This document shows, piece by piece, positions 1 through 64,000 of a DNA stretch of 64,000 nt. The position numbers were made by a program, and so were the translations under genes. Source of the DNA: Candidatus Eisenbacteria bacterium. GTDB taxonomy: Bacteria; Eisenbacteria; RBG-16-71-46; JAFGJU01. The notes under the pieces are model-generated. The model did no database searches, had not been told where the DNA came from, and was given only the letters and a program-made list of their open reading frames with translations. The stretch covers positions 248,001 through 312,000 of the forward strand of contig JAPLKG010000008.1 in the NCBI GenBank assembly GCA_026388185.1, written 5' to 3'. Positions within the stretch are counted from its first letter, which is position 1. Every line of letters starts with the position of its first letter.

Positions 1-249
1 GATGTCGGGGCTGGACGATTTCGTGCAGGTGACGTGCTCTTTTTCGGAAGTAGCCTCGGTGACATTTCACACGTGGCCATCTCGACCGGGGGCTTCTCCT
101 TCGTTCACTCCCGTGGTTGCGTCCGCCAGGGTAGTCTTGAGAAAGGCGAACTGGGTTATTCACATGAGCTTTCAAGGCTTCTGCGTGCCGTGGCCAGACC
201 CCTCGAGGCGGCCAAAAAAGATGTTGACAAAAAAAAGGGGTTACAATAG
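1..249 (+). CDS. NlpC/P60 family cell-wall hydrolase, C-terminal fragment
   Basis: The reading frame is open from the first base and ends at TAG 247-249, so only the C-terminal 82 residues are present. They include FRAGDVLFFG, then ISHVAI and GGFSFVHS. This is the usual GDLVFF...HVGIY...FIHA pattern around the catalytic His of NlpC/P60 papain-like peptidoglycan endopeptidases. The catalytic Cys would lie upstream, outside the window. A Lys-rich tail (AAKKDVDKKKG) closes the protein. The family cleaves peptide stems of peptidoglycan in the periplasm or outside the cell. A promoter for the next gene overlaps the 3' end. Confidence 0.7.
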   Translation, partial: DVGAGRFRAGDVLFFGSSLGDISHVAISTGGFSFVHSRGCVRQGSLEKGELGYSHELSRLLRAVARPLEAAKKDVDKKKGLQ

Positions 250-252
250 AGT
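224..252 (+). promoter_or_regulatory. Sigma70-type promoter for the beta-barrel gene at 487
   Basis: TTGACA at 224-229 is a perfect -35 box. A 17-nt spacer leads to TAGAGT at 247-252 (4 of 6 matches to TATAAT). It overlaps the stop codon of the preceding gene. Transcription would begin near 259, leaving an untranslated leader of about 230 nt before ATG 487. I see no tRNA, clear riboswitch or convincing ORF in that leader. Confidence 0.55.
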
Positions 253-486
253 GTGCCGCCGAGTGCTATAACGCTCTGTTCTGCTTTCCGTTATTCGGGA
301 AGTAGAGCTTTTCTATCGCGACGGCACTCAACAGTTAGACGGATTGAGATGACCGAGCATGAAAGGGGGTGTGGAACAAGAATCTCTAACCTCTTCTCTA
401 TGTGGATAGTCCGGGGTGGTGCCAGAGGGGAGGGCGCAGAGTCCAAAGTCATTTAAGAAAGAGAGTGGAAAAAGGAGGCTTTCTCA

Positions 487-1800
487 ATGCATACCAGAAG
501 AATCTTACTGTTTACGGTGTTGCTTCTGATGACTCCCGTTCTTGCAACGGCTTCTACTGCAAGACTGGAAGGTCTCGGGGTAATTCCGGACTTTGTCGAA
601 GACTACGCCAACATGTTTGCTTATCCTGTTTCGATAGCCAGATACCCAGGCGTAGTGATTGGTGAGCTGGGTGTGTACGGCTCCTATGATCGCGGTTTTG
701 GTGCGACCATGGGGCTCGGGCAGGACTACAAGTACGGTGTGTTTGGCATCATGCTCAGGGAAAACAGCGGCTTTGCTCCCGTTCCTGGGTGGACGGGATC
801 ATACGGCAGCCAGTTTGACCTTCTCTGGGGCATGAACTTCGGCAGGGCTGCTTTCGGCGTCCGCGTTGACAATAGCTCCAGCGAGTTCGGATACAAGGTG
901 GGCGACGACTATAGCTACACGATCAGTCCTCTCTATTTCCTCTATATGTATATGGAGGATATTGTCCCGAGCGATGAGAACAACACGGGAATCACACTCA
1001 GCGCAGGGTTTGACGTTCGCGAGACCGACAAGGTCGAAGCCGCGTTTGAGTACAGGACGCTCAATTTCGAGATAGATGCGAGGAGCGGTGCCTCCCACGA
1101 GAAGATCCAGGACGCCGGGAACGCCTCGTACGGCTTTAGGGGTCGTGGGTTCTTCAACGTCGCCGAGAACATAACTCTCGTTCCCATGGTCGGATACAGC
1201 AAGTATGATTGGGGTTGGGAGATTACGAGTACAGTTCCGGATGATGAGGATTCTGGCGACCAGGCGCTCACTACCATGACTGGCGGCCTGGGCGTGAAGG
1301 TGGACGTAGGCAGCATGTTCATGATCGGTGTGGGATTCTCCCAGACCAAGGCCACGACCGACTTCACATACGCGGAAGCCGCACCGGCTGCAAGCTATCC
1401 CGAGACGTTCGAGTTCACCAGCACCGCGGCCCCGTTCCTGTTCGGCTGTCTCGAGACACCGATAAGGGACTGGTTGACCGTCAGGTTCGGCGCACAGAAG
1501 AAGCTCGTCAACGAGAAAATGACGCTCGAATTCGTGGGACCCGGCTATGAAAAGTGGGATTTCACGACCAAGAACGGCGTGATTCCGTCCGAGTTTCGTA
1601 CCTACGTCTATGAGGACGGCGGCGTGACAATGCCGTACTTCAACGAGCCGTTCACATTCTCGTTGGGCGTCGGATTCAAGTTCGGCAACCTTGACATCGA
1701 TGCCACGATGAACGACTACTATCCGTTCACCGGCATGTACTGGTTGAGTGGCGTTGCGAGCACTCCGTTCTCGAGGATCAGCGCGACCTACCACTACTAG
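487..1800 (+). CDS. Predicted outer-membrane beta-barrel protein
   Basis: Protein of 437 residues starting at ATG 487, with an AAGGAGG ribosome site at 472-478. Residues 1-22 form a signal peptide (positive MHTRR, hydrophobic LLFTVLLLM, cleavage after ATA). The mature part is rich in Gly, Tyr and alternating hydrophobic/polar strands and ends in the aromatic YHY, as expected for a barrel recognised by BamA. No catalytic motif is visible, and I do not recognise a named family. It stands alone between its own promoter and a strong terminator. It could be a porin or a structural barrel. Localisation is inferred from composition. Confidence 0.65.
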   Translation: MHTRRILLFTVLLLMTPVLATASTARLEGLGVIPDFVEDYANMFAYPVSIARYPGVVIGELGVYGSYDRGFGATMGLGQDYKYGVFGIMLRENSGFAPVPGWTGSYGSQFDLLWGMNFGRAAFGVRVDNSSSEFGYKVGDDYSYTISPLYFLYMYMEDIVPSDENNTGITLSAGFDVRETDKVEAAFEYRTLNFEIDARSGASHEKIQDAGNASYGFRGRGFFNVAENITLVPMVGYSKYDWGWEITSTVPDDEDSGDQALTTMTGGLGVKVDVGSMFMIGVGFSQTKATTDFTYAEAAPAASYPETFEFTSTAAPFLFGCLETPIRDWLTVRFGAQKKLVNEKMTLEFVGPGYEKWDFTTKNGVIPSEFRTYVYEDGGVTMPYFNEPFTFSLGVGFKFGNLDIDATMNDYYPFTGMYWLSGVASTPFSRISATYHY

Positions 1801-1835
1801 AAGATTCGCTGAGGCTCTTTGAGCCGCAGAGTGGG

Positions 1836-1866
1836 AAGGGGGAGCAGCGAAAACTGCTCCCCCTTT
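1836..1866 (+). terminator. Rho-independent terminator after the beta-barrel gene
   Basis: A perfect 12-bp stem (1836-1847 pairing with 1854-1865) made of AAGGGGGAGCAG and its complement, with a 6-nt loop CGAAAA, ends in TTT. The stem lies 36 nt after the stop codon. It also overlaps the longer possible start of the next ORF (GTG 1819), which argues for the downstream ATG 1903. Confidence 0.85.
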
Positions 1867-1902
1867 GTATTCCCTGTCCAGCAAGCCCTTCCAGGTAGAC
1901 TC

Positions 1903-3165
1903 ATGTACTACTTCTATTTTCTGCCGGTCGGTACCGAGATCAGGCTACGCAAGGTTCCTCTCGTGACGCTGGCTCTCTTGGGGGGTAACGTTGCCGTCTT
2001 TGTCGCCCTCCGCCTTCTTGGTACGGATAGCCGCTTCCTCCTGCGGCTCGCCTTTGTCCCGGCACGTTTTGAGATCCATGCGCTGTTCACTTCGTGTTTC
2101 GTCCACCTGGATTACCTACACATAATTCCGAACCTCTTGTACTTGTGGATATTCGGCTCCGTCCTGGAGGATCGCATGGGACGGCTCCACTACCTCGGGG
2201 CCTATCTGGTGTGCGGCGCGCTTTCCATGATGGCCCAGGCCGTCGCCGTAGCGAATCTCGTGCCCCAAAATTTGACATTCCCTATCATCGGTGCCTCGGG
2301 CGCCATCTCGGGACTTCTCGGCCTGTTCCTTGTGAGGTTCTACTACGCTCGCATAAAGGTGGCGTCGCTGACCCTTCTCTTCTTCCAGGGAGTCTACCGC
2401 GCCTCAATCTCCAGGCTCAACGCCGGAGGGGCAATGCTATTGTGGATTCTCATCCAGCTTGCCTACGGTCTGTCTTCCTCTTCGAATCCGGTTTCCACGA
2501 CCGCTTACTGGTCGCATGTGTCGGGCTTTCTGTTCGGTCTTCTCCTGGGCATCACCGGCGGACTCGGGAAGGAGGCGAGCCTGGAGAGGAAGCTTCTCAA
2601 GGGCAGGAGGTACTTCGAGGAGGGCAAGTGGTTTGCCGCAATGGGCGAGTTGATAGAGTTCCTGCAAACGAGGCCCCTTGATGCCGAAGCGAGGGCACTT
2701 CTCGCGAGGACGTTCTTGCTGACTGGGCAGAGGACCAAGGCAGTGGCCGAATATTCAAAGGCCGTCGTCGGTGAACTCAGCGCCGGCGGCTTCAGAGTCG
2801 CGGCGGAACTCTACGAGGAAATGAAGAGGGTCTCCGACGAGGCGAAGCTTCCTTCGTCTTTTCAGTTGTTGATGGCCAGGCACCTCGAGGAGAGCAATCG
2901 TCTTGACCTGTCTGCGGAAGCCTACGCCACGTTTGGCGGCGCGAACCCGGGAATGGACAAGGCGCCGGCCTCGCTGCTGAAGGCGGCAGGAATCTACGCA
3001 ACCAAACTCAATGACCTCGACAAAGCAGGTGAACTTTACCAGAGAGTGAGAGGTCTATATCCGCAGACCCGCTGGGCTCAGATTGCAAGGAAAAAACTGG
3101 CAGAGATAGGGAGAATCGCGGCCAGGAGAAGCGCCTTCCCACAGAACGGCTTCGTCTCATCTTGA
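1903..3165 (+). CDS. Rhomboid family intramembrane serine protease with TPR-like C-terminus
   Basis: Protein of 420 residues from ATG 1903; the upstream GTG at 1819 is rejected because it would translate through the terminator. Residues 1-225 are a six-helix rhomboid core. The HIIPNLLYLWIFG segment lies in TM2, the catalytic serine S132 is in GASGAISG, and the catalytic histidine H205 is in WSHVSGFLFG. Rhomboids cut transmembrane substrates within the bilayer. Residues from about 235 to 410 are soluble helical repeats (for example ALLARTFLLTGQRTKAVAEYSKAV split into pairs) that resemble TPRs and may bind partners or substrates. No strong ribosome site is visible. Substrate unknown. Confidence 0.85.
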   Translation: MYYFYFLPVGTEIRLRKVPLVTLALLGGNVAVFVALRLLGTDSRFLLRLAFVPARFEIHALFTSCFVHLDYLHIIPNLLYLWIFGSVLEDRMGRLHYLGAYLVCGALSMMAQAVAVANLVPQNLTFPIIGASGAISGLLGLFLVRFYYARIKVASLTLLFFQGVYRASISRLNAGGAMLLWILIQLAYGLSSSSNPVSTTAYWSHVSGFLFGLLLGITGGLGKEASLERKLLKGRRYFEEGKWFAAMGELIEFLQTRPLDAEARALLARTFLLTGQRTKAVAEYSKAVVGELSAGGFRVAAELYEEMKRVSDEAKLPSSFQLLMARHLEESNRLDLSAEAYATFGGANPGMDKAPASLLKAAGIYATKLNDLDKAGELYQRVRGLYPQTRWAQIARKKLAEIGRIAARRSAFPQNGFVSS

Positions 3166-3250
3166 AGTCTAGACCTGCCCGGCGTTTTTCGGTAGGCGGC
3201 CGGGCGCACGTCGCACGGGCGAAAATGCCCTCATGGAGCCGCGGAGGCTC

Positions 3251-3784
3251 TTACTCGGAGACTTGCGTCCCTGAAAGACATTCAGACTGCGCGATTTGCC
3301 TATTCCTCGTCGCAACATCAACCATCTGCACGTTGAATTCCAGGAATGGCTTCACCTGCACTCTCGGGATGCAAGGAGAAATCAGGTGTGAAGCAAGAGA
3401 GGCCTTACTCTCATGAAGCACGACGGTTTTTGATACCCACTCGGTCCCCGGCGCCACGTACCAAAGCATGATGGTCTTGTCCTTGCCGATGTCGATGATG
3501 TACTTCATGTTGTAGGCGCCGACCCCGTCGGTCTGAGTAGAGGCAACGACGACGCCCTCGATGGACAGCTTGACCATCACGTCCTTGAGCGGTTTCTGGT
3601 TCTGGTCCCTCACCGCGCCGCTTATTGAAGTCTCGCCTTGAACCGTACGGACCAACTCGGGCGGTCCTGGCTGCTTCTTGTCCTCTGGAGGCCTCGGCGG
3701 GCCAGCGGGCGGGATAGCAGATGCAGTCCACGTCATAGTAAGGGCAAGCGCGACTGCTACGAAGGTCACACACAGCTTTTTCAT
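3251..3784 (-). CDS. Small secreted protein with carboxypeptidase-regulatory-like fold
   Basis: Only minus-strand gene in the window, 177 residues. The start is set by a perfect AAGGAGGT site (3792-3799, minus strand) eight bases before ATG at 3784. Residues 1-24 are a signal peptide (MKKLCVTF...ASA). A Pro-rich linker follows (PPAGPPRPPEDKK), then about 75 residues beginning ISGAVRDQNQKPLKDVMVKL. This looks like a CarboxypepD_reg/CnaB-type beta-sandwich (G.V.D....P..gv.V.l). The last 50 residues have two Cys and no motif I recognise. It is likely exported and structural or adhesive. Transcribed divergently from mreB. Confidence 0.6.
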   Translation of the reverse strand: MKKLCVTFVAVALALTMTWTASAIPPAGPPRPPEDKKQPGPPELVRTVQGETSISGAVRDQNQKPLKDVMVKLSIEGVVVASTQTDGVGAYNMKYIIDIGKDKTIMLWYVAPGTEWVSKTVVLHESKASLASHLISPCIPRVQVKPFLEFNVQMVDVATRNRQIAQSECLSGTQVSE

Positions 3785-3828
3785 TAGAACTACCTCCTTC
3801 AAACAGGTAGCCTCGCAACGCCGAGTCG

Positions 3829-3857
3829 AACCTATCAATCCGCGGAGTCAATGTCAA
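3829..3857 (-). promoter_or_regulatory. Promoter for the secreted-protein gene
   Basis: Read on the minus strand: TTGACA (3857-3852), 17-nt spacer, TAGGTT (3834-3829), preceded by TG one base upstream as in extended -10 promoters. The -10 matches only 3 of 6, but the perfect -35, the spacing and the position 45 nt before the ATG support it. Confidence 0.45.
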
Positions 3858-3951
3858 GGATAATGGGTGTGCCTCGGGAGCGGCCGGAACAGAACGCCGC
3901 GAGATTGCCACGATTCTCGGTTCGCTCCTCCTCGTCCTTTTCACAAAAGAA

Positions 3952-3980
3952 TTGATTAGGTTTGGGACTTTTGGTAAATT
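3952..3980 (+). promoter_or_regulatory. Candidate promoter of the mre operon
   Basis: TTGATT at 3952-3957, 17-nt spacer, TAAATT at 3975-3980, with TGG just upstream of the -10 (extended -10). Each box matches 4 of 6. It lies 70 nt before mreB ATG 4051 in the divergent gap. No competing signal is better placed. Confidence 0.45.
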
Positions 3981-4050
3981 AGGACATGATCTTTTTGCGG
4001 GCCCTGAGGCTTGGGCAGTCCCCGAGGTCTCAAATGAGAAGGGATTCAAC

Positions 4051-5088
4051 ATGTTTTTCTTAAGGAAGCTCAGATTTCTTTCCAACGACATTGCCATCGA
4101 TCTGGGCACTGCCAACACTCTTGTCTACTTGAAGGGAGAGGGCATCGTTCTCAACGAGCCGTCGGTCGTGGCGGTTGACAAGGGGACGGGTGAAGTGCTG
4201 GCAGTGGGAGCCAAGGCGAAGGAGATGCTCGGCCGGACGCCGGACAGGATCGTTGCCGTCAGACCTCTGAAGGATGGCGTGATCGCCGACTTTGAGAAAA
4301 CCGAAGACCTCCTCAGAGAATTCATAAAGCAGGTGCTCAAGAACTGGCGTCTGATGAGACCCAGGATAATGATATGCGTGCCTTCCGGCATAACTGAAGT
4401 CGAGAGACGGGCAGTGGAGGACTCCGCGCTCAGAGCCGGAGCCAGGGAAGTATTCCTTGTGAAGGAACCCATTGCCGCGGCAATCGGCGTGGGGTTGCCG
4501 GTGGACAGACCAACCGGCAACATGATAATCGACATAGGAGGAGGCACTACCGAGATCGCCGTCATGGCCCTGGATGACATAGTGAGCCACGTTTCCATTC
4601 GCATAGCGGGCGACGAGATGGATGACGCAATAGTGCAACACGTCAAGAAAGCGCACAATCTTCTGATAGGAGAACAGACCGCCGAACAGGTCAAGATTCG
4701 CATCGGTTCCGCCTTCAGGCTCGAGAAAGAAGAGGAAATGGAAATCAAGGGTCGTGATCTCGTGGGCGGTATTCCGAAGACAGTCAAGATAACTTCGGTG
4801 GAAGTGCGCGAAGCTCTTCAAGAGCCAATCGGCCAGATTGTTGATGCGCTCAAGCTGTCTCTGGAAAAGACGCCGCCCGAGCTCGCTTCAGACATTGTCG
4901 ACAGAGGAATAGTCATGACGGGTGGCAGCTCCCTGTTGAGAGGATTGGACGCGCTGTTGAGGGAGCACACCAACCTTCACATTGAGGTCTCCGACGAACC
5001 GTTGACTTGTGTGGTGCTGGGCACGGGCAAAATACTGGACAATCCTAAGAAGTACCGTAACGTGATAATGAAGGGCGAGAGTCATTGA
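4051..5088 (+). CDS. mreB: Rod-shape-determining protein MreB
   Basis: Protein of 345 residues, the usual MreB length. The actin-fold phosphate-1 motif DLGTANTLVY is at about residues 16-25 and phosphate-2 IDIGGGTTEI near 160. An amphipathic N-terminus (MFFLRKLRFL) fits membrane binding. MreB forms ATP-dependent filaments under the inner membrane that position the elongasome. ATG 4051 is chosen over an upstream frame extension because AAGGGA precedes it and the protein then begins as MreB normally does. First gene of mreB-mreC-mreD-mrdA-rodA; mreC begins 8 nt after the stop. Confidence 0.95.
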   Translation: MFFLRKLRFLSNDIAIDLGTANTLVYLKGEGIVLNEPSVVAVDKGTGEVLAVGAKAKEMLGRTPDRIVAVRPLKDGVIADFEKTEDLLREFIKQVLKNWRLMRPRIMICVPSGITEVERRAVEDSALRAGAREVFLVKEPIAAAIGVGLPVDRPTGNMIIDIGGGTTEIAVMALDDIVSHVSIRIAGDEMDDAIVQHVKKAHNLLIGEQTAEQVKIRIGSAFRLEKEEEMEIKGRDLVGGIPKTVKITSVEVREALQEPIGQIVDALKLSLEKTPPELASDIVDRGIVMTGGSSLLRGLDALLREHTNLHIEVSDEPLTCVVLGTGKILDNPKKYRNVIMKGESH

Positions 5089-5095
5089 TCGTGCC

Positions 5096-5950
5096 ATGCA
5101 CAAGATTGAAGATTTCCTCGCCGCCTCCCTCCGTGACAGGTCCTTGCAGGCCCTACTGATCTGCATCGTAATCTCCGTTGTCTTGATGACGAAGTACCAG
5201 GGCGATCCCTGGCTTTCTACTCCCAGAGCAAACATCGACAGGACAGTCGGGCAGCTCACAGGCCAGGTAGGCTGGTTTGCACGGTCGATCTGGCTCGCCG
5301 AGGAGTATCGGGTTCTGTATTCCCAGATCGCAGATCGCACTTTTGAGCTCGAAAGACTTGAGGGACTGAAACGAGAAAACGAACGACTTCGCGCGGAACT
5401 CGGCTTCAGTCCCAGAAGCGAATGGGAGTTTCTGCACGCCGAAGTGGTCGGGAAGGAAACCGACAAACTGGGTGCGGTGATTCTTGTCAACCAAGGTTCT
5501 CTGGCGGGAGTCGGGAAAGGGTGGATCGCTTACTCTCCGCAGGGCCTCGTGGGCAAAGTGGAAGGCGTGGGGGAAGAGTTTTCGAGAGTTCAGCTCATTA
5601 CGAATTACAACTCCCCCGTGAGCGTGAGAATCGACAGAAATGAAGTGGAAGCAGTCGTCGAGTGGAATCCCTCTTTGCCGAATCGACTTGTCATGCGGTT
5701 TGTTCAACCCGAGACCGACGTCAAGATCGGCGACGTCGTGATTTCTTCGGGGTTGGGTGGCGTGTACCCGGCAGGTCTGAGAATCGGGAGAGTCTCCAAA
5801 GTGACGCTGGAAAAGGGACGCTGGGAGCTCTACGTAGAGGTGAAACCGTTCGCTGATTTCTCTCGCCTGGTGGAAGTTCTTCTCATAGCACCGGAAAGAA
5901 TAAAGGTCAAGATGCGCGAGAGCGGGCTTTTCAATCCGACAATTGATTGA
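5096..5950 (+). CDS. mreC: Rod-shape-determining protein MreC
   Basis: Protein of 284 residues. A single membrane helix at about residues 15-35 (LQALLICIVISVVLM) is followed by a coiled coil (ELERLEGLKRENERLRAEL) and the periplasmic double beta-barrel (VSVRIDRNEVEAVVEW, GDVVISSGLGGVYPAGL). MreC bridges MreB filaments and periplasmic PBP2. Gene order and spacing match the conserved mre operon. The start ATG 5096 lacks a strong ribosome site and may be translationally coupled to mreB. Confidence 0.92.
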   Translation: MHKIEDFLAASLRDRSLQALLICIVISVVLMTKYQGDPWLSTPRANIDRTVGQLTGQVGWFARSIWLAEEYRVLYSQIADRTFELERLEGLKRENERLRAELGFSPRSEWEFLHAEVVGKETDKLGAVILVNQGSLAGVGKGWIAYSPQGLVGKVEGVGEEFSRVQLITNYNSPVSVRIDRNEVEAVVEWNPSLPNRLVMRFVQPETDVKIGDVVISSGLGGVYPAGLRIGRVSKVTLEKGRWELYVEVKPFADFSRLVEVLLIAPERIKVKMRESGLFNPTID

Positions 5951-6007
5951 AACATGTGAAATCGAATTGCGAATCCAACGATCGACGAGACGCAGGGAGC
6001 GCATTGA

Positions 6008-6553
6008 TTGAAAAAGGACAACTTCTCAGATATCGCCTACGAGATCGTATATCTGGTGGTTGCATTTCTTCTGCAGGGTTCGATCGTCGGCTTCGCGGCG
6101 ATCGGACCGGTGCGGCCCGATCTCCTTCTGGGTTCCGTCACATACATCGCGCTCCGCAAAGGACCGTTTCATGCAACCGTCGCAGGTTTCCTGGTGGGTC
6201 TCTTTCAGGATCTCAGCTTCGGCGGCGGGCTCGGTTTGAATTCCTTCTGCAAATCAGTGATCGGTTTTGCGGCGGGTCGCGTCTCCTCGGGTTTGTACAA
6301 GGAAAGATATTGGACTCAGGTCGTCGTAATCACCTGCTCCGTTGTGGTTCACGATCTCATCTACTTTGCCATACTTCATCCCGGCAACATAAGAGAACTG
6401 GCTTTCAGCATCCTGAGAGTCTCGATCGGGTCGGCCGTCTACACCGCCTTGGTGTGTTCCGGCTATGACTACCTGATGCAGCGGATTTTTTCCCGCAAAG
6501 AGACGGTCGTACGTGAGACACCAGTCGTTCCTCCCGAGCAGCAAGCATTCTAG
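6008..6553 (+). CDS. mreD: Rod-shape-determining protein MreD
   Basis: Protein of 181 residues with five or so hydrophobic helices and the charged PDLLLGSVTYIALRKGP segment typical of MreD near residues 36-52. TTG 6008 is preceded by AGGGAG (5994-5999) at 8-nt spacing. MreD is an inner-membrane partner of MreC. The family is poorly conserved in sequence; the call rests on length, topology and its place between mreC and mrdA. The last 41 bases overlap the start of mrdA. Confidence 0.85.
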   Translation: MKKDNFSDIAYEIVYLVVAFLLQGSIVGFAAIGPVRPDLLLGSVTYIALRKGPFHATVAGFLVGLFQDLSFGGGLGLNSFCKSVIGFAAGRVSSGLYKERYWTQVVVITCSVVVHDLIYFAILHPGNIRELAFSILRVSIGSAVYTALVCSGYDYLMQRIFSRKETVVRETPVVPPEQQAF

Positions 6554-8390
6554 GGCGCGAGTACTCCAGACGATAGCGATCGTTTTGCTCGCCGTCATTG
6601 TCGGCAGGCTGTTTTATTTTCAGGTCTGGCACGGCAAGGCCTACGCTGAACAAGCAAGAAACAACAGAGTCAGACTCGAGATGTTGCCTCGCATACGCGG
6701 GAGAGTCCTTGACAGGAACGGGAAGGTCGTTGTCGAGAACACGATGTCGTATTGTCTGCTCTTCGATCCCTTCGAGAAGGAATTCGTGTCCAAGAAGATC
6801 CAGGTGGACGAAGTGCTCAGGAGCATCTCCAACCTCCTTGCGACGGACGGCGTAGACGAATGGAACGCCTTGGTGCAGAAGGGTAAGGAGACTCCGTTCA
6901 GACCAGTGACACTTCTTCACAATCTCGACATTGCACAGATCTCGATCCTGGAAGAACACCGCGAGGAGCTTCCTGGCACCAGGATTGAAGCGCGGCCCAG
7001 GCGCTCTTATGAATACGGGGAGCTTGCATGTCATCTCGTCGGTTACATGTCTGAGGTGACGAAAGAGGAGATCAGGACCTGCGTCGAGGACGTCTACCAG
7101 CCCGGAGACATGGTGGGAAGGGTGGGCGTGGAAGGCAGGGAAGAAGAGGATTTGAGGGGCAGGAACGGAAAGGAATACGTTGAGGTTGATGCACGCGGCC
7201 GACGTGTGGAGCCCACTCCTGACAGGCCACCACTCCCGCCGCAAGAGCTTCCTTCGGCAGGAATGGACCTCGTCCTCACGCTTGACGTGGAACTTCAGAA
7301 GGTCGCAGAGGAAGCACTGGGTGAGGGCAGAACCGGTGCGATTGTCGTGATCGACCCCAGAGATGGGGCCATCCTGGCGATGGTGAGCAAACCCGGGTTC
7401 GATCCCAACGTCTTCTCGGTCGGCCTTTCCTCTCAGGACTGGGAGAAGCTGAACTCGGACCCCGAGCACCCATTACTCAACAGAGTGACGCAGGCTCTCT
7501 ATCCACCCGGTTCAACGATGAAACTCCTGACCGCAGCCGCGGCTCTGGAGGAGGGTGTCGCAGTGCGTGACACCCAATTGGAGCCCTGCACAGGTTCCTA
7601 CAGGTTCGGCAGAAGGAGCTTCGGATGCTGGAGACAGGGAGGTCACGGAAAACTAACTTTCTTTGAAGCCATCGAAGCGTCGTGCGACGTCTATTTTTAC
7701 CAGCTCGGCCTCCGCTTGGGCATAGACAAGCTCGCGCGTTATGCAAACAGATTCGGTCTCAACCAGCGTACGGGAATCAAGCTCGCAGGCGAAAAATCGG
7801 GCTTTTACCCAAATACCCAGTGGTACGACCAGAGATACGGGAAGAGAAAATGGGGGAAGGGGGTCCTTCTCAATCTTTCCATCGGACAGGGTGAGATTCT
7901 TGTGACTCCGATTGGGCTTGCCAGTTTATGTGCGGCCGTCGCCAACGGTGGCTACCTCTATGAACCTTACGTCGTTGCCGCCAGGCGTCCCTACGGGAGT
8001 GGGAATGTCTCCTCGACCAGGCCCCTTCGCAAGAAGCCCAGATCGCTCGCCGGACTGTCCAAGAACACGACGGCAATTCTCAAGGAGGCGATGGAGGCGG
8101 TAGTGTCCGGGCCCACCGGGACTGGCAGAATGGCCGCGGTGCAAGGCGTTCGTGTTGCAGGCAAGACGGGTACCGCACAGAACCCACACGGCGGGGACCA
8201 CGCCCTCTTCGTAGGATTCGCTCCGGTCGACAACCCGGAAATAGCGTTTGCAATTGTTGTGGAGAATGCCGGTCACGGCGGCTCGGTCGCCGCTCCAATT
8301 GCGAGAGAGATTGTCAGATTCTATTTCTATGGCCCCGACACGTTGAAGGCAGCTTCTCCGAGTGTGGAGGACACCCTTGCGACTGAGTGA
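6513..8390 (+). CDS. mrdA: Penicillin-binding protein 2 (elongasome transpeptidase)
   Basis: Protein of 625 residues. An N-terminal membrane anchor (about 18-36) is followed by the PBP dimerisation domain with RGRVLDRNG near 60. The transpeptidase domain carries S334 in STMK, S390 in SCD (a variant of SxN with Asp in third place, as in other PBP2s) and K551 in KTGTAQ. It cross-links peptidoglycan during side-wall growth together with RodA. GTG 6513 lies within the end of mreD and the 3' end overlaps rodA by 29 nt, so all five shape genes are probably co-translated. Confidence 0.94.
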   Translation: MRHQSFLPSSKHSRARVLQTIAIVLLAVIVGRLFYFQVWHGKAYAEQARNNRVRLEMLPRIRGRVLDRNGKVVVENTMSYCLLFDPFEKEFVSKKIQVDEVLRSISNLLATDGVDEWNALVQKGKETPFRPVTLLHNLDIAQISILEEHREELPGTRIEARPRRSYEYGELACHLVGYMSEVTKEEIRTCVEDVYQPGDMVGRVGVEGREEEDLRGRNGKEYVEVDARGRRVEPTPDRPPLPPQELPSAGMDLVLTLDVELQKVAEEALGEGRTGAIVVIDPRDGAILAMVSKPGFDPNVFSVGLSSQDWEKLNSDPEHPLLNRVTQALYPPGSTMKLLTAAAALEEGVAVRDTQLEPCTGSYRFGRRSFGCWRQGGHGKLTFFEAIEASCDVYFYQLGLRLGIDKLARYANRFGLNQRTGIKLAGEKSGFYPNTQWYDQRYGKRKWGKGVLLNLSIGQGEILVTPIGLASLCAAVANGGYLYEPYVVAARRPYGSGNVSSTRPLRKKPRSLAGLSKNTTAILKEAMEAVVSGPTGTGRMAAVQGVRVAGKTGTAQNPHGGDHALFVGFAPVDNPEIAFAIVVENAGHGGSVAAPIAREIVRFYFYGPDTLKAASPSVEDTLATE

Positions 8391-9603
8391 GATCGGAAAG
8401 AAGGTTGACCTCACATTAATATCGTGTGCTCTGCTTCTTTCGGTCATCGGAGTCGGCCTCATTTACAGTACGGGACAGGGTCCTCTGTCTGCAGCCAGAA
8501 CCAGCTTGTACCTAAAACAGCTCGCGTGGCTTGGAGTCGGAATTTTCCTTCTTTCCTCTGCCGCCGCTCTGCCTCTGAGGTTCTACGACGCGCTTGCTAA
8601 ATTCGTCTACGTAATCTCGATTCTACTGCTTGTCGGCGTTCTTGCGGTCGGAGAAGTGAGGTTCGGAGCCAGAAGATGGTTTCAGATCGGGAGCTTTCTT
8701 TTCCAGCCCTCGGAGTTTACAAAGATTGCCCTCATACTGCTCATGGCGCGAATCCTTTCCAACAGGAGAACCGATTGGACAAGATTCGGAAGCCTCACTC
8801 TGCCCGTAGTGCTCACACTGATTCCGATGGCGCTCATAATCAAGCAACCGGACCTTGGGACGGCCGTTTCCTGCATCGCGATTCTCTTCGGAATGCTCTA
8901 TTGGGCCGGCGTACCCGCCATCAATCTGGCGGTGCTGCTTCTCCCTCTTGCAAGCATGTTGTGTTCTTTCTGGTGGTGGATTTGGCTGATCTTCTTTGGA
9001 GTGCAGTGGCTCGTTCTTCACTATTCAACGCTTTCCTTTGTTCATTCGGTTTTCGTCATGATCGGCACAAGCGTTGTTGGAGGGGGCGCGCACGAGGTTT
9101 GGAACAAGCTGGAATACTATCAGAAGGAGAGAATAGTCTCCTTCCTGAGCACCGGCGCCAACCAGCTTGGCACCGGCTATCAGGCGGTCCAATCGAAGAT
9201 CGCCATCGGATCGGGCGCCGTGCTTGGGAAGGGTTTCCTCAAGGGGACTCAGAAGTCACTTGCTTTTCTTCCTCAACAGCATACAGACTTCATCTTCGCC
9301 GTGCTCGGCGAAGAATTCGGTTTTGTTGGTTGTTGTGCGGTAGTGTTTCTGTATGCCGTCATAGTCTGGAAGGGCATCTCCATCGCCGTGCGCACAAGGA
9401 GCAGGTTCGCAAGCCTCATGTGCGTGGGGATAGTGAGTCTCTTGCTCTATCATGGCACGGTGAATATACTGATGACCCTGGGTCTCGCGCCGGTGACCGG
9501 AGTTCCCCTTCCGTTCTTGAGTTACGGGGGCTCCGCCCTGATTACGAGTCTCACCGTGGTGGGGGTCATGGCTGGAATCGCTGGAAAGGTCTACGAATAC
9601 TGA
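8362..9603 (+). CDS. rodA: RodA peptidoglycan glycosyltransferase (SEDS family)
   Basis: Protein of 413 residues with ten or so membrane helices. SEDS signatures are visible: GARRWFQIGSFLFQPSEF near 95, KQPDLGTA near 155, and the C-terminal GVPLPFLSYGGSAL near 380. It polymerises lipid II into glycan strands with PBP2. The GTG start at 8362 overlaps the end of mrdA. An insertion-like WWWIWLIFFGVQW stretch near residue 200 is more aromatic than usual but keeps the topology. Confidence 0.94.
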   Translation: MWRTPLRLSEIGKKVDLTLISCALLLSVIGVGLIYSTGQGPLSAARTSLYLKQLAWLGVGIFLLSSAAALPLRFYDALAKFVYVISILLLVGVLAVGEVRFGARRWFQIGSFLFQPSEFTKIALILLMARILSNRRTDWTRFGSLTLPVVLTLIPMALIIKQPDLGTAVSCIAILFGMLYWAGVPAINLAVLLLPLASMLCSFWWWIWLIFFGVQWLVLHYSTLSFVHSVFVMIGTSVVGGGAHEVWNKLEYYQKERIVSFLSTGANQLGTGYQAVQSKIAIGSGAVLGKGFLKGTQKSLAFLPQQHTDFIFAVLGEEFGFVGCCAVVFLYAVIVWKGISIAVRTRSRFASLMCVGIVSLLLYHGTVNILMTLGLAPVTGVPLPFLSYGGSALITSLTVVGVMAGIAGKVYEY

Positions 9604-9669
9604 GGGACGGCATGCCGGAAAGGCAAGCGCCGATGGCGGTGCCGATCGAGAGAATGGCGGGGAAAACCA

Positions 9670-10449
9670 ATGCATCCTGAGATTCTGCACGTGGGGATAC
9701 TGCATCTGAAGTCGTACGGTCTCGCCCTTACTCTGGCTTTTCTTGTCGGAACGCACATCGCGATGAGGCGTGCGAGAAGAGTGCAAGTGCCCGAAGACTT
9801 GGTAGTGTGGCTTGCCCTGATAGTTCTGTTTCTTGCTGTGGCGGGTTCACGGACCCAGTACGTGGTGACGCACATGAGTGAGTTTCGGGGGGACGTTGCC
9901 GGCGTCTTCATGATTTGGGCGGGTGGGCTCTCGATGTACGGCGGATTGATAGCGGCCGTTATTGGCGGCCTCGTGTTCATCAGGTGGCAGGGCTATTCAA
10001 CGTGGAAGGTCGCCGATGTGGTCGCTCCTTCCATCGCGTTGGGCGAAGCCATCACAAGGATAGGTTGCTTCATGAACGGCTGCTGCTTTGGGACGCCGAC
10101 GTGCCTGCCTTGGGGGATCGTTTTTCCCGACGATTCGTTCTCGGCGACCGTTTCTTGGGGCACGAGAATTCATCCATCGCAGCTTTACTTGTCTTGCCTT
10201 GCCCTCGTTATCTTTTTCTTTCTCCTCTGGTACGAGAGGAGAAAGAAATTCCAGGGGCAGCTTTTCTGGACGTGCCTCCTCGCTTTGGCGGTGGCCAGAG
10301 TCCTGATCGACTTCACGAGATACTACGACGAGGGCGATTACATAGGCCGGTTGGGAAACCTGCGATTCAACAACAATCAACTTATCGCCGCCGGCTTCAT
10401 CACCGCCTCAATTGTGATGATGCGGATTCTCCGCCGTAGGGCAAGATAG
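9670..10449 (+). CDS. lgt: Prolipoprotein diacylglyceryl transferase
   Basis: Protein of 259 residues, all membrane helices. The Lgt signature region is clear: GGLSMYGGLIAAVIGG near 88-103 and ITRIGCFMNGCCFG near 131-144, with HPSQLY near 169. Lgt moves diacylglycerol from phosphatidylglycerol to the lipobox Cys of prelipoproteins in the inner membrane. Several lipobox proteins occur in this window (27628, 49510, 59905). The gene follows rodA by 66 nt. Confidence 0.95.
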   Translation: MHPEILHVGILHLKSYGLALTLAFLVGTHIAMRRARRVQVPEDLVVWLALIVLFLAVAGSRTQYVVTHMSEFRGDVAGVFMIWAGGLSMYGGLIAAVIGGLVFIRWQGYSTWKVADVVAPSIALGEAITRIGCFMNGCCFGTPTCLPWGIVFPDDSFSATVSWGTRIHPSQLYLSCLALVIFFFLLWYERRKKFQGQLFWTCLLALAVARVLIDFTRYYDEGDYIGRLGNLRFNNNQLIAAGFITASIVMMRILRRRAR

Positions 10450-10505
10450 CCGGCTTCCTTTCGTTCGGCACGTGGCTGGCCGACTTGTTCATGGGGGGTG
10501 TTGGG

Positions 10506-11243
10506 ATGATGGGAGAGAGAATGTTGGCCACCGCAAGGTCAATCGGGGCGGCGTTTGTCGAGTGTTTCCTACCGCAGTTTTGTGTACTCTGCGAGACGAG
10601 AATCTTCTCAGGTGTAAAGCTCTGTTCGCGCTGTGGAGGCTCGCTCGGGGCCGACCCCGTCTTTTTCTGCCCGCTCTGCCGTTTCGAAGGGAGAAGAGGA
10701 GGGGGCGCAGAGAACGAATCTTGCGCCTGCCGGGAAGAGTCACACAGTTTCATAACTGGACGGGCCGCCGTCAGAGCGAGAGCAGAGATACTCGATCTCG
10801 TCCACAAATTCAAGTACTCCGGGGAAAGAGAGCTTTCATCGGTCCTGGCCCGGCTCATCTTGGATTCGGGCATCGTCGACGAAGATTTCAGGAATTTTCA
10901 GCTCATGTGCCCCGTTCCTCTCTTTCGAGCGAGACTGAGAGAGAGGGGGTTCAATCAGAGCGCGGAAATCGCCAGACAGTTGGAGGCTCACTCGGGGGTT
11001 CCCCTGATCACGGATCTTGTGTCGAAACTACGGCCCACAGCCGAGCAGGCCAAACTGACCGGGGACTCAAGAAGACGTAATCTGTTGCACAGTTTTGTCG
11101 TGGCCAAAGAGAGCGTGGCGTGCGGCAAGAGCGTCATACTCGTAGACGATGTCGTTACTACCGGCTCGACAGTGGCGGCCTGCGCAGAGGCTCTGAGAGC
11201 GTCGGGTGTTCGTAGGGTCCTCGTGGTGGCAATCGCTGCCTAG
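10506..11243 (+). CDS. ComF family phosphoribosyltransferase-like protein
   Basis: Protein of about 245 residues. An N-terminal double zinc-finger (CVLC...CSRCGG, CPLC...CAC) is followed by a type I PRTase domain with HKFKYSGE, CPVPLFRARLRERGFNQS and the PRPP loop VILVDDVVTTGST. ComF proteins assist DNA uptake in competent bacteria, though many are found without known competence. ATG 10506 is preferred because GGGGGGTG lies five bases before it; TTG 10485 and ATG 10491 are in-frame alternatives. A 298-nt gap follows. Confidence 0.88.
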   Translation: MMGERMLATARSIGAAFVECFLPQFCVLCETRIFSGVKLCSRCGGSLGADPVFFCPLCRFEGRRGGGAENESCACREESHSFITGRAAVRARAEILDLVHKFKYSGERELSSVLARLILDSGIVDEDFRNFQLMCPVPLFRARLRERGFNQSAEIARQLEAHSGVPLITDLVSKLRPTAEQAKLTGDSRRRNLLHSFVVAKESVACGKSVILVDDVVTTGSTVAACAEALRASGVRRVLVVAIAA

Positions 11244-11300
11244 GAAGCTCTGTGATCGCAGTAGCTGTTTGAGAGCATGCCACTGGTGGTAGGGGAGTGG

Positions 11301-11323
11301 GGCCGCGAGTTCCCGTCGCGGCC
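11301..11323. other. GC-rich hairpin after the comF-type gene
   Basis: GGCCGCGA (11301-11308) pairs perfectly with TCGCGGCC (11316-11323) across a 7-nt loop. No U tract follows, so it is not a standard intrinsic terminator. It may protect the 3' end of the transcript or act with Rho. Apart from this and the promoter at 11385, I see nothing in the 11244-11541 gap. Confidence 0.5.
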
Positions 11324-11384
11324 GGGCCGGCACCGGCTGATAGTCACGCAACAGTTTACCTGTGAACGCGTTACACGTTTCCGC

Positions 11385-11413
11385 TTGAGCAGGGCGAAAC
11401 AACCTGCTATCAT
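11385..11413 (+). promoter_or_regulatory. Promoter for the radical SAM-rng operon
   Basis: TTGAGC at 11385-11390, 17-nt spacer, TATCAT at 11408-11413 (5 of 6), preceded by TGC as an extended -10. The start of transcription would be near 11420, about 120 nt before ATG 11542. Confidence 0.5.
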
Positions 11414-11541
11414 GGGCGAAAGCTTCCAGAAAACCGGGCAGTCTGTGGTTTCTCTAGGTTTCGCTGGTCGGGTCGGGACTTTGCCGTAAGCCTTTCTCGG
11501 TTCAGACTCCCCTTTTTTTTTCGCACGTCCTGTTAGAACAG

Positions 11542-14163
11542 ATGAAAAACTATTCAACGACCCTCGAAGAGCTGATTCTGCCTCTGGTTCGCAAGCCGGG
11601 CAGGTACGTAGGTGAGTTCGTCACCGGCTGTAGGGACATGCCTGCTGGCAAGGAGCTCAAGGTGGCGCTGGTGTTTCCGGACACCTGTGAGGTGGGCGTT
11701 GCAAACTTGGGGCTGAGGATTCTGGGAGCCGCGCTCAAGGAGGTAGGGGGCGTCTTGCTCGATTATTGTTTTGCGCCCTGGCCGGACTTTGAAGCTCAAC
11801 TCAGAGGAAGATGTATCCCTCTCTTATCTCTATGTCACTCGCTTCCGATGAAAGATTTCGACGTGGTCGGGTTCTCGCTTCAATACGAGCTTCAGTGTGC
11901 CAACGTTCTCAACATGCTTGACCTGGCCGGGATCCCGTTGCTTGCTTCCGAGAGAGACGAGTCTCACCCTCTCGTTGTGGCAGGCGGAAGCTGCGCCTTG
12001 AATCCGGAACCCCTCTCTGACTTCATCGACTGCTTCTCAATTGGTGATGGGGAAGAGACGATAGGCCAGATTTGTTCGATCGTCAAAGCTCACAAGAAGA
12101 GAAGAGACAGCAGGGCGGAAGTCCTCGAAGAGCTCTCGAAGTGCCGCGGCCTTTACGTGCCTTCCTTGTTTTCAATCAGGAGCGCCGAGGACGGAATGAG
12201 CACAAGATGCACTTCCGGGCGGAGCGTGGTGAGAAGCGCCGTCACGAAGAGCATCGAACGTCACGAGCCGATAATTTTCACGCCCCGCGTGCAGGTGACG
12301 CACGACAGGCTCAACGTGGAGGTCATGAGGGGATGCACGCACGGATGCAGGTTCTGCATGGCGGGCTACACGTACAGGCCTGTTCGCGAGAAGAACGTGA
12401 ATTCGGTCCTCGGTGAGGCCATCAAGGGTTTTGCGAACGCTGGCCTCGAAGAGATTTCCCTCGTTTCACTTTCGACTCCAGACTATTCCGGATTGCCGGA
12501 GTTGTTGCCTTTGCTGGACGATGCCTTTGCCGAGAGAGGAGTTGACGTCACGTTACCCTCAATGAGACCCGACACCCTGACGTTCGAATTGGCAAAGGAT
12601 CTTGACAGGTTCAAGAAATCGGGGATGACTCTTGCGCCGGAGGCAGGCACGAGGAGACTCAGGGACGTCATAAACAAGGGGATGGACGACGAAGAAATAG
12701 TGACGGCCATCACCGTCGCTTCAGAATTCGGATGGAATCTGATCAAGCTCTATTTCATGATAGGTCTGCCTACCGAGACCGAGGAAGACATCCGGGCGAT
12801 TCCTCGTCTGATTGAGAAGGCCCTGGGAGCGGCCAGAAAAGTGAATCCACGAGCGAGCTTCAACGTCAGCATTTCGCCCTTCATACCCAAGGCGCACACT
12901 CCCTTTCAGTGGGAAAGGCAAGATTCGCTCGAAGAGATGGCCTCCAAAACCAGAGCAATCGTTGACCCGTTGAGGCGGCTTCCAATAAAGGTCAGATGGC
13001 GGGATCCCGGTGTTTCATTTCTCGAGGGCATCATCGCGCGCGGAGACAGGAGGATCGGGGAGGCGATTCTTCTGGCCTGGAAGAAGGGGGCAAGGCTCGA
13101 CGCCTGGTCCGATTTCTTCAGGTTCAATCTGTGGCAAGAAGCTCTCGACGAAAGCGGGCTGAGCACGGAATCCTACACCGGGGCGAGGTCGACTGACCGG
13201 CCCCTTCCCTGGGATCACGTGGAAGTTGTTAGCAGGGAATTCTTGCTCAGGGAGAGAACCGCGGCCTACGAAGGTCGACTGACCGAGGACTGCAGGAGAG
13301 GCGCCTGCCATTCGTGTGGCGTGCTGGAAGGCACAGGCTTGACTCCGGAGGCGACGTGCTTCGTTTCCACGAAGGAAAACAAAGCGGAAAGGAAGGCGGG
13401 CACTCCCGTGCCGCATTCCGTGGAGTTGAGCGCGGGAGCGGAAGCCCTCACCGGAGGAAAATATAGACTGCAATACGAAAAGACGGGGAAGGCCAGATTC
13501 CTCTCGCATCTCGACCTCGTGAGGATCTTCACGCGCGCACTCAGAGCTTCGAAACTGCCCGTCGCTTATTCATCAGGCTACAGAGCCAGACCGCGTGTTT
13601 CGTTCGGGCCGCCCCTGCCGCTCGGTTTTGTGAGCAGGAGCGAGTATTTCGACCTGGAGCTTGAAACGGCTCCGCAAGAAGACCCCGGAGCGGCGCTGAA
13701 TCCTTTTCTCCCCGAAGGCATACGCTTTCTGGAATGGAAACGCCTCGCGCCGGGAGAGAGATCCCTTTCGTCCGTCTGCACTCTGGCAAGATACGACATA
13801 GGATTTCCGGAGCACTTCGTGGCCCCGACCGGCATGAGTCTGGAAGAGATAAGCAACCTCCTTTCTGGCGCGAAGGATTACCTCGCGAAGAAGGGCAAGG
13901 TGACTCTTGAGAGGGGAGCGGACTCCAAGCGCCGGGAAATAGAGCTTGCAGGAGCAGTGAAAGAGATAGAACTTTCTCACGGAAAGCGGCCCGTTCTACA
14001 AATGCTGCTTTCAATTCAGGGTACAGATGTGGTAAGACCGGATGAGGTTGTTGGCATACTTCTCGAAGACTTGGGGGACGACAAGATCGAGAAGAGGTAC
14101 CTCTCCATAGAGAGGACCGGACTTTACGTGAGTTCCTCCAAAGGTATTCAAACCCCGATGTGA
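11542..14163 (+). CDS. Radical SAM protein fused to a DUF2344 domain
   Basis: Protein of 873 residues. Residues 1-240 resemble a cobalamin-binding-like Rossmann domain. The radical SAM core has the 4Fe-4S motif CTHGCRFC (C265, C269, C272). The C-terminal part from about 640 (YRLQYEKTGKARFLSH...GYRARPRVSFGPPLPLG) is the DUF2344/TIGR03936 domain. In many bacteria the two parts are separate neighbours beside rng, rplU and rpmA; here they are one polypeptide and the same neighbours follow. Substrate is unknown; a role in RNA or ribosome modification is only an inference from context. CxxC pairs near 592 suggest an extra metal site. Confidence 0.88.
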   Translation: MKNYSTTLEELILPLVRKPGRYVGEFVTGCRDMPAGKELKVALVFPDTCEVGVANLGLRILGAALKEVGGVLLDYCFAPWPDFEAQLRGRCIPLLSLCHSLPMKDFDVVGFSLQYELQCANVLNMLDLAGIPLLASERDESHPLVVAGGSCALNPEPLSDFIDCFSIGDGEETIGQICSIVKAHKKRRDSRAEVLEELSKCRGLYVPSLFSIRSAEDGMSTRCTSGRSVVRSAVTKSIERHEPIIFTPRVQVTHDRLNVEVMRGCTHGCRFCMAGYTYRPVREKNVNSVLGEAIKGFANAGLEEISLVSLSTPDYSGLPELLPLLDDAFAERGVDVTLPSMRPDTLTFELAKDLDRFKKSGMTLAPEAGTRRLRDVINKGMDDEEIVTAITVASEFGWNLIKLYFMIGLPTETEEDIRAIPRLIEKALGAARKVNPRASFNVSISPFIPKAHTPFQWERQDSLEEMASKTRAIVDPLRRLPIKVRWRDPGVSFLEGIIARGDRRIGEAILLAWKKGARLDAWSDFFRFNLWQEALDESGLSTESYTGARSTDRPLPWDHVEVVSREFLLRERTAAYEGRLTEDCRRGACHSCGVLEGTGLTPEATCFVSTKENKAERKAGTPVPHSVELSAGAEALTGGKYRLQYEKTGKARFLSHLDLVRIFTRALRASKLPVAYSSGYRARPRVSFGPPLPLGFVSRSEYFDLELETAPQEDPGAALNPFLPEGIRFLEWKRLAPGERSLSSVCTLARYDIGFPEHFVAPTGMSLEEISNLLSGAKDYLAKKGKVTLERGADSKRREIELAGAVKEIELSHGKRPVLQMLLSIQGTDVVRPDEVVGILLEDLGDDKIEKRYLSIERTGLYVSSSKGIQTPM

Positions 14164-14197
14164 GTCGGGCGTCGACGTTAGGGAACTTCAGTGCGAG

Positions 14198-15748
14198 GTG
14201 AAACTAGTCGTGATTAGAGAAATTCTCATAAACTGTGATCCACACGAAACAAGAATAGCCATTCTTGAAGACAAAGAACTTGTCGAGCTGCTCGTTGAGA
14301 GGGCCGACCGGCGAAGAAGGGTGGGTGACATACACAAGGCACGGGTCAACGCCGTGCTGCCGGGGATGCAGGCGGCCTTTGTCGACATAGGTCTCCCGAA
14401 AACCGCCTTCCTTCACGTGTCCGACCTCGTGGAGTCCCTCGTGGACTTCGACGATCTCGAGGGCGACTCTCGTGACGACGACGAGGAAAAGCGGCGAGAC
14501 GTCAGGCAGGCCGTTAAGATCGAGGACCATCTGAAGAAAGGCCAGGAGATCCTGGTCCAGGTCACGAAGGAATCAATCGGCACGAAGGGGCCTCGCGTGA
14601 GCGGACAGATTTCGCTTCCGGGGAGATACCTCGTCTTGTTGCCGTGCGCAGACCACGCGGGCGTCTCGAGGAGAATAGAAGACAGGGGCGAGCGGTCGAG
14701 ACTGAAAGGCATACTCTCGGACATAAAGCCCCCCGGTTCGGGGATAATCGTGAGGACGGCGGGCGAAGGTAAGACGAAGAAGCATTTCGTAGCCGACGTC
14801 AAGTTTCTGACCCAACTCTGGAAGAGAATCGAAATCAAGGCGAGCAAGGTCCGCGCGCCCGCACTTCTTCACAGAGACATGGAACTGGTGGCCGGTCTCA
14901 TCAGAGACATTTTTACGGACGACGTGCACAAGCTTGTGATTGACTCAAAGAGGGAGCACGCGCAGATCCTGTCGTACGTCAGATCGTTTGCTCCGGAGCT
15001 CAGGAACAGGGTGAAGCTCTACACGGGCAGGACCCCCATCTTCGACTGCTTCGGGATAGAGCCGGAAATAGAAAAGGCCATGGACAGAAAGATATGGCTT
15101 AAGAAGGGCGGCTACATCGCGATAGACCAGACCGAGGCGCTCGTGGCCATAGACGTGAACACCGGACGCTACATAGGTCGCAAGGATCAGGAGGAGACGG
15201 CCTTCAAGACCAACATGGAGGCCGCTCACGAGATCGCCAGGCAGCTCAGGCTGAGGGACATGGGTGGCATAATCGTGATCGATTTCATAGACATGGAGCA
15301 CGAGAATCACAAGAAGGCCATCCTGGACGAGCTTCGATCCGGACTCAGGAAGGACAGGGCGAGGACCAAGGCGTTTCAAGTGAGCGATCTCGGCCTTGTT
15401 GAGATGACGAGGCAGCGTGAAAGACCCAGCCTCCTCCACTACTTCAGCGAAGAATGCCCATCGTGTGGCGGGGTTGGAAGAGTTCTCTCCCTCGAGTCCA
15501 TGTCCATGAAGATAGAACGCATACTCAAGAGAGCGGCGGCGGAACTGGGCGAGAAAGAGATGCGGCTTAAGGTGTCGCCCCAGGTCGCGGTCTACCTTCT
15601 CGAGGAGAGAGGCGCGAGGCTTGAACAGCTTGAGAGAAGGCTCGGGCTCGAACTCGACATAGTGGACGACCCATCGCTCAGGAGAGAAGACTTCAGGCTG
15701 GTCCTGAGACGGGGAAACAAGGACGTCACGTCGCAGTTTGAGGGGTGA
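14198..15748 (+). CDS. rng: Ribonuclease E/G family endoribonuclease
   Basis: Protein of 516 residues, length of RNase G. An S1-like RNA-binding domain (HKARVNAVLPGMQAAFVDIG, read as two parts around residues 47-66) precedes the DNase I-like catalytic part with AIDVNTGRY near 313 carrying a metal-binding Asp, and IVIDFIDM near 355. The zinc-link CPSCGG is near 421. It makes 5'-end-dependent cuts in rRNA precursors and mRNA. GTG 14198 or GTG 14210 could start it; the second gives the more usual MIREILIN beginning. Downstream rplU and rpmA are separated from it by a two-gene insertion. Confidence 0.93.
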   Translation: MKLVVIREILINCDPHETRIAILEDKELVELLVERADRRRRVGDIHKARVNAVLPGMQAAFVDIGLPKTAFLHVSDLVESLVDFDDLEGDSRDDDEEKRRDVRQAVKIEDHLKKGQEILVQVTKESIGTKGPRVSGQISLPGRYLVLLPCADHAGVSRRIEDRGERSRLKGILSDIKPPGSGIIVRTAGEGKTKKHFVADVKFLTQLWKRIEIKASKVRAPALLHRDMELVAGLIRDIFTDDVHKLVIDSKREHAQILSYVRSFAPELRNRVKLYTGRTPIFDCFGIEPEIEKAMDRKIWLKKGGYIAIDQTEALVAIDVNTGRYIGRKDQEETAFKTNMEAAHEIARQLRLRDMGGIIVIDFIDMEHENHKKAILDELRSGLRKDRARTKAFQVSDLGLVEMTRQRERPSLLHYFSEECPSCGGVGRVLSLESMSMKIERILKRAAAELGEKEMRLKVSPQVAVYLLEERGARLEQLERRLGLELDIVDDPSLRREDFRLVLRRGNKDVTSQFEG

Positions 15749-15810
15749 AGGGGCTGAGAGGTGCGCGCAGGGGGTGCGGTGGGGACACACTGCAATATCA
15801 CGCTAGAACG

Positions 15811-15818
15811 TAGGATTG
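15811..15818 (+). repeat. 8-bp direct repeat, left copy flanking the glycan island
   Basis: TAGGATTG here recurs at 19130-19137. The two copies bracket the GT4-fusion and GH130 genes. This would fit a target-site duplication, but an 8-bp match between two junctions of about 60-70 bp is expected by chance in several percent of cases. Confidence 0.3.
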
Positions 15819-15819
15819 C

Positions 15820-18111
15820 ATGATGGAACAAAGCGTAGCGAATTCAAAGATCAACCGCATCGCATTCATCGGCAACTACTCGCCGCGTCAGTGCGGCATC
15901 GCCACATTCACCACGGACTTGTGTGAAGCCATCGCCGGCGAATATGGCGGAACAACGTGCATTGCCCTGCCCGTCAACGACATCGAGGCGGGCTACGACT
16001 ATCCACCTCGCGTTCGATTCGAACTGACGGAAAAGGATATTGATTCTTACCGTCGTGCCGCCGACTTCCTGAATATCAACAACGTCGACCTGGTGAGCCT
16101 GCAATTCGAATACGGCATCTTCGGCGGGCGGGCGGGCAGTTACATCCTGGCCCTCTTGCGTGAATTGCGCATGCCGGTCGTCACGACATTGCACACCATC
16201 CTGCGCGATCCCGACCCGGATCAGCGAATGGTGCTGGAAGAGGTCGCGGCCCTGTCCGATCGGCTGGTTGTCATGAGTGGGCGCGGCGTGGAGTTCTTGC
16301 AAGAAGTTTACCGTGTGTTGCCGGAAAAGATTGATTTGATCCCGCACGGTATACCCGATGTGCCTTTTGTCGATCCGAGTTTCCACAAAGACTTGTTTGG
16401 AGTCGAGGGCAAGATCGTCCTTCTCAGTTTTGGCCTGCTCTCGCCGAACAAAGGGATCGAGAATGTCATCGCCGCTTTGCCCGCCATCGTGGCCCGGTAT
16501 CCGAACGTGGTTTACATCATCCTTGGCGCGACCCATCCCCACGTGATTCAGCACGAAGGCGAAACGTATCGGCTGTCCCTGCAATGGCTGGCCCAAGAGA
16601 AAGGCGTGGAAGGTCACGTGATCTTTTACAATCGGTTTGTCAGTCTGGAGGAACTTGTTGAGTTCATCGGCGCGGCGGACGTCTACATTACGCCCTATCT
16701 CAACCCGGCGCAGATCACCTCCGGTACACTGGCTTACACGCTGGGGGCGGGCAAGGCCGTGATTTCAACGCCGTATTGGTATGCGGAGGAGATGCTGGCC
16801 GGAGAGCGGGGAGTGCTGGTGCCCTTCCGTGACCCGCCGGCGCTGGCCGAGCAAGTAATCGACCTCTTGGACAACGAGGCCAAGCGCCACGCCATGCGCA
16901 AGCGAGCCTACCTGTTTGGTCGGGCGATGATCTGGCCGCAGGTGGCACACCGCTACATGGAGAGCTTTGAACGCGCCCGAGCCGAACGCCGGCATTTCGC
17001 CACCCCCGGCTTCGCGGTCAAACCGCTCGACAAGCGTCCGGGCGAACTGCCCCCCCTCAAACTCGATCACTTGCGTCACATGACGGACGAGACCGGCATC
17101 TTGCAGCATGCCATTTTCACTGTGCCCAACTATCGTGAGGGTTACACCACGGACGACAACGCCCGCGCTCTAATGGTGAGCGCCCTCCTGGAGGAACTGG
17201 GTAGTGGAGAGTCATTCGAACTGACTTCCCGCTATCTGGCCTTCGTCTGGTATGCCTTCAATGCCGAGACCGGACGCTTCCGCAACTTCATGGATTACCA
17301 GCGGCGCTGGCTGGAAGATAGCGGCTCAGATGATTGCCACGGTCGCGCGTTGTGGGCGTTGGGTACGGTGTTGGGTCGTTCCAACACGCCGGCCCTACAG
17401 AGTATGGCTGGCCGGTTGTTCGAGCAGGCCCTGCCTGCCATTCTCAACACGACCAGCGTACGGGCCTGGGCCTTCGCGCTCATCGGCATCCACGAGTATC
17501 TACGGCGGTTTGCCGGTGATCGAATGGCAGGCCAGGTCCGGGAGGAATTATCCGGGCGTTTGTTGGGGTTGTATCAGAGCCATCGTTCGGCCGAATGGCT
17601 CTGGTACGAAGACACGCTGACCTACTGCAACGCCGCGTTGCCGCACGCCTTGCTCATGTGTGGGCAATTCATACCGAATACTGCCATGATCGAGGCCGGA
17701 CTGGAGTCGCTCAGTTGGCTGGCCCACTTGCAGCACGCCGACGTGGGTGGGGGACATTTTGTTCCCATCGGATCCAATGGCTTTTATCAGCGGGGCGGCG
17801 AGCGTTCCCGGTTCGATCAACAACCTGTGGAGATACAAGCCATGAGCTCCGCCTGTCTCGAGGCCTACCGGATCACGGGTGACAAGCGCTGGCGGAAGGA
17901 AGCCCGCCGCGCCTTTGAGTGGTTCCTTGGGCGTAACGATCTGAACCTGCCCATCTACGATCCGACGACCGGTGGTTGTCGAGACGGCCTCCACCCCGAC
18001 CGTCCGAACGAGAATCAGGGCGCCGAGTCTACGCTCGCCTTTCTTCAGACCTTGCTGGAGCTGCGTCTTGCCGAGAATAGCATTGTATCCGTGGAGGCAC
18101 GATCTCAATGA
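15820..18111 (+). CDS. GT4 glycosyltransferase fused to an alpha/alpha-barrel glycosidase-like domain
   Basis: Protein of 763 residues. Residues 10-390 are a GT-B fold GT4 enzyme: N-terminal YSPRQCGIATFT, HGIPDVPF, LLSFGLLSPNKGIENV, and the donor-site stretch YLNPAQITSGTLAYTLGAGK near 295. Residues 405-755 are helical and look like a six-hairpin glycosidase-superfamily domain (GYTTDDNARALM, DDCHGRALWALG, WLWYEDTLTYCNAALPHAL, ENQGAEST). Arginine codons are nearly all CGN, unlike the AGG/AGA-rich neighbours, so recent transfer is likely. It overlaps the GH130 gene by ATGA (18108-18111), so the pair is co-translated. Likely role: making or remodelling a mannose-containing glycan; not proven. Confidence 0.82.
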   Translation: MMEQSVANSKINRIAFIGNYSPRQCGIATFTTDLCEAIAGEYGGTTCIALPVNDIEAGYDYPPRVRFELTEKDIDSYRRAADFLNINNVDLVSLQFEYGIFGGRAGSYILALLRELRMPVVTTLHTILRDPDPDQRMVLEEVAALSDRLVVMSGRGVEFLQEVYRVLPEKIDLIPHGIPDVPFVDPSFHKDLFGVEGKIVLLSFGLLSPNKGIENVIAALPAIVARYPNVVYIILGATHPHVIQHEGETYRLSLQWLAQEKGVEGHVIFYNRFVSLEELVEFIGAADVYITPYLNPAQITSGTLAYTLGAGKAVISTPYWYAEEMLAGERGVLVPFRDPPALAEQVIDLLDNEAKRHAMRKRAYLFGRAMIWPQVAHRYMESFERARAERRHFATPGFAVKPLDKRPGELPPLKLDHLRHMTDETGILQHAIFTVPNYREGYTTDDNARALMVSALLEELGSGESFELTSRYLAFVWYAFNAETGRFRNFMDYQRRWLEDSGSDDCHGRALWALGTVLGRSNTPALQSMAGRLFEQALPAILNTTSVRAWAFALIGIHEYLRRFAGDRMAGQVREELSGRLLGLYQSHRSAEWLWYEDTLTYCNAALPHALLMCGQFIPNTAMIEAGLESLSWLAHLQHADVGGGHFVPIGSNGFYQRGGERSRFDQQPVEIQAMSSACLEAYRITGDKRWRKEARRAFEWFLGRNDLNLPIYDPTTGGCRDGLHPDRPNENQGAESTLAFLQTLLELRLAENSIVSVEARSQ

Positions 18112-19088
18112 GCAATCAACACGTCGAGCTCTTTAGCCGGTATAGGCTCAATCCCATATTGACCGCCGCAGATTGGCCCTACCCGGTCAACAGTGTGTTT
18201 AACCCCGGCGCCGTATTGCTACCGGACGGAACCACCCTGCTCTTGTGTCGGGTGGAAGATCGGCGCGGGCATTCCCACCTTTGCGCTGCTCGCTCCGCCA
18301 ATGGCGTGGACGGTTGGCAGATTGACCAGCGGCCGACCCTGTTGGCTGACCCCGAGCACTTTCCAGAAGAACTGTGGGGCATTGAAGACCCGCGCATCAC
18401 CTACGTCCCCGAGTCAAGTAAGTATGCCATCGTTTATACCGCCTACACACGCGACGGACCCGGCGTGGCATTGGCGTTCACGGAAGATTTCTGCCACTTT
18501 GAGCGCTATGGAGTGGTCATGCCACCGGAAGATAAGGATGCGGCTTTGTTGCCTCGTCGTATTGGCGGCAACTGGGCCCTGATCCATCGCCCGGTCAGTT
18601 CTCCAAGGGCACACATGTGGATGTCCTATTCGCCCGACCTGCGGCACTGGGGCAGCCACAAGCTGATGCTGGAAGCCCGGCGTGGCGGATGGTGGGATGC
18701 GAACAAGATCGGCCTCTCCCCCCCGCCCATCGAGACCCGGGAAGGTTGGCTGGTGATTTACCATGGTGTGCGGCAGACAAGTGCCGGTGGTTTTTACCGA
18801 CTCGGGCTCGCTCTGTTTGATTTGGAAACACCTGAACGTTGCCTGAAGCGCGGCGACGAGTGGGTCTTCGGCCCAGAAGAACCCTACGAGCGGCAAGGGG
18901 ACGTGAACAACGTCGTCTTTCCTTGTGGCAACACTATTGCCCCCGACGGCGACACCATCCGCCTGTACTACGGCGTAGCGGATAGGTGCATTGCCCTGGC
19001 CACAGGCAGTGTTCGGGCTTGCCTTGAGTGGCTGGAGCGCCCCCAAGCATTTTCAGAGAATCTTGCGCTTGACACCCGGCCGCAGTAG
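18108..19088 (+). CDS. GH130 family beta-mannoside phosphorylase-like enzyme
   Basis: Protein of 326 residues, normal for GH130. The five-bladed propeller signatures are present: NPILTAADWPYPVNSVFNPGAV (read in two parts, residues 12-33), GIEDPRITYV near 91 with the catalytic Asp, and WWDANKIGL near 193. GH130 enzymes phosphorolyse beta-mannosides to alpha-mannose-1-phosphate, or in some subgroups hydrolyse them. It shares CGN arginine usage with the upstream GT4 fusion and only two AGG codons were noticed. Mannose-1-P could feed the phosphohexomutase at 55512. The exact linkage specificity cannot be read from sequence. Confidence 0.85.
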   Translation: MSNQHVELFSRYRLNPILTAADWPYPVNSVFNPGAVLLPDGTTLLLCRVEDRRGHSHLCAARSANGVDGWQIDQRPTLLADPEHFPEELWGIEDPRITYVPESSKYAIVYTAYTRDGPGVALAFTEDFCHFERYGVVMPPEDKDAALLPRRIGGNWALIHRPVSSPRAHMWMSYSPDLRHWGSHKLMLEARRGGWWDANKIGLSPPPIETREGWLVIYHGVRQTSAGGFYRLGLALFDLETPERCLKRGDEWVFGPEEPYERQGDVNNVVFPCGNTIAPDGDTIRLYYGVADRCIALATGSVRACLEWLERPQAFSENLALDTRPQ

Positions 19089-19129
19089 TGGTATCTATTA
19101 AGGGTTATTTCTTCGGAGGCGGTTATCCA

Positions 19130-19137
19130 TAGGATTG
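19130..19137 (+). repeat. 8-bp direct repeat, right copy flanking the glycan island
   Basis: Second TAGGATTG copy, 10 nt before rplU ATG 19148. Removing everything from 15819 to 19137 would restore an rng-rplU spacing of about 80 nt with TGGAGC still in ribosome-site position. Confidence 0.3.
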
Positions 19138-19147
19138 GTGGAGCAAG

Positions 19148-19462
19148 ATGTACGCAATAGTAGAAATTTCCGGTTTCCAGTACAGGGTCGAGCCTGACAC
19201 CACGATAAAGGTCCCCAAACTCGAGAAGAAAATCGGAGACGAAGTGACAATCTCCAACGTGATGCTCTTTTCTGACGGGCAGCGCGTCAAGGTCGGTAAG
19301 CCGTTTCTCGAAGGCGCCAAAGTGACGGGAGTGGTGGTGTCGCAGGGCCGCGGCGAGAAGCTCATCGTGTTCAAGTTCAAGCGACGCAAAGGGTACAAGA
19401 AAAAAACGGGTCACAGACAGGATTTTACGGAGATAAAGGTTTCTTCCATAGAGGCCAAGTAG
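19148..19462 (+). CDS. rplU: 50S ribosomal protein bL21
   Basis: Protein of 104 residues. Begins MYAIVEISGFQYRVEP and contains KVKVGKP-like (RVKVGKPFLEGAKV) and the C-terminal FKFKRRKGYKKKTGHRQ, all diagnostic of bL21. TGGAG precedes the ATG. It returns to AGG/AGA-rich coding after the island. rpmA follows after 128 nt, without the ysxB-like gene that Firmicutes carry between them. Confidence 0.96.
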   Translation: MYAIVEISGFQYRVEPDTTIKVPKLEKKIGDEVTISNVMLFSDGQRVKVGKPFLEGAKVTGVVVSQGRGEKLIVFKFKRRKGYKKKTGHRQDFTEIKVSSIEAK

Positions 19463-19590
19463 CGTGAGGGATCCGTTGAGGGATCCTTACGGGCCAAGTG
19501 GTGCGCGAGGCCGGTGGGGGAGGGGCCGACAACAAGCGGCCCGTCGGCGAAAGGCCGACCTTGAGCCACAGGGTAGCGAGGTGAGTTGAG

Positions 19591-19845
19591 TTGGCACACA
19601 AGAAAGGCGTTGGTAGTTCCCGCAACGGCAGAGACAGCCACGGCCAGAGGCTTGGGGTAAAGATGTACGGCGGCCAGTCTGTGAGCGCCGGCAGCATCAT
19701 TGTGCGGCAAAGAGGCACGAAAATTCACCCCGGCATAAACGTCGGCATGGGTAAAGACGACACTCTCTTTGCCCTGATTTCGGGTAAGGTTGTCTTTTCG
19801 AGGCTGGGACGTTCCAGAAAGAAGGTCAGCGTACAGACCGTCTAG
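19591..19845 (+). CDS. rpmA: 50S ribosomal protein bL27
   Basis: Protein of 84 residues starting [16 protein letters not shown], the diagnostic bL27 N-terminus that reaches the peptidyl-transferase centre. No cleavable N-terminal extension is present, unlike Firmicutes. TTG 19591 is the start: GAGGTGA at 19578-19584 precedes it by six bases and the second residue is the conserved Ala. Confidence 0.96.
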
Positions 19846-20001
19846 GGGTGCGATCTTGAGGCCGTGCGCCGCCGTCTGACGGTCGCGTGCGTTGCCTGTG
19901 CCGCGTGCCGCGCCGTTTTGTTCGTTGTCCTAATTCCTGTTCAAACGCAGTCTCGGCATTCTGCTACGGAGTTCTTGTCTAACCTCAATCCGAGAGAGCT
20001 T

Positions 20002-20853
20002 ATGGCAAAAAGAACAGTCCAAACGAGTGAAGTCACCGAGAAATTGAAAGAGCTTTGCATGTCCGCCAGCTGGGACCTGGACGACGATCTCATCGGCGCG
20101 ATCAAGGAAGGTTTGCGCGTTGAGGAATCTCCCACGGGAAAGCAGATACTGGAGCAGATTCTGGAGAACGCCCGCATTTCCCGCGAGACCAAACTTCCCA
20201 GCTGCCAGGACACGGGATTCGCCATCATTTTCCTGGAAATCGGTCAGGACGTGTGTCTCGAAGGCGGCGACCTTACGGAGGCCGTCTACGAGGGCGTGAG
20301 ACAGGGTTACGGCGAGGCCTACTTGAGAAAGTCCATCGTGGACGATCCCGCAATTGACAGAAAGAACACCCGCGACAACACGCCCGCGGTCATTCACACC
20401 GAGATTGTCAAGGGTGACCGAGTGAAAATCACGCTTGCCGCCAAGGGTGGCGGTAGTGAGAACATGAGCGGCGTGGCGATGTTGAAGCCGGCCGACGGCA
20501 TCGAGGGCGTGAGAAGATTCGTGGTCGAGAGAGTCAAGAAGGCCGGCGGTAATCCCTGCCCGCCGATAATCGTCGGCGTCGGGATTGGTGGCACCTTCGA
20601 AAAATGTGCCCTTCTCGCCAAGAAGGCGTTGTTGCGGCCGCTGGGTTCGCACCACCCCGACAAGAGATATGCTGCTTTCGAAACAGAACTTCTCAAGGAG
20701 ATAAACTCGAGCGGGATCGGACCCCAGGGTTTGGGCGGAAGAGTCACGGCCCTGGCAGTGCATGTGGAAACCTTTCCTTGTCACATCGCCAGCCTGCCTG
20801 CTGCCGTTAACATAAATTGCCACGCCAGTCGTCACAAAGAAGCGATCATCTAG
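20002..20853 (+). CDS. Class I fumarate hydratase, alpha subunit
   Basis: Protein of 283 residues. ATG 20002 is chosen over an upstream frame extension that codes for a Cys/Arg-rich unlike-family stretch. Fe-S type hydratase features: SCQDTGFAIIFLEIG near 73 with the first cluster Cys, DNTPAVIHTEIV near 130, and a C-terminal CHIASLPAAVNINCHA supplying further Cys. With the next gene it forms the two-subunit 4Fe-4S fumarase (or tartrate dehydratase-like) that interconverts fumarate and malate. The oxygen-sensitive cluster fits an anaerobic lifestyle. The beta subunit follows 92 nt later. Confidence 0.88.
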   Translation: MAKRTVQTSEVTEKLKELCMSASWDLDDDLIGAIKEGLRVEESPTGKQILEQILENARISRETKLPSCQDTGFAIIFLEIGQDVCLEGGDLTEAVYEGVRQGYGEAYLRKSIVDDPAIDRKNTRDNTPAVIHTEIVKGDRVKITLAAKGGGSENMSGVAMLKPADGIEGVRRFVVERVKKAGGNPCPPIIVGVGIGGTFEKCALLAKKALLRPLGSHHPDKRYAAFETELLKEINSSGIGPQGLGGRVTALAVHVETFPCHIASLPAAVNINCHASRHKEAII

Positions 20854-20945
20854 GACGAACGGGGCCGGGCGATCACTTGAGAAGACGCTGTTAGGAACTT
20901 GCTCGTGCGGATCTAGCGTTCAACTCTCCGGGAAAGGATGCGATC

Positions 20946-21500
20946 GTGAAAAGGGTTTCAGCACCGCTCACCGATAACGTGGTACAAGACCTGAGAGCCG
21001 GGGACGAAGTTTTCATCAGCGGAGTCATTTACGCCGCCAGAGACGCTGCTCACAAGAGAATGGTCGACCTTCTCTCGAAGGGCGAACCCCTGCCTTTTGA
21101 TATCAAAGGACAAGTAGTCTATTACGCAGGTCCCACTCCCACCAGACCCGGGGAGGTCATCGGCTCGGCCGGCCCGACGACGAGCTACAGAATGGACCCC
21201 TACGCACCCATCCTCATACAGCACGGGCTCAAGGGCATGATAGGGAAGGGCCAGCGCACGGAGCCTGTAGTGGAGGCGATGAAGAAATTCAAGGCCGTGT
21301 ACTTCGCGGCCGTCGGAGGTGCGGGAGCTCTCATTGCGCGAGCCGTCAAGGCGAACAAGATTGTGGCTTACGAGGAACTGGGGCCCGAAGCTGTAAGAAT
21401 GCTCGAGGTCGTCGATTTTCCCGTAATTGTTGCTCAGGATTGTCACGGAGGCGACCTGTTTGTCGAGGGAGTGAAGAAGTACAGCCGGCCCTTCCCCTAA
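20946..21500 (+). CDS. Class I fumarate hydratase, beta subunit
   Basis: Protein of 184 residues, GTG start. Conserved features are GDEVFISGVIYAARDAAHKR near 20-39, YYAGPTPTRPGEVIGSAGPTTSYRMD read in two parts near 60-85, and GMIGKGQR near 98. It closes the active site of the alpha subunit. Length and order (alpha then beta) are typical of the split form. Tartrate dehydratase cannot be excluded, but the isolated pair favours fumarase. Confidence 0.88.
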   Translation: MKRVSAPLTDNVVQDLRAGDEVFISGVIYAARDAAHKRMVDLLSKGEPLPFDIKGQVVYYAGPTPTRPGEVIGSAGPTTSYRMDPYAPILIQHGLKGMIGKGQRTEPVVEAMKKFKAVYFAAVGGAGALIARAVKANKIVAYEELGPEAVRMLEVVDFPVIVAQDCHGGDLFVEGVKKYSRPFP

Positions 21501-21560
21501 AGAGGGCTCGCCGTTTACCCGTTCTTCTCTCTGAAACTGCGTGGCTGTTTCTGTGGCGGT

Positions 21561-21588
21561 TTCTCAGGTTGCTGAACTTACCTGAGAA
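21561..21588 (+). promoter_or_regulatory. Hairpin covering the kdsB ribosome binding site
   Basis: TTCTCAGGT (21561-21569) and ACCTGAGAA (21580-21588) form a perfect 9-bp stem with a 10-nt loop. The 3' arm contains most of the AGAAGG ribosome site (21585-21590) of kdsB. The fold would hide the site. A weak terminator is the alternative reading, but only a short T run (ATTTTG) follows. Confidence 0.4.
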
Positions 21589-21593
21589 GGATT

Positions 21594-24039
<2,446 letters not shown>

Positions 24040-24086
24040 CACATTTCACCACGGAGGGATGTCTGAACCTCACGCTTGAGAAGAAA

Positions 24087-24899
24087 GTGCGAGTGGGTGA
24101 CGTAATCTTCGGCGAGAGTCAACTCGCATTGATAGCCGGACCGTGCGTTATCGAGTCCAGAGAGCACTGTCTCGAGATTGCCGGGCGAATCAAACTGATT
24201 GCAGACGGACTCGGAGTGCCATTCGTTTTCAAGGCATCGTATTCGAAGGCCAACAGATCCTCCGTCCGTTCTTTCAGAGGGCCCGGTCTTGAGGAGGGCC
24301 TCGAGATCTTGTCCGCCGTAAGAGAGAGAATCGGAGTTCCCGTGCTTTCGGATGTTCACTGCCGGAGTGAGGTGGAACGAGCCGCGCGGGTGTTGGACGT
24401 GATTCAGGTTCCGGCCTTTCTCTGCCGCCAGACCGATCTTCTCCTGGCGTGTGGTGCCACTGGCAAACCCGTGAACGTGAAGAAGGGACAGTTTGTCGCG
24501 CCGGAGGACACAAAGTACGTTCTCGAAAAGCTTGCCTCTTCGGGATGCAGGAACGTCATACTCACGGAACGAGGGACGTGTTTTGGTTATCATAATCTTG
24601 TTGTTGACATGAGAGGCATAACGACCATGCGGTCGATGGGAGTGCCCGTCGTCTTTGACGTCACGCACAGTCTACAGCGGCCCGGCGGGGAACGCACGTC
24701 CGGCGACACGGCCTTTGCGGCAACCCTGGCCAGAGCGGCCGTTGCGGCTGGCAGTGACGCCCTCTTTGTGGAGACGCACGAGAAGCCTGATGGCGCTCCT
24801 TCTGATTCGGAAACCATGCTGCCCGTCTCGTCTCTCAAGAGATTTCTGGAGGACATGATTAGAATTCGGGAAGCCTTTCTGAAGTGCTCACTGAGTTGA
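24087..24899 (+). CDS. kdsA: KDO-8-phosphate synthase
   Basis: Protein of 270 residues from GTG 24087. Family signatures: IAGPCVIESREH near 15, FKASYSKANRSSVRSFRGPG (50-69), DVHCRSEV near 91, and LTERGTCFGYHNLVVDMR read in two parts near 160. It condenses arabinose-5-P with PEP. A strong GGAGGG at 24053-24058 sits about 29 nt before GTG 24087 but only about five bases before an in-frame CTG, so translation may start a few residues earlier at CTG. The KdsD product feeds it and KdsC uses its product. Confidence 0.93.
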   Translation: MRVGDVIFGESQLALIAGPCVIESREHCLEIAGRIKLIADGLGVPFVFKASYSKANRSSVRSFRGPGLEEGLEILSAVRERIGVPVLSDVHCRSEVERAARVLDVIQVPAFLCRQTDLLLACGATGKPVNVKKGQFVAPEDTKYVLEKLASSGCRNVILTERGTCFGYHNLVVDMRGITTMRSMGVPVVFDVTHSLQRPGGERTSGDTAFAATLARAAVAAGSDALFVETHEKPDGAPSDSETMLPVSSLKRFLEDMIRIREAFLKCSLS

Positions 24900-25043
24900 A
24901 GGGAAGACGCCCAAGTCTTGAGTGGCTGGAGCGGGGAGCGAGGCACAATTCGGGTGTTTCTTGCACTCGCGCGGCGGTGCCGCGTGCGACGAGAGAGAGC
25001 AGAAGCGATCGGACAGGCGGAGTGCGAGCAGGAGCGAGGGAAC

Positions 25044-25592
25044 GTGAGTGAGGGAAACAGTGAGAAGAGACTGGAAGCAGGTCTGGACGGGCGGATGAGA
25101 CGCATCAAGGCCGTCTTCTTCGACGTGGACGGAGTCCTCACCGACGGAAAAATTTACCTCGGACGCCGGGAGGACGCTAAGGCCTATTCCACAAAGGACG
25201 GTTTCGGAATCCTCGTGGCAGGCACGGCAGGCTTGGAAGTCTCCCTCGTGACGGGCCGCAGTTCGGCGAGCGTCACGCGCAGAGCCGGCGAGCTTGGAAT
25301 CAAGGCCTTTCAGAACGTGGAGGACAAGCTCGCGTGCGTGAGGACCATCTGCGAGAGAACCGGTCTTGGGCTCGACGAAGTCGGTTTCGCCGGAGACGAT
25401 CTTAACGATCTCAAGGTCATGAAGGAAGTCGGAGTGGCTTTTGCAGTGGCCAACGCCGCGGACGAGATCAAGGCAGTCGCTCATCTCACGATTTCAAAGA
25501 ACGGTGGGGAAGGAGCGGCGAGAGAAGTGATCGAACGAATACTCAGGAGCCAAGGAAAGTGGGACGAGGCCGTCAGAAAGTTCGTCGGCTAG
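25044..25592 (+). CDS. kdsC: KDO-8-phosphate phosphatase, HAD family
   Basis: Protein of about 182 residues. HAD motif I is FFDVDGVLTDG with both catalytic Asp, motif II is VTGRSS and motif IV is GDDLNDLKVM. No cap domain, as in tetrameric KdsC. It removes phosphate from KDO-8-P. GTG 25044 has GAGGG just upstream; ATG 25095 would start directly at MRRIKAVFFD. The open frame extends to 24918, but that stretch is a low-complexity Arg/Glu run and probably untranslated. kdsD begins 11 nt after the stop. Confidence 0.9.
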   Translation: MSEGNSEKRLEAGLDGRMRRIKAVFFDVDGVLTDGKIYLGRREDAKAYSTKDGFGILVAGTAGLEVSLVTGRSSASVTRRAGELGIKAFQNVEDKLACVRTICERTGLGLDEVGFAGDDLNDLKVMKEVGVAFAVANAADEIKAVAHLTISKNGGEGAAREVIERILRSQGKWDEAVRKFVG

Positions 25593-25603
25593 ACAAGACG
25601 TCG

Positions 25604-26578
25604 ATGTCAGCGCTCGACGTGGCAAGGCAGGTCTTGAGAAAAGAAGGCGAGGCCGTTCTTTCTCTTGCGGAGACGATCGGATCCGAGTTCGAACGTGCCG
25701 TTGAGACGGTAATTGCCGGCAAGGGCAGGGTGATCGTGACCGGTGTGGGTAAGTCGGGCATAATTGCCAGCAAGATAGCCGCCACCCTGACCAGCACCGG
25801 CACGCCGGCCTTCTTCATACATCCCGGAGACGCCGCCCACGGAGACATCGGTGTCGTGGAGAAAGGCGATGTTGTGATCTTTGTGTCCAAGAGCGGTGAG
25901 ACTGCGGAGCTGACGCAACTCCTCCCGGTGCTCAAGAGACTCGGCGTGACCCTCATCTCCATAACGGCCGCGAAGGATTCTCCGATCGCCCGGGCGAGCC
26001 ACTGCGTGCTGGAAACTGGCGCCGTCTCCGAGGCCTGTCCGTTTGACGTGGTTCCCACGACGAGCACGACCTGCGCGCTTGCGGTGGGAGATGCTCTTGC
26101 CGTAGCTCTGTTGAGGCTCAAGGGTTTTACCAGGGAAAACTTCGCCTTCTTTCATCCGGGCGGACTCCTTGGGCAGATGCTCAACCTCAAGGTTGAGGAC
26201 GTCATGCACGCCGGGGACGAGCTTCCCAGGGTGGGAGAAGGCGTTTCCATGAAGGACGCAATCCTGGAAATAATGAACAAGGGGTTGGGTGTTACCACGA
26301 TCGTTGATGCGGGCGGAAAGCTGTCCGGTATCGTGACGGACGGCGACATCAAGAGGATTCTCCTGAAATCACGCGACATTTTCACGCTGAAGGTGGGAAA
26401 CGTGATGTCGAGCAAGCCGCGCACGATTGCCAGGGACGAGCTCGTTGCCACCGCGGTCAAGAGGATGGAAGAAAACCGGCCTTCTCCAATTACCTGCCTG
26501 ATAGTCGTCTCGTCTTCCGGCGAGCCGGAAGGAGTCGTCCATCTTCACGACTGCCTCAGGGCAAGAGTCACTCGCTGA
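25604..26578 (+). CDS. kdsD: Arabinose-5-phosphate isomerase, SIS and CBS domains
   Basis: Protein of 324 residues. The SIS domain (35-180) has GVGKSGIIASKIAATLTSTG and SKSGETAEL; the conserved HPGDAAHGDIG and FFHPGGLLG follow. Two CBS domains (205-320) end in VVHLHDCLRA. It converts ribulose-5-P to arabinose-5-P, the first KDO-specific step. ATG 25604 fits the family start better than the GTG 25559 inside kdsC. Gene order kdsA-kdsC-kdsD makes the isomerase identity very likely over GutQ. Confidence 0.93.
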   Translation: MSALDVARQVLRKEGEAVLSLAETIGSEFERAVETVIAGKGRVIVTGVGKSGIIASKIAATLTSTGTPAFFIHPGDAAHGDIGVVEKGDVVIFVSKSGETAELTQLLPVLKRLGVTLISITAAKDSPIARASHCVLETGAVSEACPFDVVPTTSTTCALAVGDALAVALLRLKGFTRENFAFFHPGGLLGQMLNLKVEDVMHAGDELPRVGEGVSMKDAILEIMNKGLGVTTIVDAGGKLSGIVTDGDIKRILLKSRDIFTLKVGNVMSSKPRTIARDELVATAVKRMEENRPSPITCLIVVSSSGEPEGVVHLHDCLRARVTR

Positions 26579-26649
26579 CGTGATTCCGCCGACAGATATC
26601 TTGTTGATGTCTCGCCGATTAGCCTCGACCGCCTTGGCATGGTCTATGC

Positions 26650-26678
26650 TTGACGCCTCCCGCCTTTTTTGCTAACTT
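26650..26678 (+). promoter_or_regulatory. Weak candidate promoter before lpxL
   Basis: TTGACG at 26650-26655, 17-nt spacer, TAACTT at 26673-26678 with TGC just upstream. Spacing and -35 are good; the -10 matches 3 of 6. The gap 26579-26698 has no other clear signal. Confidence 0.3.
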
Positions 26679-26698
26679 GCCTCAGGGGGAAGACGACT

Positions 26699-27646
26699 TT
26701 GGGTAAACAGCTCAGGTGGGCAACGGTGTATGTTCTTGCCAGAGGTTTGATGCTGCTGGGCCGCGTTCTTCCGCGCTCGGTGGCGTTGAGATTATTTGGT
26801 GGGCTCGGCGCGGCGGGTTTCCTTCTGCTGCGTAGAGACAGGACGAGAGCTGAGGTCAATCTGTCTCTCGCGTTCTCCGAGTATTCAAGGAAGGAGATTC
26901 GCAAGCTCGCTCGCCGTGTTTACGTGGAGCTTGGAAGAAATTGTGTGGACGTCTTCGGGCTGTCTGCGTTGAAGTGGCACGAACTGGATGACTTCGTTAG
27001 TGTGCAGGGTGTGACTCACTTCGATGAAGCCGTGTCGCGCGGGAAAGGCGTAATAGCCGTAACGGGTCACATCGGTTGCTGGGAGCTCTTGGCGGCGTAC
27101 TTTTCAATGATCGGATATCCGCTGGCCGTTATTGTTCGACCGCTCAGGGATCGGAAGCTCGAGAAGTTGATCGACGACTTGCGGAGGTCAAAGGGAATGA
27201 AACCCATCTCGAGAGTGAGCAACGTCAAGGCCGCGTACAGTTGGCTTAAACGCGGTGGAGTACTGGGGGTGCTCATCGACCAAGACACGTCGGTCAAGGG
27301 TACATTCTGTGATTTTTTTGGTCGTCCGGCGTTCACGCCTGTCGGGCCCGCCTATCTGGCTCTGCGTACGGGCGCAGCGATCGTGCCGATGGCCATTCAA
27401 ATGGAAGAAGATGGCACTCACACGATACGAATAAGAGAGCCTATCGACGTTCCTCGCGACCTGGACACGGAGACGTGCGTGCATTCGGTCATGCAGGCGT
27501 GCACGCAGGCCATAGAGGACTACATCAGACGCCGGCCGGCCCAGTGGGTCTGGATGCACGAAAGATGGAAGACCGCGTCCGCCCCGGCGAACGTGAAGGC
27601 CGAAAGCGAGGCTTCGCGAGGAAAAGGATGCGCCGTTCAAACCTGA
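26699..27646 (+). CDS. lpxL: Lipid A acyltransferase, LpxL/HtrB family
   Basis: Protein of 315 residues. One N-terminal membrane helix, then the acyltransferase motif H124-X4-E129 in GHIGCWELLAAY, and VLIDQDTSVKGTF and PVGPAYLALRTGA typical of the lauroyl/myristoyl transferases. It adds secondary acyl chains to KDO-lipid A at the inner membrane. TTG 26699 has AGGGGGA eight bases upstream; the TTG at 26669 would lie in the candidate -10 box. Its end overlaps lptC by 19 nt. Confidence 0.88.
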   Translation: MGKQLRWATVYVLARGLMLLGRVLPRSVALRLFGGLGAAGFLLLRRDRTRAEVNLSLAFSEYSRKEIRKLARRVYVELGRNCVDVFGLSALKWHELDDFVSVQGVTHFDEAVSRGKGVIAVTGHIGCWELLAAYFSMIGYPLAVIVRPLRDRKLEKLIDDLRRSKGMKPISRVSNVKAAYSWLKRGGVLGVLIDQDTSVKGTFCDFFGRPAFTPVGPAYLALRTGAAIVPMAIQMEEDGTHTIRIREPIDVPRDLDTETCVHSVMQACTQAIEDYIRRRPAQWVWMHERWKTASAPANVKAESEASRGKGCAVQT

Positions 27647-28203
27647 AGTATTTTCTCCTGATTGCCGTTTTCTGTTGCGCGATATGCGTGAGCGTGGCAG
27701 GCTGCGAAAAGCACTCGAGTTCGAGTCCCGAAAAGACTCCCGCAGAGACACCGGATCAGGAAGTGGGGAATTTTTCCCTGACCGAGAGCCTGGAAGGCAC
27801 CAAGAAGTGGACTCTTTGGGCAGAGTGGGCAGCCATTTACAACGAAAAGGCGAAAGTTCATGCGAGAAACGTCCGAATAGACTTCTTTGAGGAGGACGGC
27901 ACCAAGTTTTCCGAGCTGAAGGCCGACTCCGGGATAATTGACCAGAAAACCAACGACATGGAAGCTCGGGGGAACGTGTTCGTAAAAACTGAGGACGGTA
28001 TCACTCTCGAGACCCAATCCTTGAGTTGGCTCAATCTTGCTCAGAAAATACTGTCCGACGATTTCGTGAAGATAACTCAAGGGAGAGACGTACTTACCGG
28101 CTTCGGTCTAGTTAGTGATCCCAGCCTCAACGAGTTCGAGATAAAGAAGAACGTTCAGGCCTTCGTGATCGACAAAGAGGGTAAGCTCGTCCCGAAGGGA
28201 TAG
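27628..28203 (+). CDS. lptC: LptC-like LPS export lipoprotein
   Basis: Protein of 191 residues with a signal peptide and lipobox VAGC (Cys at about 24). The rest is the LptC/OstA-like beta-jellyroll: LWAEWAAIYNEKAKVHARNV, FSELKADSGIIDQKTNDMEARGNV read in parts, SLSWLNLAQKILSDD. LptC passes LPS from LptBFG to LptA in the periplasm. Classical LptC is membrane-anchored; a lipoprotein form is common outside Proteobacteria. It precedes lptB directly, with no lptA between them. The family is divergent, so context carries much of the call. Confidence 0.8.
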   Translation: MRRSNLKYFLLIAVFCCAICVSVAGCEKHSSSSPEKTPAETPDQEVGNFSLTESLEGTKKWTLWAEWAAIYNEKAKVHARNVRIDFFEEDGTKFSELKADSGIIDQKTNDMEARGNVFVKTEDGITLETQSLSWLNLAQKILSDDFVKITQGRDVLTGFGLVSDPSLNEFEIKKNVQAFVIDKEGKLVPKG

Positions 28204-28216
28204 CCAGGAGGCGGCA

Positions 28217-28951
28217 GTGGGGGAAGCGATGAAAGTTCTCAAAGCCGAGGGGCTTGTAAAGAATTTCGGGAGGTGGACCGTGGTGAACGACGTGAGCCTT
28301 GAGGTCGGGCAGGGCGAAGTCGTGGGGCTTCTCGGGCCAAACGGAGCGGGCAAAACGACCACGTTCCACATGATCGTGGGTCTCCTCAGACCCGACGCGG
28401 GCAGAGTCATGCTCGCTTCTGCAAATGTGACTCGCGTCCCCGTTTTTCGCAGAGCCCGCATGGGACTTGGCTATCTTTCCCAGGAACCCTCCATTTTTAG
28501 AAAGCTGACCGTGAGGGAGAACATCCTCTCCATCTTGGAGACCCTGGACCTCACCCACAAGGAGCGAGAGACCAGGGTCGCGAGTCTCCTGGAAGAACTC
28601 GGAATCTCTCACCTTGGTGATCGGAGTGCCTACAAGCTCTCCGGAGGGGAGAGAAGGCGAGTGGAGATCACGAGGGCGCTCGTGAGTAATCCAAGTTTCA
28701 TGCTGCTGGACGAACCCTTTGTCGGCATAGACCCCATCGCCGTCGGCGAGATTCAAGACATCGTTCTCAGACTGAAGCAGAAAGGAATAGGGGTCCTCAT
28801 CACGGATCACAGTGTCAGGGAAACTCTTTCGGCCACGGACAGGGCGTACGTCATGTTCGAGGGGAGAATACTGCTCTCCGGCACCGGAGAACAGTTGGCC
28901 GGCGACCCTCTTGCCAGGAAGATATATCTGGGCGATAAATTCAGGCTCTAG
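28217..28951 (+). CDS. lptB: LPS export ABC transporter ATPase LptB
   Basis: Protein of 244 residues (240 from ATG 28229). Walker A GPNGAGKTT near 40, signature LSGGERRRVEI near 140, Walker B FMLLDEPFVGIDP near 160, and H-loop ITDHSVRET near 195. The YLSQEPSIFRKLTV stretch at the Q-loop is typical of LptB. It drives LPS extraction with LptF/LptG, which are not in the window. AGGAGG (28206-28211) supports GTG 28217. rpoN follows. Confidence 0.94.
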   Translation: MGEAMKVLKAEGLVKNFGRWTVVNDVSLEVGQGEVVGLLGPNGAGKTTTFHMIVGLLRPDAGRVMLASANVTRVPVFRRARMGLGYLSQEPSIFRKLTVRENILSILETLDLTHKERETRVASLLEELGISHLGDRSAYKLSGGERRRVEITRALVSNPSFMLLDEPFVGIDPIAVGEIQDIVLRLKQKGIGVLITDHSVRETLSATDRAYVMFEGRILLSGTGEQLAGDPLARKIYLGDKFRL

Positions 28952-28971
28952 CGCAGGGATTGGAACGTGAC

Positions 28972-30381
28972 ATGGAACTAAAGCACAGTCTTCAACTGAC
29001 ACAGAAGCCCACGTTGATAATGACACAGAGGCTTCAACAGGCACTGAAGCTACTGCAAGTGCCCACGCTCGAGCTTCAACAGATCTTGAAGCAAGAGCTT
29101 CTTCAGAACCCTCTCCTGGAAGAAGTGGACGAAGAGGAAGAAGTTCAAGAAACGTCCAGCTCCGAAGAGGAGACGAGCACGGCGGACGAGCCCGAACCCG
29201 TGGAGAAAGAGGATCCGCTTGAGTGGGCCGAGTACTATCAGGAAGGCTACGATGCATCTCCGGGCAGACCCGACAACTCCGCCGATCTGCCCGAACGGGT
29301 CCCGATCACAGTTCCCACACTGCGCGAGCACCTGCAGAGTCAGTTGAGAATCTCCACCGACGATCCCGAGCTTACTGAGATTGGGGAGTTTCTCATAGGT
29401 TCCATCGACGACAGGGGATTCCTCACGATTACCGCCGAAGAAGTGGCGACGTTGATTGGAAAACCCGTGGAGAGGGTTGAGGAGGCCATCAAGTTGGTCC
29501 AGTCGTTAGAACCTCCGGGCATCGGCGCACGGGATCTGAGGGAATGCCTCCTCATCCAGTTGAGTCGTGAGGACGCGGCCGAGAGTCTGGCCGCCAGAAT
29601 AGTCAGAGATCATTTCGATTCCCTCAAGGATAGAAAATTCGCCGAGATCGCAAAGAAGATGCGTGTTCCGATCGTACAGATCCAGGCAGCGGGCGACATA
29701 ATCTCGAGACTCAATCCGAAGCCGGGTTTCTTGATATCGCAGGAGGAACCGAGGTACGTGGTTCCGGACCTGGTTGTGGATAAGGTCGAGGACAAGTACG
29801 TCGTGTTTCTCAACGACCGCCACGTTCCGAGGCTTCGCATCAACCCTTCGTATCGAGACATGTTGCGGGGAGAAAAGGCTCGGAAGGACAAGACAAGAGA
29901 GTACATCATAGGCAAGCTCAACTCAGCGAAATGGCTTATTCAGACGATAGAACAGAGACGAAAGACCATGGTCAAGGTGATGAAATGTATCGTGGACAGT
30001 CAGGAGGAATTTCTCGACAAAGGGATCGCCTTCTTGAGGCCTCTGACTCTGCAACAGGTGGCCAATCAGATTGGAATGCACGAATCAACCGTCAGCAGAG
30101 TCACAAACAACAAGTATGTGCAAACCCCGAGAGGGGTGTTCGAGCTCAAGTTTTTCTTCTCGAGCAAGTTGCAGACCGATGCCGGCGAAGATATGAGCGC
30201 GAAGAGCGCGAAGGACATAATCTCCGTGCTGGTGGAGGAAGAAGACAGGTCGGATCCTCTGAGCGACCAGAAGATTGCCGACATCTTGAGAGATAGAGGT
30301 CTCAGGATCGCAAGGCGCACCGTGGCAAAGTACAGAGAGCAGCTGAGATTACTACCGGCTCGCTACAGAAAACGACACTAG
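28972..30381 (+). CDS. rpoN: RNA polymerase sigma-54 factor RpoN
   Basis: Protein of 469 residues. Region I (1-50) is the Gln/Leu-rich activator segment (QLTQKPTLIMTQRLQQALKLLQ in two parts, LQQILKQELLQNPLLEE). An acidic linker (about 50-85) follows, then the core-binding domain, a helix-turn-helix (LQQVANQIGMHESTVSRVTNNK in two parts) and the RpoN box ARRTVAKYRE near 449. ATG 28972 is preferred to TTG 28960, which touches the AGGGA site with no spacing. lptB-rpoN-hpf-rapZ order is conserved in proteobacteria too. I did not see a convincing -24/-12 promoter in this window. Confidence 0.95.
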   Translation: MELKHSLQLTQKPTLIMTQRLQQALKLLQVPTLELQQILKQELLQNPLLEEVDEEEEVQETSSSEEETSTADEPEPVEKEDPLEWAEYYQEGYDASPGRPDNSADLPERVPITVPTLREHLQSQLRISTDDPELTEIGEFLIGSIDDRGFLTITAEEVATLIGKPVERVEEAIKLVQSLEPPGIGARDLRECLLIQLSREDAAESLAARIVRDHFDSLKDRKFAEIAKKMRVPIVQIQAAGDIISRLNPKPGFLISQEEPRYVVPDLVVDKVEDKYVVFLNDRHVPRLRINPSYRDMLRGEKARKDKTREYIIGKLNSAKWLIQTIEQRRKTMVKVMKCIVDSQEEFLDKGIAFLRPLTLQQVANQIGMHESTVSRVTNNKYVQTPRGVFELKFFFSSKLQTDAGEDMSAKSAKDIISVLVEEEDRSDPLSDQKIADILRDRGLRIARRTVAKYREQLRLLPARYRKRH

Positions 30382-30416
30382 CCGTTCTTGTGTCCACGTT
30401 CCCGCAGGGGTAAACG

Positions 30417-31301
30417 TTGATGGCAGTTGCCAGGCTTCCCCTCTGGGCCAGAAAGCCGTTCGCCGAAAACAATGCGACGCGTGAAGTCGACCGTCTGTTG
30501 GAGACGCTCGGGCTGAACACAGTCTGCAGGAGCGCGCGATGTCCCAACAGGTGGGAATGCTATTCTTTGCCTTCCCTCACTTTCATAATCCTTGGCACAG
30601 TCTGTACGAGAAAATGTGGGTTCTGCGGCGTCTCGAAAGGAGAGCCTGGAAGCGTCGATGCCCGAGAGCCGTTCCGCCTCGCGCAGGCCGCGAGGAAGCT
30701 CCGGCTCGATTTCGTGGTGCTCACTTCCGTAACGAGGGACGACCTGTCGGACGGCGGGGCGTCTCATTTTGCCAGGTGCGTGGAGGAACTGCGAGGGATA
30801 GAGACCGGGCCGGGAGTCGAAGTTCTGGTCCCTGATTTCGGAGGGGAAAGCCGATTCTGTTTGCTTGTGCTGGAGGCACGTCCTGATGTATTCTCTCACA
30901 ACGTGGAAACCATACCCAGGCTTTACCCGACGGTGAGGCCCGGCGCCGATTATTCTGTTTCGCTCAAGCTTATCGAAACTGCCGCGCTTCGTGCCTCAGG
31001 CAGCGTCGTCGTCAAATCGGGGTTCATGGTCGGTCTTGGTGAGAAAGAGGAGGAGGTGATGGATGTTCTGAGAGATCTTAGGAATGCGGGCTGCCGGTCT
31101 GTCACAATAGGGCAATACCTCAGGCCCACGTTGCGCAGCCTGCCCGTCAGAGAGTACGTTTCCCCTGAACGTTTCCGCCACTATGAGGAGACGGGAAAGC
31201 GGTTGGGATTCGACGCCGTGTATGCTGGCCCCCTGGTCAGAAGTTCATACAAGGCTTTTGAGATTTGGAGGAATGTCAATGGAGATCACGACTCGAAGTA
31301 A
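30417..31301 (+). CDS. lipA: Lipoyl synthase
   Basis: Protein of 294 residues. Auxiliary cluster C37-X4-C42-X5-C48 (in CRSARCPNRWEC), radical SAM cluster C63-X3-C67-X2-C70 (CTRKCGFC), and the C-terminal RSSYKA whose Ser ligates the auxiliary cluster. It inserts sulfur at C6 and C8 of octanoyl groups on lipoyl domains. TTG 30417 sits six bases after GCAGGGG; ATG 30420 is the alternative. LipB/LplA are not nearby. Its position between rpoN and hpf is unusual. The 3' end overlaps hpf by 23 nt. Confidence 0.95.
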   Translation: MMAVARLPLWARKPFAENNATREVDRLLETLGLNTVCRSARCPNRWECYSLPSLTFIILGTVCTRKCGFCGVSKGEPGSVDAREPFRLAQAARKLRLDFVVLTSVTRDDLSDGGASHFARCVEELRGIETGPGVEVLVPDFGGESRFCLLVLEARPDVFSHNVETIPRLYPTVRPGADYSVSLKLIETAALRASGSVVVKSGFMVGLGEKEEEVMDVLRDLRNAGCRSVTIGQYLRPTLRSLPVREYVSPERFRHYEETGKRLGFDAVYAGPLVRSSYKAFEIWRNVNGDHDSK

Positions 31302-31797
31302 GAATTTCACTGCAAGCCCCGCAATCAGGAGTTATACCGAGGAGAAACTCTCCAAGCTGGAGAAGTACTCGAAAAAACTCGTTGAGGCCCACGTGATGTT
31401 CTCTCTCGAAAGATACAGGCACATTGCTGAAGTCGTGCTTAGGCTTAACGGTGGTGATATCACGAGTCGCGCCGAAAGCAACGACATGTATTCTTCCATT
31501 GATACGGTTGTTGATAAGCTCGAAAGGATGTTGAATAAGAGGAAAGACAAGGTCACGAGCAGGCGCCAGAGGGGCTCTTTGAAGGAGTCTGGGGCCAAGC
31601 TCGAGACGTTAGGGAAACTCGCGACCCTCAGGCCGAAAAAGGTCGTGCCTCGACAAATGACCGTGGAAGAGGCCATGGACGCTCTGGAAAGAAGTCGCGA
31701 GGACATTCTGATATTCGTGAATGCTGCGACGGAGAGAACCACGGTGCTTCAAAAGAGAGGCGACGGAAACTTCGCTCTGATGGAGCCGGTGAGCTAA
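31279..31797 (+). CDS. hpf: Ribosome hibernation-promoting factor, long form
   Basis: Protein of 172 residues. The N-terminal S30AE domain (EITTRSKNFTASPAIRSYTE) is linked to a C-terminal dimerisation domain (VVPRQMTVEEAMDALERS, ILIFVNAATERTTVLQKR). The long form dimerises 70S ribosomes into 100S particles at low energy. ATG 31279 has GGAGG seven bases upstream; ATG 31273 would be only one base away. In proteobacteria a short hpf follows rpoN; here the long, Firmicute-like form occupies the same place. Confidence 0.93.
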   Translation: MEITTRSKNFTASPAIRSYTEEKLSKLEKYSKKLVEAHVMFSLERYRHIAEVVLRLNGGDITSRAESNDMYSSIDTVVDKLERMLNKRKDKVTSRRQRGSLKESGAKLETLGKLATLRPKKVVPRQMTVEEAMDALERSREDILIFVNAATERTTVLQKRGDGNFALMEPVS

Positions 31798-31798
31798 G

Positions 31799-32767
31799 AT
31801 GCACGGAATCACAATTAGCAGATTCTATGATGATAAACGTGAGGATCTTCATCTGGAACTCCTCACCAAATCCCTCGAGTCCAAGACAGAGATCACGGCG
31901 AGTGACGTGAATAGACCGGGCCTCGCTTTTGCAGGGTTCGTCGGGAATTTCCTCCACGAAAGGGTTCAAGTCCTCGGGCAGACGGAATCACTCTATCTGG
32001 GCACGCTTCCGGCCGACAAGAGGAGGGAGGCAATCGGGAGGCTGTTCAATTTCGCTCTCCCTTGCATCATCGTGGCGAAGGGGCTGGACGTGCCGCCCGA
32101 ATTCATCGAACTCGGAAATGCTCATTCCGTGCCCATTCTCAGGACCTCCCTCACTACCACTCCTTTCATACGTGAGCTGACGGCCTATCTTGACGACGTG
32201 TTTGCTCCGCGCACGGTGGTGCACGGCTCTCTTGTGGACGTCTATGGCATAGGGCTTTTGTTCACCGGACGGAGCTCCATCGGTAAGAGCGAGTGCGCGC
32301 TTGACCTTGTGGAGAGAGGTCACAGGCTCGTGGCCGACGACGTCGTGAACGTCATGAAGCGGCACGGCAATTTCCTCATAGGTATTTCCTCGGAAATCTT
32401 GCGGCATCGCATCGAGATCCGAGGACTCGGAATAATCGACGTGAGAAGCATATTCGGGATCCGATCCGTCAGACTCCAGAAGAGAATCGAAGTGGAAGTC
32501 AGGCTCCAGGATTGGAGTGACGCAGATGACTACGAGAGAATAGGGCTCGAAGATAGGATGACAAACGTACTCGACGTCGAGATTCCGATTGTCACGGTAC
32601 CGGTCGTGCCCGGCAAGAACATCACTGTCATCGCAGAGGTGATAGCCCTCAATCACATTGTGAAGATCTACGGATATCATCCTGCCAAAGACTTTGATGA
32701 GAAGCTCATGCAGGCCATGCATCGCAAGAGCTTGCAAGACAGGCTCGTCAGCGGTGATTGGGAATGA
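31799..32767 (+). CDS. hprK: HPr kinase/phosphorylase
   Basis: Protein of 322 residues. N-terminal domain 1-130, then the kinase with P-loop G157-RSSI-G162-K163-S164, LVADDVV near 178 and the HprK signature EIRGLGIIDVRSIFGI near 205-220. The usual P-loop is GDSGxGKS; here Asp and Gly are Arg and Ser, though GKS is kept. It phosphorylates Ser46 of HPr and reverses the reaction with inorganic phosphate. The HPr encoded at 38363 keeps Ser46. Starts 2 nt after hpf and overlaps rapZ by ATGA. Confidence 0.94.
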   Translation: MHGITISRFYDDKREDLHLELLTKSLESKTEITASDVNRPGLAFAGFVGNFLHERVQVLGQTESLYLGTLPADKRREAIGRLFNFALPCIIVAKGLDVPPEFIELGNAHSVPILRTSLTTTPFIRELTAYLDDVFAPRTVVHGSLVDVYGIGLLFTGRSSIGKSECALDLVERGHRLVADDVVNVMKRHGNFLIGISSEILRHRIEIRGLGIIDVRSIFGIRSVRLQKRIEVEVRLQDWSDADDYERIGLEDRMTNVLDVEIPIVTVPVVPGKNITVIAEVIALNHIVKIYGYHPAKDFDEKLMQAMHRKSLQDRLVSGDWE

Positions 32768-33675
32768 CGGAGGCAAGTTCTATCAAGACCCAGGACGAAG
32801 GCGCATGCGAGACGAAGGCGCCGCGATTTGTGGTGATCACGGGCGTGTCGGGGGCCGGAAAGAGCTACGCGATCAAATGCCTCGAGGACATCGGATTCTT
32901 CTGCGTGGACAACATGCCCGCCACGCTGATTCCCGTTCTTGCCGATCTCTGCCTTCAGTACGGTGACAAGATTTCTAACATCGCCCTGGTCGTTGACATA
33001 CGAGAGAGGGATTTTCTTGACAACATTGCCGGCAGCCTTTCCGAACTGCGCGGCAAAGGAGTCGAGTACGATCTCCTTTTTCTTGACGCGACGGACGAGG
33101 CACTTCTGAGGAGGTTCAGGGAGACTCGGAGGAAGCATCCGCTCGGCGAAGGAGTGGGTGTGCTCGAGGGCCTCCACGAGGAGAGAAGAAGGGTGGCCTT
33201 CCTGAGGGACTCTGCAAGAAGGGTGATCGATACTTCTGCAATGACCCCGGGAGAGTTGAGGGACGTCCTGTTCGCCGCCTTCGCCACGTCGGACACGAAG
33301 CCGGAGCTACTCACGACGATAGTCTCCTTCGGGTACAAGTTCGGCTTGCCTCTTGATTCGGACGTGGTTCTTGACGCTCGCTTCCTGCCCAATCCCCACT
33401 ACGTACATGAGCTGCGGGCTTACACGGGCAATGACAAGAAGGTCGTCGCTTTTCTCGAAGCGTGTGACGTGACCCTCGAGTTCCTGGAGCGCCTCGAGAG
33501 CTTTCTCGGATTTCTCCTGCCGCGGTTCGAGAAAGAGGGCAAATCCTATCTCACGATCGCCGTTGGGTGCACCGGAGGAAGGCATCGCTCCGTCTACGTC
33601 GCGAACAAGATCGCGGATGTGCTCGAGAGACAGGGAGTCGACGTGCGGGTGCAGCACAGGGACGTGAACAGATGA
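32764..33675 (+). CDS. rapZ: RapZ/YvcJ family nucleotide-binding protein
   Basis: Protein of 303 residues. Walker A GVSGAGKS near 29-36, ATDEALLRRFRETRRKHPL, SFGYKFGLPLD near 187 and the C-terminal GCTGGRHRSVYVANKI. In E. coli RapZ binds GlcN6P and the sRNA GlmZ to control glmS; in Firmicutes YvcJ has a looser role. ATG 32764 overlaps the hprK stop. A 100-nt gap to the PTS genes contains only an imperfect hairpin. Confidence 0.94.
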   Translation: MTEASSIKTQDEGACETKAPRFVVITGVSGAGKSYAIKCLEDIGFFCVDNMPATLIPVLADLCLQYGDKISNIALVVDIRERDFLDNIAGSLSELRGKGVEYDLLFLDATDEALLRRFRETRRKHPLGEGVGVLEGLHEERRRVAFLRDSARRVIDTSAMTPGELRDVLFAAFATSDTKPELLTTIVSFGYKFGLPLDSDVVLDARFLPNPHYVHELRAYTGNDKKVVAFLEACDVTLEFLERLESFLGFLLPRFEKEGKSYLTIAVGCTGGRHRSVYVANKIADVLERQGVDVRVQHRDVNR

Positions 33676-33775
33676 TCTGAACGGACGGCCTGGGGTTGCA
33701 CCTGGCCTGGAAACCGATCACTCGGCTGCCCCATGTTTTTCGCGACAACGGGGTGAGGGAGACGCAGCCTAGGAA

Positions 33776-34153
33776 ATGACAAGGGCATTATTGGTCACTC
33801 ACGGAAACCTCGGAAGTGAACTGGTCAACACCGCGCAGCTCATAGTGGGCCCGCAGACCGGCGTGAAAGTCCTTTCGAATGAAGAACTCTCCTCCGAGAG
33901 CCTGTGCGAGGCCGTGCAGGGTGAGGTGCGCACGTACGGCCAGGACGATACGGTGATTTTCGTGGACGTGGCTGGAGGCAGTTGCCTCACGGCCTGCAAG
34001 TCGGCGCAGAGCGAGTGCAAGAGAATCAAGGTAGTTTCGGGTGTAAACCTGCCGATGGTGCTGGAATTCTTTCATTACAGGAGCAAACTCCCGTTTGACG
34101 AGCTTGTGGAGAGGATTCTCGCAAAGGGCAGGGGCGGCATCCAGGCCTTATAG
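33776..34153 (+). CDS. PTS mannose-family enzyme IIA component
   Basis: Protein of 125 residues, starting MTRALLVTHGNLG. His9 in THG is the phosphorylation site shared by mannose-class IIA domains. Later VIFVDVAGGSCLTAC and VVSGVNLPMVLEF are family-typical. It takes phosphate from HPr-His15 and passes it to the next gene's IIB. Cytoplasmic. IIA and IIB are separate proteins here, 7 nt apart. Confidence 0.93.
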   Translation: MTRALLVTHGNLGSELVNTAQLIVGPQTGVKVLSNEELSSESLCEAVQGEVRTYGQDDTVIFVDVAGGSCLTACKSAQSECKRIKVVSGVNLPMVLEFFHYRSKLPFDELVERILAKGRGGIQAL

Positions 34154-34160
34154 GCGTTTT

Positions 34161-34658
34161 GTGAAGCTTGTTTTGATGAGGATAGACGACAGGCTGCTTC
34201 ACGCCCAGGTGGCGGTGGGCTGGGTCGGCGCGCTCTCGCCGGACGTCGTCATCGTGGCCGACGATGACGCGGCTTCGACGCCGGGCCAGGCAAAGCTTCT
34301 GGGCATGGGCCTGCCTGACAATGTTGAGCTTGTGGTAGCGAAGGTGGGCGAAGCGGCAGGCATATTGAAGGAAAGAGCCCTCGACACGAAGAAATGCATC
34401 TTGCTTGTGCGGGATCCTCTTGGCGCACTTCAAATTCTTGAGGCCGGGCTCTCCGTGGAATGGATCAACGTCGGCGGAATGCACTTCGGTGAAGGAAAAA
34501 CGAAACTCCTTCCGTACGTCTTTGTGGACGGGCGGGATTCTGAAATTCTGCAGGAGCTTGCCGCCGGAGACGTGAGGCTCGTGGCCCAGGATGTGCCTGG
34601 GAATCCGTCCTACGACGTTGTCAAACTACTCAGGAAGGGCAAACTTGAAGAAGACTAG
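34161..34658 (+). CDS. PTS mannose-family enzyme IIB component
   Basis: Protein of 165 residues from GTG 34161. MRIDDRLLHAQVAVGWV near the start carries the phosphorylated His (H14), and WINVGGMHFGEGKT near 107 is the usual second loop. It transfers phosphate from IIA to the sugar entering through IIC-IID. Sugar specificity (mannose, GalNAc, fructose, sorbose types) cannot be told. Its last 14 nt overlap the following GH57 gene. Confidence 0.93.
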   Translation: MKLVLMRIDDRLLHAQVAVGWVGALSPDVVIVADDDAASTPGQAKLLGMGLPDNVELVVAKVGEAAGILKERALDTKKCILLVRDPLGALQILEAGLSVEWINVGGMHFGEGKTKLLPYVFVDGRDSEILQELAAGDVRLVAQDVPGNPSYDVVKLLRKGKLEED

Positions 34659-36858
34659 CTTCGTATTCTGTGTACACAATCACCAACCTGTCGGGAATCT
34701 GGACTTCGTGCTGGAGGATGCTTTCGAGAGGGCCTACCTGGCCTTTCTGAACGTCTTGGCCCGACATCCGTCCATCAAGACCGCGTTTCACGTGAGCGGG
34801 GCGCTCCTCGAGTGGATTGAGAGGCATCATCCCCAGTACTTTGACCTGGTGCGTTCACTTGTGACGCGAGGCCAGCTCGAAATCATGACCGGCGGCTTCT
34901 ACGAGCCGGTGCTTCCCTCGGTACCCGACGAGGACAAGATAGGACAGACAAGAAAACTGACTTCGTTCGTGAAAGAGAAATTCGGTTTTCAGGCCAGGGG
35001 CTTGTGGCTTGCGGAGAGAGTCTGGGAGCCGTCGCTGGCAAGCGCAATCGGGAGGGCCGGCGTTGAATATACGGTCGTGGATGATTCCCATTTCAAGAGC
35101 GCAGGTCTACCGGAAAACGAGCTCCTCGGATACTACCTGACAGAGGATCAAGGTACGGTCATCAAGGTGTTCTCGGGTAGCAAACGTCTCAGATACCTGA
35201 TTCCGTATGCCGATCCCCACGAAACGCTGGACTACCTGCGCGAGAAAGCCTCCGAAACCGAAGACACTCTTCTCGTTTTTGCGGACGACGGAGAGAAATT
35301 CGGGATATGGCCCGGGACTCACAAACTCTGCTATGAAGACAAGTGGCTAGAGAGATTCTTTACAGCATTGGAAGCAAACAAGGAATGGGTGAGCGTTGTC
35401 ACATTCTCGGAATATATCTCGCAGCACAAACCCCTCGGTTGGGTTTTTCTTCCCGCGGCGTCGTACGCGGAAATGATGGAGTGGAGTCTTCCCGTCGAGG
35501 CTCAGCTCAGGTATCACGAATTCCTAGGAAAGCTGAGTGCGAGCGGTGAATTCGAGAGATACGAGAGCTTCGTGAAGGGAGGATTCTGGCGCAATTTTCT
35601 TAGTAGGTATCCTGAGAGCAATTGGATGCACAAGCGCATGCTGTACGCAAGGCGTAAGGTGTTGAGAGACGTCCCTTCGGAGCTTCGGAAGGCGTCTTCG
35701 GAATCGAGGAGGCCACTCGGGTCGGCCGGGGCTCGCGAGGTCGCCCTCAACGAAATATGGAAGGCGCAGTGCAATTGCGCGTACTGGCACGGGGTCTTCG
35801 GCGGTCTCTATTTGCCTCATCTGAGAGAGGCCATCTACAGGCACATCATCCGAGCGGACAAACTGGCGAGTGAGGTGCCGGGGAATGTCGCGCCCGCGCC
35901 GACTGTTGAGCGAGTCGATGTTGACGGAGACGGTGCGGAGGAGATCGCGATCTCGAACGGCAAGCTTGTGTGTTTCATCGCTCCGGCCAGGGGAGGGACC
36001 GTCGTAGAGATTGATGACGTGGCTCACGAGATAAACCTCGTCAACACTCTGGCCCGTCGCAGGGAGGCGTATCACAGTCAGATCAAGACCGGCGCCGGCG
36101 ATAAATCCGGTGAGAAGGTCGCCAGTATTCATGACGCGGTCGTGGCGAAGGAGGAAAAACTGGACGAGTTCCTCTTCTACGACAGGTTCCCCAGGGTTTG
36201 CCTGCTCGACCATTTTCTGTCGCCCCGGACTTCGCTCAGCGAACTCTTTGAAAGCAAATTCGAGGACCTGGGGAATTTCGCGGGTGCTCCCTACACCGAG
36301 AAATCACCCTTCAGGGATGGGCGAGTCGTGTTGAGCGCCTCGGGGATGGTCCGTTCGGCGACCGAAACGGCACGCTTGACCATCGACAAGACTCTGTCTG
36401 TTCCAGCCGGTGTGGCTTCACTCCAGGTGTCCTACGATCTCAGTTTCGGAAGCCAGAGGGGCGCGGAGTTGCTGTTTGTTCCCGAACTGAATCTATTGAT
36501 TCCCTCCGGCCGCGGAGCCCAGGGCAAGGTTGACACAGACGCGTTGGGCGCGCGGGTTGTAGAACTCTCGAGTCCCGGCGAATTTCTTGGCGTCAGAGGG
36601 TTGACATTGACTGACGAACGCGTGGGACTCTCGGTGACGATCTCGATGGGAACGGCTTGCAAACTCTGGCAATTCCCCGTCGAAACAGTTTCCCTGTCCG
36701 AGGGCGGCCTCGAGAAAATCTATCAGGGCACGTGTGTCATGCTGGCCTGGCCGCTGCCCGCGGGGATCAGGCAAGCGAGCTTCGATATTCGTATGGAGTT
36801 CAAAACCTCGGACGCTAAGCACGCTCTGACAAGCAGTACGCGCGCGGCCGGGAGATAA
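34645..36858 (+). CDS. GH57 4-alpha-glucanotransferase/amylase-type enzyme
   Basis: Protein of 737 residues from TTG 34645, with AGGAAGGG upstream. The GH57 barrel has HNHQPVGNLD at the start, nucleophile E124 in LWLAERVWEP and acid D214 in FADDGEKFG. These fall at almost the same positions as the catalytic pair of Thermococcus litoralis 4-alpha-glucanotransferase (E123, D214). The C-terminal half (about 400-725) matches the beta-sandwich DUF1925/1926-type region. No signal peptide, so it acts on cytoplasmic maltodextrin or glycogen. It is inserted between PTS IIB and IIC, an unusual position. Confidence 0.88.
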   Translation: MKKTSFVFCVHNHQPVGNLDFVLEDAFERAYLAFLNVLARHPSIKTAFHVSGALLEWIERHHPQYFDLVRSLVTRGQLEIMTGGFYEPVLPSVPDEDKIGQTRKLTSFVKEKFGFQARGLWLAERVWEPSLASAIGRAGVEYTVVDDSHFKSAGLPENELLGYYLTEDQGTVIKVFSGSKRLRYLIPYADPHETLDYLREKASETEDTLLVFADDGEKFGIWPGTHKLCYEDKWLERFFTALEANKEWVSVVTFSEYISQHKPLGWVFLPAASYAEMMEWSLPVEAQLRYHEFLGKLSASGEFERYESFVKGGFWRNFLSRYPESNWMHKRMLYARRKVLRDVPSELRKASSESRRPLGSAGAREVALNEIWKAQCNCAYWHGVFGGLYLPHLREAIYRHIIRADKLASEVPGNVAPAPTVERVDVDGDGAEEIAISNGKLVCFIAPARGGTVVEIDDVAHEINLVNTLARRREAYHSQIKTGAGDKSGEKVASIHDAVVAKEEKLDEFLFYDRFPRVCLLDHFLSPRTSLSELFESKFEDLGNFAGAPYTEKSPFRDGRVVLSASGMVRSATETARLTIDKTLSVPAGVASLQVSYDLSFGSQRGAELLFVPELNLLIPSGRGAQGKVDTDALGARVVELSSPGEFLGVRGLTLTDERVGLSVTISMGTACKLWQFPVETVSLSEGGLEKIYQGTCVMLAWPLPAGIRQASFDIRMEFKTSDAKHALTSSTRAAGR

Positions 36859-36861
36859 GGA

Positions 36862-37563
36862 ATGTTGAGGGAGATTCTTCTTCTCTGTCTGGCCGGCGGA
36901 GTGTGCGCGCTCGACACGGCCACCGCCTGGCAGCTCATGCTGAGCCAGCCCCTCGTGAGTGGGACGGCTGCGGGCTTGTTGGTCGGCGCCCCCCACGCGG
37001 GGATCTTCATAGGACTCGTGCTTCAACTCCTCTGGTCCGCCGCCATTCCCATGGGAGCCCGCCCCATGCCCGACGCGCCTGTCGGATCCGTGAGCGGGGT
37101 CTGGTTCGCCGTGACTCTTCTTGAAACCAATTGCCTCGCTTCGTCTTCCTTTTGCTATCTTCTCGGCCTGATTGCCGCCTTGGCCGTGGCGCTGTTGGGG
37201 AGACGGACAATACTGCTCGAGCGCGAGATCGGTCGAAGGCTCTTCAAGAGATTCGTGAAAAATGTGAACGACGGTCGGGACGCCCGCCCGGAGAAGGCGG
37301 TCTCGCTTGCCGTGGCGATCGGCTTTGCGCGGGGCTTTCTCCTATGTCTTCTGGCCATGGGTGCTCTGACTCCACTGGCGCTCTTGCTTGCGGAGAATCC
37401 CGGCCTGTCAGCGCGTGACTACAGTCTCACGCTTCTAGTTCTTGAGGCCCTGGGGGTGGGCGTCCTCTTCTCCGTTTTTGTCGGCAGGTCAAGAGCTCGC
37501 CTCCTCACCTTCGGGGGTGGTGCGGCCTGGGCTTTTCTCATCATGAGCGTTTTTCGCCGATGA
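36862..37563 (+). CDS. PTS mannose-family enzyme IIC component
   Basis: Protein of 233 residues, nearly all membrane helices. LVSGTAAGLLVGAPHAGIFIG (in two parts, near 31-51) and WSAAIPMGARPMPDAPVGS are the EIIC signatures of this class. It forms the sugar channel with IID. Starts 3 nt after the GH57 gene and overlaps IID by ATGA, so translation is coupled. Confidence 0.9.
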   Translation: MLREILLLCLAGGVCALDTATAWQLMLSQPLVSGTAAGLLVGAPHAGIFIGLVLQLLWSAAIPMGARPMPDAPVGSVSGVWFAVTLLETNCLASSSFCYLLGLIAALAVALLGRRTILLEREIGRRLFKRFVKNVNDGRDARPEKAVSLAVAIGFARGFLLCLLAMGALTPLALLLAENPGLSARDYSLTLLVLEALGVGVLFSVFVGRSRARLLTFGGGAAWAFLIMSVFRR

Positions 37564-38333
37564 GGTGTCAAGTGGGCGAGAGGAACCTGGGCAAGTTGGA
37601 TCTTGTTCGGTTGGTGCTCCGTTCCTTCTATCTGCAGGCGGCGTGGAACTACGAAGGCCTGCAGACGTTGGGGTTTGCGTATGTGATGTTTCCCGTGGCC
37701 CGCAAGCTCGGTTGTGGAACGACCGCGACACGGGAATTCGCAGTGCGACATCTCAGGCTTTTCAATACGAATCCTGTTCTTGCTTCGTACATCATCGGGG
37801 CTACTGCAAAGCTGGAAGAAGAGCGTGAAAGGGGGAAGGTGAGCGCCGCCGACGTGGAAGCGCTAAAGAGCTCGCTCGCCGTTCCTCTTGCCGCCGTCGG
37901 TGATCGTTTCTTCTGGGCAAGCATGAGACCACTTTCCGGAATGCTGGGTGTGCTGATTGCGGGTGGGTTCGGGGTCCTGGGCGCGGTTGCGTTGCTCGTG
38001 CTGTACAACGTCTTCCACATCTACTACAGGGTGAAGGGTGTGCTCAGAGGATACACGTTGGGCGCCGGTGTCGTCGGAGAGATTCCGAAGCTTAGGCTCA
38101 TGACACTGAGCCGGACCGTCGGATGGGTTGGGGCCGCGACAGCGGGCATTCTGCTCGTGGGGGTCGTTCATGCCTGGAGCGGTGGGTGGAAACGGGAGGC
38201 CCTGTTGCTGCTTCCTGTCGTGGCGATAGCGAGCGGGCTTCTGCGAGAGTCGTTTCAGAAGAGAATCACCGAGGTCGCCATCGCCGTTGGAGCCGCGGGG
38301 CTTGTTTTGACAGCCAGCGGGATTTTCGGTTAG
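37560..38333 (+). CDS. PTS mannose-family enzyme IID component
   Basis: Protein of 257 residues. RSFYLQAAWNYEGLQTLGFAYVM (in parts, residues 21-43) is the diagnostic IID N-terminus, followed by FNTNPVLASYIIGA near 74 and C-terminal helices. With IIC it makes the membrane permease. The gene starts at ATG 37560 within the IIC stop. Confidence 0.92.
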   Translation: MRCQVGERNLGKLDLVRLVLRSFYLQAAWNYEGLQTLGFAYVMFPVARKLGCGTTATREFAVRHLRLFNTNPVLASYIIGATAKLEEERERGKVSAADVEALKSSLAVPLAAVGDRFFWASMRPLSGMLGVLIAGGFGVLGAVALLVLYNVFHIYYRVKGVLRGYTLGAGVVGEIPKLRLMTLSRTVGWVGAATAGILLVGVVHAWSGGWKREALLLLPVVAIASGLLRESFQKRITEVAIAVGAAGLVLTASGIFG

Positions 38334-38362
38334 TATCACGTGGAACTTGTTTTGGAAGAACA

Positions 38363-38632
38363 ATGCTTGTGACAACGCTTACAATCACTAACGACCCGGG
38401 TGTTCACCTGCGGGCTGCGGCGATATTCGTGAAGGAAGCCAGCCGGTTTAGGTCGGACATTTGGGTGATGAAAGACGACATCGAAGTCAACGGCAAGAGT
38501 ATTCTCGGGCTTGTCTCTCTTGTTGCCGAGCGAGGTTCGTCCATCCGTATAAGGGTCCAAGGAGAGGATGAAACCGAGGCGCTCGCGATCCTCACTGATC
38601 TCGTTCAGAACAAGTTCTACGAGGACCAATAG
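38363..38632 (+). CDS. ptsH: HPr phosphocarrier protein
   Basis: Protein of 89 residues. His15 lies in GVHLRAA; the common motif is GLHARPA, so Ala16 is Leu and Pro18 is Ala while His15 and Arg17 are kept. Ser46 in NGKSILG is kept, making it a substrate for the HprK encoded upstream. It accepts phosphate from enzyme I and gives it to IIA. ptsI starts 12 nt downstream. Confidence 0.93.
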   Translation: MLVTTLTITNDPGVHLRAAAIFVKEASRFRSDIWVMKDDIEVNGKSILGLVSLVAERGSSIRIRVQGEDETEALAILTDLVQNKFYEDQ

Positions 38633-38644
38633 CAGGTTTTCCGC

Positions 38645-40405
38645 ATGGCAGTATCCAACTCCAGAATCATCAGAGGCATCCCGGCGTCTCCTGGAATTGC
38701 CATCGGCAAAGCTCACATTCTTGAACTCGAAGAGCTCCACGTGAGGGAGAGACAGGTCGAGCCCCAGGACGTTGAGGAAGAAGTCCGGCGATTCAAGGCC
38801 GCTCTTTTCACGGCGCGCAAGGAGATGGAAGCGCTGATAGAAACAATAGAGGAAGAACTCGGACCGGAGCAGGCGAAGATATTCGACGCACACTTGATGA
38901 TACTCGATGACGTCGTGGCTGTAGACAAGACGATGAAGGCGATTCGCGAAGGAAGAAGGAACGCCGAGTTTGCGTACAGAGGAACCCTTTCCGAGATCGC
39001 GGAAGGGCTTGACCTCGCCAAGGAAGAGCATTTCAGGGACAGCGCAGCCGACGTACGTGATGTCAAGAGAAGGGTCATAAGACACCTGCTCGACGAACCT
39101 CGACGAGGCCTCGGAACGATAAAGGGACAGGTAGTGCTGCTGGCGCACGACCTCACGCCGAGCGAAGCGGTGTTGCTGAGCAAGGACACCGTGCTCGGCT
39201 TTGCCACGGACTCTGGTGGCAGGACGTCGCACGCAGCCATAATGGCTCGGTCGAGAGGCATCCCCGCCGTTGTCGGGCTCAAATACGTGACGGCCCACGT
39301 CAAGGCCGGAGACACGGTGGTAGTGGACGGGAATAGGGGCTTGGTCGATGTGAATCCCACCGATCAGGCCCTTCAGGAATACAGGAAGAGACAACAGCGG
39401 CTACTCGATCTGGAAGGAATGCTACTCGACATAAGAGAGCTGCCCGCGGTCACGACTGACGGACACAGAATAGAGCTTTCGGCAAACATAGAGATGCCGG
39501 AGGAGGTGGAGTCCGCCCTGGCAAAGGGAGCGGGAGGCGTCGGACTGTACAGAACGGAATTCTTCTACATGAAGAGTGCCAAACTCCCGGGAGAGGAAGA
39601 ACAGTACGAGGCATACAAGAAAGTCGCCGAGAGATGTCATCCGTATCCCGTGATAATTCGCACGGTGGACGTCGGAGGCGACAAGTTTGCCTCCTATCTC
39701 GGAGCCGCGAAGGAGAACAATCCATTCCTTGGGTGGAGAGGGATAAGGTTCTCCCTGGAGAGACAGGAGATATTCAAGATCCAATTGAGGGCGATTTTCC
39801 GTGCGGCCGCGGCCGGCAACGTGAAACTGATGTTCCCGATGATTTCCAGCCTCGACGAACTGAGACAGGCCAACACAATCTGTGCGCAGGTTCAAGAAGA
39901 TCTGAGGCAGAGAGGCGTGCCTTTCGGAGACAATTGTGAAATAGGGATCATGGCGGAAACGCCCGCATCAGTCATGATAGCTGATTCCCTGGCCGGAGAG
40001 GCCGATTTTTTCAGCATCGGTACGAACGACCTCATACAATATACGCTCGCAGTAGACAGAGGCAATGAGAAGATTGCCTATCTGTATGATCCCTTGCATC
40101 CGGCCATCCTGAAGTCCATAAAGACACTGGTGGACGCGGGACACAGGCACAACATCTGGGTCGGAGTGTGTGGTGAGATGTGCGGTGATCCTGTCGGGGC
40201 AGTGATCTTGCTGGGGCTCGGCCTGGACGAATTCAGTACAAGCCCGTACCTTCTTCCCGAAATAAAAACGATCGTGCGTTCTGTGAGCTACGCGGAGACC
40301 AAGGAGCTTGCAGACAAGGCCTTGTGTCTATCGACGGCTGCAGACGTCAGAAGCTTCGTCGAGGAAGTGATTGTAGCGAAGTTTCCTCAAATCCTGTCCC
40401 CTTGA
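38645..40405 (+). CDS. ptsI: PTS enzyme I (PEP-protein phosphotransferase)
   Basis: Protein of 586 residues. The phosphohistidine H196 lies in GGRTSHAAI. The PEP-binding barrel has GVGLYRTEF near 299, GGDKFASYL, RGIRFSLE, and the C-terminal SIGTNDLIQYTLA and the active-site Cys in GVCGEMCGDP near 508. It starts the phosphate relay EI-HPr-IIA-IIB-sugar. All PTS parts are thus in one cluster. Confidence 0.96.
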   Translation: MAVSNSRIIRGIPASPGIAIGKAHILELEELHVRERQVEPQDVEEEVRRFKAALFTARKEMEALIETIEEELGPEQAKIFDAHLMILDDVVAVDKTMKAIREGRRNAEFAYRGTLSEIAEGLDLAKEEHFRDSAADVRDVKRRVIRHLLDEPRRGLGTIKGQVVLLAHDLTPSEAVLLSKDTVLGFATDSGGRTSHAAIMARSRGIPAVVGLKYVTAHVKAGDTVVVDGNRGLVDVNPTDQALQEYRKRQQRLLDLEGMLLDIRELPAVTTDGHRIELSANIEMPEEVESALAKGAGGVGLYRTEFFYMKSAKLPGEEEQYEAYKKVAERCHPYPVIIRTVDVGGDKFASYLGAAKENNPFLGWRGIRFSLERQEIFKIQLRAIFRAAAAGNVKLMFPMISSLDELRQANTICAQVQEDLRQRGVPFGDNCEIGIMAETPASVMIADSLAGEADFFSIGTNDLIQYTLAVDRGNEKIAYLYDPLHPAILKSIKTLVDAGHRHNIWVGVCGEMCGDPVGAVILLGLGLDEFSTSPYLLPEIKTIVRSVSYAETKELADKALCLSTAADVRSFVEEVIVAKFPQILSP

Positions 40406-40449
40406 TTCGCCGTCCTGCTGGTAACTGTCCGACTTTCTGAGAGGGAATC

Positions 40450-41517
40450 ATGATACTTGACGCCCCGATCGAGTTGAGAAAAATGGATCCTTCCGGAATG
40501 CTGAGGCTGGTCAGCGATATGCCTCAGCACATCGAGAAGGCGATGGTCATCAGTTCCTCCGCCCCGGTGGGTGTGTCCGACTCAGGGTTCAGGCACGTGG
40601 CGGTGGCCGGCATGGGGGGCTCGGCCATTGCGGGTGACCTGGTGAAAATGCTCATGGAGGAGAGGGCCGGTATTCCGTGCGTTGTGGTGAGGGAGTATGA
40701 CTCCCCTCTTTTCGTGGGGCAGCGGACGTTGCTCTTCTGTTCGAGTTACTCGGGCAACACGGAGGAGTCGCTCTCGCTGTACGAAGACGCCAGGAAGAGA
40801 GGTGCGCGCGTCATTTGTCTCGGGTCCGGCGGTGAGCTCCAGAGGCGCGCCATGGTGGACGGCGTGCCTTTCCTCAAGATGGAAGAGGGATTGCCTCCGA
40901 GAGCGGCAATCGGATACTCCTTCTTCATGATGTACGACGTGCTGCGTCGAATGTCCATTCTTCCCGAAGAGCCTGGAGAAGCGAGCGAGGTCGTCTCGCT
41001 ACTCAGAAGCAAGACACAAACTTATCACGAGGAGACTCCAACCTCTCACAATCCTGCCAAGAAGCTGGCCGCGGAGCTTTTCAACAGGTTCGTGGTCGTC
41101 TACGGAAGCAAGCTCACGTCCTGCGTAGCACTAAGGTGGAAATGTCAACTGAACGAGAACAGCAAGACGCCGGCCTACGTCGGCAGCTTTCCGGAACTCG
41201 ATCACAATGAGATTGTGGGTTGGCGTGGGTTGAAGACGCTCGGTATCCCCACAGAAGCGATCGTTCTGAGAGATTCCTCTGAACACGACAGGGTCGGCAG
41301 GCGAATAGACATTACACTCGAGCTGATGAAGGCCGACGGAGTACAAACGAAAGAGGTCTGGAGCGAAGGGCGAAGCCTTCTGGCGAGAATCTTTTCATTG
41401 ATTTACCTCGGCGATTTCGTTAGCATCTACCTTGCCATGCTCCGTGGTGAAGATCCGACTCCGGTACGAAGAATAGACGAACTCAAGAAGAGATTGTCGG
41501 AGGAAACGAACACATGA
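40450..41517 (+). CDS. Bifunctional phosphoglucose/phosphomannose isomerase
   Basis: Protein of 355 residues with two SIS domains. VAGMGGSAIAGDL near 52, SYSGNTEESL near 98, and GSFPELDHNEIVGW near 237 are the signatures of the archaeal/bacterial bifunctional PGI/PMI family. It interconverts glucose-6-P, fructose-6-P and mannose-6-P. Next to a mannose-type PTS it would bring mannose-6-P into glycolysis. It overlaps the nucleotidyltransferase by ATGA (41514-41517). Confidence 0.88.
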   Translation: MILDAPIELRKMDPSGMLRLVSDMPQHIEKAMVISSSAPVGVSDSGFRHVAVAGMGGSAIAGDLVKMLMEERAGIPCVVVREYDSPLFVGQRTLLFCSSYSGNTEESLSLYEDARKRGARVICLGSGGELQRRAMVDGVPFLKMEEGLPPRAAIGYSFFMMYDVLRRMSILPEEPGEASEVVSLLRSKTQTYHEETPTSHNPAKKLAAELFNRFVVVYGSKLTSCVALRWKCQLNENSKTPAYVGSFPELDHNEIVGWRGLKTLGIPTEAIVLRDSSEHDRVGRRIDITLELMKADGVQTKEVWSEGRSLLARIFSLIYLGDFVSIYLAMLRGEDPTPVRRIDELKKRLSEETNT

Positions 41518-42494
41518 GGACGAAGGCAATAATCCCAGTGGCCGGCGTGGGAGCTCGATTGAGGCCCCATACGCACACGGTTCCGAAGGCGCTGATGAAT
41601 GTTGCCGGCAAGCCTATTCTGGCTCACATTCTTGATCAGCTTCCGGAGCTCGGAATCCAGGAAGTGGTCATGGTTGTTGGATACATGGGAGACAGGATAA
41701 GGCAGTACGTAGAGGGGAACTACTCTCTAAATGTGACGTACGTGGAACAGGAGGAGAGAAAGGGTCTCGGTCACGCCGTTCATCTCACGGAGACTCACGT
41801 GAAGGACTCCCCGGTTCTCATCGTCTTGGGAGACACGATTTTCAAAGCAGACTTCTCCAAGGTCGTTGGTGGGACGACCAATTACATAGGCGTCAAGGAG
41901 GTCGCGGATCCGCGAAATTTCGGAGTCGTCGAGGTGACAAACGGCCACATCAAGAGGCTCGTCGAGAAACCGGAAGTCCCGCCCAGCAATCTGGCCATAG
42001 TCGGTGTGTACTACGTTGCACAGACCGAGCTGATGTTCGAGTGCATTCGCGAAATCATGCGAAGGAAGATAAGGACCAAGGGCGAATATCAGCTCACGGA
42101 TGCACTCCAGCTCATGCTTGACCGCGGCTCCGAGATGCAGACCTTTTCCATCCACGGCTGGTACGATTGCGGCAAGACCGAGACACTGCTCATTGCCAAT
42201 CGCGATCTCTTGGAGCTTGTCCGACATCAGCCGACAATATCTGGCAGCATCATCGTACCTCCCGTGGCAATAGACGAGTCGGCGAAAATCGACAACTGTG
42301 TGCTGGGACCGCACGTGTCCGTAGACACAGGTGCGATCGTCAGGAACTCGATTGTGCGCAATTGCATCATCAATGCCCACGCTTGCGTGGAGGACATACT
42401 CCTGGACGCTTCTGTGGTGGGTGAGAACGCGGTGGTACGAGGCGCCTTCAAGAAGGTGAACGTCGGAGACTCTTCAGAGGTGCAACTGACCTAG
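41514..42494 (+). CDS. NDP-sugar synthase (sugar-1-phosphate nucleotidyltransferase)
   Basis: Protein of 326 residues. The N-terminal nucleotide loop VAGVGARLRPHTHTVPKAL is followed by GLGHAVHL, LVILGDTI-like (LIVLGDTIFKADF), VEKPEVPPSN and EYQLTDALQLM. The C-terminal 80 residues form a short left-handed beta-helix (hexapeptide-like VIIDESAKIDNCVLGPHV pattern). Related to RmlA/GalU-type enzymes; the sugar and nucleotide are not certain. GDP-mannose or dTDP/UDP-glucose are plausible from the isomerase next door. Confidence 0.85.
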   Translation: MRTKAIIPVAGVGARLRPHTHTVPKALMNVAGKPILAHILDQLPELGIQEVVMVVGYMGDRIRQYVEGNYSLNVTYVEQEERKGLGHAVHLTETHVKDSPVLIVLGDTIFKADFSKVVGGTTNYIGVKEVADPRNFGVVEVTNGHIKRLVEKPEVPPSNLAIVGVYYVAQTELMFECIREIMRRKIRTKGEYQLTDALQLMLDRGSEMQTFSIHGWYDCGKTETLLIANRDLLELVRHQPTISGSIIVPPVAIDESAKIDNCVLGPHVSVDTGAIVRNSIVRNCIINAHACVEDILLDASVVGENAVVRGAFKKVNVGDSSEVQLT

Positions 42495-42512
42495 CAAGCG
42501 GAGGATCGTTGA

Positions 42513-43655
42513 ATGGAGAAGAATCGTCTCTTTACGTCCGAATCGGTGAGTGAGGGCCATCCTGACAAAGTTGCGGACCAGATCTCGGACGGGATTCTCG
42601 ATGCGTTGATCGAACTCGACCCGCTGTGCAGGGTGGCCTGTGAAACCCTTGTCACCACGGGTCTGGTGTTTGTGGCAGGCGAGATCAGTACGTCCTGCTA
42701 CGTCGAGATACCTGAGATAGTTCGCTCGATCGTGAGAGACATAGGGTATACGGATGCCAGCTACGGCTTTGATTACGAAACCTGTGCGGTCATAACTTCG
42801 ATTGACGATCAATCCGAGGACATAGCCCTGGGTGTCGACAAGCACGGCGCGGGTGACCAGGGTCTCATGTTCGGGTACGCCACGACCGAAACCCCGGAGC
42901 TCATGCCGCTGCCGATACTGCTCGCGCATCGTCTCGCCAGGAGACTGGCCCACGTCAGAAAGGCGGGCATACTCCCTTACTTGAGGCCCGACGGAAAAAC
43001 GCAGGTCACAGTTCGGTACGAAGGAGACAGGCCCGTCGGAGTGGAAACCGTCATAGTCTCCACCCAGCATCATCCCGACGTTGCGCACGCCAAGATTGAG
43101 AACGACGTCATCGAGTCCGTGATCAAAGCTGTGATTCCCAAGGAGATGCTCCAGGGCAGAAACGTGAATTATTTCGTAAATCCGACCGGGAGGTTCGTGA
43201 AAGGCGGCCCCCTTGCAGACACGGGTCTAACGGGAAGAAAGATAATCGTCGACACGTACGGTGGCGTCGGTAGCCATGGGGGCGGATGCTTCTCGGGGAA
43301 GGATCCATCGAAGGTTGACAGATCCGCGTCCTACGCGTGCAGACACGTGGCCAAGAACATCGTGGCCGCCGGTCTTGCGACGAAGTGCGAAATACAGGTG
43401 GCCTACGCAATCGGAATCGCGAAGCCCGTCTCGGTTACCATAGACACCTTCGGGACGGGCCAGCTTCCTGATGATGAGATATCGAGGCTCGTAACGAAGC
43501 ACTTCGATCTCACTCCTCTGGGAATAATCGAAAGGCTCAAGCTCAGACGTCCCATATACAGATCTGTGGCCGTCTACGGTCATTTTGGCCGTGAAGAGCC
43601 GAATCTCACCTGGGAATTTCGTGACATGGTTGACGTTCTTAAGAAGGGAGTCTAG
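42513..43655 (+). CDS. metK: S-adenosylmethionine synthetase
   Basis: Protein of 380 residues. [14 protein letters not shown] near 11-24, [12 protein letters not shown] near 112, and [17 protein letters not shown] near 254 (usual form GGGAFSGKDPTKVDRSA). It makes SAM from ATP and Met. The next gene, ahcY, removes the SAH made by methyl transfer, and the window contains three SAM-using radical enzymes. Confidence 0.97.
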
Positions 43656-43661
43656 GCGTTG

Positions 43662-44930
<1,269 letters not shown>

Positions 44931-44978
44931 GGGAACGGTCTGGGACGGCAGACCGTACAGGAAGGAGAGCCGTGTCCC

Positions 44979-47279
44979 GTGGGCAAAAGAAGCTCTGGAA
45001 CTTATTCTTTCGTGACGGGGGCCTTGCTGCTTGTGGCAGGTGTGATGCTCCTGTCGAGTCTTGTCAGCTACCACGAGGAGGACATCGGTCTCCTTGCTGA
45101 GCACGAGGGCAACGTTGCGAACGCCTTCGGGCTGCTCGGCGTCAGGATTGCTCAGGGTTTCCTCTCGGCCTTTGGCCTCATCTTTCCTTGGTTCATAGGC
45201 ATTTTCCTCCTCGCGTGGTCTTGGAACCGCTTCGCGAGAAATCCCGCCGGCAAACTGTGGCTTCAAACTCTCTTCTCTCTCGGCCTAATCTGGATCCTAA
45301 CAGTCAGTCTTGCGCTCCTCCCGGGTCTGTCCAGGGTCGGTGATCGGCGTCTGGCCGGACAGTTCGGTCTGGAAATAGCTGATCGAGGCCACTCGCTGCT
45401 GGGTTCCTTCGGAGCTCCCGTGGTCTCCTGGTGTGTCCTCGTCATCCTGTTCCTCGTCGGACTCGAGACCGGCCTCTTGCCCGGCCTGAAAGCGTTGAGT
45501 TTCTTGCGAAGACTGGGACTCCTGGCCGGCAGCATCGCGAACGCGCTGATCACGAAAGTGGCCGCGTTCGTTGACGAGAGGGCGCGCCGCACGAAAATCA
45601 GCCGGTCTGAAGAGCGACCGGTCGAGAGGAAGGCGCGCGGGCCGGTGAGGGCAAGTGAGCCATCGAGAGCAAAGATTCCTGCCGAACCCAGGATCACGCC
45701 TCCCTCTTCGGAACCGCGGCTTGCCGCTCAGATGCGAATTCCAGCCGCGGCAGAGTCAAACCAGAGATCAACGTCGCTTTTCCCTGCGACAAGGGAATCC
45801 AGGGCGGGAGAGCCTCCAACACGGGAGGCGGAGTTTTCTCTGCCCTCTCTTTCTCTCCTCGACGATCCTTCGGGACCCGAAACCTACATGTCAAAAGAAG
45901 AGCTTCTCGAGTCCTCAAAGATGATAGAGGAGAAGCTCGCGAATTTTGATGTGACGGGAAGAGTGACGGAAGTGCACCCGGGACCGGTCATCACAAGGTT
46001 CGATTTTGAGCCGGGGCCGAGCATTACCGTTAATCAAATCGCAAGCCGCGCGGAAGACCTCGCTCTCGGGCTCAAGGTGTCGCGAATAAGGTTGCTTACT
46101 CCGGTTCCCGGCAAGGCGGCAGTCGGAATCGAGGTCCCCAACAGGGTACCCTCCATTGTGTACATAAAGGAGCTTCTGTCCTCGGACGCCTTCCGCAAAC
46201 AGGAAGGCCGGCTTGTCCTGGCACTCGGCAAGGATGCTCTGGGCGGATGTTTCTACACCGAGCTGTCCAGGATGCCCCATCTCCTGATTGCGGGTGCCAC
46301 CGGTTCCGGGAAGAGCGTCTGCATCAGCAGCATCATCTTGAGTCTTCTTTACAGACTCTCGCCCAAGGAACTGAATCTTCTGATGATTGATCCCAAGAAG
46401 CTCGAGCTGACGGCCTACAACGGCACTCCGCACCTTGTGATGCCGGTGATCAGCGACGCCAGAGAAGCCAGCAGGAGCCTGAGATGGGTGGTGAAGGAGA
46501 TGGAGCGTAGATACCACGTTCTCGCGGCAAAGGCCGTCAGAAACATTGACAGCTTCAACGAGCGTGTTCGCGAGGAGGGCGCAGAGGAACTGCCGTATCT
46601 TGTGGTCATAATAGACGAGCTTGCCGACCTCATGTGCATGCTGCCCACCGAGATCGAGGAGCCCATCTCCAGGCTTGCCCAGATGGCTCGCGCGGTCGGG
46701 ATTCATCTGATACTTGCCACGCAGAGGCCGAGCGTGGACGTTATAACCGGGGTGATCAAGGCAAACTTCCCGACCCGACTGGCATTTCAGGTTGCCTCCA
46801 AGGTGGATTCGAGAACGATACTGGACATGAACGGAGCAGAGGCATTGCTCGGCAGCGGAGACATGCTCTTCTTGCCTGCAGGTCGGGCCGAGCCTGAGAG
46901 ACTTCACGGGTCGTACGTGTCCGAGAAGGACATAGAGAGGGTGGTTTCCCATCTGAAGAACTACTCTTGGATGGCAAGGCCATTCGTTGACCTGACAGAG
47001 TCTATTGCGGCCGACGGAGGTGAGGCCGGTGCCGAGGACGAACTGCTGGAAGACGCAGCCAGAGTGGTCATAACTCATCGCCATGGATCCGTGTCCTTAC
47101 TCCAGAGACGGCTCAAGGTAGGCTACTCGAGAGCGGCAAGGCTCATGGACAGGCTTGAAGAAATCGGAGTTGTCGGGCCCGCAGACGGTAGTAAGCCGCG
47201 CGACGTTCTCGTCAATGACTCCTTCCTGGATCAAGGAGGACTCTTTGAGAAAGAGTCTCAGAGCCCGCGGCCGTCTTGA
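44979..47279 (+). CDS. ftsK: DNA translocase FtsK/SpoIIIE
   Basis: Protein of 766 residues. Four membrane helices in residues 8-175, a Pro/Arg/Ser-rich linker to about 300, then the motor: Walker A GATGSGKS (439-446), Walker B VVIIDELADLM near 540, ATQRPSVDVITG near 575. The C-terminal winged-helix gamma domain (residues 695-755) would read KOPS-like DNA signals. It clears chromosomes through the division septum. GTG 44979 has AAGGAG upstream. The linker is shorter than in E. coli. Confidence 0.95.
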   Translation: MGKRSSGTYSFVTGALLLVAGVMLLSSLVSYHEEDIGLLAEHEGNVANAFGLLGVRIAQGFLSAFGLIFPWFIGIFLLAWSWNRFARNPAGKLWLQTLFSLGLIWILTVSLALLPGLSRVGDRRLAGQFGLEIADRGHSLLGSFGAPVVSWCVLVILFLVGLETGLLPGLKALSFLRRLGLLAGSIANALITKVAAFVDERARRTKISRSEERPVERKARGPVRASEPSRAKIPAEPRITPPSSEPRLAAQMRIPAAAESNQRSTSLFPATRESRAGEPPTREAEFSLPSLSLLDDPSGPETYMSKEELLESSKMIEEKLANFDVTGRVTEVHPGPVITRFDFEPGPSITVNQIASRAEDLALGLKVSRIRLLTPVPGKAAVGIEVPNRVPSIVYIKELLSSDAFRKQEGRLVLALGKDALGGCFYTELSRMPHLLIAGATGSGKSVCISSIILSLLYRLSPKELNLLMIDPKKLELTAYNGTPHLVMPVISDAREASRSLRWVVKEMERRYHVLAAKAVRNIDSFNERVREEGAEELPYLVVIIDELADLMCMLPTEIEEPISRLAQMARAVGIHLILATQRPSVDVITGVIKANFPTRLAFQVASKVDSRTILDMNGAEALLGSGDMLFLPAGRAEPERLHGSYVSEKDIERVVSHLKNYSWMARPFVDLTESIAADGGEAGAEDELLEDAARVVITHRHGSVSLLQRRLKVGYSRAARLMDRLEEIGVVGPADGSKPRDVLVNDSFLDQGGLFEKESQSPRPS

Positions 47280-47292
47280 CGGAGGGCGATCG

Positions 47293-48678
47293 GTGGCTCT
47301 CATTTCACTCGGCTGTCCGAAGAACCTCGTGGATTCTGAGGTGATGCTTGCCCGGCTGGCCGAATGCGGCTTCAGCACAAAGAGCGACATGGGTGAAGCT
47401 GACGTGGTTGTGATCAACACTTGTTCTTTTCTGAACTCTGCCAGAGACGAAGCAGAGCAGTGGATAAGGGACGCGGTGCGCCTCAAGAGGCAGGGCAGCC
47501 TCAAGGGTGTTGTTGTTGCCGGCTGTCTGCCGGCGTTGGAGAGAGACCGTCTCTTTGAGGGCTTTGACGAGATCGACGCGATTTTGGGACCGCGTGACAG
47601 ACTCAAGATAGCGGAGGCGTGCGATGTGGCGCTCGAAGCGAACGGCCGCAAGGCAAGCTTCCTCGACGACTCCGACTCTCTTGTTCGCCGTCTCCATCCC
47701 AGGGCGATTTCCACGGGGAGACACACTGCGTATCTCAAGATCGCCGAAGGCTGCAATAACAAGTGTTCCTACTGCCTCATCCCCCGCATAAGAGGAAACA
47801 TGGTGAGTCGCAGCATGCAGAGTCTGGTCGACGAAGCATCGCGTCTTGCGCAATCCGGGGTACGCGAGCTGTCGCTCATAGCGCAAGACACGACCAATTA
47901 TGGAGTGGATCTCTACGGGCGACCGAGACTGGCGTCGCTCCTGAAAGGCCTGTCCCGCGTCGAAGGTGTCGACTGGTTGAGGCTTCTCTACACTCACCCG
48001 GCGCACTGGTCCGACGAGATCGTGGAAGCATTCGCTGAGAATCCGAAACTCTGCAGGTATGTTGACATACCCGTCCAGCATTTCTCGGAGAAAGTGCTGA
48101 GGCTCATGCGAAGGCGCACGTCGCAGAGGGCACTCGTCAGAGTTCTCGAGAAAATGAGAATGGCAGTGCCCGGCATCTCCCTTAGGACCACCGTGATGGT
48201 CGGTTTTCCGGGAGAGGGAGAGAAGGAGTTTGCGGAGCTCCTGGGTTTTCTCAGAGATTTTCGATTCGACCATCTGGGAGCTTTCGCATATTCCAGAGAG
48301 CAGACTACTGGGGCGGCGCGCCTGCCGAATCAAGTGCCGGAGGACGTGAAAGAAGAACGCCTTCACAGAGTCATGGAGGCGCAGCAAGAGATCTCCAGGT
48401 CTAGAAACGAGGCGATGGTCGGCAGGGAAGTCACCGTTCTTGTGGACAGCGTGGGTCCGACACGGACCAGAGGCGTTGCCAGAACGGAAGGGCAGGCCTT
48501 CGAAGTGGACGGCGTAGTTCGCACGAGCGGAGCGAATCTCCAGAGCGGTCAGTTCTTGAAGGTTCTGATAGTGGGGTTCAACGAATATGATCTTTTCGGG
48601 AGGCGCTTTTCTGAAGATGTGTTGACGAATCAAGCGGTGGGAAAGACGACTATTACCAAGAGAAGGAGAGTCGAGTGA
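47293..48678 (+). CDS. rimO: Ribosomal protein S12 methylthiotransferase RimO
   Basis: Protein of 461 residues. The N-terminal MTTase domain starts MALISLGCPKNLVDSE and has NTCSF and GCLPALER; the radical SAM cluster is C154, C158, C161 in CNNKCSYC; a TRAM domain ends the protein. RIRGNMVSRS is family-typical. GTG 47293 is set by GGAGGG (47281-47286); a longer frame inside ftsK is rejected. It methylthiolates Asp of S12. Its stop overlaps the next gene (GTGA). Confidence 0.94.
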   Translation: MALISLGCPKNLVDSEVMLARLAECGFSTKSDMGEADVVVINTCSFLNSARDEAEQWIRDAVRLKRQGSLKGVVVAGCLPALERDRLFEGFDEIDAILGPRDRLKIAEACDVALEANGRKASFLDDSDSLVRRLHPRAISTGRHTAYLKIAEGCNNKCSYCLIPRIRGNMVSRSMQSLVDEASRLAQSGVRELSLIAQDTTNYGVDLYGRPRLASLLKGLSRVEGVDWLRLLYTHPAHWSDEIVEAFAENPKLCRYVDIPVQHFSEKVLRLMRRRTSQRALVRVLEKMRMAVPGISLRTTVMVGFPGEGEKEFAELLGFLRDFRFDHLGAFAYSREQTTGAARLPNQVPEDVKEERLHRVMEAQQEISRSRNEAMVGREVTVLVDSVGPTRTRGVARTEGQAFEVDGVVRTSGANLQSGQFLKVLIVGFNEYDLFGRRFSEDVLTNQAVGKTTITKRRRVE

Positions 48679-49409
48679 AAAGAAGGCGTCTATTGCTATG
48701 GTTCATCGTTGTGACTCTGTCGGTTCTGGCCCTTTGTCCTGTTGCTGCCTCAGGCCGGGACGTGCTCGGAAAGGGTCTGATGACGAACGTGGCCCTCATG
48801 GAGAAAACCACTTCGGCTGCGGTGGACTCGCTCGTTCAACTGTTGCCTTTTCCTCTGCGCGGGCCCGTACTTCTCGGGCCGGCACTCCCTCATGATGCAG
48901 GTTGGATGGTAGAGAACTTCCTCGGGGGAAGACTGAGAGAAAAGGGCGTCAAGGTAGTAGTCTCGGCGGTTCCTCCTGCCCCGGCCGTTCCCGACACGTC
49001 AGAGGCTGACACCACCGTCGTTAGCGATAGCTCGAGGGTCGGCGCAGCGCCAAAGAGTGAACAGGGGATGTTGACCTTGGAGTACAGGGTTACCGAACTG
49101 GGCATGGAATACCCGAGGGCCTGGAGACCTCACTACTTCGGTCAGAAGATAGTGGAGCGTGTTGCGGTTGTTTCTCTGTATGGCAGACTGATCGACCAAG
49201 ACTCCGGCACGCTGGTTTGGGCCGGTGAAGGCCGCGCCACCCAACGTGACGTCGTCCCGGCATCCAGGCTGGCATTGCTGGAAGGCAAGGGCCCGGATTG
49301 GCAGAAGGGCACCCTGCCGGCCGGAAAGCTAGGCGGCATTGTTGAGCCCTTCGTCGTTGCTGCCATCGTAGTCGGTTTGGTCTATCTGTTCTACTCCAAC
49401 AAGGAATAA
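48675..49409 (+). CDS. Unrecognised exported protein with C-terminal membrane segment
   Basis: Protein of 244 residues, not recognised. AAGGAGAG (48663-48670) and GTG 48675 give a firm start coupled to rimO. Residues 1-27 are a signal peptide (KRRRLLLWFIVVTL...VAASG). The middle contains FPLRGPVLLGP, a Pro/Asp/Ser/Thr-rich low-complexity part (about 100-125) and LTLEYRVTELGMEY, VERVAVVSLYGRLIDQDSGTLVWAGEG. A hydrophobic stretch VAAIVVGLVYLFY near the end would anchor it. It precedes a BamD-like gene by 100 nt, so an envelope function is a fair guess only. Confidence 0.55.
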   Translation: MKRRRLLLWFIVVTLSVLALCPVAASGRDVLGKGLMTNVALMEKTTSAAVDSLVQLLPFPLRGPVLLGPALPHDAGWMVENFLGGRLREKGVKVVVSAVPPAPAVPDTSEADTTVVSDSSRVGAAPKSEQGMLTLEYRVTELGMEYPRAWRPHYFGQKIVERVAVVSLYGRLIDQDSGTLVWAGEGRATQRDVVPASRLALLEGKGPDWQKGTLPAGKLGGIVEPFVVAAIVVGLVYLFYSNKE

Positions 49410-49509
49410 TTTTGTCGTCGAAAGCGGCGTGCCGTAGAGAGGACTTTACGCTGGACCCGCGAAAGGTACGCGTGAGACGGGCGCGGGTGAAGAAGGAAAC
49501 AAGAAGGAA

Positions 49510-50286
49510 ATGATGCACAAGAGATTGTTTGCCTGCCTATTTTCGTTTGGTTTTGCTGCAAGCTTTGTTCTTTCTTGCGCGACGACCGACGGCGCGCGGC
49601 CCACGGTCGCGGTCACACAATTCGAGAAGGCCAAGGCAAGGTACGAGGCGCACAGGTACGCGGAGGCGGCTGAGCAATTCAAGATCCTGCTGGCTCAATT
49701 TCCTGGTAGCAAGTACGTCGAACCTGCCACGTTCTTTCTGGGGAAGTCCTATTTCGGAAGCAAAGAGTATCCGCTCGCCCAGGTGGAGTTCGAGCGAGTC
49801 ACGAGAGACTATCCCAGGGGAAGCTATGCCGAGGAGGCCACTTTCATGTTGGGCGTGTGCGCTTACAAGGAGCGTCGGCCTGCCCCTTACGACCAAACCT
49901 CAACTGACAAGGCCATAGCACTTCTTGAGGCCTACATCGCTTTCTACCCGGAGGGAGCCTTTGTGACTCAGGCACAGCAGGAGATCCGCGAATGCCAGTC
50001 AATCTTGGCGCAGAAGCTCTACCTGAACGGCCGACTCTATCTGAAACTGGGGGACTCTGTTGCGGCGCGAAGCTGCTTTGACGAAGTGCTGGCCAAGTAC
50101 GCCGATTCTTCGTGGACGCAGTGGGCGTCTCTCGGAATCGCCCAATCGTATGAACGCGAGCGAAACTGGGAAAAGGCGGTGGAGGGGTACGAGAACGTAG
50201 TGAACGGAGACAAGAATCCGGAAACCTCCAATGTCGCCAAGGATAGGTTGAAGAAAATCAGAGGCAAAGCAAAGCGGGCCGGCTGA
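49510..50286 (+). CDS. bamD: BamD-like outer membrane assembly lipoprotein
   Basis: Protein of 258 residues. The signal peptide ends in lipobox VLSC near residue 22. TPR repeats follow (AKARYEAHRYAEAAEQFKILLAQFPGS in parts, LGKSYFGSKEYPLAQVEFERV, ALLEAYIAFYPEG). Length and repeat layout match BamD/YfiO of the beta-barrel assembly machine, with a final LGIAQSYERERNWEKAVEGYENV repeat in parts. YbgF-type proteins are the alternative. It would help insert the barrels encoded at 487 and 61198. Confidence 0.82.
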   Translation: MMHKRLFACLFSFGFAASFVLSCATTDGARPTVAVTQFEKAKARYEAHRYAEAAEQFKILLAQFPGSKYVEPATFFLGKSYFGSKEYPLAQVEFERVTRDYPRGSYAEEATFMLGVCAYKERRPAPYDQTSTDKAIALLEAYIAFYPEGAFVTQAQQEIRECQSILAQKLYLNGRLYLKLGDSVAARSCFDEVLAKYADSSWTQWASLGIAQSYERERNWEKAVEGYENVVNGDKNPETSNVAKDRLKKIRGKAKRAG

Positions 50287-50334
50287 GAGCGTTGATTACG
50301 TTCGCGCTCATTCTTTCCTGCCTGAATTGTCGCG

Positions 50335-50946
50335 ATGGAGAATGACACGGTGAAGATCGGTCTCTTCGGAGGCACGTTCGATCCAATCCACGTGGGGCAT
50401 CTCATGATCGCTGAAGAGGCGCGTGAGAGGCTGGGGCTTGATAGAGTCATTTTCGTTCCCTCCGGAATCTCTCCCCACAAGAATCGTCTCAAGATATCGA
50501 GCCCGGAGTCACGTCTTGAGATGACCAGGCTCGGAATCGATGGAAACGAGCATTTCGAGTTCTCCGACTTTGAGGTGAAACGCCAAAGCACATCTTTTAC
50601 GATAGAAACTGTTTCTTGTTTCAAGAACGCCCTGGGAAACGAAGCGGAGATCTTTCTCGTCGTTGGAGCAGACAGCATCCTCGAGATTTCCATGTGGAAA
50701 GAGCCTCAAAGGCTTGTTTCAGCGTGCCGGCCTGTCGTTCTGAACCGTCCTGGCTTTGACCTGAGGAAACTTGAACCATGGCTGCGTGACCGCGCCCTGA
50801 TACTGGATGGGATGCTTGTAGGCATTTCATCCACGGACATACGTGAGCGGGTCGCCACCGGGCGTTCGATCAGGTATCTTGTTCCTCCCTCCGTCGCCGC
50901 TTACGTCTTCGATCACAGACTGTACACGGGCGCCAGCAAAGCTTGA
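50335..50946 (+). CDS. nadD: Nicotinate-nucleotide adenylyltransferase
   Basis: Protein of 203 residues. GLFGGTFDPIHVGHL near 9 is the nucleotidyltransferase loop with the HxGH signature, SPHKNR is near 46, and ISSTDIRER near 162 is the C-terminal motif. It adenylates nicotinate mononucleotide in NAD synthesis. ATG 50335; a second possible start is GTG 50350. It precedes polA by 24 nt. Confidence 0.94.
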   Translation: MENDTVKIGLFGGTFDPIHVGHLMIAEEARERLGLDRVIFVPSGISPHKNRLKISSPESRLEMTRLGIDGNEHFEFSDFEVKRQSTSFTIETVSCFKNALGNEAEIFLVVGADSILEISMWKEPQRLVSACRPVVLNRPGFDLRKLEPWLRDRALILDGMLVGISSTDIRERVATGRSIRYLVPPSVAAYVFDHRLYTGASKA

Positions 50947-50970
50947 CGAGCTTGGCGCGGAGTTGCGTCC

Positions 50971-53673
50971 ATGAAATCGCGCGTCTACCTTGTTGACGGT
51001 TCCGCTTTGGCCTACAGGTCCTATTTCGCCTTCGTGGGAAGGCCTCTCACGAATTCGAAGGGCGAAAACACTAGCGCCGTCTACGGCGTAGCGAACATGT
51101 TGCTCAAGCTTCTGAGGGAAGAAAGGCCGGACTACATCGGCGTGGTCCTCGACTCTCGGGTTCCAACCTTCAGACACAAGCGATTTCCGGAATACAAGGC
51201 CAATCGCGAAAAGATGCCGGAGGAGATGCGGAGCCAATTCCCTCGCATCCTCGAACTCATCAGCGCAATGGGACTGAAGACAATCGAGGCCCCGGGTTTC
51301 GAAGCAGACGACGTGATGGGCACGTTGGCGAAGCGCCTGACGAAAGAGGGAGTGGAAGTGGTTCTGGTCTCGGGAGACAAGGACTTTTGTCAACTGGTCG
51401 GAGACGACGTGAGGGTGCTCAACCCGGGCAGGGCCGGAGAGAATCCGGTTTGGGTTGACAGAAGGCAGGTCGAAGAGCGTTTCGGAGTCGGGCCGGAGAA
51501 GGTAGTCGACGTGCTTGCGCTTGCGGGCGATTCGTCCGACAACATTCCCGGCGTTCCGGGCATAGGGCCGAAGACCGCCTCCAAGTTGGTGTCCAAGTAC
51601 GGCGGTCTCGAAGAGATCCTGGGGAAGCTTCCCATCGATGGAGAGGAACGGCTCTCCGAGAAACTGTCACAATTCTCCGAACAGGCAAGGCTCTCACGCG
51701 AGCTCGCCAGCATTTGCCTTGAGGCTCCCGTTTCAATTGAGCTCGGTGACCTGCGACCCGGCGAACCGAGGAACGAGAGGCTCAAGTCGCTTCTCGAAGA
51801 TCTTGAGTTCAAGAAACTCGTGTCTACTATCTTCGAGCCGTCGGAGTTGCGGTACGAATGGACCGTGGTTGAGACCGAGGACGAGTTCGAAGAGTTTCGC
51901 AGGAAGGCCCGCTCGTGGAAGAAAGTCGGATTGGCCGTGCTTGCGGGGCGCCATCGTTTCTCGCTTCCCGTGGGGTTTGCCGTGGCAGCCTCGGCGAAGG
52001 AGTGTTTTTACCTGCCGCTCCGTCGTGGAGGCCGCGACCAGGGAGACCTCGATCTCGGAGCCCGCGACCCGGCTTCTGCGGCTCAGGTCTCGGAAGCGCT
52101 GGCAGTGTTCGTGTCGGATGGAGGCGTACTCAAGTGCACGCACGACCTCAAGACGCTGCTCCATTCACTCTCGATTCTGGGCACAAGACTGGAGGGCCCG
52201 GTCTTTGACGCCATGTTGGTCGCGTATCTGATTGACCCGTCTCCGGCGAACACTATTTCCTCGATCACCAGGAGATTCGTGGGAGTCGAGTGGGACAGCA
52301 TGGATTCCTTCCTGGGGAGTTCCCGGGGAAAGGTGTCACTCGAGGACGTGCCTCTCGAGAAATTGGCTCAATACGGCTGTGGATGCGCCTTCATCGCGCT
52401 ACGACTGCAGGAGACCATGTTGCCTCGCCTTGCGGGAATGGGGCTCGTCAGGCTCTATGAACACGTGGAACTGCCCCTCGCAGTCGTCCTGTTCGAGATG
52501 GAGAAACTGGGCGTGGCGGTGGACGTTGATTTCCTGAGGGAAATGTCGGACAGACTCGCCCAGGACATAGAACGGATCGAAAGAGATATTTTCCGATTCG
52601 CCGGGTGTCATTTCAATCTGAATTCCCCGGTGCAGCTGTCGAAGGTTCTGTTCGACGACATGGGGCTTCCGTCTGTGAAAAAAACGAGAGAGAAACGGCT
52701 GCACTCGACGGACGAAGAGGTCTTGGAGGAGCTGGCTGTTCATCACGACGTGGCGCGGGAGATCCTCAAGTACCGTCAGCTCACGAAGCTCAAAGGTACG
52801 TACGTGGACGTTTTCCCCAAGATGATTGATCCTTCGACCGGTCGCCTCCACGCGAACTTCAATCAGGCCGTCACCGCTACCGGTAGGCTCTCGATGAGTG
52901 AGCCTAATCTGCAGAACATACCGGTGAGGAGCGAGCAGGGCAGAGAAATCAGGAAGGCGTTCACTGCCGGTGAAAAGGGTTGGATCCTATTGTCGGCGGA
53001 CTATTCCCAGGTCGAGTTGAGGCTCATGGCGCACTTTTCCGGCGACGAGAAGCTAATAGAAACGTTCAAGCAGAACGAAGATGTCCATTCGAACACCGCC
53101 TCTCTGCTGTTCGGTGTTTCTCCCGACGCGGTGCCTCCGGAACTGAGGGCCCGGGCCAAGGTAGTCAATTTCGGAATAATCTACGGAATGAGCCCGTACG
53201 GTCTCTCGAAGGAGCTGGGCATCACAACTGCCGAGGCCAAAGAGTTCATGGCCGGTTACTACAGGCTTTATCCGGGTGTGGCGGAGTACGTCCGCCGGAC
53301 GATCGAGGAGGCAAGACGCAATGGGTGTGCCACCACGTTGCTGGGCAGACGGAGGCCGCTCGAGACTCTGAAGAGTGAGAACTCGCGCGTGAGGGCCGAG
53401 GCCGAGAGGATGGCAATCAATACGCCAATTCAGGGCTCCGCCGCGGACATGATAAAGCTGGCAATGATAGCGATTTCGAAGGAGCTCGGAGTACTCGGAC
53501 TGAGAGCGCGGCTCATTCTTCAAATCCACGACGAGCTGCTGTTTGAGCTGCCCAGAGAAGAAGGGACGAAGCTGAGCGAGCTTGTGCGGCACGAGATGGA
53601 ACATGCCCTGGAGCTGAGGGTGCCCGTGAGGGTGGAGATCTGCGAGGGTGAGAACTGGTTCGAAACACACTGA
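50971..53673 (+). CDS. polA: DNA polymerase I with degenerate 3'-5' exonuclease
   Basis: Protein of 900 residues. The 5'-3' exonuclease/flap domain (1-290) has FRHKRFPEYKANR and DDVMGTLAK. The polymerase domain (about 490-900) has motif A with D677 in DYSQVELRL, motif B RAKVVNFGIIYGM and motif C H853-D-E in QIHDELL. In the 3'-5' exonuclease part (300-485), the DxE of motif I is missing (VGLAVLAGR in its place) and the motif III Asp is Cys (Y468-GCG-C472), although the motif II Asp seems kept in FDAML. So proofreading is probably lost, as in Taq and Bacillus Pol I. Confidence 0.96.
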   Translation: MKSRVYLVDGSALAYRSYFAFVGRPLTNSKGENTSAVYGVANMLLKLLREERPDYIGVVLDSRVPTFRHKRFPEYKANREKMPEEMRSQFPRILELISAMGLKTIEAPGFEADDVMGTLAKRLTKEGVEVVLVSGDKDFCQLVGDDVRVLNPGRAGENPVWVDRRQVEERFGVGPEKVVDVLALAGDSSDNIPGVPGIGPKTASKLVSKYGGLEEILGKLPIDGEERLSEKLSQFSEQARLSRELASICLEAPVSIELGDLRPGEPRNERLKSLLEDLEFKKLVSTIFEPSELRYEWTVVETEDEFEEFRRKARSWKKVGLAVLAGRHRFSLPVGFAVAASAKECFYLPLRRGGRDQGDLDLGARDPASAAQVSEALAVFVSDGGVLKCTHDLKTLLHSLSILGTRLEGPVFDAMLVAYLIDPSPANTISSITRRFVGVEWDSMDSFLGSSRGKVSLEDVPLEKLAQYGCGCAFIALRLQETMLPRLAGMGLVRLYEHVELPLAVVLFEMEKLGVAVDVDFLREMSDRLAQDIERIERDIFRFAGCHFNLNSPVQLSKVLFDDMGLPSVKKTREKRLHSTDEEVLEELAVHHDVAREILKYRQLTKLKGTYVDVFPKMIDPSTGRLHANFNQAVTATGRLSMSEPNLQNIPVRSEQGREIRKAFTAGEKGWILLSADYSQVELRLMAHFSGDEKLIETFKQNEDVHSNTASLLFGVSPDAVPPELRARAKVVNFGIIYGMSPYGLSKELGITTAEAKEFMAGYYRLYPGVAEYVRRTIEEARRNGCATTLLGRRRPLETLKSENSRVRAEAERMAINTPIQGSAADMIKLAMIAISKELGVLGLRARLILQIHDELLFELPREEGTKLSELVRHEMEHALELRVPVRVEICEGENWFETH

Positions 53674-54301
53674 CGTCGGCGTCCTTACCGTCGCCGTGAC
53701 TGGCGGCATTGCGTCCGGCAAGACCTCTGTTTGCCGCTTCTTCGAGCGTCGCGGCGCCAAGATAATCGACGCCGATGCGATAGGTCGCCGAATAGTCGAG
53801 GAAGAAGGCAGTGTTCTTTCCGAACTGGTCGGGGTGTTTGGCGATGGCATATTGGGCCGCGACCGCAAGCTCGACAGGAGCGCGCTGGCGAGGCTCGCCT
53901 TCTGTGATAAGGCGAGCCTCGAGAAGCTCAACAAAGTAGTGCATCCGCTCCTCATCAAAGAAATTCGCGCGCAGATAGCGGGAGTTGTTCGGAAGGGATT
54001 CAAGGGCATGATCGTCGTGGACGCTGCGCTGATCTTCGAATGGAATCTGGTTGTTATTTTCGACGCCGTTGTGGTAGTTTCTTGTAGCGAGAGCGTCCAG
54101 CAGGCGAGGATGCGAGAGAGAGATTCGCTCGGAGCTGACGAGGCGCTTTCCAGGATACGCTGCCAAATTCCCCAGGCGGAGAAAGTGGCCGGAGCCGACT
54201 TTCGCATTGAGAATGAGGCCGGACTTCGAGAACTCGAAGAGAAGGCGGCCGGGGTCTGGGAAGAACTGCAAGAGCTGCTGAAATCCAAAGAAGGAGGATG
54301 A
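53648..54301 (+). CDS. coaE: Dephospho-CoA kinase
   Basis: Protein of 217 residues. P-loop TGGIASGKTSV near 18, DADAIGRRIVEE, HPLLIKEI, and VVDAALIFEW followed by RMRERD. It phosphorylates dephospho-CoA in the last step of CoA synthesis. GTG 53648 overlaps the end of polA by 26 nt; no better start exists before the P-loop. The 3' end carries the GGAGG ribosome site of prfB. Confidence 0.92.
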   Translation: MRTGSKHTDVGVLTVAVTGGIASGKTSVCRFFERRGAKIIDADAIGRRIVEEEGSVLSELVGVFGDGILGRDRKLDRSALARLAFCDKASLEKLNKVVHPLLIKEIRAQIAGVVRKGFKGMIVVDAALIFEWNLVVIFDAVVVVSCSESVQQARMRERDSLGADEALSRIRCQIPQAEKVAGADFRIENEAGLRELEEKAAGVWEELQELLKSKEGG

Positions 54302-54307
54302 GTCTAG

Positions 54308-55406
54308 ATGTGGGAAGAAACCAAGGTCAGAATTGCATCGTGTGAAAAATCCCTCGAAGAATTGAGTGATTGTCTTTGACGTCGCATCGAAGCGGAACAG
54401 TATTCTGCGAATCGACCAGGAGATGTCCAAGCCCGGCTTTTGGGACAGGGAGAGCTCCAAGCAAGTAGTTCAAGAGCTGGCCACAGCGAAGAGGGCGGTG
54501 GAGGAGTGGAATTCTCTCAACGAAAAAATCAAGGAGATCAAGGTCCTTCTTGAGCTGGCAGAGGAAGAGCAGGACGATGCCGTGCTACAAGATGTGATTT
54601 CGGACTGCAACCAGCTTGAGAGAGTGCTGGGTGAATTCAGGCTCAAGAGTCTTCTGGCCGGCGAACACGACAGAGGCGGAGCAATAGTGAGCATTCACCC
54701 TGGAGCCGGAGGGACGGAGTCGCAGGACTGGGCCCAGATGCTGATGCGCATGTACCTGAGATGGATCGAGTCCAGGGGGTTCGGTTATTCGGTTCTCGAT
54801 CATCAGGCCGGTGAAGAGGCCGGCATAAAGGACGTGACGATTCAGGTCGACGGAGAGTACGCGTACGGATACATGAGGGGCGAGAGCGGCGTCCACAGGC
54901 TTGTCAGAATATCGCCCTTCGACGCCGCCCAGCGGAGGCACACGTCCTTCGCTTCTGTTTTCGTGTTTCCTCAGGTGGACGAGACGATCGAGATTGACAT
55001 AAAGGACGGTGACCTTCGGGTCGACACCTTCCGCGCGAGCGGAGCAGGCGGACAGCACGTCAACAAGACCGACTCCGCGGTGCGCATCACGCATATTCCG
55101 ACCGGAATCGTCGTTCAATGTCAGAGTGAAAGGTCGCAGCACCGGAACCGTGACAACGCCATGAAGATCTTGAGGGCGAGGCTCTACGTCTATTACCAGG
55201 AAGAGAAGAGAAAGAAACTTGACAAGCTCCACGACGGCAAGAAGGAGATCGCGTGGGGCAGCCAGATAAGGTCCTACGTGTTTCAACCGTACACTCTCGT
55301 CAAGGATCACAGGACTGGCCATGAAACATCGGACGTCGGCAAGGTTCTGGACGGTGACATAGATCCTTTCATAAACGCTTTTCTCGGATCAAAGGAGAAG
55401 TGTTAG
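54308..55406 (+). CDS. prfB: Peptide chain release factor 2, programmed +1 frameshift
   Basis: Coding runs in frame from ATG 54308 for 23 codons to CTT 54374-54376, meets TGA 54377-54379, and continues in the +1 frame from GAC 54378 to TAG 55404-55406. The joined protein is 365 residues, the same as E. coli RF2. The join reads LSDCL-DVASKR, as in the family. RF2 features are SPF in RISPFDAAQRRH (stop-codon reading) and GGQ in GAGGQHVN (peptide release). GGAGG ahead of the ATG supports the start. The frame after the shift alone lacks the N-terminus. Translation of RF2 is thus self-regulated by UGA readthrough efficiency. Confidence 0.96.
54374..54380 (+). promoter_or_regulatory. RF2 autoregulatory frameshift site CTT TGA C
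   Basis: CTT-TGA-C is the universal RF2 slippery site. When RF2 is scarce the ribosome slips one base on CUU-U. In E. coli an AGGGGG element three bases upstream stimulates slipping; here the same place reads GAGTGAT (54364-54370), at best a bulged anti-Shine-Dalgarno match. Confidence 0.93.
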
Positions 55407-55511
55407 GATTTTGTCCCTCGGTGCATTCAGGAGCAGAGCCCGTCGCTGCGAGCCGGGAGGATGATCCTGGAGTACCGGTCGGGAAGAGGTATCGAGAGGA
55501 GAAACGGCCCC

Positions 55512-56885
55512 ATGGCGATCAATCCGCACATCTTCCGCGAATACGACATTCGCGGTCTGGCAGAGGAAGAACTCACCGATGAAGTCGCGTTTGCCGTGGG
55601 CAGAGCTTTCGGGACTTTCGTTGGTGGTTCAGGCAGGGTTACGGTCGGCAGGGACGTGAGGTTGAGCTCCTTCAGGTTGAACTCGAGTTTTTCCAGGGGA
55701 TTGGTCGCCAGCGGTTGCGACGTGGTGGAGCTCGGCGCCGTGCCCACGCCGTTGGTCTACTTCTCGCTGTTCAACCTCGGCTCGCGAGCGTCCGCCGTGG
55801 TGACCGGCAGTCACAATCCCGTACAATACAACGGATTCAAGCTCGCGCTGGGAGATCTCTCCCTCTACGGACCCGAGATACAGGACGTCAGAAAAATCAT
55901 AGAATCTTCTCGCTATTCCTCTGGGAAGGGGAGCTCGAGTTCCAGCGTGATAGTCTCCGCGTACATCGAGGAGATTTCCCGGAAGATCAACGTCGGAAGA
56001 AAGCTCCGTGTCGCCATGGACGCAGGAAATGGAACGGCAGGACCCGTTGCTCTGGAGCTTTTCGAGAAGCTCGGAGTCGAAGTGGTTCCTCTCTTCTGTG
56101 AACCCGACGGGAGATTTCCCAATCATCTTCCCGACCCGACGATTCCGGAGAACGTGGAGGATCTCAGAAAGCTCGTGCTGGCGCAAGGCCTTGATCTGGG
56201 AATCGCCTACGACGGAGATGGCGACAGGATAGGGGCGATTGACAGCGAGGGTAGAATCATCTGGGGAGACCAGCTCGTCGCGATTTTCGCCGGCGAGATT
56301 CTCAAGAAGACCCCCGGGGGAACCATAATCTTCGACGTGAAGTGTTCTCAGGGACTCGAAGAACACATAAGGGTGCTGGGAGGAAGGCCTCTCATGTGGA
56401 AGACGGGACATTCTCTGATAAAGCGAAAGCTCAAAGAAACGAAGGGGCTCTTGGCCGGGGAGATGTCGGGGCACATGTTTTTTGCGGACGACTACTACGG
56501 CTACGACGACGCCATTTTCGCCTCCGCAAGGCTGGTGGCTCTGGTTTCGAATTCGGAGAAGTCTCTCTCTCGTCTGGTGGATGAGCTTCCGCAGTACGTG
56601 TCGACCCCCGAGATGCGGCTTGAATGTCCCGACGAGCTCAAGTTTCAGTTGGTGGACGCGGTGAGGGAGTTTTTCAAGAAGAGTCATAGTGTCATCGAAA
56701 TAGACGGTGCGCGGATCCTGTTTGGAGATGGCTGGGGTCTCGTTCGGGCGTCGAACACACAGCCGGCTCTCGTGGCAAGATTTGAGGCGAAGTCTGAGAA
56801 AAGGCTTGAGGAAATCAAGTCCGAGGTGCTTGCCGAGGTGGCGCATCTCAAGTCGGAAATGGCACGCACGCGCTCGGGCGACTGA
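55512..56885 (+). CDS. Phosphomannomutase/phosphoglucomutase
   Basis: Protein of 457 residues from ATG 55512, which gives the standard MAINPHIFREYDIRG start. Active Ser100 in TGSHNP, metal loop YDGDGDRIG near 236, sugar loop GEMSGHMFF near 317 and phosphate-binding RASNTQPALVARFE near 415. It interconverts hexose 1- and 6-phosphates. It could link PTS-derived mannose-6-P, GH130-derived mannose-1-P, and the nucleotidyltransferase at 41514. Confidence 0.93.
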   Translation: MAINPHIFREYDIRGLAEEELTDEVAFAVGRAFGTFVGGSGRVTVGRDVRLSSFRLNSSFSRGLVASGCDVVELGAVPTPLVYFSLFNLGSRASAVVTGSHNPVQYNGFKLALGDLSLYGPEIQDVRKIIESSRYSSGKGSSSSSVIVSAYIEEISRKINVGRKLRVAMDAGNGTAGPVALELFEKLGVEVVPLFCEPDGRFPNHLPDPTIPENVEDLRKLVLAQGLDLGIAYDGDGDRIGAIDSEGRIIWGDQLVAIFAGEILKKTPGGTIIFDVKCSQGLEEHIRVLGGRPLMWKTGHSLIKRKLKETKGLLAGEMSGHMFFADDYYGYDDAIFASARLVALVSNSEKSLSRLVDELPQYVSTPEMRLECPDELKFQLVDAVREFFKKSHSVIEIDGARILFGDGWGLVRASNTQPALVARFEAKSEKRLEEIKSEVLAEVAHLKSEMARTRSGD

Positions 56886-56927
56886 ATAGCGGAACTGAGA
56901 CGGACGCGTGCACGCGGGAAGGAGGAG

Positions 56928-58049
56928 ATGACATTGGAGGGCCAAAGAAAAAAGGCTCGGCCGCGCAAGGTTGCCGGCGAAAAGAGGGTGGGTACCGGGG
57001 CGAAGAAGAGGACCAAGGGAGCTTCGAAGCGAACTCGTATGAGCGCGAGTGCGAGTGGGGTAGGCAAGCGCAAGGCGGCAGGCAGGGACGCCGCGAGAGG
57101 TAGCGCCAAGAAGGGCGTCAGGAAGGCCGGCTCTTTCCGCGGTTCCAAGAAACCTTCCGCAGAAACCTCGCTATCGGCGCCTTCGGTCGAAAGAGTGAGA
57201 GAAGAAGCCAGGGCGCTCGAGGAACGTGGTCCTGGTAAGGTTGAATCCGAGCTCCAATACACACTGCCGGATTCGTACGGGAGAGATCGCGTCGTGGCAA
57301 TGTCGAGAGACCCTTACTGGATTCACGCTTACTGGGAAATCACGGAGGAGACTCTCTCCCGTGCCTTGGAGAGCCTGGGTTCCGCCCAACTGAATGTTCG
57401 GAGGGTACTCAGAGTGTACGTCAAGGAGGGGGAAGGTGCAGGCGCAGAGCGAGTTCTTTTTGACGTTTTTCTGACCCCCGGGGCTCGAAACTGGTACATA
57501 AACGTAGGAGGTCCCGGGAGAACGTATCGCGTGGACGTGGGTCTTCTCACAGCCAGGGGCAAGTTTGTTTGCCTGGCGAGCTCCAATATCGTGAGGACGC
57601 CGAGCGACAGAATGTCCGACGTTCTGGATGAGAAGTGGATGAGCCTCCCGTCAGAATATGAAGAAATGTATGCGCTGTCGGGTGGTCTTACTCGCGGCGT
57701 GAGTTCCCCTGAACTTCACGAAAGATTGGCGCGCGAACTCGAAGTGAAGCTTGCGTCGCCGCTTTTCAGCCCGGGCATACGTGAAGTCCGCGGGGAAAAG
57801 GGTCTGGCCAAGTCGTTCTGGTTCATTGTGGACACAGATTTGGTTGTCTACGGGGCGACCGTTCCGGGCTCTACACTCAAGATCAACGGTGGAGACTGGC
57901 GGCTCAGGGAAGACGGGACGTTCTCCTTCAGATGTCATCTTCCGGATGGCCCCAAGGAAATAAGCGTTTCGGCCCGCTCGTCCGACGGCGCCGGGAACGA
58001 GCAAGTGAAACTCAAGGTGAGCAGAGGCACCCGTCAGACGAGCAGCTGA
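56928..58049 (+). CDS. DUF4912 domain protein with basic histone-like N-terminus
   Basis: Protein of 373 residues. Residues 1-80 are Lys/Arg/Ala/Gly/Ser-rich (KKARPRK, GAKKRTKGASKRTR, GSAKKGVRKAG), like histone H1 tails. Residues 115-235 match DUF4912: VVAMSRDPYWIHAYWEIT, ARNWYINVGGPGRTYRVD, and SSNIVRTPSDR. The C-terminus (280-365) has VVYGATVPGSTLKINGG, FSFRCHLPDGPKEISV, an Ig/CBM-like sandwich. It precedes a GH57 branching enzyme by 98 nt. Function unknown; glucan or nucleic acid binding are both possible. ATG 56928 sits close to GGAGG; TTG 56934 has better spacing. Confidence 0.75.
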   Translation: MTLEGQRKKARPRKVAGEKRVGTGAKKRTKGASKRTRMSASASGVGKRKAAGRDAARGSAKKGVRKAGSFRGSKKPSAETSLSAPSVERVREEARALEERGPGKVESELQYTLPDSYGRDRVVAMSRDPYWIHAYWEITEETLSRALESLGSAQLNVRRVLRVYVKEGEGAGAERVLFDVFLTPGARNWYINVGGPGRTYRVDVGLLTARGKFVCLASSNIVRTPSDRMSDVLDEKWMSLPSEYEEMYALSGGLTRGVSSPELHERLARELEVKLASPLFSPGIREVRGEKGLAKSFWFIVDTDLVVYGATVPGSTLKINGGDWRLREDGTFSFRCHLPDGPKEISVSARSSDGAGNEQVKLKVSRGTRQTSS

Positions 58050-58147
58050 GGAGTTCCGGTATCGAGCCGCTCGTTCGTCGGAGATTTCTGCTGGATCGAG
58101 ACGTCGATTGAGGCACGTTGCGCCTTGTTTGACGAGATGGTGGAAAA

Positions 58148-59746
58148 ATGAGTGCAGATCACAAAGGCTATCTCTGTCTCGTACTTCACGCACACCTTCC
58201 GTACGTTAGGCATCCCGAGTACGAGCTTTTCTTGGAAGAGGATTGGCTCTACGAGAGTATTACGGAAACGTACATTCCTCTTCTGATGGTTCTGGAAAGG
58301 CTGACTGCCGAAGGTGTTCCTTACAGAGTGACGATTTCACTTAGTCCGAGTCTGGTAGGCATGCTGCGGGACCCGCTCCTCCAGGATCGTTATGTTCGAC
58401 ACATCGAGCGATTGATCGACCTTGCCCACAGAGAGGTGGAACGAACCCAAGGAGATTCGGACTTCAATAGGCTTGCTCGGATGTATCTCGATAGCTTCAC
58501 GAGCGCCAGGAACTACTTCTTGGATAGATGCCGGAAAGATCTCACTCAAGGTTTTCGAGACCTCCAGGAACACGGTGGAGTTGAGCTCATACCTTGTGCG
58601 GCCACGCACGGATATCTTCCGCTCATGACAATGGTGCCCGAGGCCGTACGGGCTCAGATTAGTGTCGCCGCGAGCCACCACGAACGGTGCTTCGGCCGCA
58701 GGCCTCGAGGCATGTGGCTGCCGGAGTGCGGGTACGAACCGGGTATCGACCGCTTCCTCAAGGAAGCAGGACTGAGATTCTTCTTTACCGACGCCCACGG
58801 GATTCTGCACGCTTCTCCGAGACCCAAGCACGGGGTCTTTGCTCCGATTTTCTGTCCTTCCGGGACCGCCGCCTTCGGAAGAGACCTCGAATCGTCAAAA
58901 CAAGTCTGGAGCTCCGTTGAAGGCTATCCGGGAGACTACTGGTACAGAGAATTCTACCGGGACATCGGCTACGACATGGACTACGAATACATCAGGCCTT
59001 ACATTTGTGCCGACGGGAAGAGAAAGAACACGGGAATCAAGTATTATCGCGTGACCGGGCGCACTCCGCGCAAAGAGATATACGATCCTGACGCGGCGCT
59101 CGAGAAGGCCGCGATGCACGCGGCAAACTTCATGTTCAACAGGGAAAAGCAGGTGGAGTACCTCTACGACAAGATGGACGGACGTCGCCCCATCATAGTG
59201 GCGCCGTACGACGCCGAGCTTTTCGGACACTGGTGGTACGAGGGACCTCGGTGGATAGAGTTCCTGATCAGAAAGATGGCCTACGACCAGAAGACTCTGA
59301 AACTTGTGACGCCCAGCGAATATCTGGACGAAAACCCTCAGAACCAGATTGCCACTCCCTCTCTTTCGAGTTGGGGTTGGAAGGGTTACAGCGAGGTATG
59401 GCTTGAGGGCAGTAACGACTGGATCTATCCCCACCTTCACATGGCGGCGCAGCGGATGGTCGAACTGGCCACGACTTTCAAGGAGCCCACGCCTTTGGAA
59501 GGGCGCGCCCTGGCGCAGGCTGCCCGCGAACTACTCTTGGCTCAGAGCAGTGACTGGGCGTTCATAATGACGTCAGGCACGATGGTTCCCTACGCCGTGA
59601 GAAGAACAAAGGAACACGTGGGCAGGTTCACAGAACTGTACGACGGCCTGAGGTCTCATTGCATCGACGTGAGAAAACTCGAGGAAATGGAATGGAAAGA
59701 TAACATCTTTCCTGAGATCGACTATCGCGTGTACGCCCCCAGGTAA
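58148..59746 (+). CDS. GH57 1,4-alpha-glucan branching enzyme (DUF1957 type)
   Basis: Protein of 532 residues. LVLHAHLPYVRHPEYE at the start, nucleophile E193 in WLPECGYEPG and acid D355 in VAPYDAELFGHWWYEGP. These match the positions of the catalytic pair in the Thermococcus kodakarensis branching enzyme (E183, D354). The C-terminal helical domain (430-520) is the DUF1957 part and ends without the archaeal HhH tail. It makes alpha-1,6 branches in glycogen, in the cytoplasm. No glycogen synthase is in the window. Confidence 0.92.
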   Translation: MSADHKGYLCLVLHAHLPYVRHPEYELFLEEDWLYESITETYIPLLMVLERLTAEGVPYRVTISLSPSLVGMLRDPLLQDRYVRHIERLIDLAHREVERTQGDSDFNRLARMYLDSFTSARNYFLDRCRKDLTQGFRDLQEHGGVELIPCAATHGYLPLMTMVPEAVRAQISVAASHHERCFGRRPRGMWLPECGYEPGIDRFLKEAGLRFFFTDAHGILHASPRPKHGVFAPIFCPSGTAAFGRDLESSKQVWSSVEGYPGDYWYREFYRDIGYDMDYEYIRPYICADGKRKNTGIKYYRVTGRTPRKEIYDPDAALEKAAMHAANFMFNREKQVEYLYDKMDGRRPIIVAPYDAELFGHWWYEGPRWIEFLIRKMAYDQKTLKLVTPSEYLDENPQNQIATPSLSSWGWKGYSEVWLEGSNDWIYPHLHMAAQRMVELATTFKEPTPLEGRALAQAARELLLAQSSDWAFIMTSGTMVPYAVRRTKEHVGRFTELYDGLRSHCIDVRKLEEMEWKDNIFPEIDYRVYAPR

Positions 59747-59758
59747 AGAGCGTCTTCC

Positions 59759-59795
59759 GGCGCGAGAAGTCTCTCACGCGGCGCGAGAAGTCTCT
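59759..59795 (+). repeat. Tandem 16-bp direct repeats, 21-bp period
   Basis: GGCGCGAGAAGTCTCT occurs at 59759-59774 and again, without mismatch, at 59780-59795. The start-to-start distance of 21 bp is two helical turns. Each copy has an inner GAGA-AG-TCTC dyad. They lie 27 bp upstream of the -35 box at 59822, the place of an activator site. Confidence 0.75.
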
Positions 59796-59821
59796 TTCCA
59801 GCGTGCTTGAGCTTTTTGGCC

Positions 59822-59850
59822 TTGACAACTCCCAGAGTCCTCTTTACTCT
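59822..59850 (+). promoter_or_regulatory. Promoter of the heme lipoprotein gene
   Basis: TTGACA (59822-59827), exact 17-nt spacer, TACTCT (59845-59850, 4 of 6). It starts transcription about 48 nt before ATG 59905 and lies just downstream of the paired 16-bp repeats. Confidence 0.6.
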
Positions 59851-59904
59851 TCTTGGGCAGCGTAGCTGCCGGGGGTCGGCCTGTACAACGAGAGGTTTGC
59901 TCAA

Positions 59905-60984
59905 ATGAAAAAACTTTGTCTTCGCTTTGCGCTAGGAGCTATTGCGCTGGTTCTTGTTCTCGGCATTGGTTGTAGTGAGAAGAGCACGTGGTCGGTTCCT
60001 GGCGTTGTTCTCGAGTCGGTTTTTACGACCGAGCCGCCTCGGATTGACGGAAAAGCGCTTGACAGAGAGTGGTTCTCGGCTCCCGAGCTCATGGTTGCCG
60101 TGGGAGACAACAACGGAAACGGTGGCGGCAGCTTCTACGTCAGGATTAAGTCCGTGTACACCGCTTATGATACGGTCTACTTCTTGCTTCAGTGGGCCGA
60201 CGCAGAGGAAAGCGCGTATCCCGATCGCTTGATTTACTGCGGAGAACCCTGGAGAGAGAGGTCTTGCGCATCCGATCTCGGCCTGGTGCAGTCCAGTAGC
60301 TGGACGAGACGCCCGTGGGAGATCGAGAATGAAGACAGGGCCGCCTTCATGTTTGAGATTACTCCCGCCAGCGATGCGTCGGGGACGTTTGCCTCTCGGG
60401 GGTGCAGCGTGGCGTGTCACGGAAACATGCATCCGACCGCAGGCAAGCTCGACGTGTGGTACTGGATGGCCGTTAGGACGAACCAGGTGAGTCGTTGCGA
60501 CGATATGCGCGCTGATTCTGCCGGACTCGCGGGAGACACCGGTGACGGGACTTGGAGAATCAATTGGAGAGATCCGACCTTCGTGCCAAAGTACTTAGCG
60601 CAGGGCGATAACGGAGGTCTGAGCCCCGCCAAGTGCATCTACGATCCCGGCATCTTTGGCAGGGGATTCAACCAGTGTGACACGATCAATCCTTATTCAG
60701 GCCTTGCCTGGGGCGACACGCTGAATCCTGAGGGGTTCGACTACGTGCCTGCCTACGTCGTGAAATGGCCTACCGGAAGCAGAGGGGACATCGTTGCCAA
60801 GGGTTTCTGGGATGATGGCCGCTGGACGGTCGAGATTAAGAGAGCCATGCGCCCGGCAGGTCACGAAAGTGAAGACGTTTTCTTCTACCCTGCCAGAACG
60901 TACAACTTTGCGGTAGCAATCATGAACGGATCGCGGGAGATTCACAGCGGCTCAGATCCTCTCGTCTTGAAGTTCAGGCAGTAG
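59905..60984 (+). CDS. Ethylbenzene dehydrogenase-related heme-binding lipoprotein
   Basis: Protein of 359 residues. The signal peptide ends in lipobox LGIGC (Cys at 23). The mature part resembles the EB_dh/heme-b gamma-subunit fold: PRIDGKALDREWFSAPEL near 45, VYFLLQWADAEESAYP near 90, AAFMFEI near 148, and DVWYWMAVRTNQV near 184. C167-SVA-C171-H172 is a CX3CH variant of the c-heme motif, followed by M175. It may carry b- or c-type heme on the periplasmic side of a membrane. No molybdenum catalytic subunit is near. Flanked by its own promoter and terminator, so it is monocistronic. Confidence 0.75.
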   Translation: MKKLCLRFALGAIALVLVLGIGCSEKSTWSVPGVVLESVFTTEPPRIDGKALDREWFSAPELMVAVGDNNGNGGGSFYVRIKSVYTAYDTVYFLLQWADAEESAYPDRLIYCGEPWRERSCASDLGLVQSSSWTRRPWEIENEDRAAFMFEITPASDASGTFASRGCSVACHGNMHPTAGKLDVWYWMAVRTNQVSRCDDMRADSAGLAGDTGDGTWRINWRDPTFVPKYLAQGDNGGLSPAKCIYDPGIFGRGFNQCDTINPYSGLAWGDTLNPEGFDYVPAYVVKWPTGSRGDIVAKGFWDDGRWTVEIKRAMRPAGHESEDVFFYPARTYNFAVAIMNGSREIHSGSDPLVLKFRQ

Positions 60985-61007
60985 TTCTTTTCGGATCGAA
61001 GGGTTCT

Positions 61008-61042
61008 GAGCCTCGGAGCGTGTAGTTCCGAGGCTCTTTTTT
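61008..61042 (+). terminator. Rho-independent terminator
   Basis: GAGCCTCGGA (61008-61017) pairs perfectly with TCCGAGGCTC (61027-61036) around a 9-nt loop, followed by TTTTTT (61037-61042). It ends the heme lipoprotein transcript 24 nt after its stop codon. Confidence 0.92.
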
Positions 61043-61044
61043 CC

Positions 61045-61073
61045 TTGACACTGCCGGTTATCGCCACTAGAAT
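61045..61073 (+). promoter_or_regulatory. Strong promoter for the barrel-tldD transcript
   Basis: TTGACA (61045-61050), 17-nt spacer, TAGAAT (61068-61073, 5 of 6). The -35 box begins three bases after the U tract of the terminator. The leader to ATG 61198 is about 118 nt and T-rich. Confidence 0.75.
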
Positions 61074-61197
61074 TCACTGACGTTTTTCAGTTCGCAAATG
61101 GCCCTGTGTTGCCGTTTTTTTGTTTTCTTACTGAAGGATTCCCTGATTACTGGAGACGGGTTCGTCGCGGGGTTGAAACGGGAAAGGAGACTTTGCT

Positions 61198-62736
61198 ATG
61201 GGCAGAGAAAGAAGCGCACTGCTTCTTTTGCTGGTAGTCTCACTCGTGCTGCTTGCTATTCCCACGTCTTCTTCCGCTTACCTGGAAACTATATGGCTTC
61301 GCGGTACCGGTGTTGAGCTCATTCAAGGGTCCGGAACAATCCGTCTTGCCGGCATGGGGAACCTGACAGTAGCGATTGAAGACGAAAACAATCAAGTTGA
61401 CCTCTACGATTTCACGGGTAACGTCGCCGCCCTCGCTCTGGACAAGAACACGAGCAATGTGGATTCCTGGGCCAGCTACGGCAAGTGGGCTGATGAGAAG
61501 GACGATTTCCGATGGCAGGACATCGACATTGTGCAGAGTGGGGCACTCGTCGTACTGAGAGGCAAGGGCGACTATGCGGGGGGAGTGACCATCTCAACTC
61601 GCAGACTCGATCTCAATAGAGTTGACGACCGGAATCTGAGGGAACTGCTGAAAGTAAGCTTTCCGAAGAGTGAGACTGCAAGGCCCGAAACCTCTCTGGT
61701 CGATACGGAGATAACGAGTGACCTTGTGGAGGGATACTACACTCACAAGGTTTTCGGCCGTGCTTTCCTCGGGGTGCACGGATGGGGGATGTTCGATGCT
61801 GAAAAAAAACCCGTGCGACTTCATTATGACCTGACCGACGATGTGGACGATTTTGGTGGAGGCCTGGGCCTTGTAGTCCTGCCGACCAAGTGGATGCAAA
61901 TCGGCGGAACCGTGGACTTGAATTCTCAACTTGTTGAAGCCACAAGCGTGGACGCTTTTCATCAGGATACGTACACTCAGAAACGTGGCATACTTACTGT
62001 TTCATCGCACGCCTTGCTAGAATTCATGGGCAAGCTGCGCGGCGTGATGAACTACAAACATTCTTCCTTTGATAGCGACGAGACGTTGGACCTGCACTGG
62101 TCTGAGCTCTACGTGTTGAATCCGCAGTTGGAAACGGACGTCCGCATGAAGCTCAAGGTTGCTTCCGAGTCGCACGTGTCCGATTTTTTCGCCACTCGTT
62201 GGATCGTCTCGGGGCTTGGATTACCGCTCACGGTGAGCGGCTATTTTGATATGTTGAACGAGGAGTTCTGGCTTCACAACGAGCCGAATGTGATCCTTTG
62301 GGTGGACGAGTATGACGAGGCCCTGAACGAATGGAATCTCAGGGGTGGGGCGTCATACAAGATTGGAGAGAAAGGGCAGGCGGGAATGGAGGTACGTCTC
62401 AATAGAGGAAAGTTGGAGAACCGACTCCCCATTGAGGAAGGATACCGGAATTTCCGCACCCTGGATGTCAGAGGTGGCGGTGAGTATCGCCTCCTGAGAT
62501 GGCTCGCTCTCAGGGCCGGATATTCCCGAGCTAAAGAAGAGAGAAGCATAGGAGTGCCCGAATACGATTTCAATTCGAACACGCTCTCTGTGGGTGCTGG
62601 GTGCTTCCTGAGAAAAGATAGCCTGAGTCTCGACGCCGCTTTCGTCAACAAGGTGACCAGGCCGGAACAGGACATCGGTGACGGGAGAGAGACCAGGGAT
62701 CAAAGCTTTACACTGTACGGTCGGTTCCTCTTCTAG
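61198..62736 (+). CDS. Predicted outer-membrane beta-barrel protein
   Basis: Protein of 512 residues with AAAGGAGA seven bases before ATG. A signal peptide runs to about residue 27 (ALLLLLVVSLVLLAIP...SSA). The mature chain has many amphipathic strands with Gly/Tyr/Trp and ends FTLYGRFLF, a terminal Phe typical of the BamA recognition signal. No known family recognised. RLAGMGNLTVAIEDE near the start recalls the early conserved strand seen in PorV/FadL-like candidate-phylum barrels. It is co-transcribed with tldD 15 nt downstream. Function not assignable. Confidence 0.68.
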   Translation: MGRERSALLLLLVVSLVLLAIPTSSSAYLETIWLRGTGVELIQGSGTIRLAGMGNLTVAIEDENNQVDLYDFTGNVAALALDKNTSNVDSWASYGKWADEKDDFRWQDIDIVQSGALVVLRGKGDYAGGVTISTRRLDLNRVDDRNLRELLKVSFPKSETARPETSLVDTEITSDLVEGYYTHKVFGRAFLGVHGWGMFDAEKKPVRLHYDLTDDVDDFGGGLGLVVLPTKWMQIGGTVDLNSQLVEATSVDAFHQDTYTQKRGILTVSSHALLEFMGKLRGVMNYKHSSFDSDETLDLHWSELYVLNPQLETDVRMKLKVASESHVSDFFATRWIVSGLGLPLTVSGYFDMLNEEFWLHNEPNVILWVDEYDEALNEWNLRGGASYKIGEKGQAGMEVRLNRGKLENRLPIEEGYRNFRTLDVRGGGEYRLLRWLALRAGYSRAKEERSIGVPEYDFNSNTLSVGAGCFLRKDSLSLDAAFVNKVTRPEQDIGDGRETRDQSFTLYGRFLF

Positions 62737-62751
62737 GGGAGATGAGAAGGA

Positions 62752-64000
62752 ATGAAAGATCTCGCCCTTCTCGCCATGGACGTCGCCAAGGCTGGTGGAG
62801 CCAGCTACGGTGACATCCGAATGATCGAGACGAAAGTGGAGAACGTCTCCACAAAGAACGGCAAAGTCGGCTCTTACGAAGCCATAGAGGACATCGGGTT
62901 CGGAGTGCGCGTCATTGCGTCTGGTTCGTGGGGCTTCGCCAGCAGCGACGACCTTTCGAGAGAATCTGTCCAGGCGACCGCCAGGCGGGCCATAGAGACT
63001 GCCCTTGCCAGCTCAAAGCTCAAGGAACAGGAGACTGTGCTGATTCCCGAGGGCGCGCACGTGGGCAGGTGGAGTACGCCCTGCAAGATCGATCCTTTCA
63101 ATGTGCCTCTCGACCAAAAACTGTCATTCTTATTTCAGGTGGACGAGGGCTTGAGGCGGGTCAAGGGGCTCACGATTGCGGAGTGTTCCCTCGGTTTCTT
63201 GCGCGAGAAGCAGATCTACGCCAGCACGGAAGGCTCTTACATAGAGCAAGAGCTTCTTCATTCCGGTGGCGGGATGGTGGCTTTTGCGGTGGGGCAGGGA
63301 GACGTCCAGCGTCGCTCTTTCCCTTCAAGTGAGGGCCATTACGCTTCGGGTGGATACGAGATTGTGGAGGGACTGAACCTTCTCGAGAACTGTGAACGTG
63401 TTGGTCGGGAGGCGGTCGCTCTTCTTTCCGCCGACGAGTGTCCTTCCGGAAAGAAAGACATCATTCTCGACGGTGCGCAATTGTGCCTCCAGATTCATGA
63501 GTCCGTGGGGCACCCCTCTGAACTTGATAGAGTGCTGGGCACGGAGGCCAATTACGCCGGTACCAGCTATCTCAGTCTTGATAAGCACAAGAAGCTCCAG
63601 CTTGGCTCTGAGCACGTGACCATCGTTGCCGATTCCACGCTGCCTGGTGGGCTTGCCACCGCAGGCTTTGACGACGAGGGCGTTGCGGCGCAGAAGTGGG
63701 AGCTTGTTTCGAAGGGTCGTTTTGTGGGCTACCTCACTTCCCGGGAGTTTGCGGCCGTATGCGGTGACGATAGGAGCAGAGGCTGCATGAGAGCTGACGG
63801 TTGGAACAGGATTCCACTCGTCAGAATGACGAACATCGGCCTTGCTCCCGGTAACTGGGACCTTGAGGATTTGATCGCGGACACCAAAGACGGCATCTTC
63901 ATGCTCACCAACAAGAGCTGGAGCATCGACCAGATGCGCTACAACTTCCAGTTCTCCACCGAGATTGCCTGGGAGATCAAAAACGGGAAGCGGGGACGCA
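62752..64000 (+). CDS. tldD: TldD family metalloprotease, 3' end outside the window
   Basis: At least 416 residues, open at the right edge. Start is ATG 62752 after GAGAAGG. The N-terminal domain has FGVRVIASGSWGFASS near 46; the metal site is H249-ESVG-H254 in HESVGHPSELDR; later SRGCMRADGW and RMTNIGLAPG are TldD-typical. With TldE (PmbA), expected downstream, it forms a heterodimeric protease that degrades unfolded peptides and matures some RiPPs. No precursor peptide is visible here. Confidence 0.92.
   Translation, partial: MKDLALLAMDVAKAGGASYGDIRMIETKVENVSTKNGKVGSYEAIEDIGFGVRVIASGSWGFASSDDLSRESVQATARRAIETALASSKLKEQETVLIPEGAHVGRWSTPCKIDPFNVPLDQKLSFLFQVDEGLRRVKGLTIAECSLGFLREKQIYASTEGSYIEQELLHSGGGMVAFAVGQGDVQRRSFPSSEGHYASGGYEIVEGLNLLENCERVGREAVALLSADECPSGKKDIILDGAQLCLQIHESVGHPSELDRVLGTEANYAGTSYLSLDKHKKLQLGSEHVTIVADSTLPGGLATAGFDDEGVAAQKWELVSKGRFVGYLTSREFAAVCGDDRSRGCMRADGWNRIPLVRMTNIGLAPGNWDLEDLIADTKDGIFMLTNKSWSIDQMRYNFQFSTEIAWEIKNGKRGR

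Follow-up and report, generated by a model that had tools for sequence, protein, structure and literature searches.

Evidence for horizontal acquisition of a two-gene GT4-GH130 module between rng and rplU in a Candidatus Eisenbacteria genome

A glycan gene pair splits rng from rplU

How did two genes with glycan-related annotations come to lie between the genes for ribonuclease G and ribosomal protein L21, and what might they do there? We addressed these questions in a 64,000-nucleotide stretch of a Candidatus Eisenbacteria genome (the window), which is part of a 535-kb contig in a draft assembly of 20 contigs and 2.62 Mb. Reading of the open reading frames placed a gene for a GT4-like/toroid fusion protein (763 amino acids) at 15820..18111 and a gene for a GH130 mannoside phosphorylase-like protein (326 amino acids) at 18108..19088, both on the plus strand. 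The original prediction, that an ATGA-overlapping pair of these genes separates rng from rplU, was thus confirmed at the level of gene layout. Profile searches identified the upstream neighbors as a radical SAM/DUF2344 gene (TIGR03960) and rng (14198..15748, plus strand; TIGR00757, 511 bits), the latter encoding a protein 77% identical to its counterpart in the same-family genome G002. Downstream lie rplU (19148..19462, plus strand; PF00829, 128.8 bits), which is syntenic in G002, and rpmA, encoding ribosomal protein L27 (19591..19845, plus strand; PF01016, 127.7 bits). As had been proposed, no transposase accompanies the pair: neither a transposase nor an integrase was found among the eight flanking and island proteins scanned, all of which had housekeeping or glycan annotations. 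Nor was any long flanking repeat, target-site duplication, or inverted end found at the module, whose ends may have decayed.

The site is empty in relatives

Comparison with related genomes bore out the expectation of an empty site. In G002, the gene order rodA, lgt, comF, radical SAM gene, rng, rplU, rpmA, fumarase gene, kdsB, pyrG, and kdsA is as in the window (51 to 86% identity), and rng and rplU are separated by ~106 nucleotides containing neither a GT4 nor a GH130 gene. The rng-rplU site is likewise empty in L061. The pair is absent anywhere in either same-family genome (G001 and G002), and in G001 rng is followed by other genes. More widely, the gap between rng and rplU is short in G003, G005, G006, G012, G014, G024, and G025, spans 0.8 kb with a small open reading frame in G009, and is filled by 6 to 7 kb of other genes in G010 and G035; the pair occurs at none of these junctions. 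Close relatives carrying both genes at this position, the pattern that would have spoken against insertion, were not seen. Within a sample of 47 genomes of the phylum, the GT4 gene was present in only five: the host, with two copies, G003 (86% identity), G004 (60%), and G012 and G029 (about 50%).

Given that the host genome is a draft in many contigs, an assembly or binning artefact might be suspected. We consider this extremely improbable, as the genes on both sides of the pair are colinear with the single-contig genome of G002, and two independent copies of the pair lie on different large contigs of the host assembly.

The insertion point lies just upstream of a putative rplU promoter

Similarity between the module and its other copies extends from ~15823 to ~19033-19036. 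To the left, 71 nucleotides (15749..15819, plus strand) separate the rng stop codon (15746-15748) from the GT4 start, and this leader is dissimilar to those of the second host copy and of G003. To the right, traces of the ancestral junction can be recognized. In G002, the rng stop codon is followed by 10 nucleotides, then GCGCTTGACA-N17-TATAAATTAAAGGTTAT, and then rplU; in the window, GCGCTTGACA-N17-TATCTATTAAGGGTTAT begins at 19065 ahead of rplU, with GCGCTTGACA common to both genomes. The module therefore entered between the rng stop codon and the putative rplU promoter.

The putative promoter itself, TTGACA-17-TATCTA (19069..19097, plus strand), has the counterpart TTGACA-17-TATAAA in G002. 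We infer from this comparison that the hexamers act as the rplU promoter; a consensus promoter scan reported no site there, and the -10 hexamer matches the consensus at three of six positions. The GH130 frame is ~15 codons longer than its homologues, with a C-terminal extension and stop (19038..19088, plus strand) absent from five aligned homologues. From ~19065 onward, this frame is encoded by what was ancestrally rng-rplU intergenic DNA, and its stop codon (19086-19088) falls within the promoter spacer, between the -35 and -10 boxes. The insertion thus seems to have been clean, lying just 5′ of the -35 box and sparing the putative promoter, and suggests that a ribosomal-protein promoter can survive by joining the 3′ end of an incoming gene.

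Homologues in many phyla indicate transfer

We asked where the closest relatives of the module reside. When the GT4 alignment was used to scan GTDB genomes, 80 loci were recovered, of which the best 35 to 40 share 72 to 87% identity with the window protein. The closest homologues (81 to 87% identity) belong to metagenome-assembled genomes (MAGs) labelled Myxococcota, Nitrospinota, Gemmatimonadota, KSB1, and Chloroflexota. The best 35 to 40 loci carry these labels (Myxococcota as 'Deltaproteobacteria') together with those of Planctomycetota, Actinomycetota, Fibrobacterota, Ignavibacteriota, Hydrogenedentota, Bacteroidota, Acidobacteriota, Kiritimatiellota, and Dadabacteria. Nearly all of the other carriers are MAGs, in which phylum labels of single contigs may be wrong. 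General mis-binning is argued against by the agreement of three independent Myxococcota-labelled MAGs and by housekeeping genes that adjoin the module in several hosts. In most of the best loci, a GH130 gene follows the GT4 gene directly, the two frequently overlapping as in the window or standing a few bases apart.

The similarity of the GT4 proteins far exceeds that of a core gene. The pyrG genes of GT4-carrying genomes are 43 to 65% identical to that of the window; across 246 cross-phylum pairs, mean identity was 74.6% for GT4 versus 57.7% for pyrG, with GT4 the higher in 245. Within Chloroflexota and Myxococcota, several pairs had about equal GT4 and pyrG identities, which argues that GT4 is not simply slow-evolving, although pairs within Ignavibacteriota differ in that GT4 identity is the higher. 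Divergence at fourfold sites, measured at codons of identical amino acids, gave a similar picture. For the window GT4 gene it was 0.31 to a locus labelled Myxococcota (L094) and 0.32 to one labelled Nitrospinota (L123), whereas for the window pyrG it was 0.565 to the same-family G002 and 0.69 to L094. That cross-phylum divergence of GT4 is so far below within-family divergence of pyrG shows transfer between phyla, and the module has been common to these phyla more recently than the genera of the host's family split.

Phylogenetic trees of GT4 agree, with phyla mixed inside one strongly supported clade in which internal support is modest. The pattern is non-vertical, as anticipated for an import, with the nearest copies in genomes that bear the labels of other phyla, but these phyla are several and the trees yielded no unequivocal donor. 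Vertical inheritance of an ancient pair, since lost in most relatives, could account for the three sequence classes found inside the host's own phylum. It would demand many parallel losses to leave five carriers among 47 genomes, and both the low cross-phylum divergence of GT4 and the empty site in G002 speak against it, making it very improbable. Taken with the empty site, the few carriers, and the non-vertical phylogeny, the proposal of a foreign, self-contained module of mannoside type inserted between rng and rplU held up, its mannoside chemistry being a prediction from homology. We regard foreign origin and insertion as close to certain: a translationally coupled two-gene module of ~3.3 kb was acquired horizontally from outside the host's phylum.

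As to the vehicle, the only recurrent neighbors of the module are its own two genes. The next most frequent, a B12/radical SAM family, accounted for 8 to 9 of 150 neighbors scanned; present in a minority of loci, it was rejected as a third partner. A search of a viral collection returned four remote GT4 matches at 22 to 24% identity, which does not suggest viral spread, and plasmids carry only distant versions of less than 60% identity. With only the two reading frames conserved, movement of the module would rely on outside machinery.

A second copy in the host genome

The host carries a second copy of the pair (copy B) on the minus strand of another contig (C14, locus L055, 9350-12617), 84% identical in DNA to the window copy (copy A). 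Between the copies, dS was 0.71 for GT4 and 0.46 for GH130, with dN/dS of about 0.11 to 0.18, indicating that both are under purifying selection and that neither is a recent duplicate. Their history may have involved one import with a later duplication, two separate imports, or partial gene conversion. A single import, represented now by copy B on C14 or by a common ancestor, may have been followed by duplication into rng-rplU and then by divergence or partial gene conversion; we hold this scenario only tentatively. An approximately unbiased (AU) test did not reject copies A and B as one clade (P = 0.21; P = 0.067 for A and B with G003), and at fourfold sites the GH130 gene of copy A is nearest to that of copy B (0.276), although its GT4 gene is not (0.381 to copy B versus 0.31 to L094). 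On the other side, GT4 trees place copy A with a Gemmatimonadota sequence and copy B with a KSB1 sequence at moderate support, and the synonymous distance between the copies equals that of either to other phyla.

Composition fits foreign origin but names no donor

The original prediction drew on arginine codons, described as almost exclusively CGN in the pair and rich in AGG/AGA in the flanks. This description is accurate: CGN accounts for 85 of 88 arginine codons in the pair (AGR, 0 of 60 in the GT4 gene and 3 of 28 in the GH130 gene), while AGR accounts for 71% in the two upstream neighbors (39 of 55 in rng and 51 of 72 in the radical SAM gene). Genome-wide codon statistics, drawn from 20 sampled stretches and the window, gave a mean AGR share of 46% over 287 sampled open reading frames; by this measure the GT4 gene was the lowest of all sampled genes and the GH130 gene fell at the 4th percentile. 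Broader compositional measures upheld only part of the expected anomaly. By tetranucleotide L1 distance the module ranked among the most deviant 2.6% of sequence windows, yet its tetranucleotide z-score correlation was ordinary (18th percentile), and whole-gene codon distances, at the 94th (GT4) and 85th (GH130) percentiles of length-matched genes, overlap the normal spread of the genome. Because these whole-gene and tetranucleotide signals are mild or mixed, a strong compositional anomaly was borne out only in part, and composition alone would not decide foreign origin.

In many of its hosts, the module stands out as foreign. Its AGR share is 0 to 0.14 in nearly all of them, with flanks often at 0.2 to 0.5, and its GC content is often above that of the flanks (0.604 versus 0.431 in L123; 0.534 versus 0.348 in L101). 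A few hosts (L116, L120, and L125) have more host-adjusted copies. Since low AGR is a property of the module kept in nearly all hosts, CGN-only arginine can be ruled out as the signature of a particular donor; the bias fits foreign origin without naming its source.

A GT4-like enzyme fused to a toroid domain

The first protein of the module combines two folds. An AlphaFold model (pLDDT 85.7) shows a GT-B glycosyltransferase at residues ~1 to 390 and an (alpha/alpha)6 toroid at residues ~407 to 763, and the GT4 domains PF00534 (67 bits) and PF13439 (37 bits) score above cutoff. In VIA-align comparisons, the GT-B half reached Z scores of 33 to 37 against GT4 and related GT-B structures (PimA, PimB′, MshA, BshA, and sucrose-phosphate synthase). 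It shares the fold (Z, 33 to 36) and the Pfam GT4 domains of PimA/PimB′/MshA-type enzymes but differs from them in its fused C-terminal domain and in the loss of the EX7E glutamates of retaining GT-B enzymes. In place of the PimA glutamates are A297/Q298 and Y306; in a 45-sequence alignment, Q298 is invariant and Y306 nearly so. As the EX7E motif is not kept, we call the enzyme GT4-like. Its catalysis may differ from that of textbook GT4 enzymes, leaving ordinary GT4 catalysis uncertain, and the chance that its product contains mannose seems to us slightly below even.

The toroid half resembles the AGE/cellobiose-2-epimerase fold, with a Z score of 37.5 to 7tem (YPO2471) and about 31 to cellobiose 2-epimerase (30 to 37 over these comparisons). 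AGE-type epimerases use two catalytic histidines. In contrast, residues 407 to 763 contain no invariant histidine in the 45-sequence alignment, H417, H430, and H725 being nearly invariant, which makes epimerase chemistry in this half doubtful.

The GH130 protein is predicted to be a phosphorylase

The second protein is assigned to GH130 with a PF04041 score of 190.8 bits against a cutoff of 26. Its basic residues K143, R161, and K200 occupy the columns of UhgbMP R150, R168, and K212, which we take to be phosphate ligands, and none is replaced by Glu. In profile alignment, D94 within IEDPR falls in the column of UhgbMP D104 and is the invariant catalytic Asp. The preceding residue makes E93-D94 the Glu-Asp of the GH130_NC group, where UhgbMP has Tyr103-Asp104. 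The catalytic Asp of GH130 has been described as D104 in UhgbMP and D142 in BT3780, and three basic residues bind phosphate in the family, with Glu substitutes in hydrolases (PMC4599007). With the catalytic Asp and the basic phosphate-site columns both kept, we are fairly confident in predicting a phosphorylase rather than a hydrolase.

The linkage is less clear. A Lys, K199 in BT3780, marks beta-1,2 GH130 enzymes (PMC4599007), and the column of K143 holds Lys in the beta-1,2 enzyme Lin0857 and Arg in beta-1,4 enzymes, BT3780 not being among the aligned sequences. GH130_NC enzymes with the Glu noted above can be beta-1,2-mannoside phosphorylases (PMC4264767). On these residues, action on a beta-1,2 linkage has about an even chance. 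The window protein resembles the GH130_NC enzymes Teth514_1788/1789 and Lin0857 in its catalytic-site Glu-Asp followed by Pro-Arg (or Ala-Arg), in a Lys at the putative determinant position for beta-1,2 linkage, in its basic phosphate-site columns, and in having no obvious signal peptide. It differs in that its top-scoring matches are TM1225 and other GH130_2 members and in its length of 326 residues with a host-derived tail; it is, moreover, coupled to a GT4/toroid fusion, and its activity is a prediction.

Possible roles of the pair

These features predict an intracellular pair for synthesis and phosphorolysis of a beta-mannoside, with the substrate predicted from residue homology. In the cytoplasm, the GT4-like/toroid enzyme would use a nucleotide sugar to make or prime a small mannoside. 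The GH130 enzyme would act by reversible phosphorolysis on a mannoside whose linkage is beta, probably beta-1,2, and the resulting mannose 1-phosphate could be turned back into GDP-mannose by a separate guanylyltransferase. The host genome holds a mannose-1-phosphate guanylyltransferase-like gene, which scores below the curated cutoff and has one in-frame TGA. Such a self-contained reserve or turnover cycle could work in any host containing GDP-mannose. As a whole, a transferred module with cytosolic mannoside synthesis and phosphorolysis is in our judgment the likely explanation; its role in reserve or turnover is conjectural.

The module might instead help to build the cell envelope or an exopolysaccharide, or salvage mannosides of fungi or plants that the cell imports, a reading that we find credible if somewhat improbable. 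GT4 enzymes often make envelope glycans, and Thermoanaerobacter GH130 enzymes have been proposed to salvage beta-1,2-mannosides (PMC4264767). Against this, no transporter, mannan gene, secreted hydrolase, or polysaccharide-export gene lies beside the pair in the window, and no transporter, secreted hydrolase, or export gene recurs beside it elsewhere. The same paper describes the Thermoanaerobacter GH130 pair as clustered with a GT4 gene and a mannose-1-phosphate guanylyltransferase gene. The window module shares this clustering of GH130 with GT4 but consists of two genes, compared with 12 in that GDP-mannose cluster, including an ABC transporter and a GH5 enzyme, and the Thermoanaerobacter GT4 is not known to be a toroid fusion. 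Among open-licence papers, we found no description of a GT4/toroid fusion with GH130.

Horizontal transfer of carbohydrate genes is common, and the event at this locus, a transfer of metabolic genes, is of a known kind. The spread between phyla is unusually clear, with protein identity of 75 to 87% across more than 10 phyla, synonymous divergence below that of core genes within the family, and no mobility genes. Such spread points to a small metabolic function that benefits widely differing cells, performed by a well-defined enzyme set. We would go further only as speculation: a nomadic GT4/toroid-GH130 unit, its GT4 catalytic motif replaced, may have been passed repeatedly among more than 10 phyla and inserted repeatedly beside housekeeping operons, carrying a complete, host-independent cycle that makes and recovers an undescribed intracellular mannoside. 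The breadth of the pair's spread and the unusual GT4 are grounds for a biochemical test. A distant GT4-GH130 pair in the same two-gene arrangement occurs on conjugative plasmids of Alphaproteobacteria (for example, Rhizobium daejeonense and Sphingomonas sanxanigenens), with a GT4 only 44 to 48% identical to that of the window and with different neighbors or, in one case, an additional AGE-family epimerase gene following the pair.

The rng-rplU junction in relatives

In two relatives, 6 to 7 kb of unrelated genes lie between rng and rplU (genome G035, locus L064, positions 9473 to 15738; genome G010, locus L065, 8504 to 15217). Since the gap is filled with unrelated genes in both, insertions may be tolerated at this junction. 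In G001, which belongs to the same family as the host, rng is followed not by rplU but by other genes, one of them a glutamate-dehydrogenase-like open reading frame (ORF) (L060, 1 to 2816), and the operon has therefore been rearranged in that genome.

The module and its surroundings

Within the GT4/toroid fusion protein (window 15820 to 18111), the EX7E glutamate pair of ordinary GT4 enzymes such as PimA is replaced, at residues 297 to 306, by an invariant Q298 and a near-invariant Y306 across 45 fusion homologues. A minority of hosts encode a B12-binding radical SAM protein, in several cases with DUF4070, beside the module or near it (L056, 5219 to 6859; L057, 5101 to 6828; L101, L115, L116, L117, L121, and L129). 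Three unrelated hosts have a gene for a small RRM-type RNA-binding protein close to the module (L055, 8439 to 8711; L098, 4058 to 4456; L115, 5698 to 5991).

Around the genome's second copy of the module (L055; contig C14, 12001 to 32000), direct repeats of 50 to 107 nt are dispersed amid short orphan ORFs, in groups at L055 positions 5612, 13115, and 14546; 2536 and 15775; 7735 and 15950; and 12954 and 18299. Several end in CGGACCTCCGGCA. The 19-mer TCGGACCGGACCTCCGGCA has three copies in L055 and, elsewhere among the sampled stretches, occurs only in one overlapping locus. These repeats are possibly a MITE, REP, or attC-like family.

Other genes of the host genome

The minus-strand ORF at window 47305 to 48633 is also poor in AGR codons (13% of 46 arginines) and is a candidate second foreign gene in the window. 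The genome also carries a mannose-1-phosphate guanylyltransferase-like gene (L218; contig C8, 206890 to 207963), which scores 315 bits against TIGR01479, below the cutoff of 373, with one in-frame TGA within the match.
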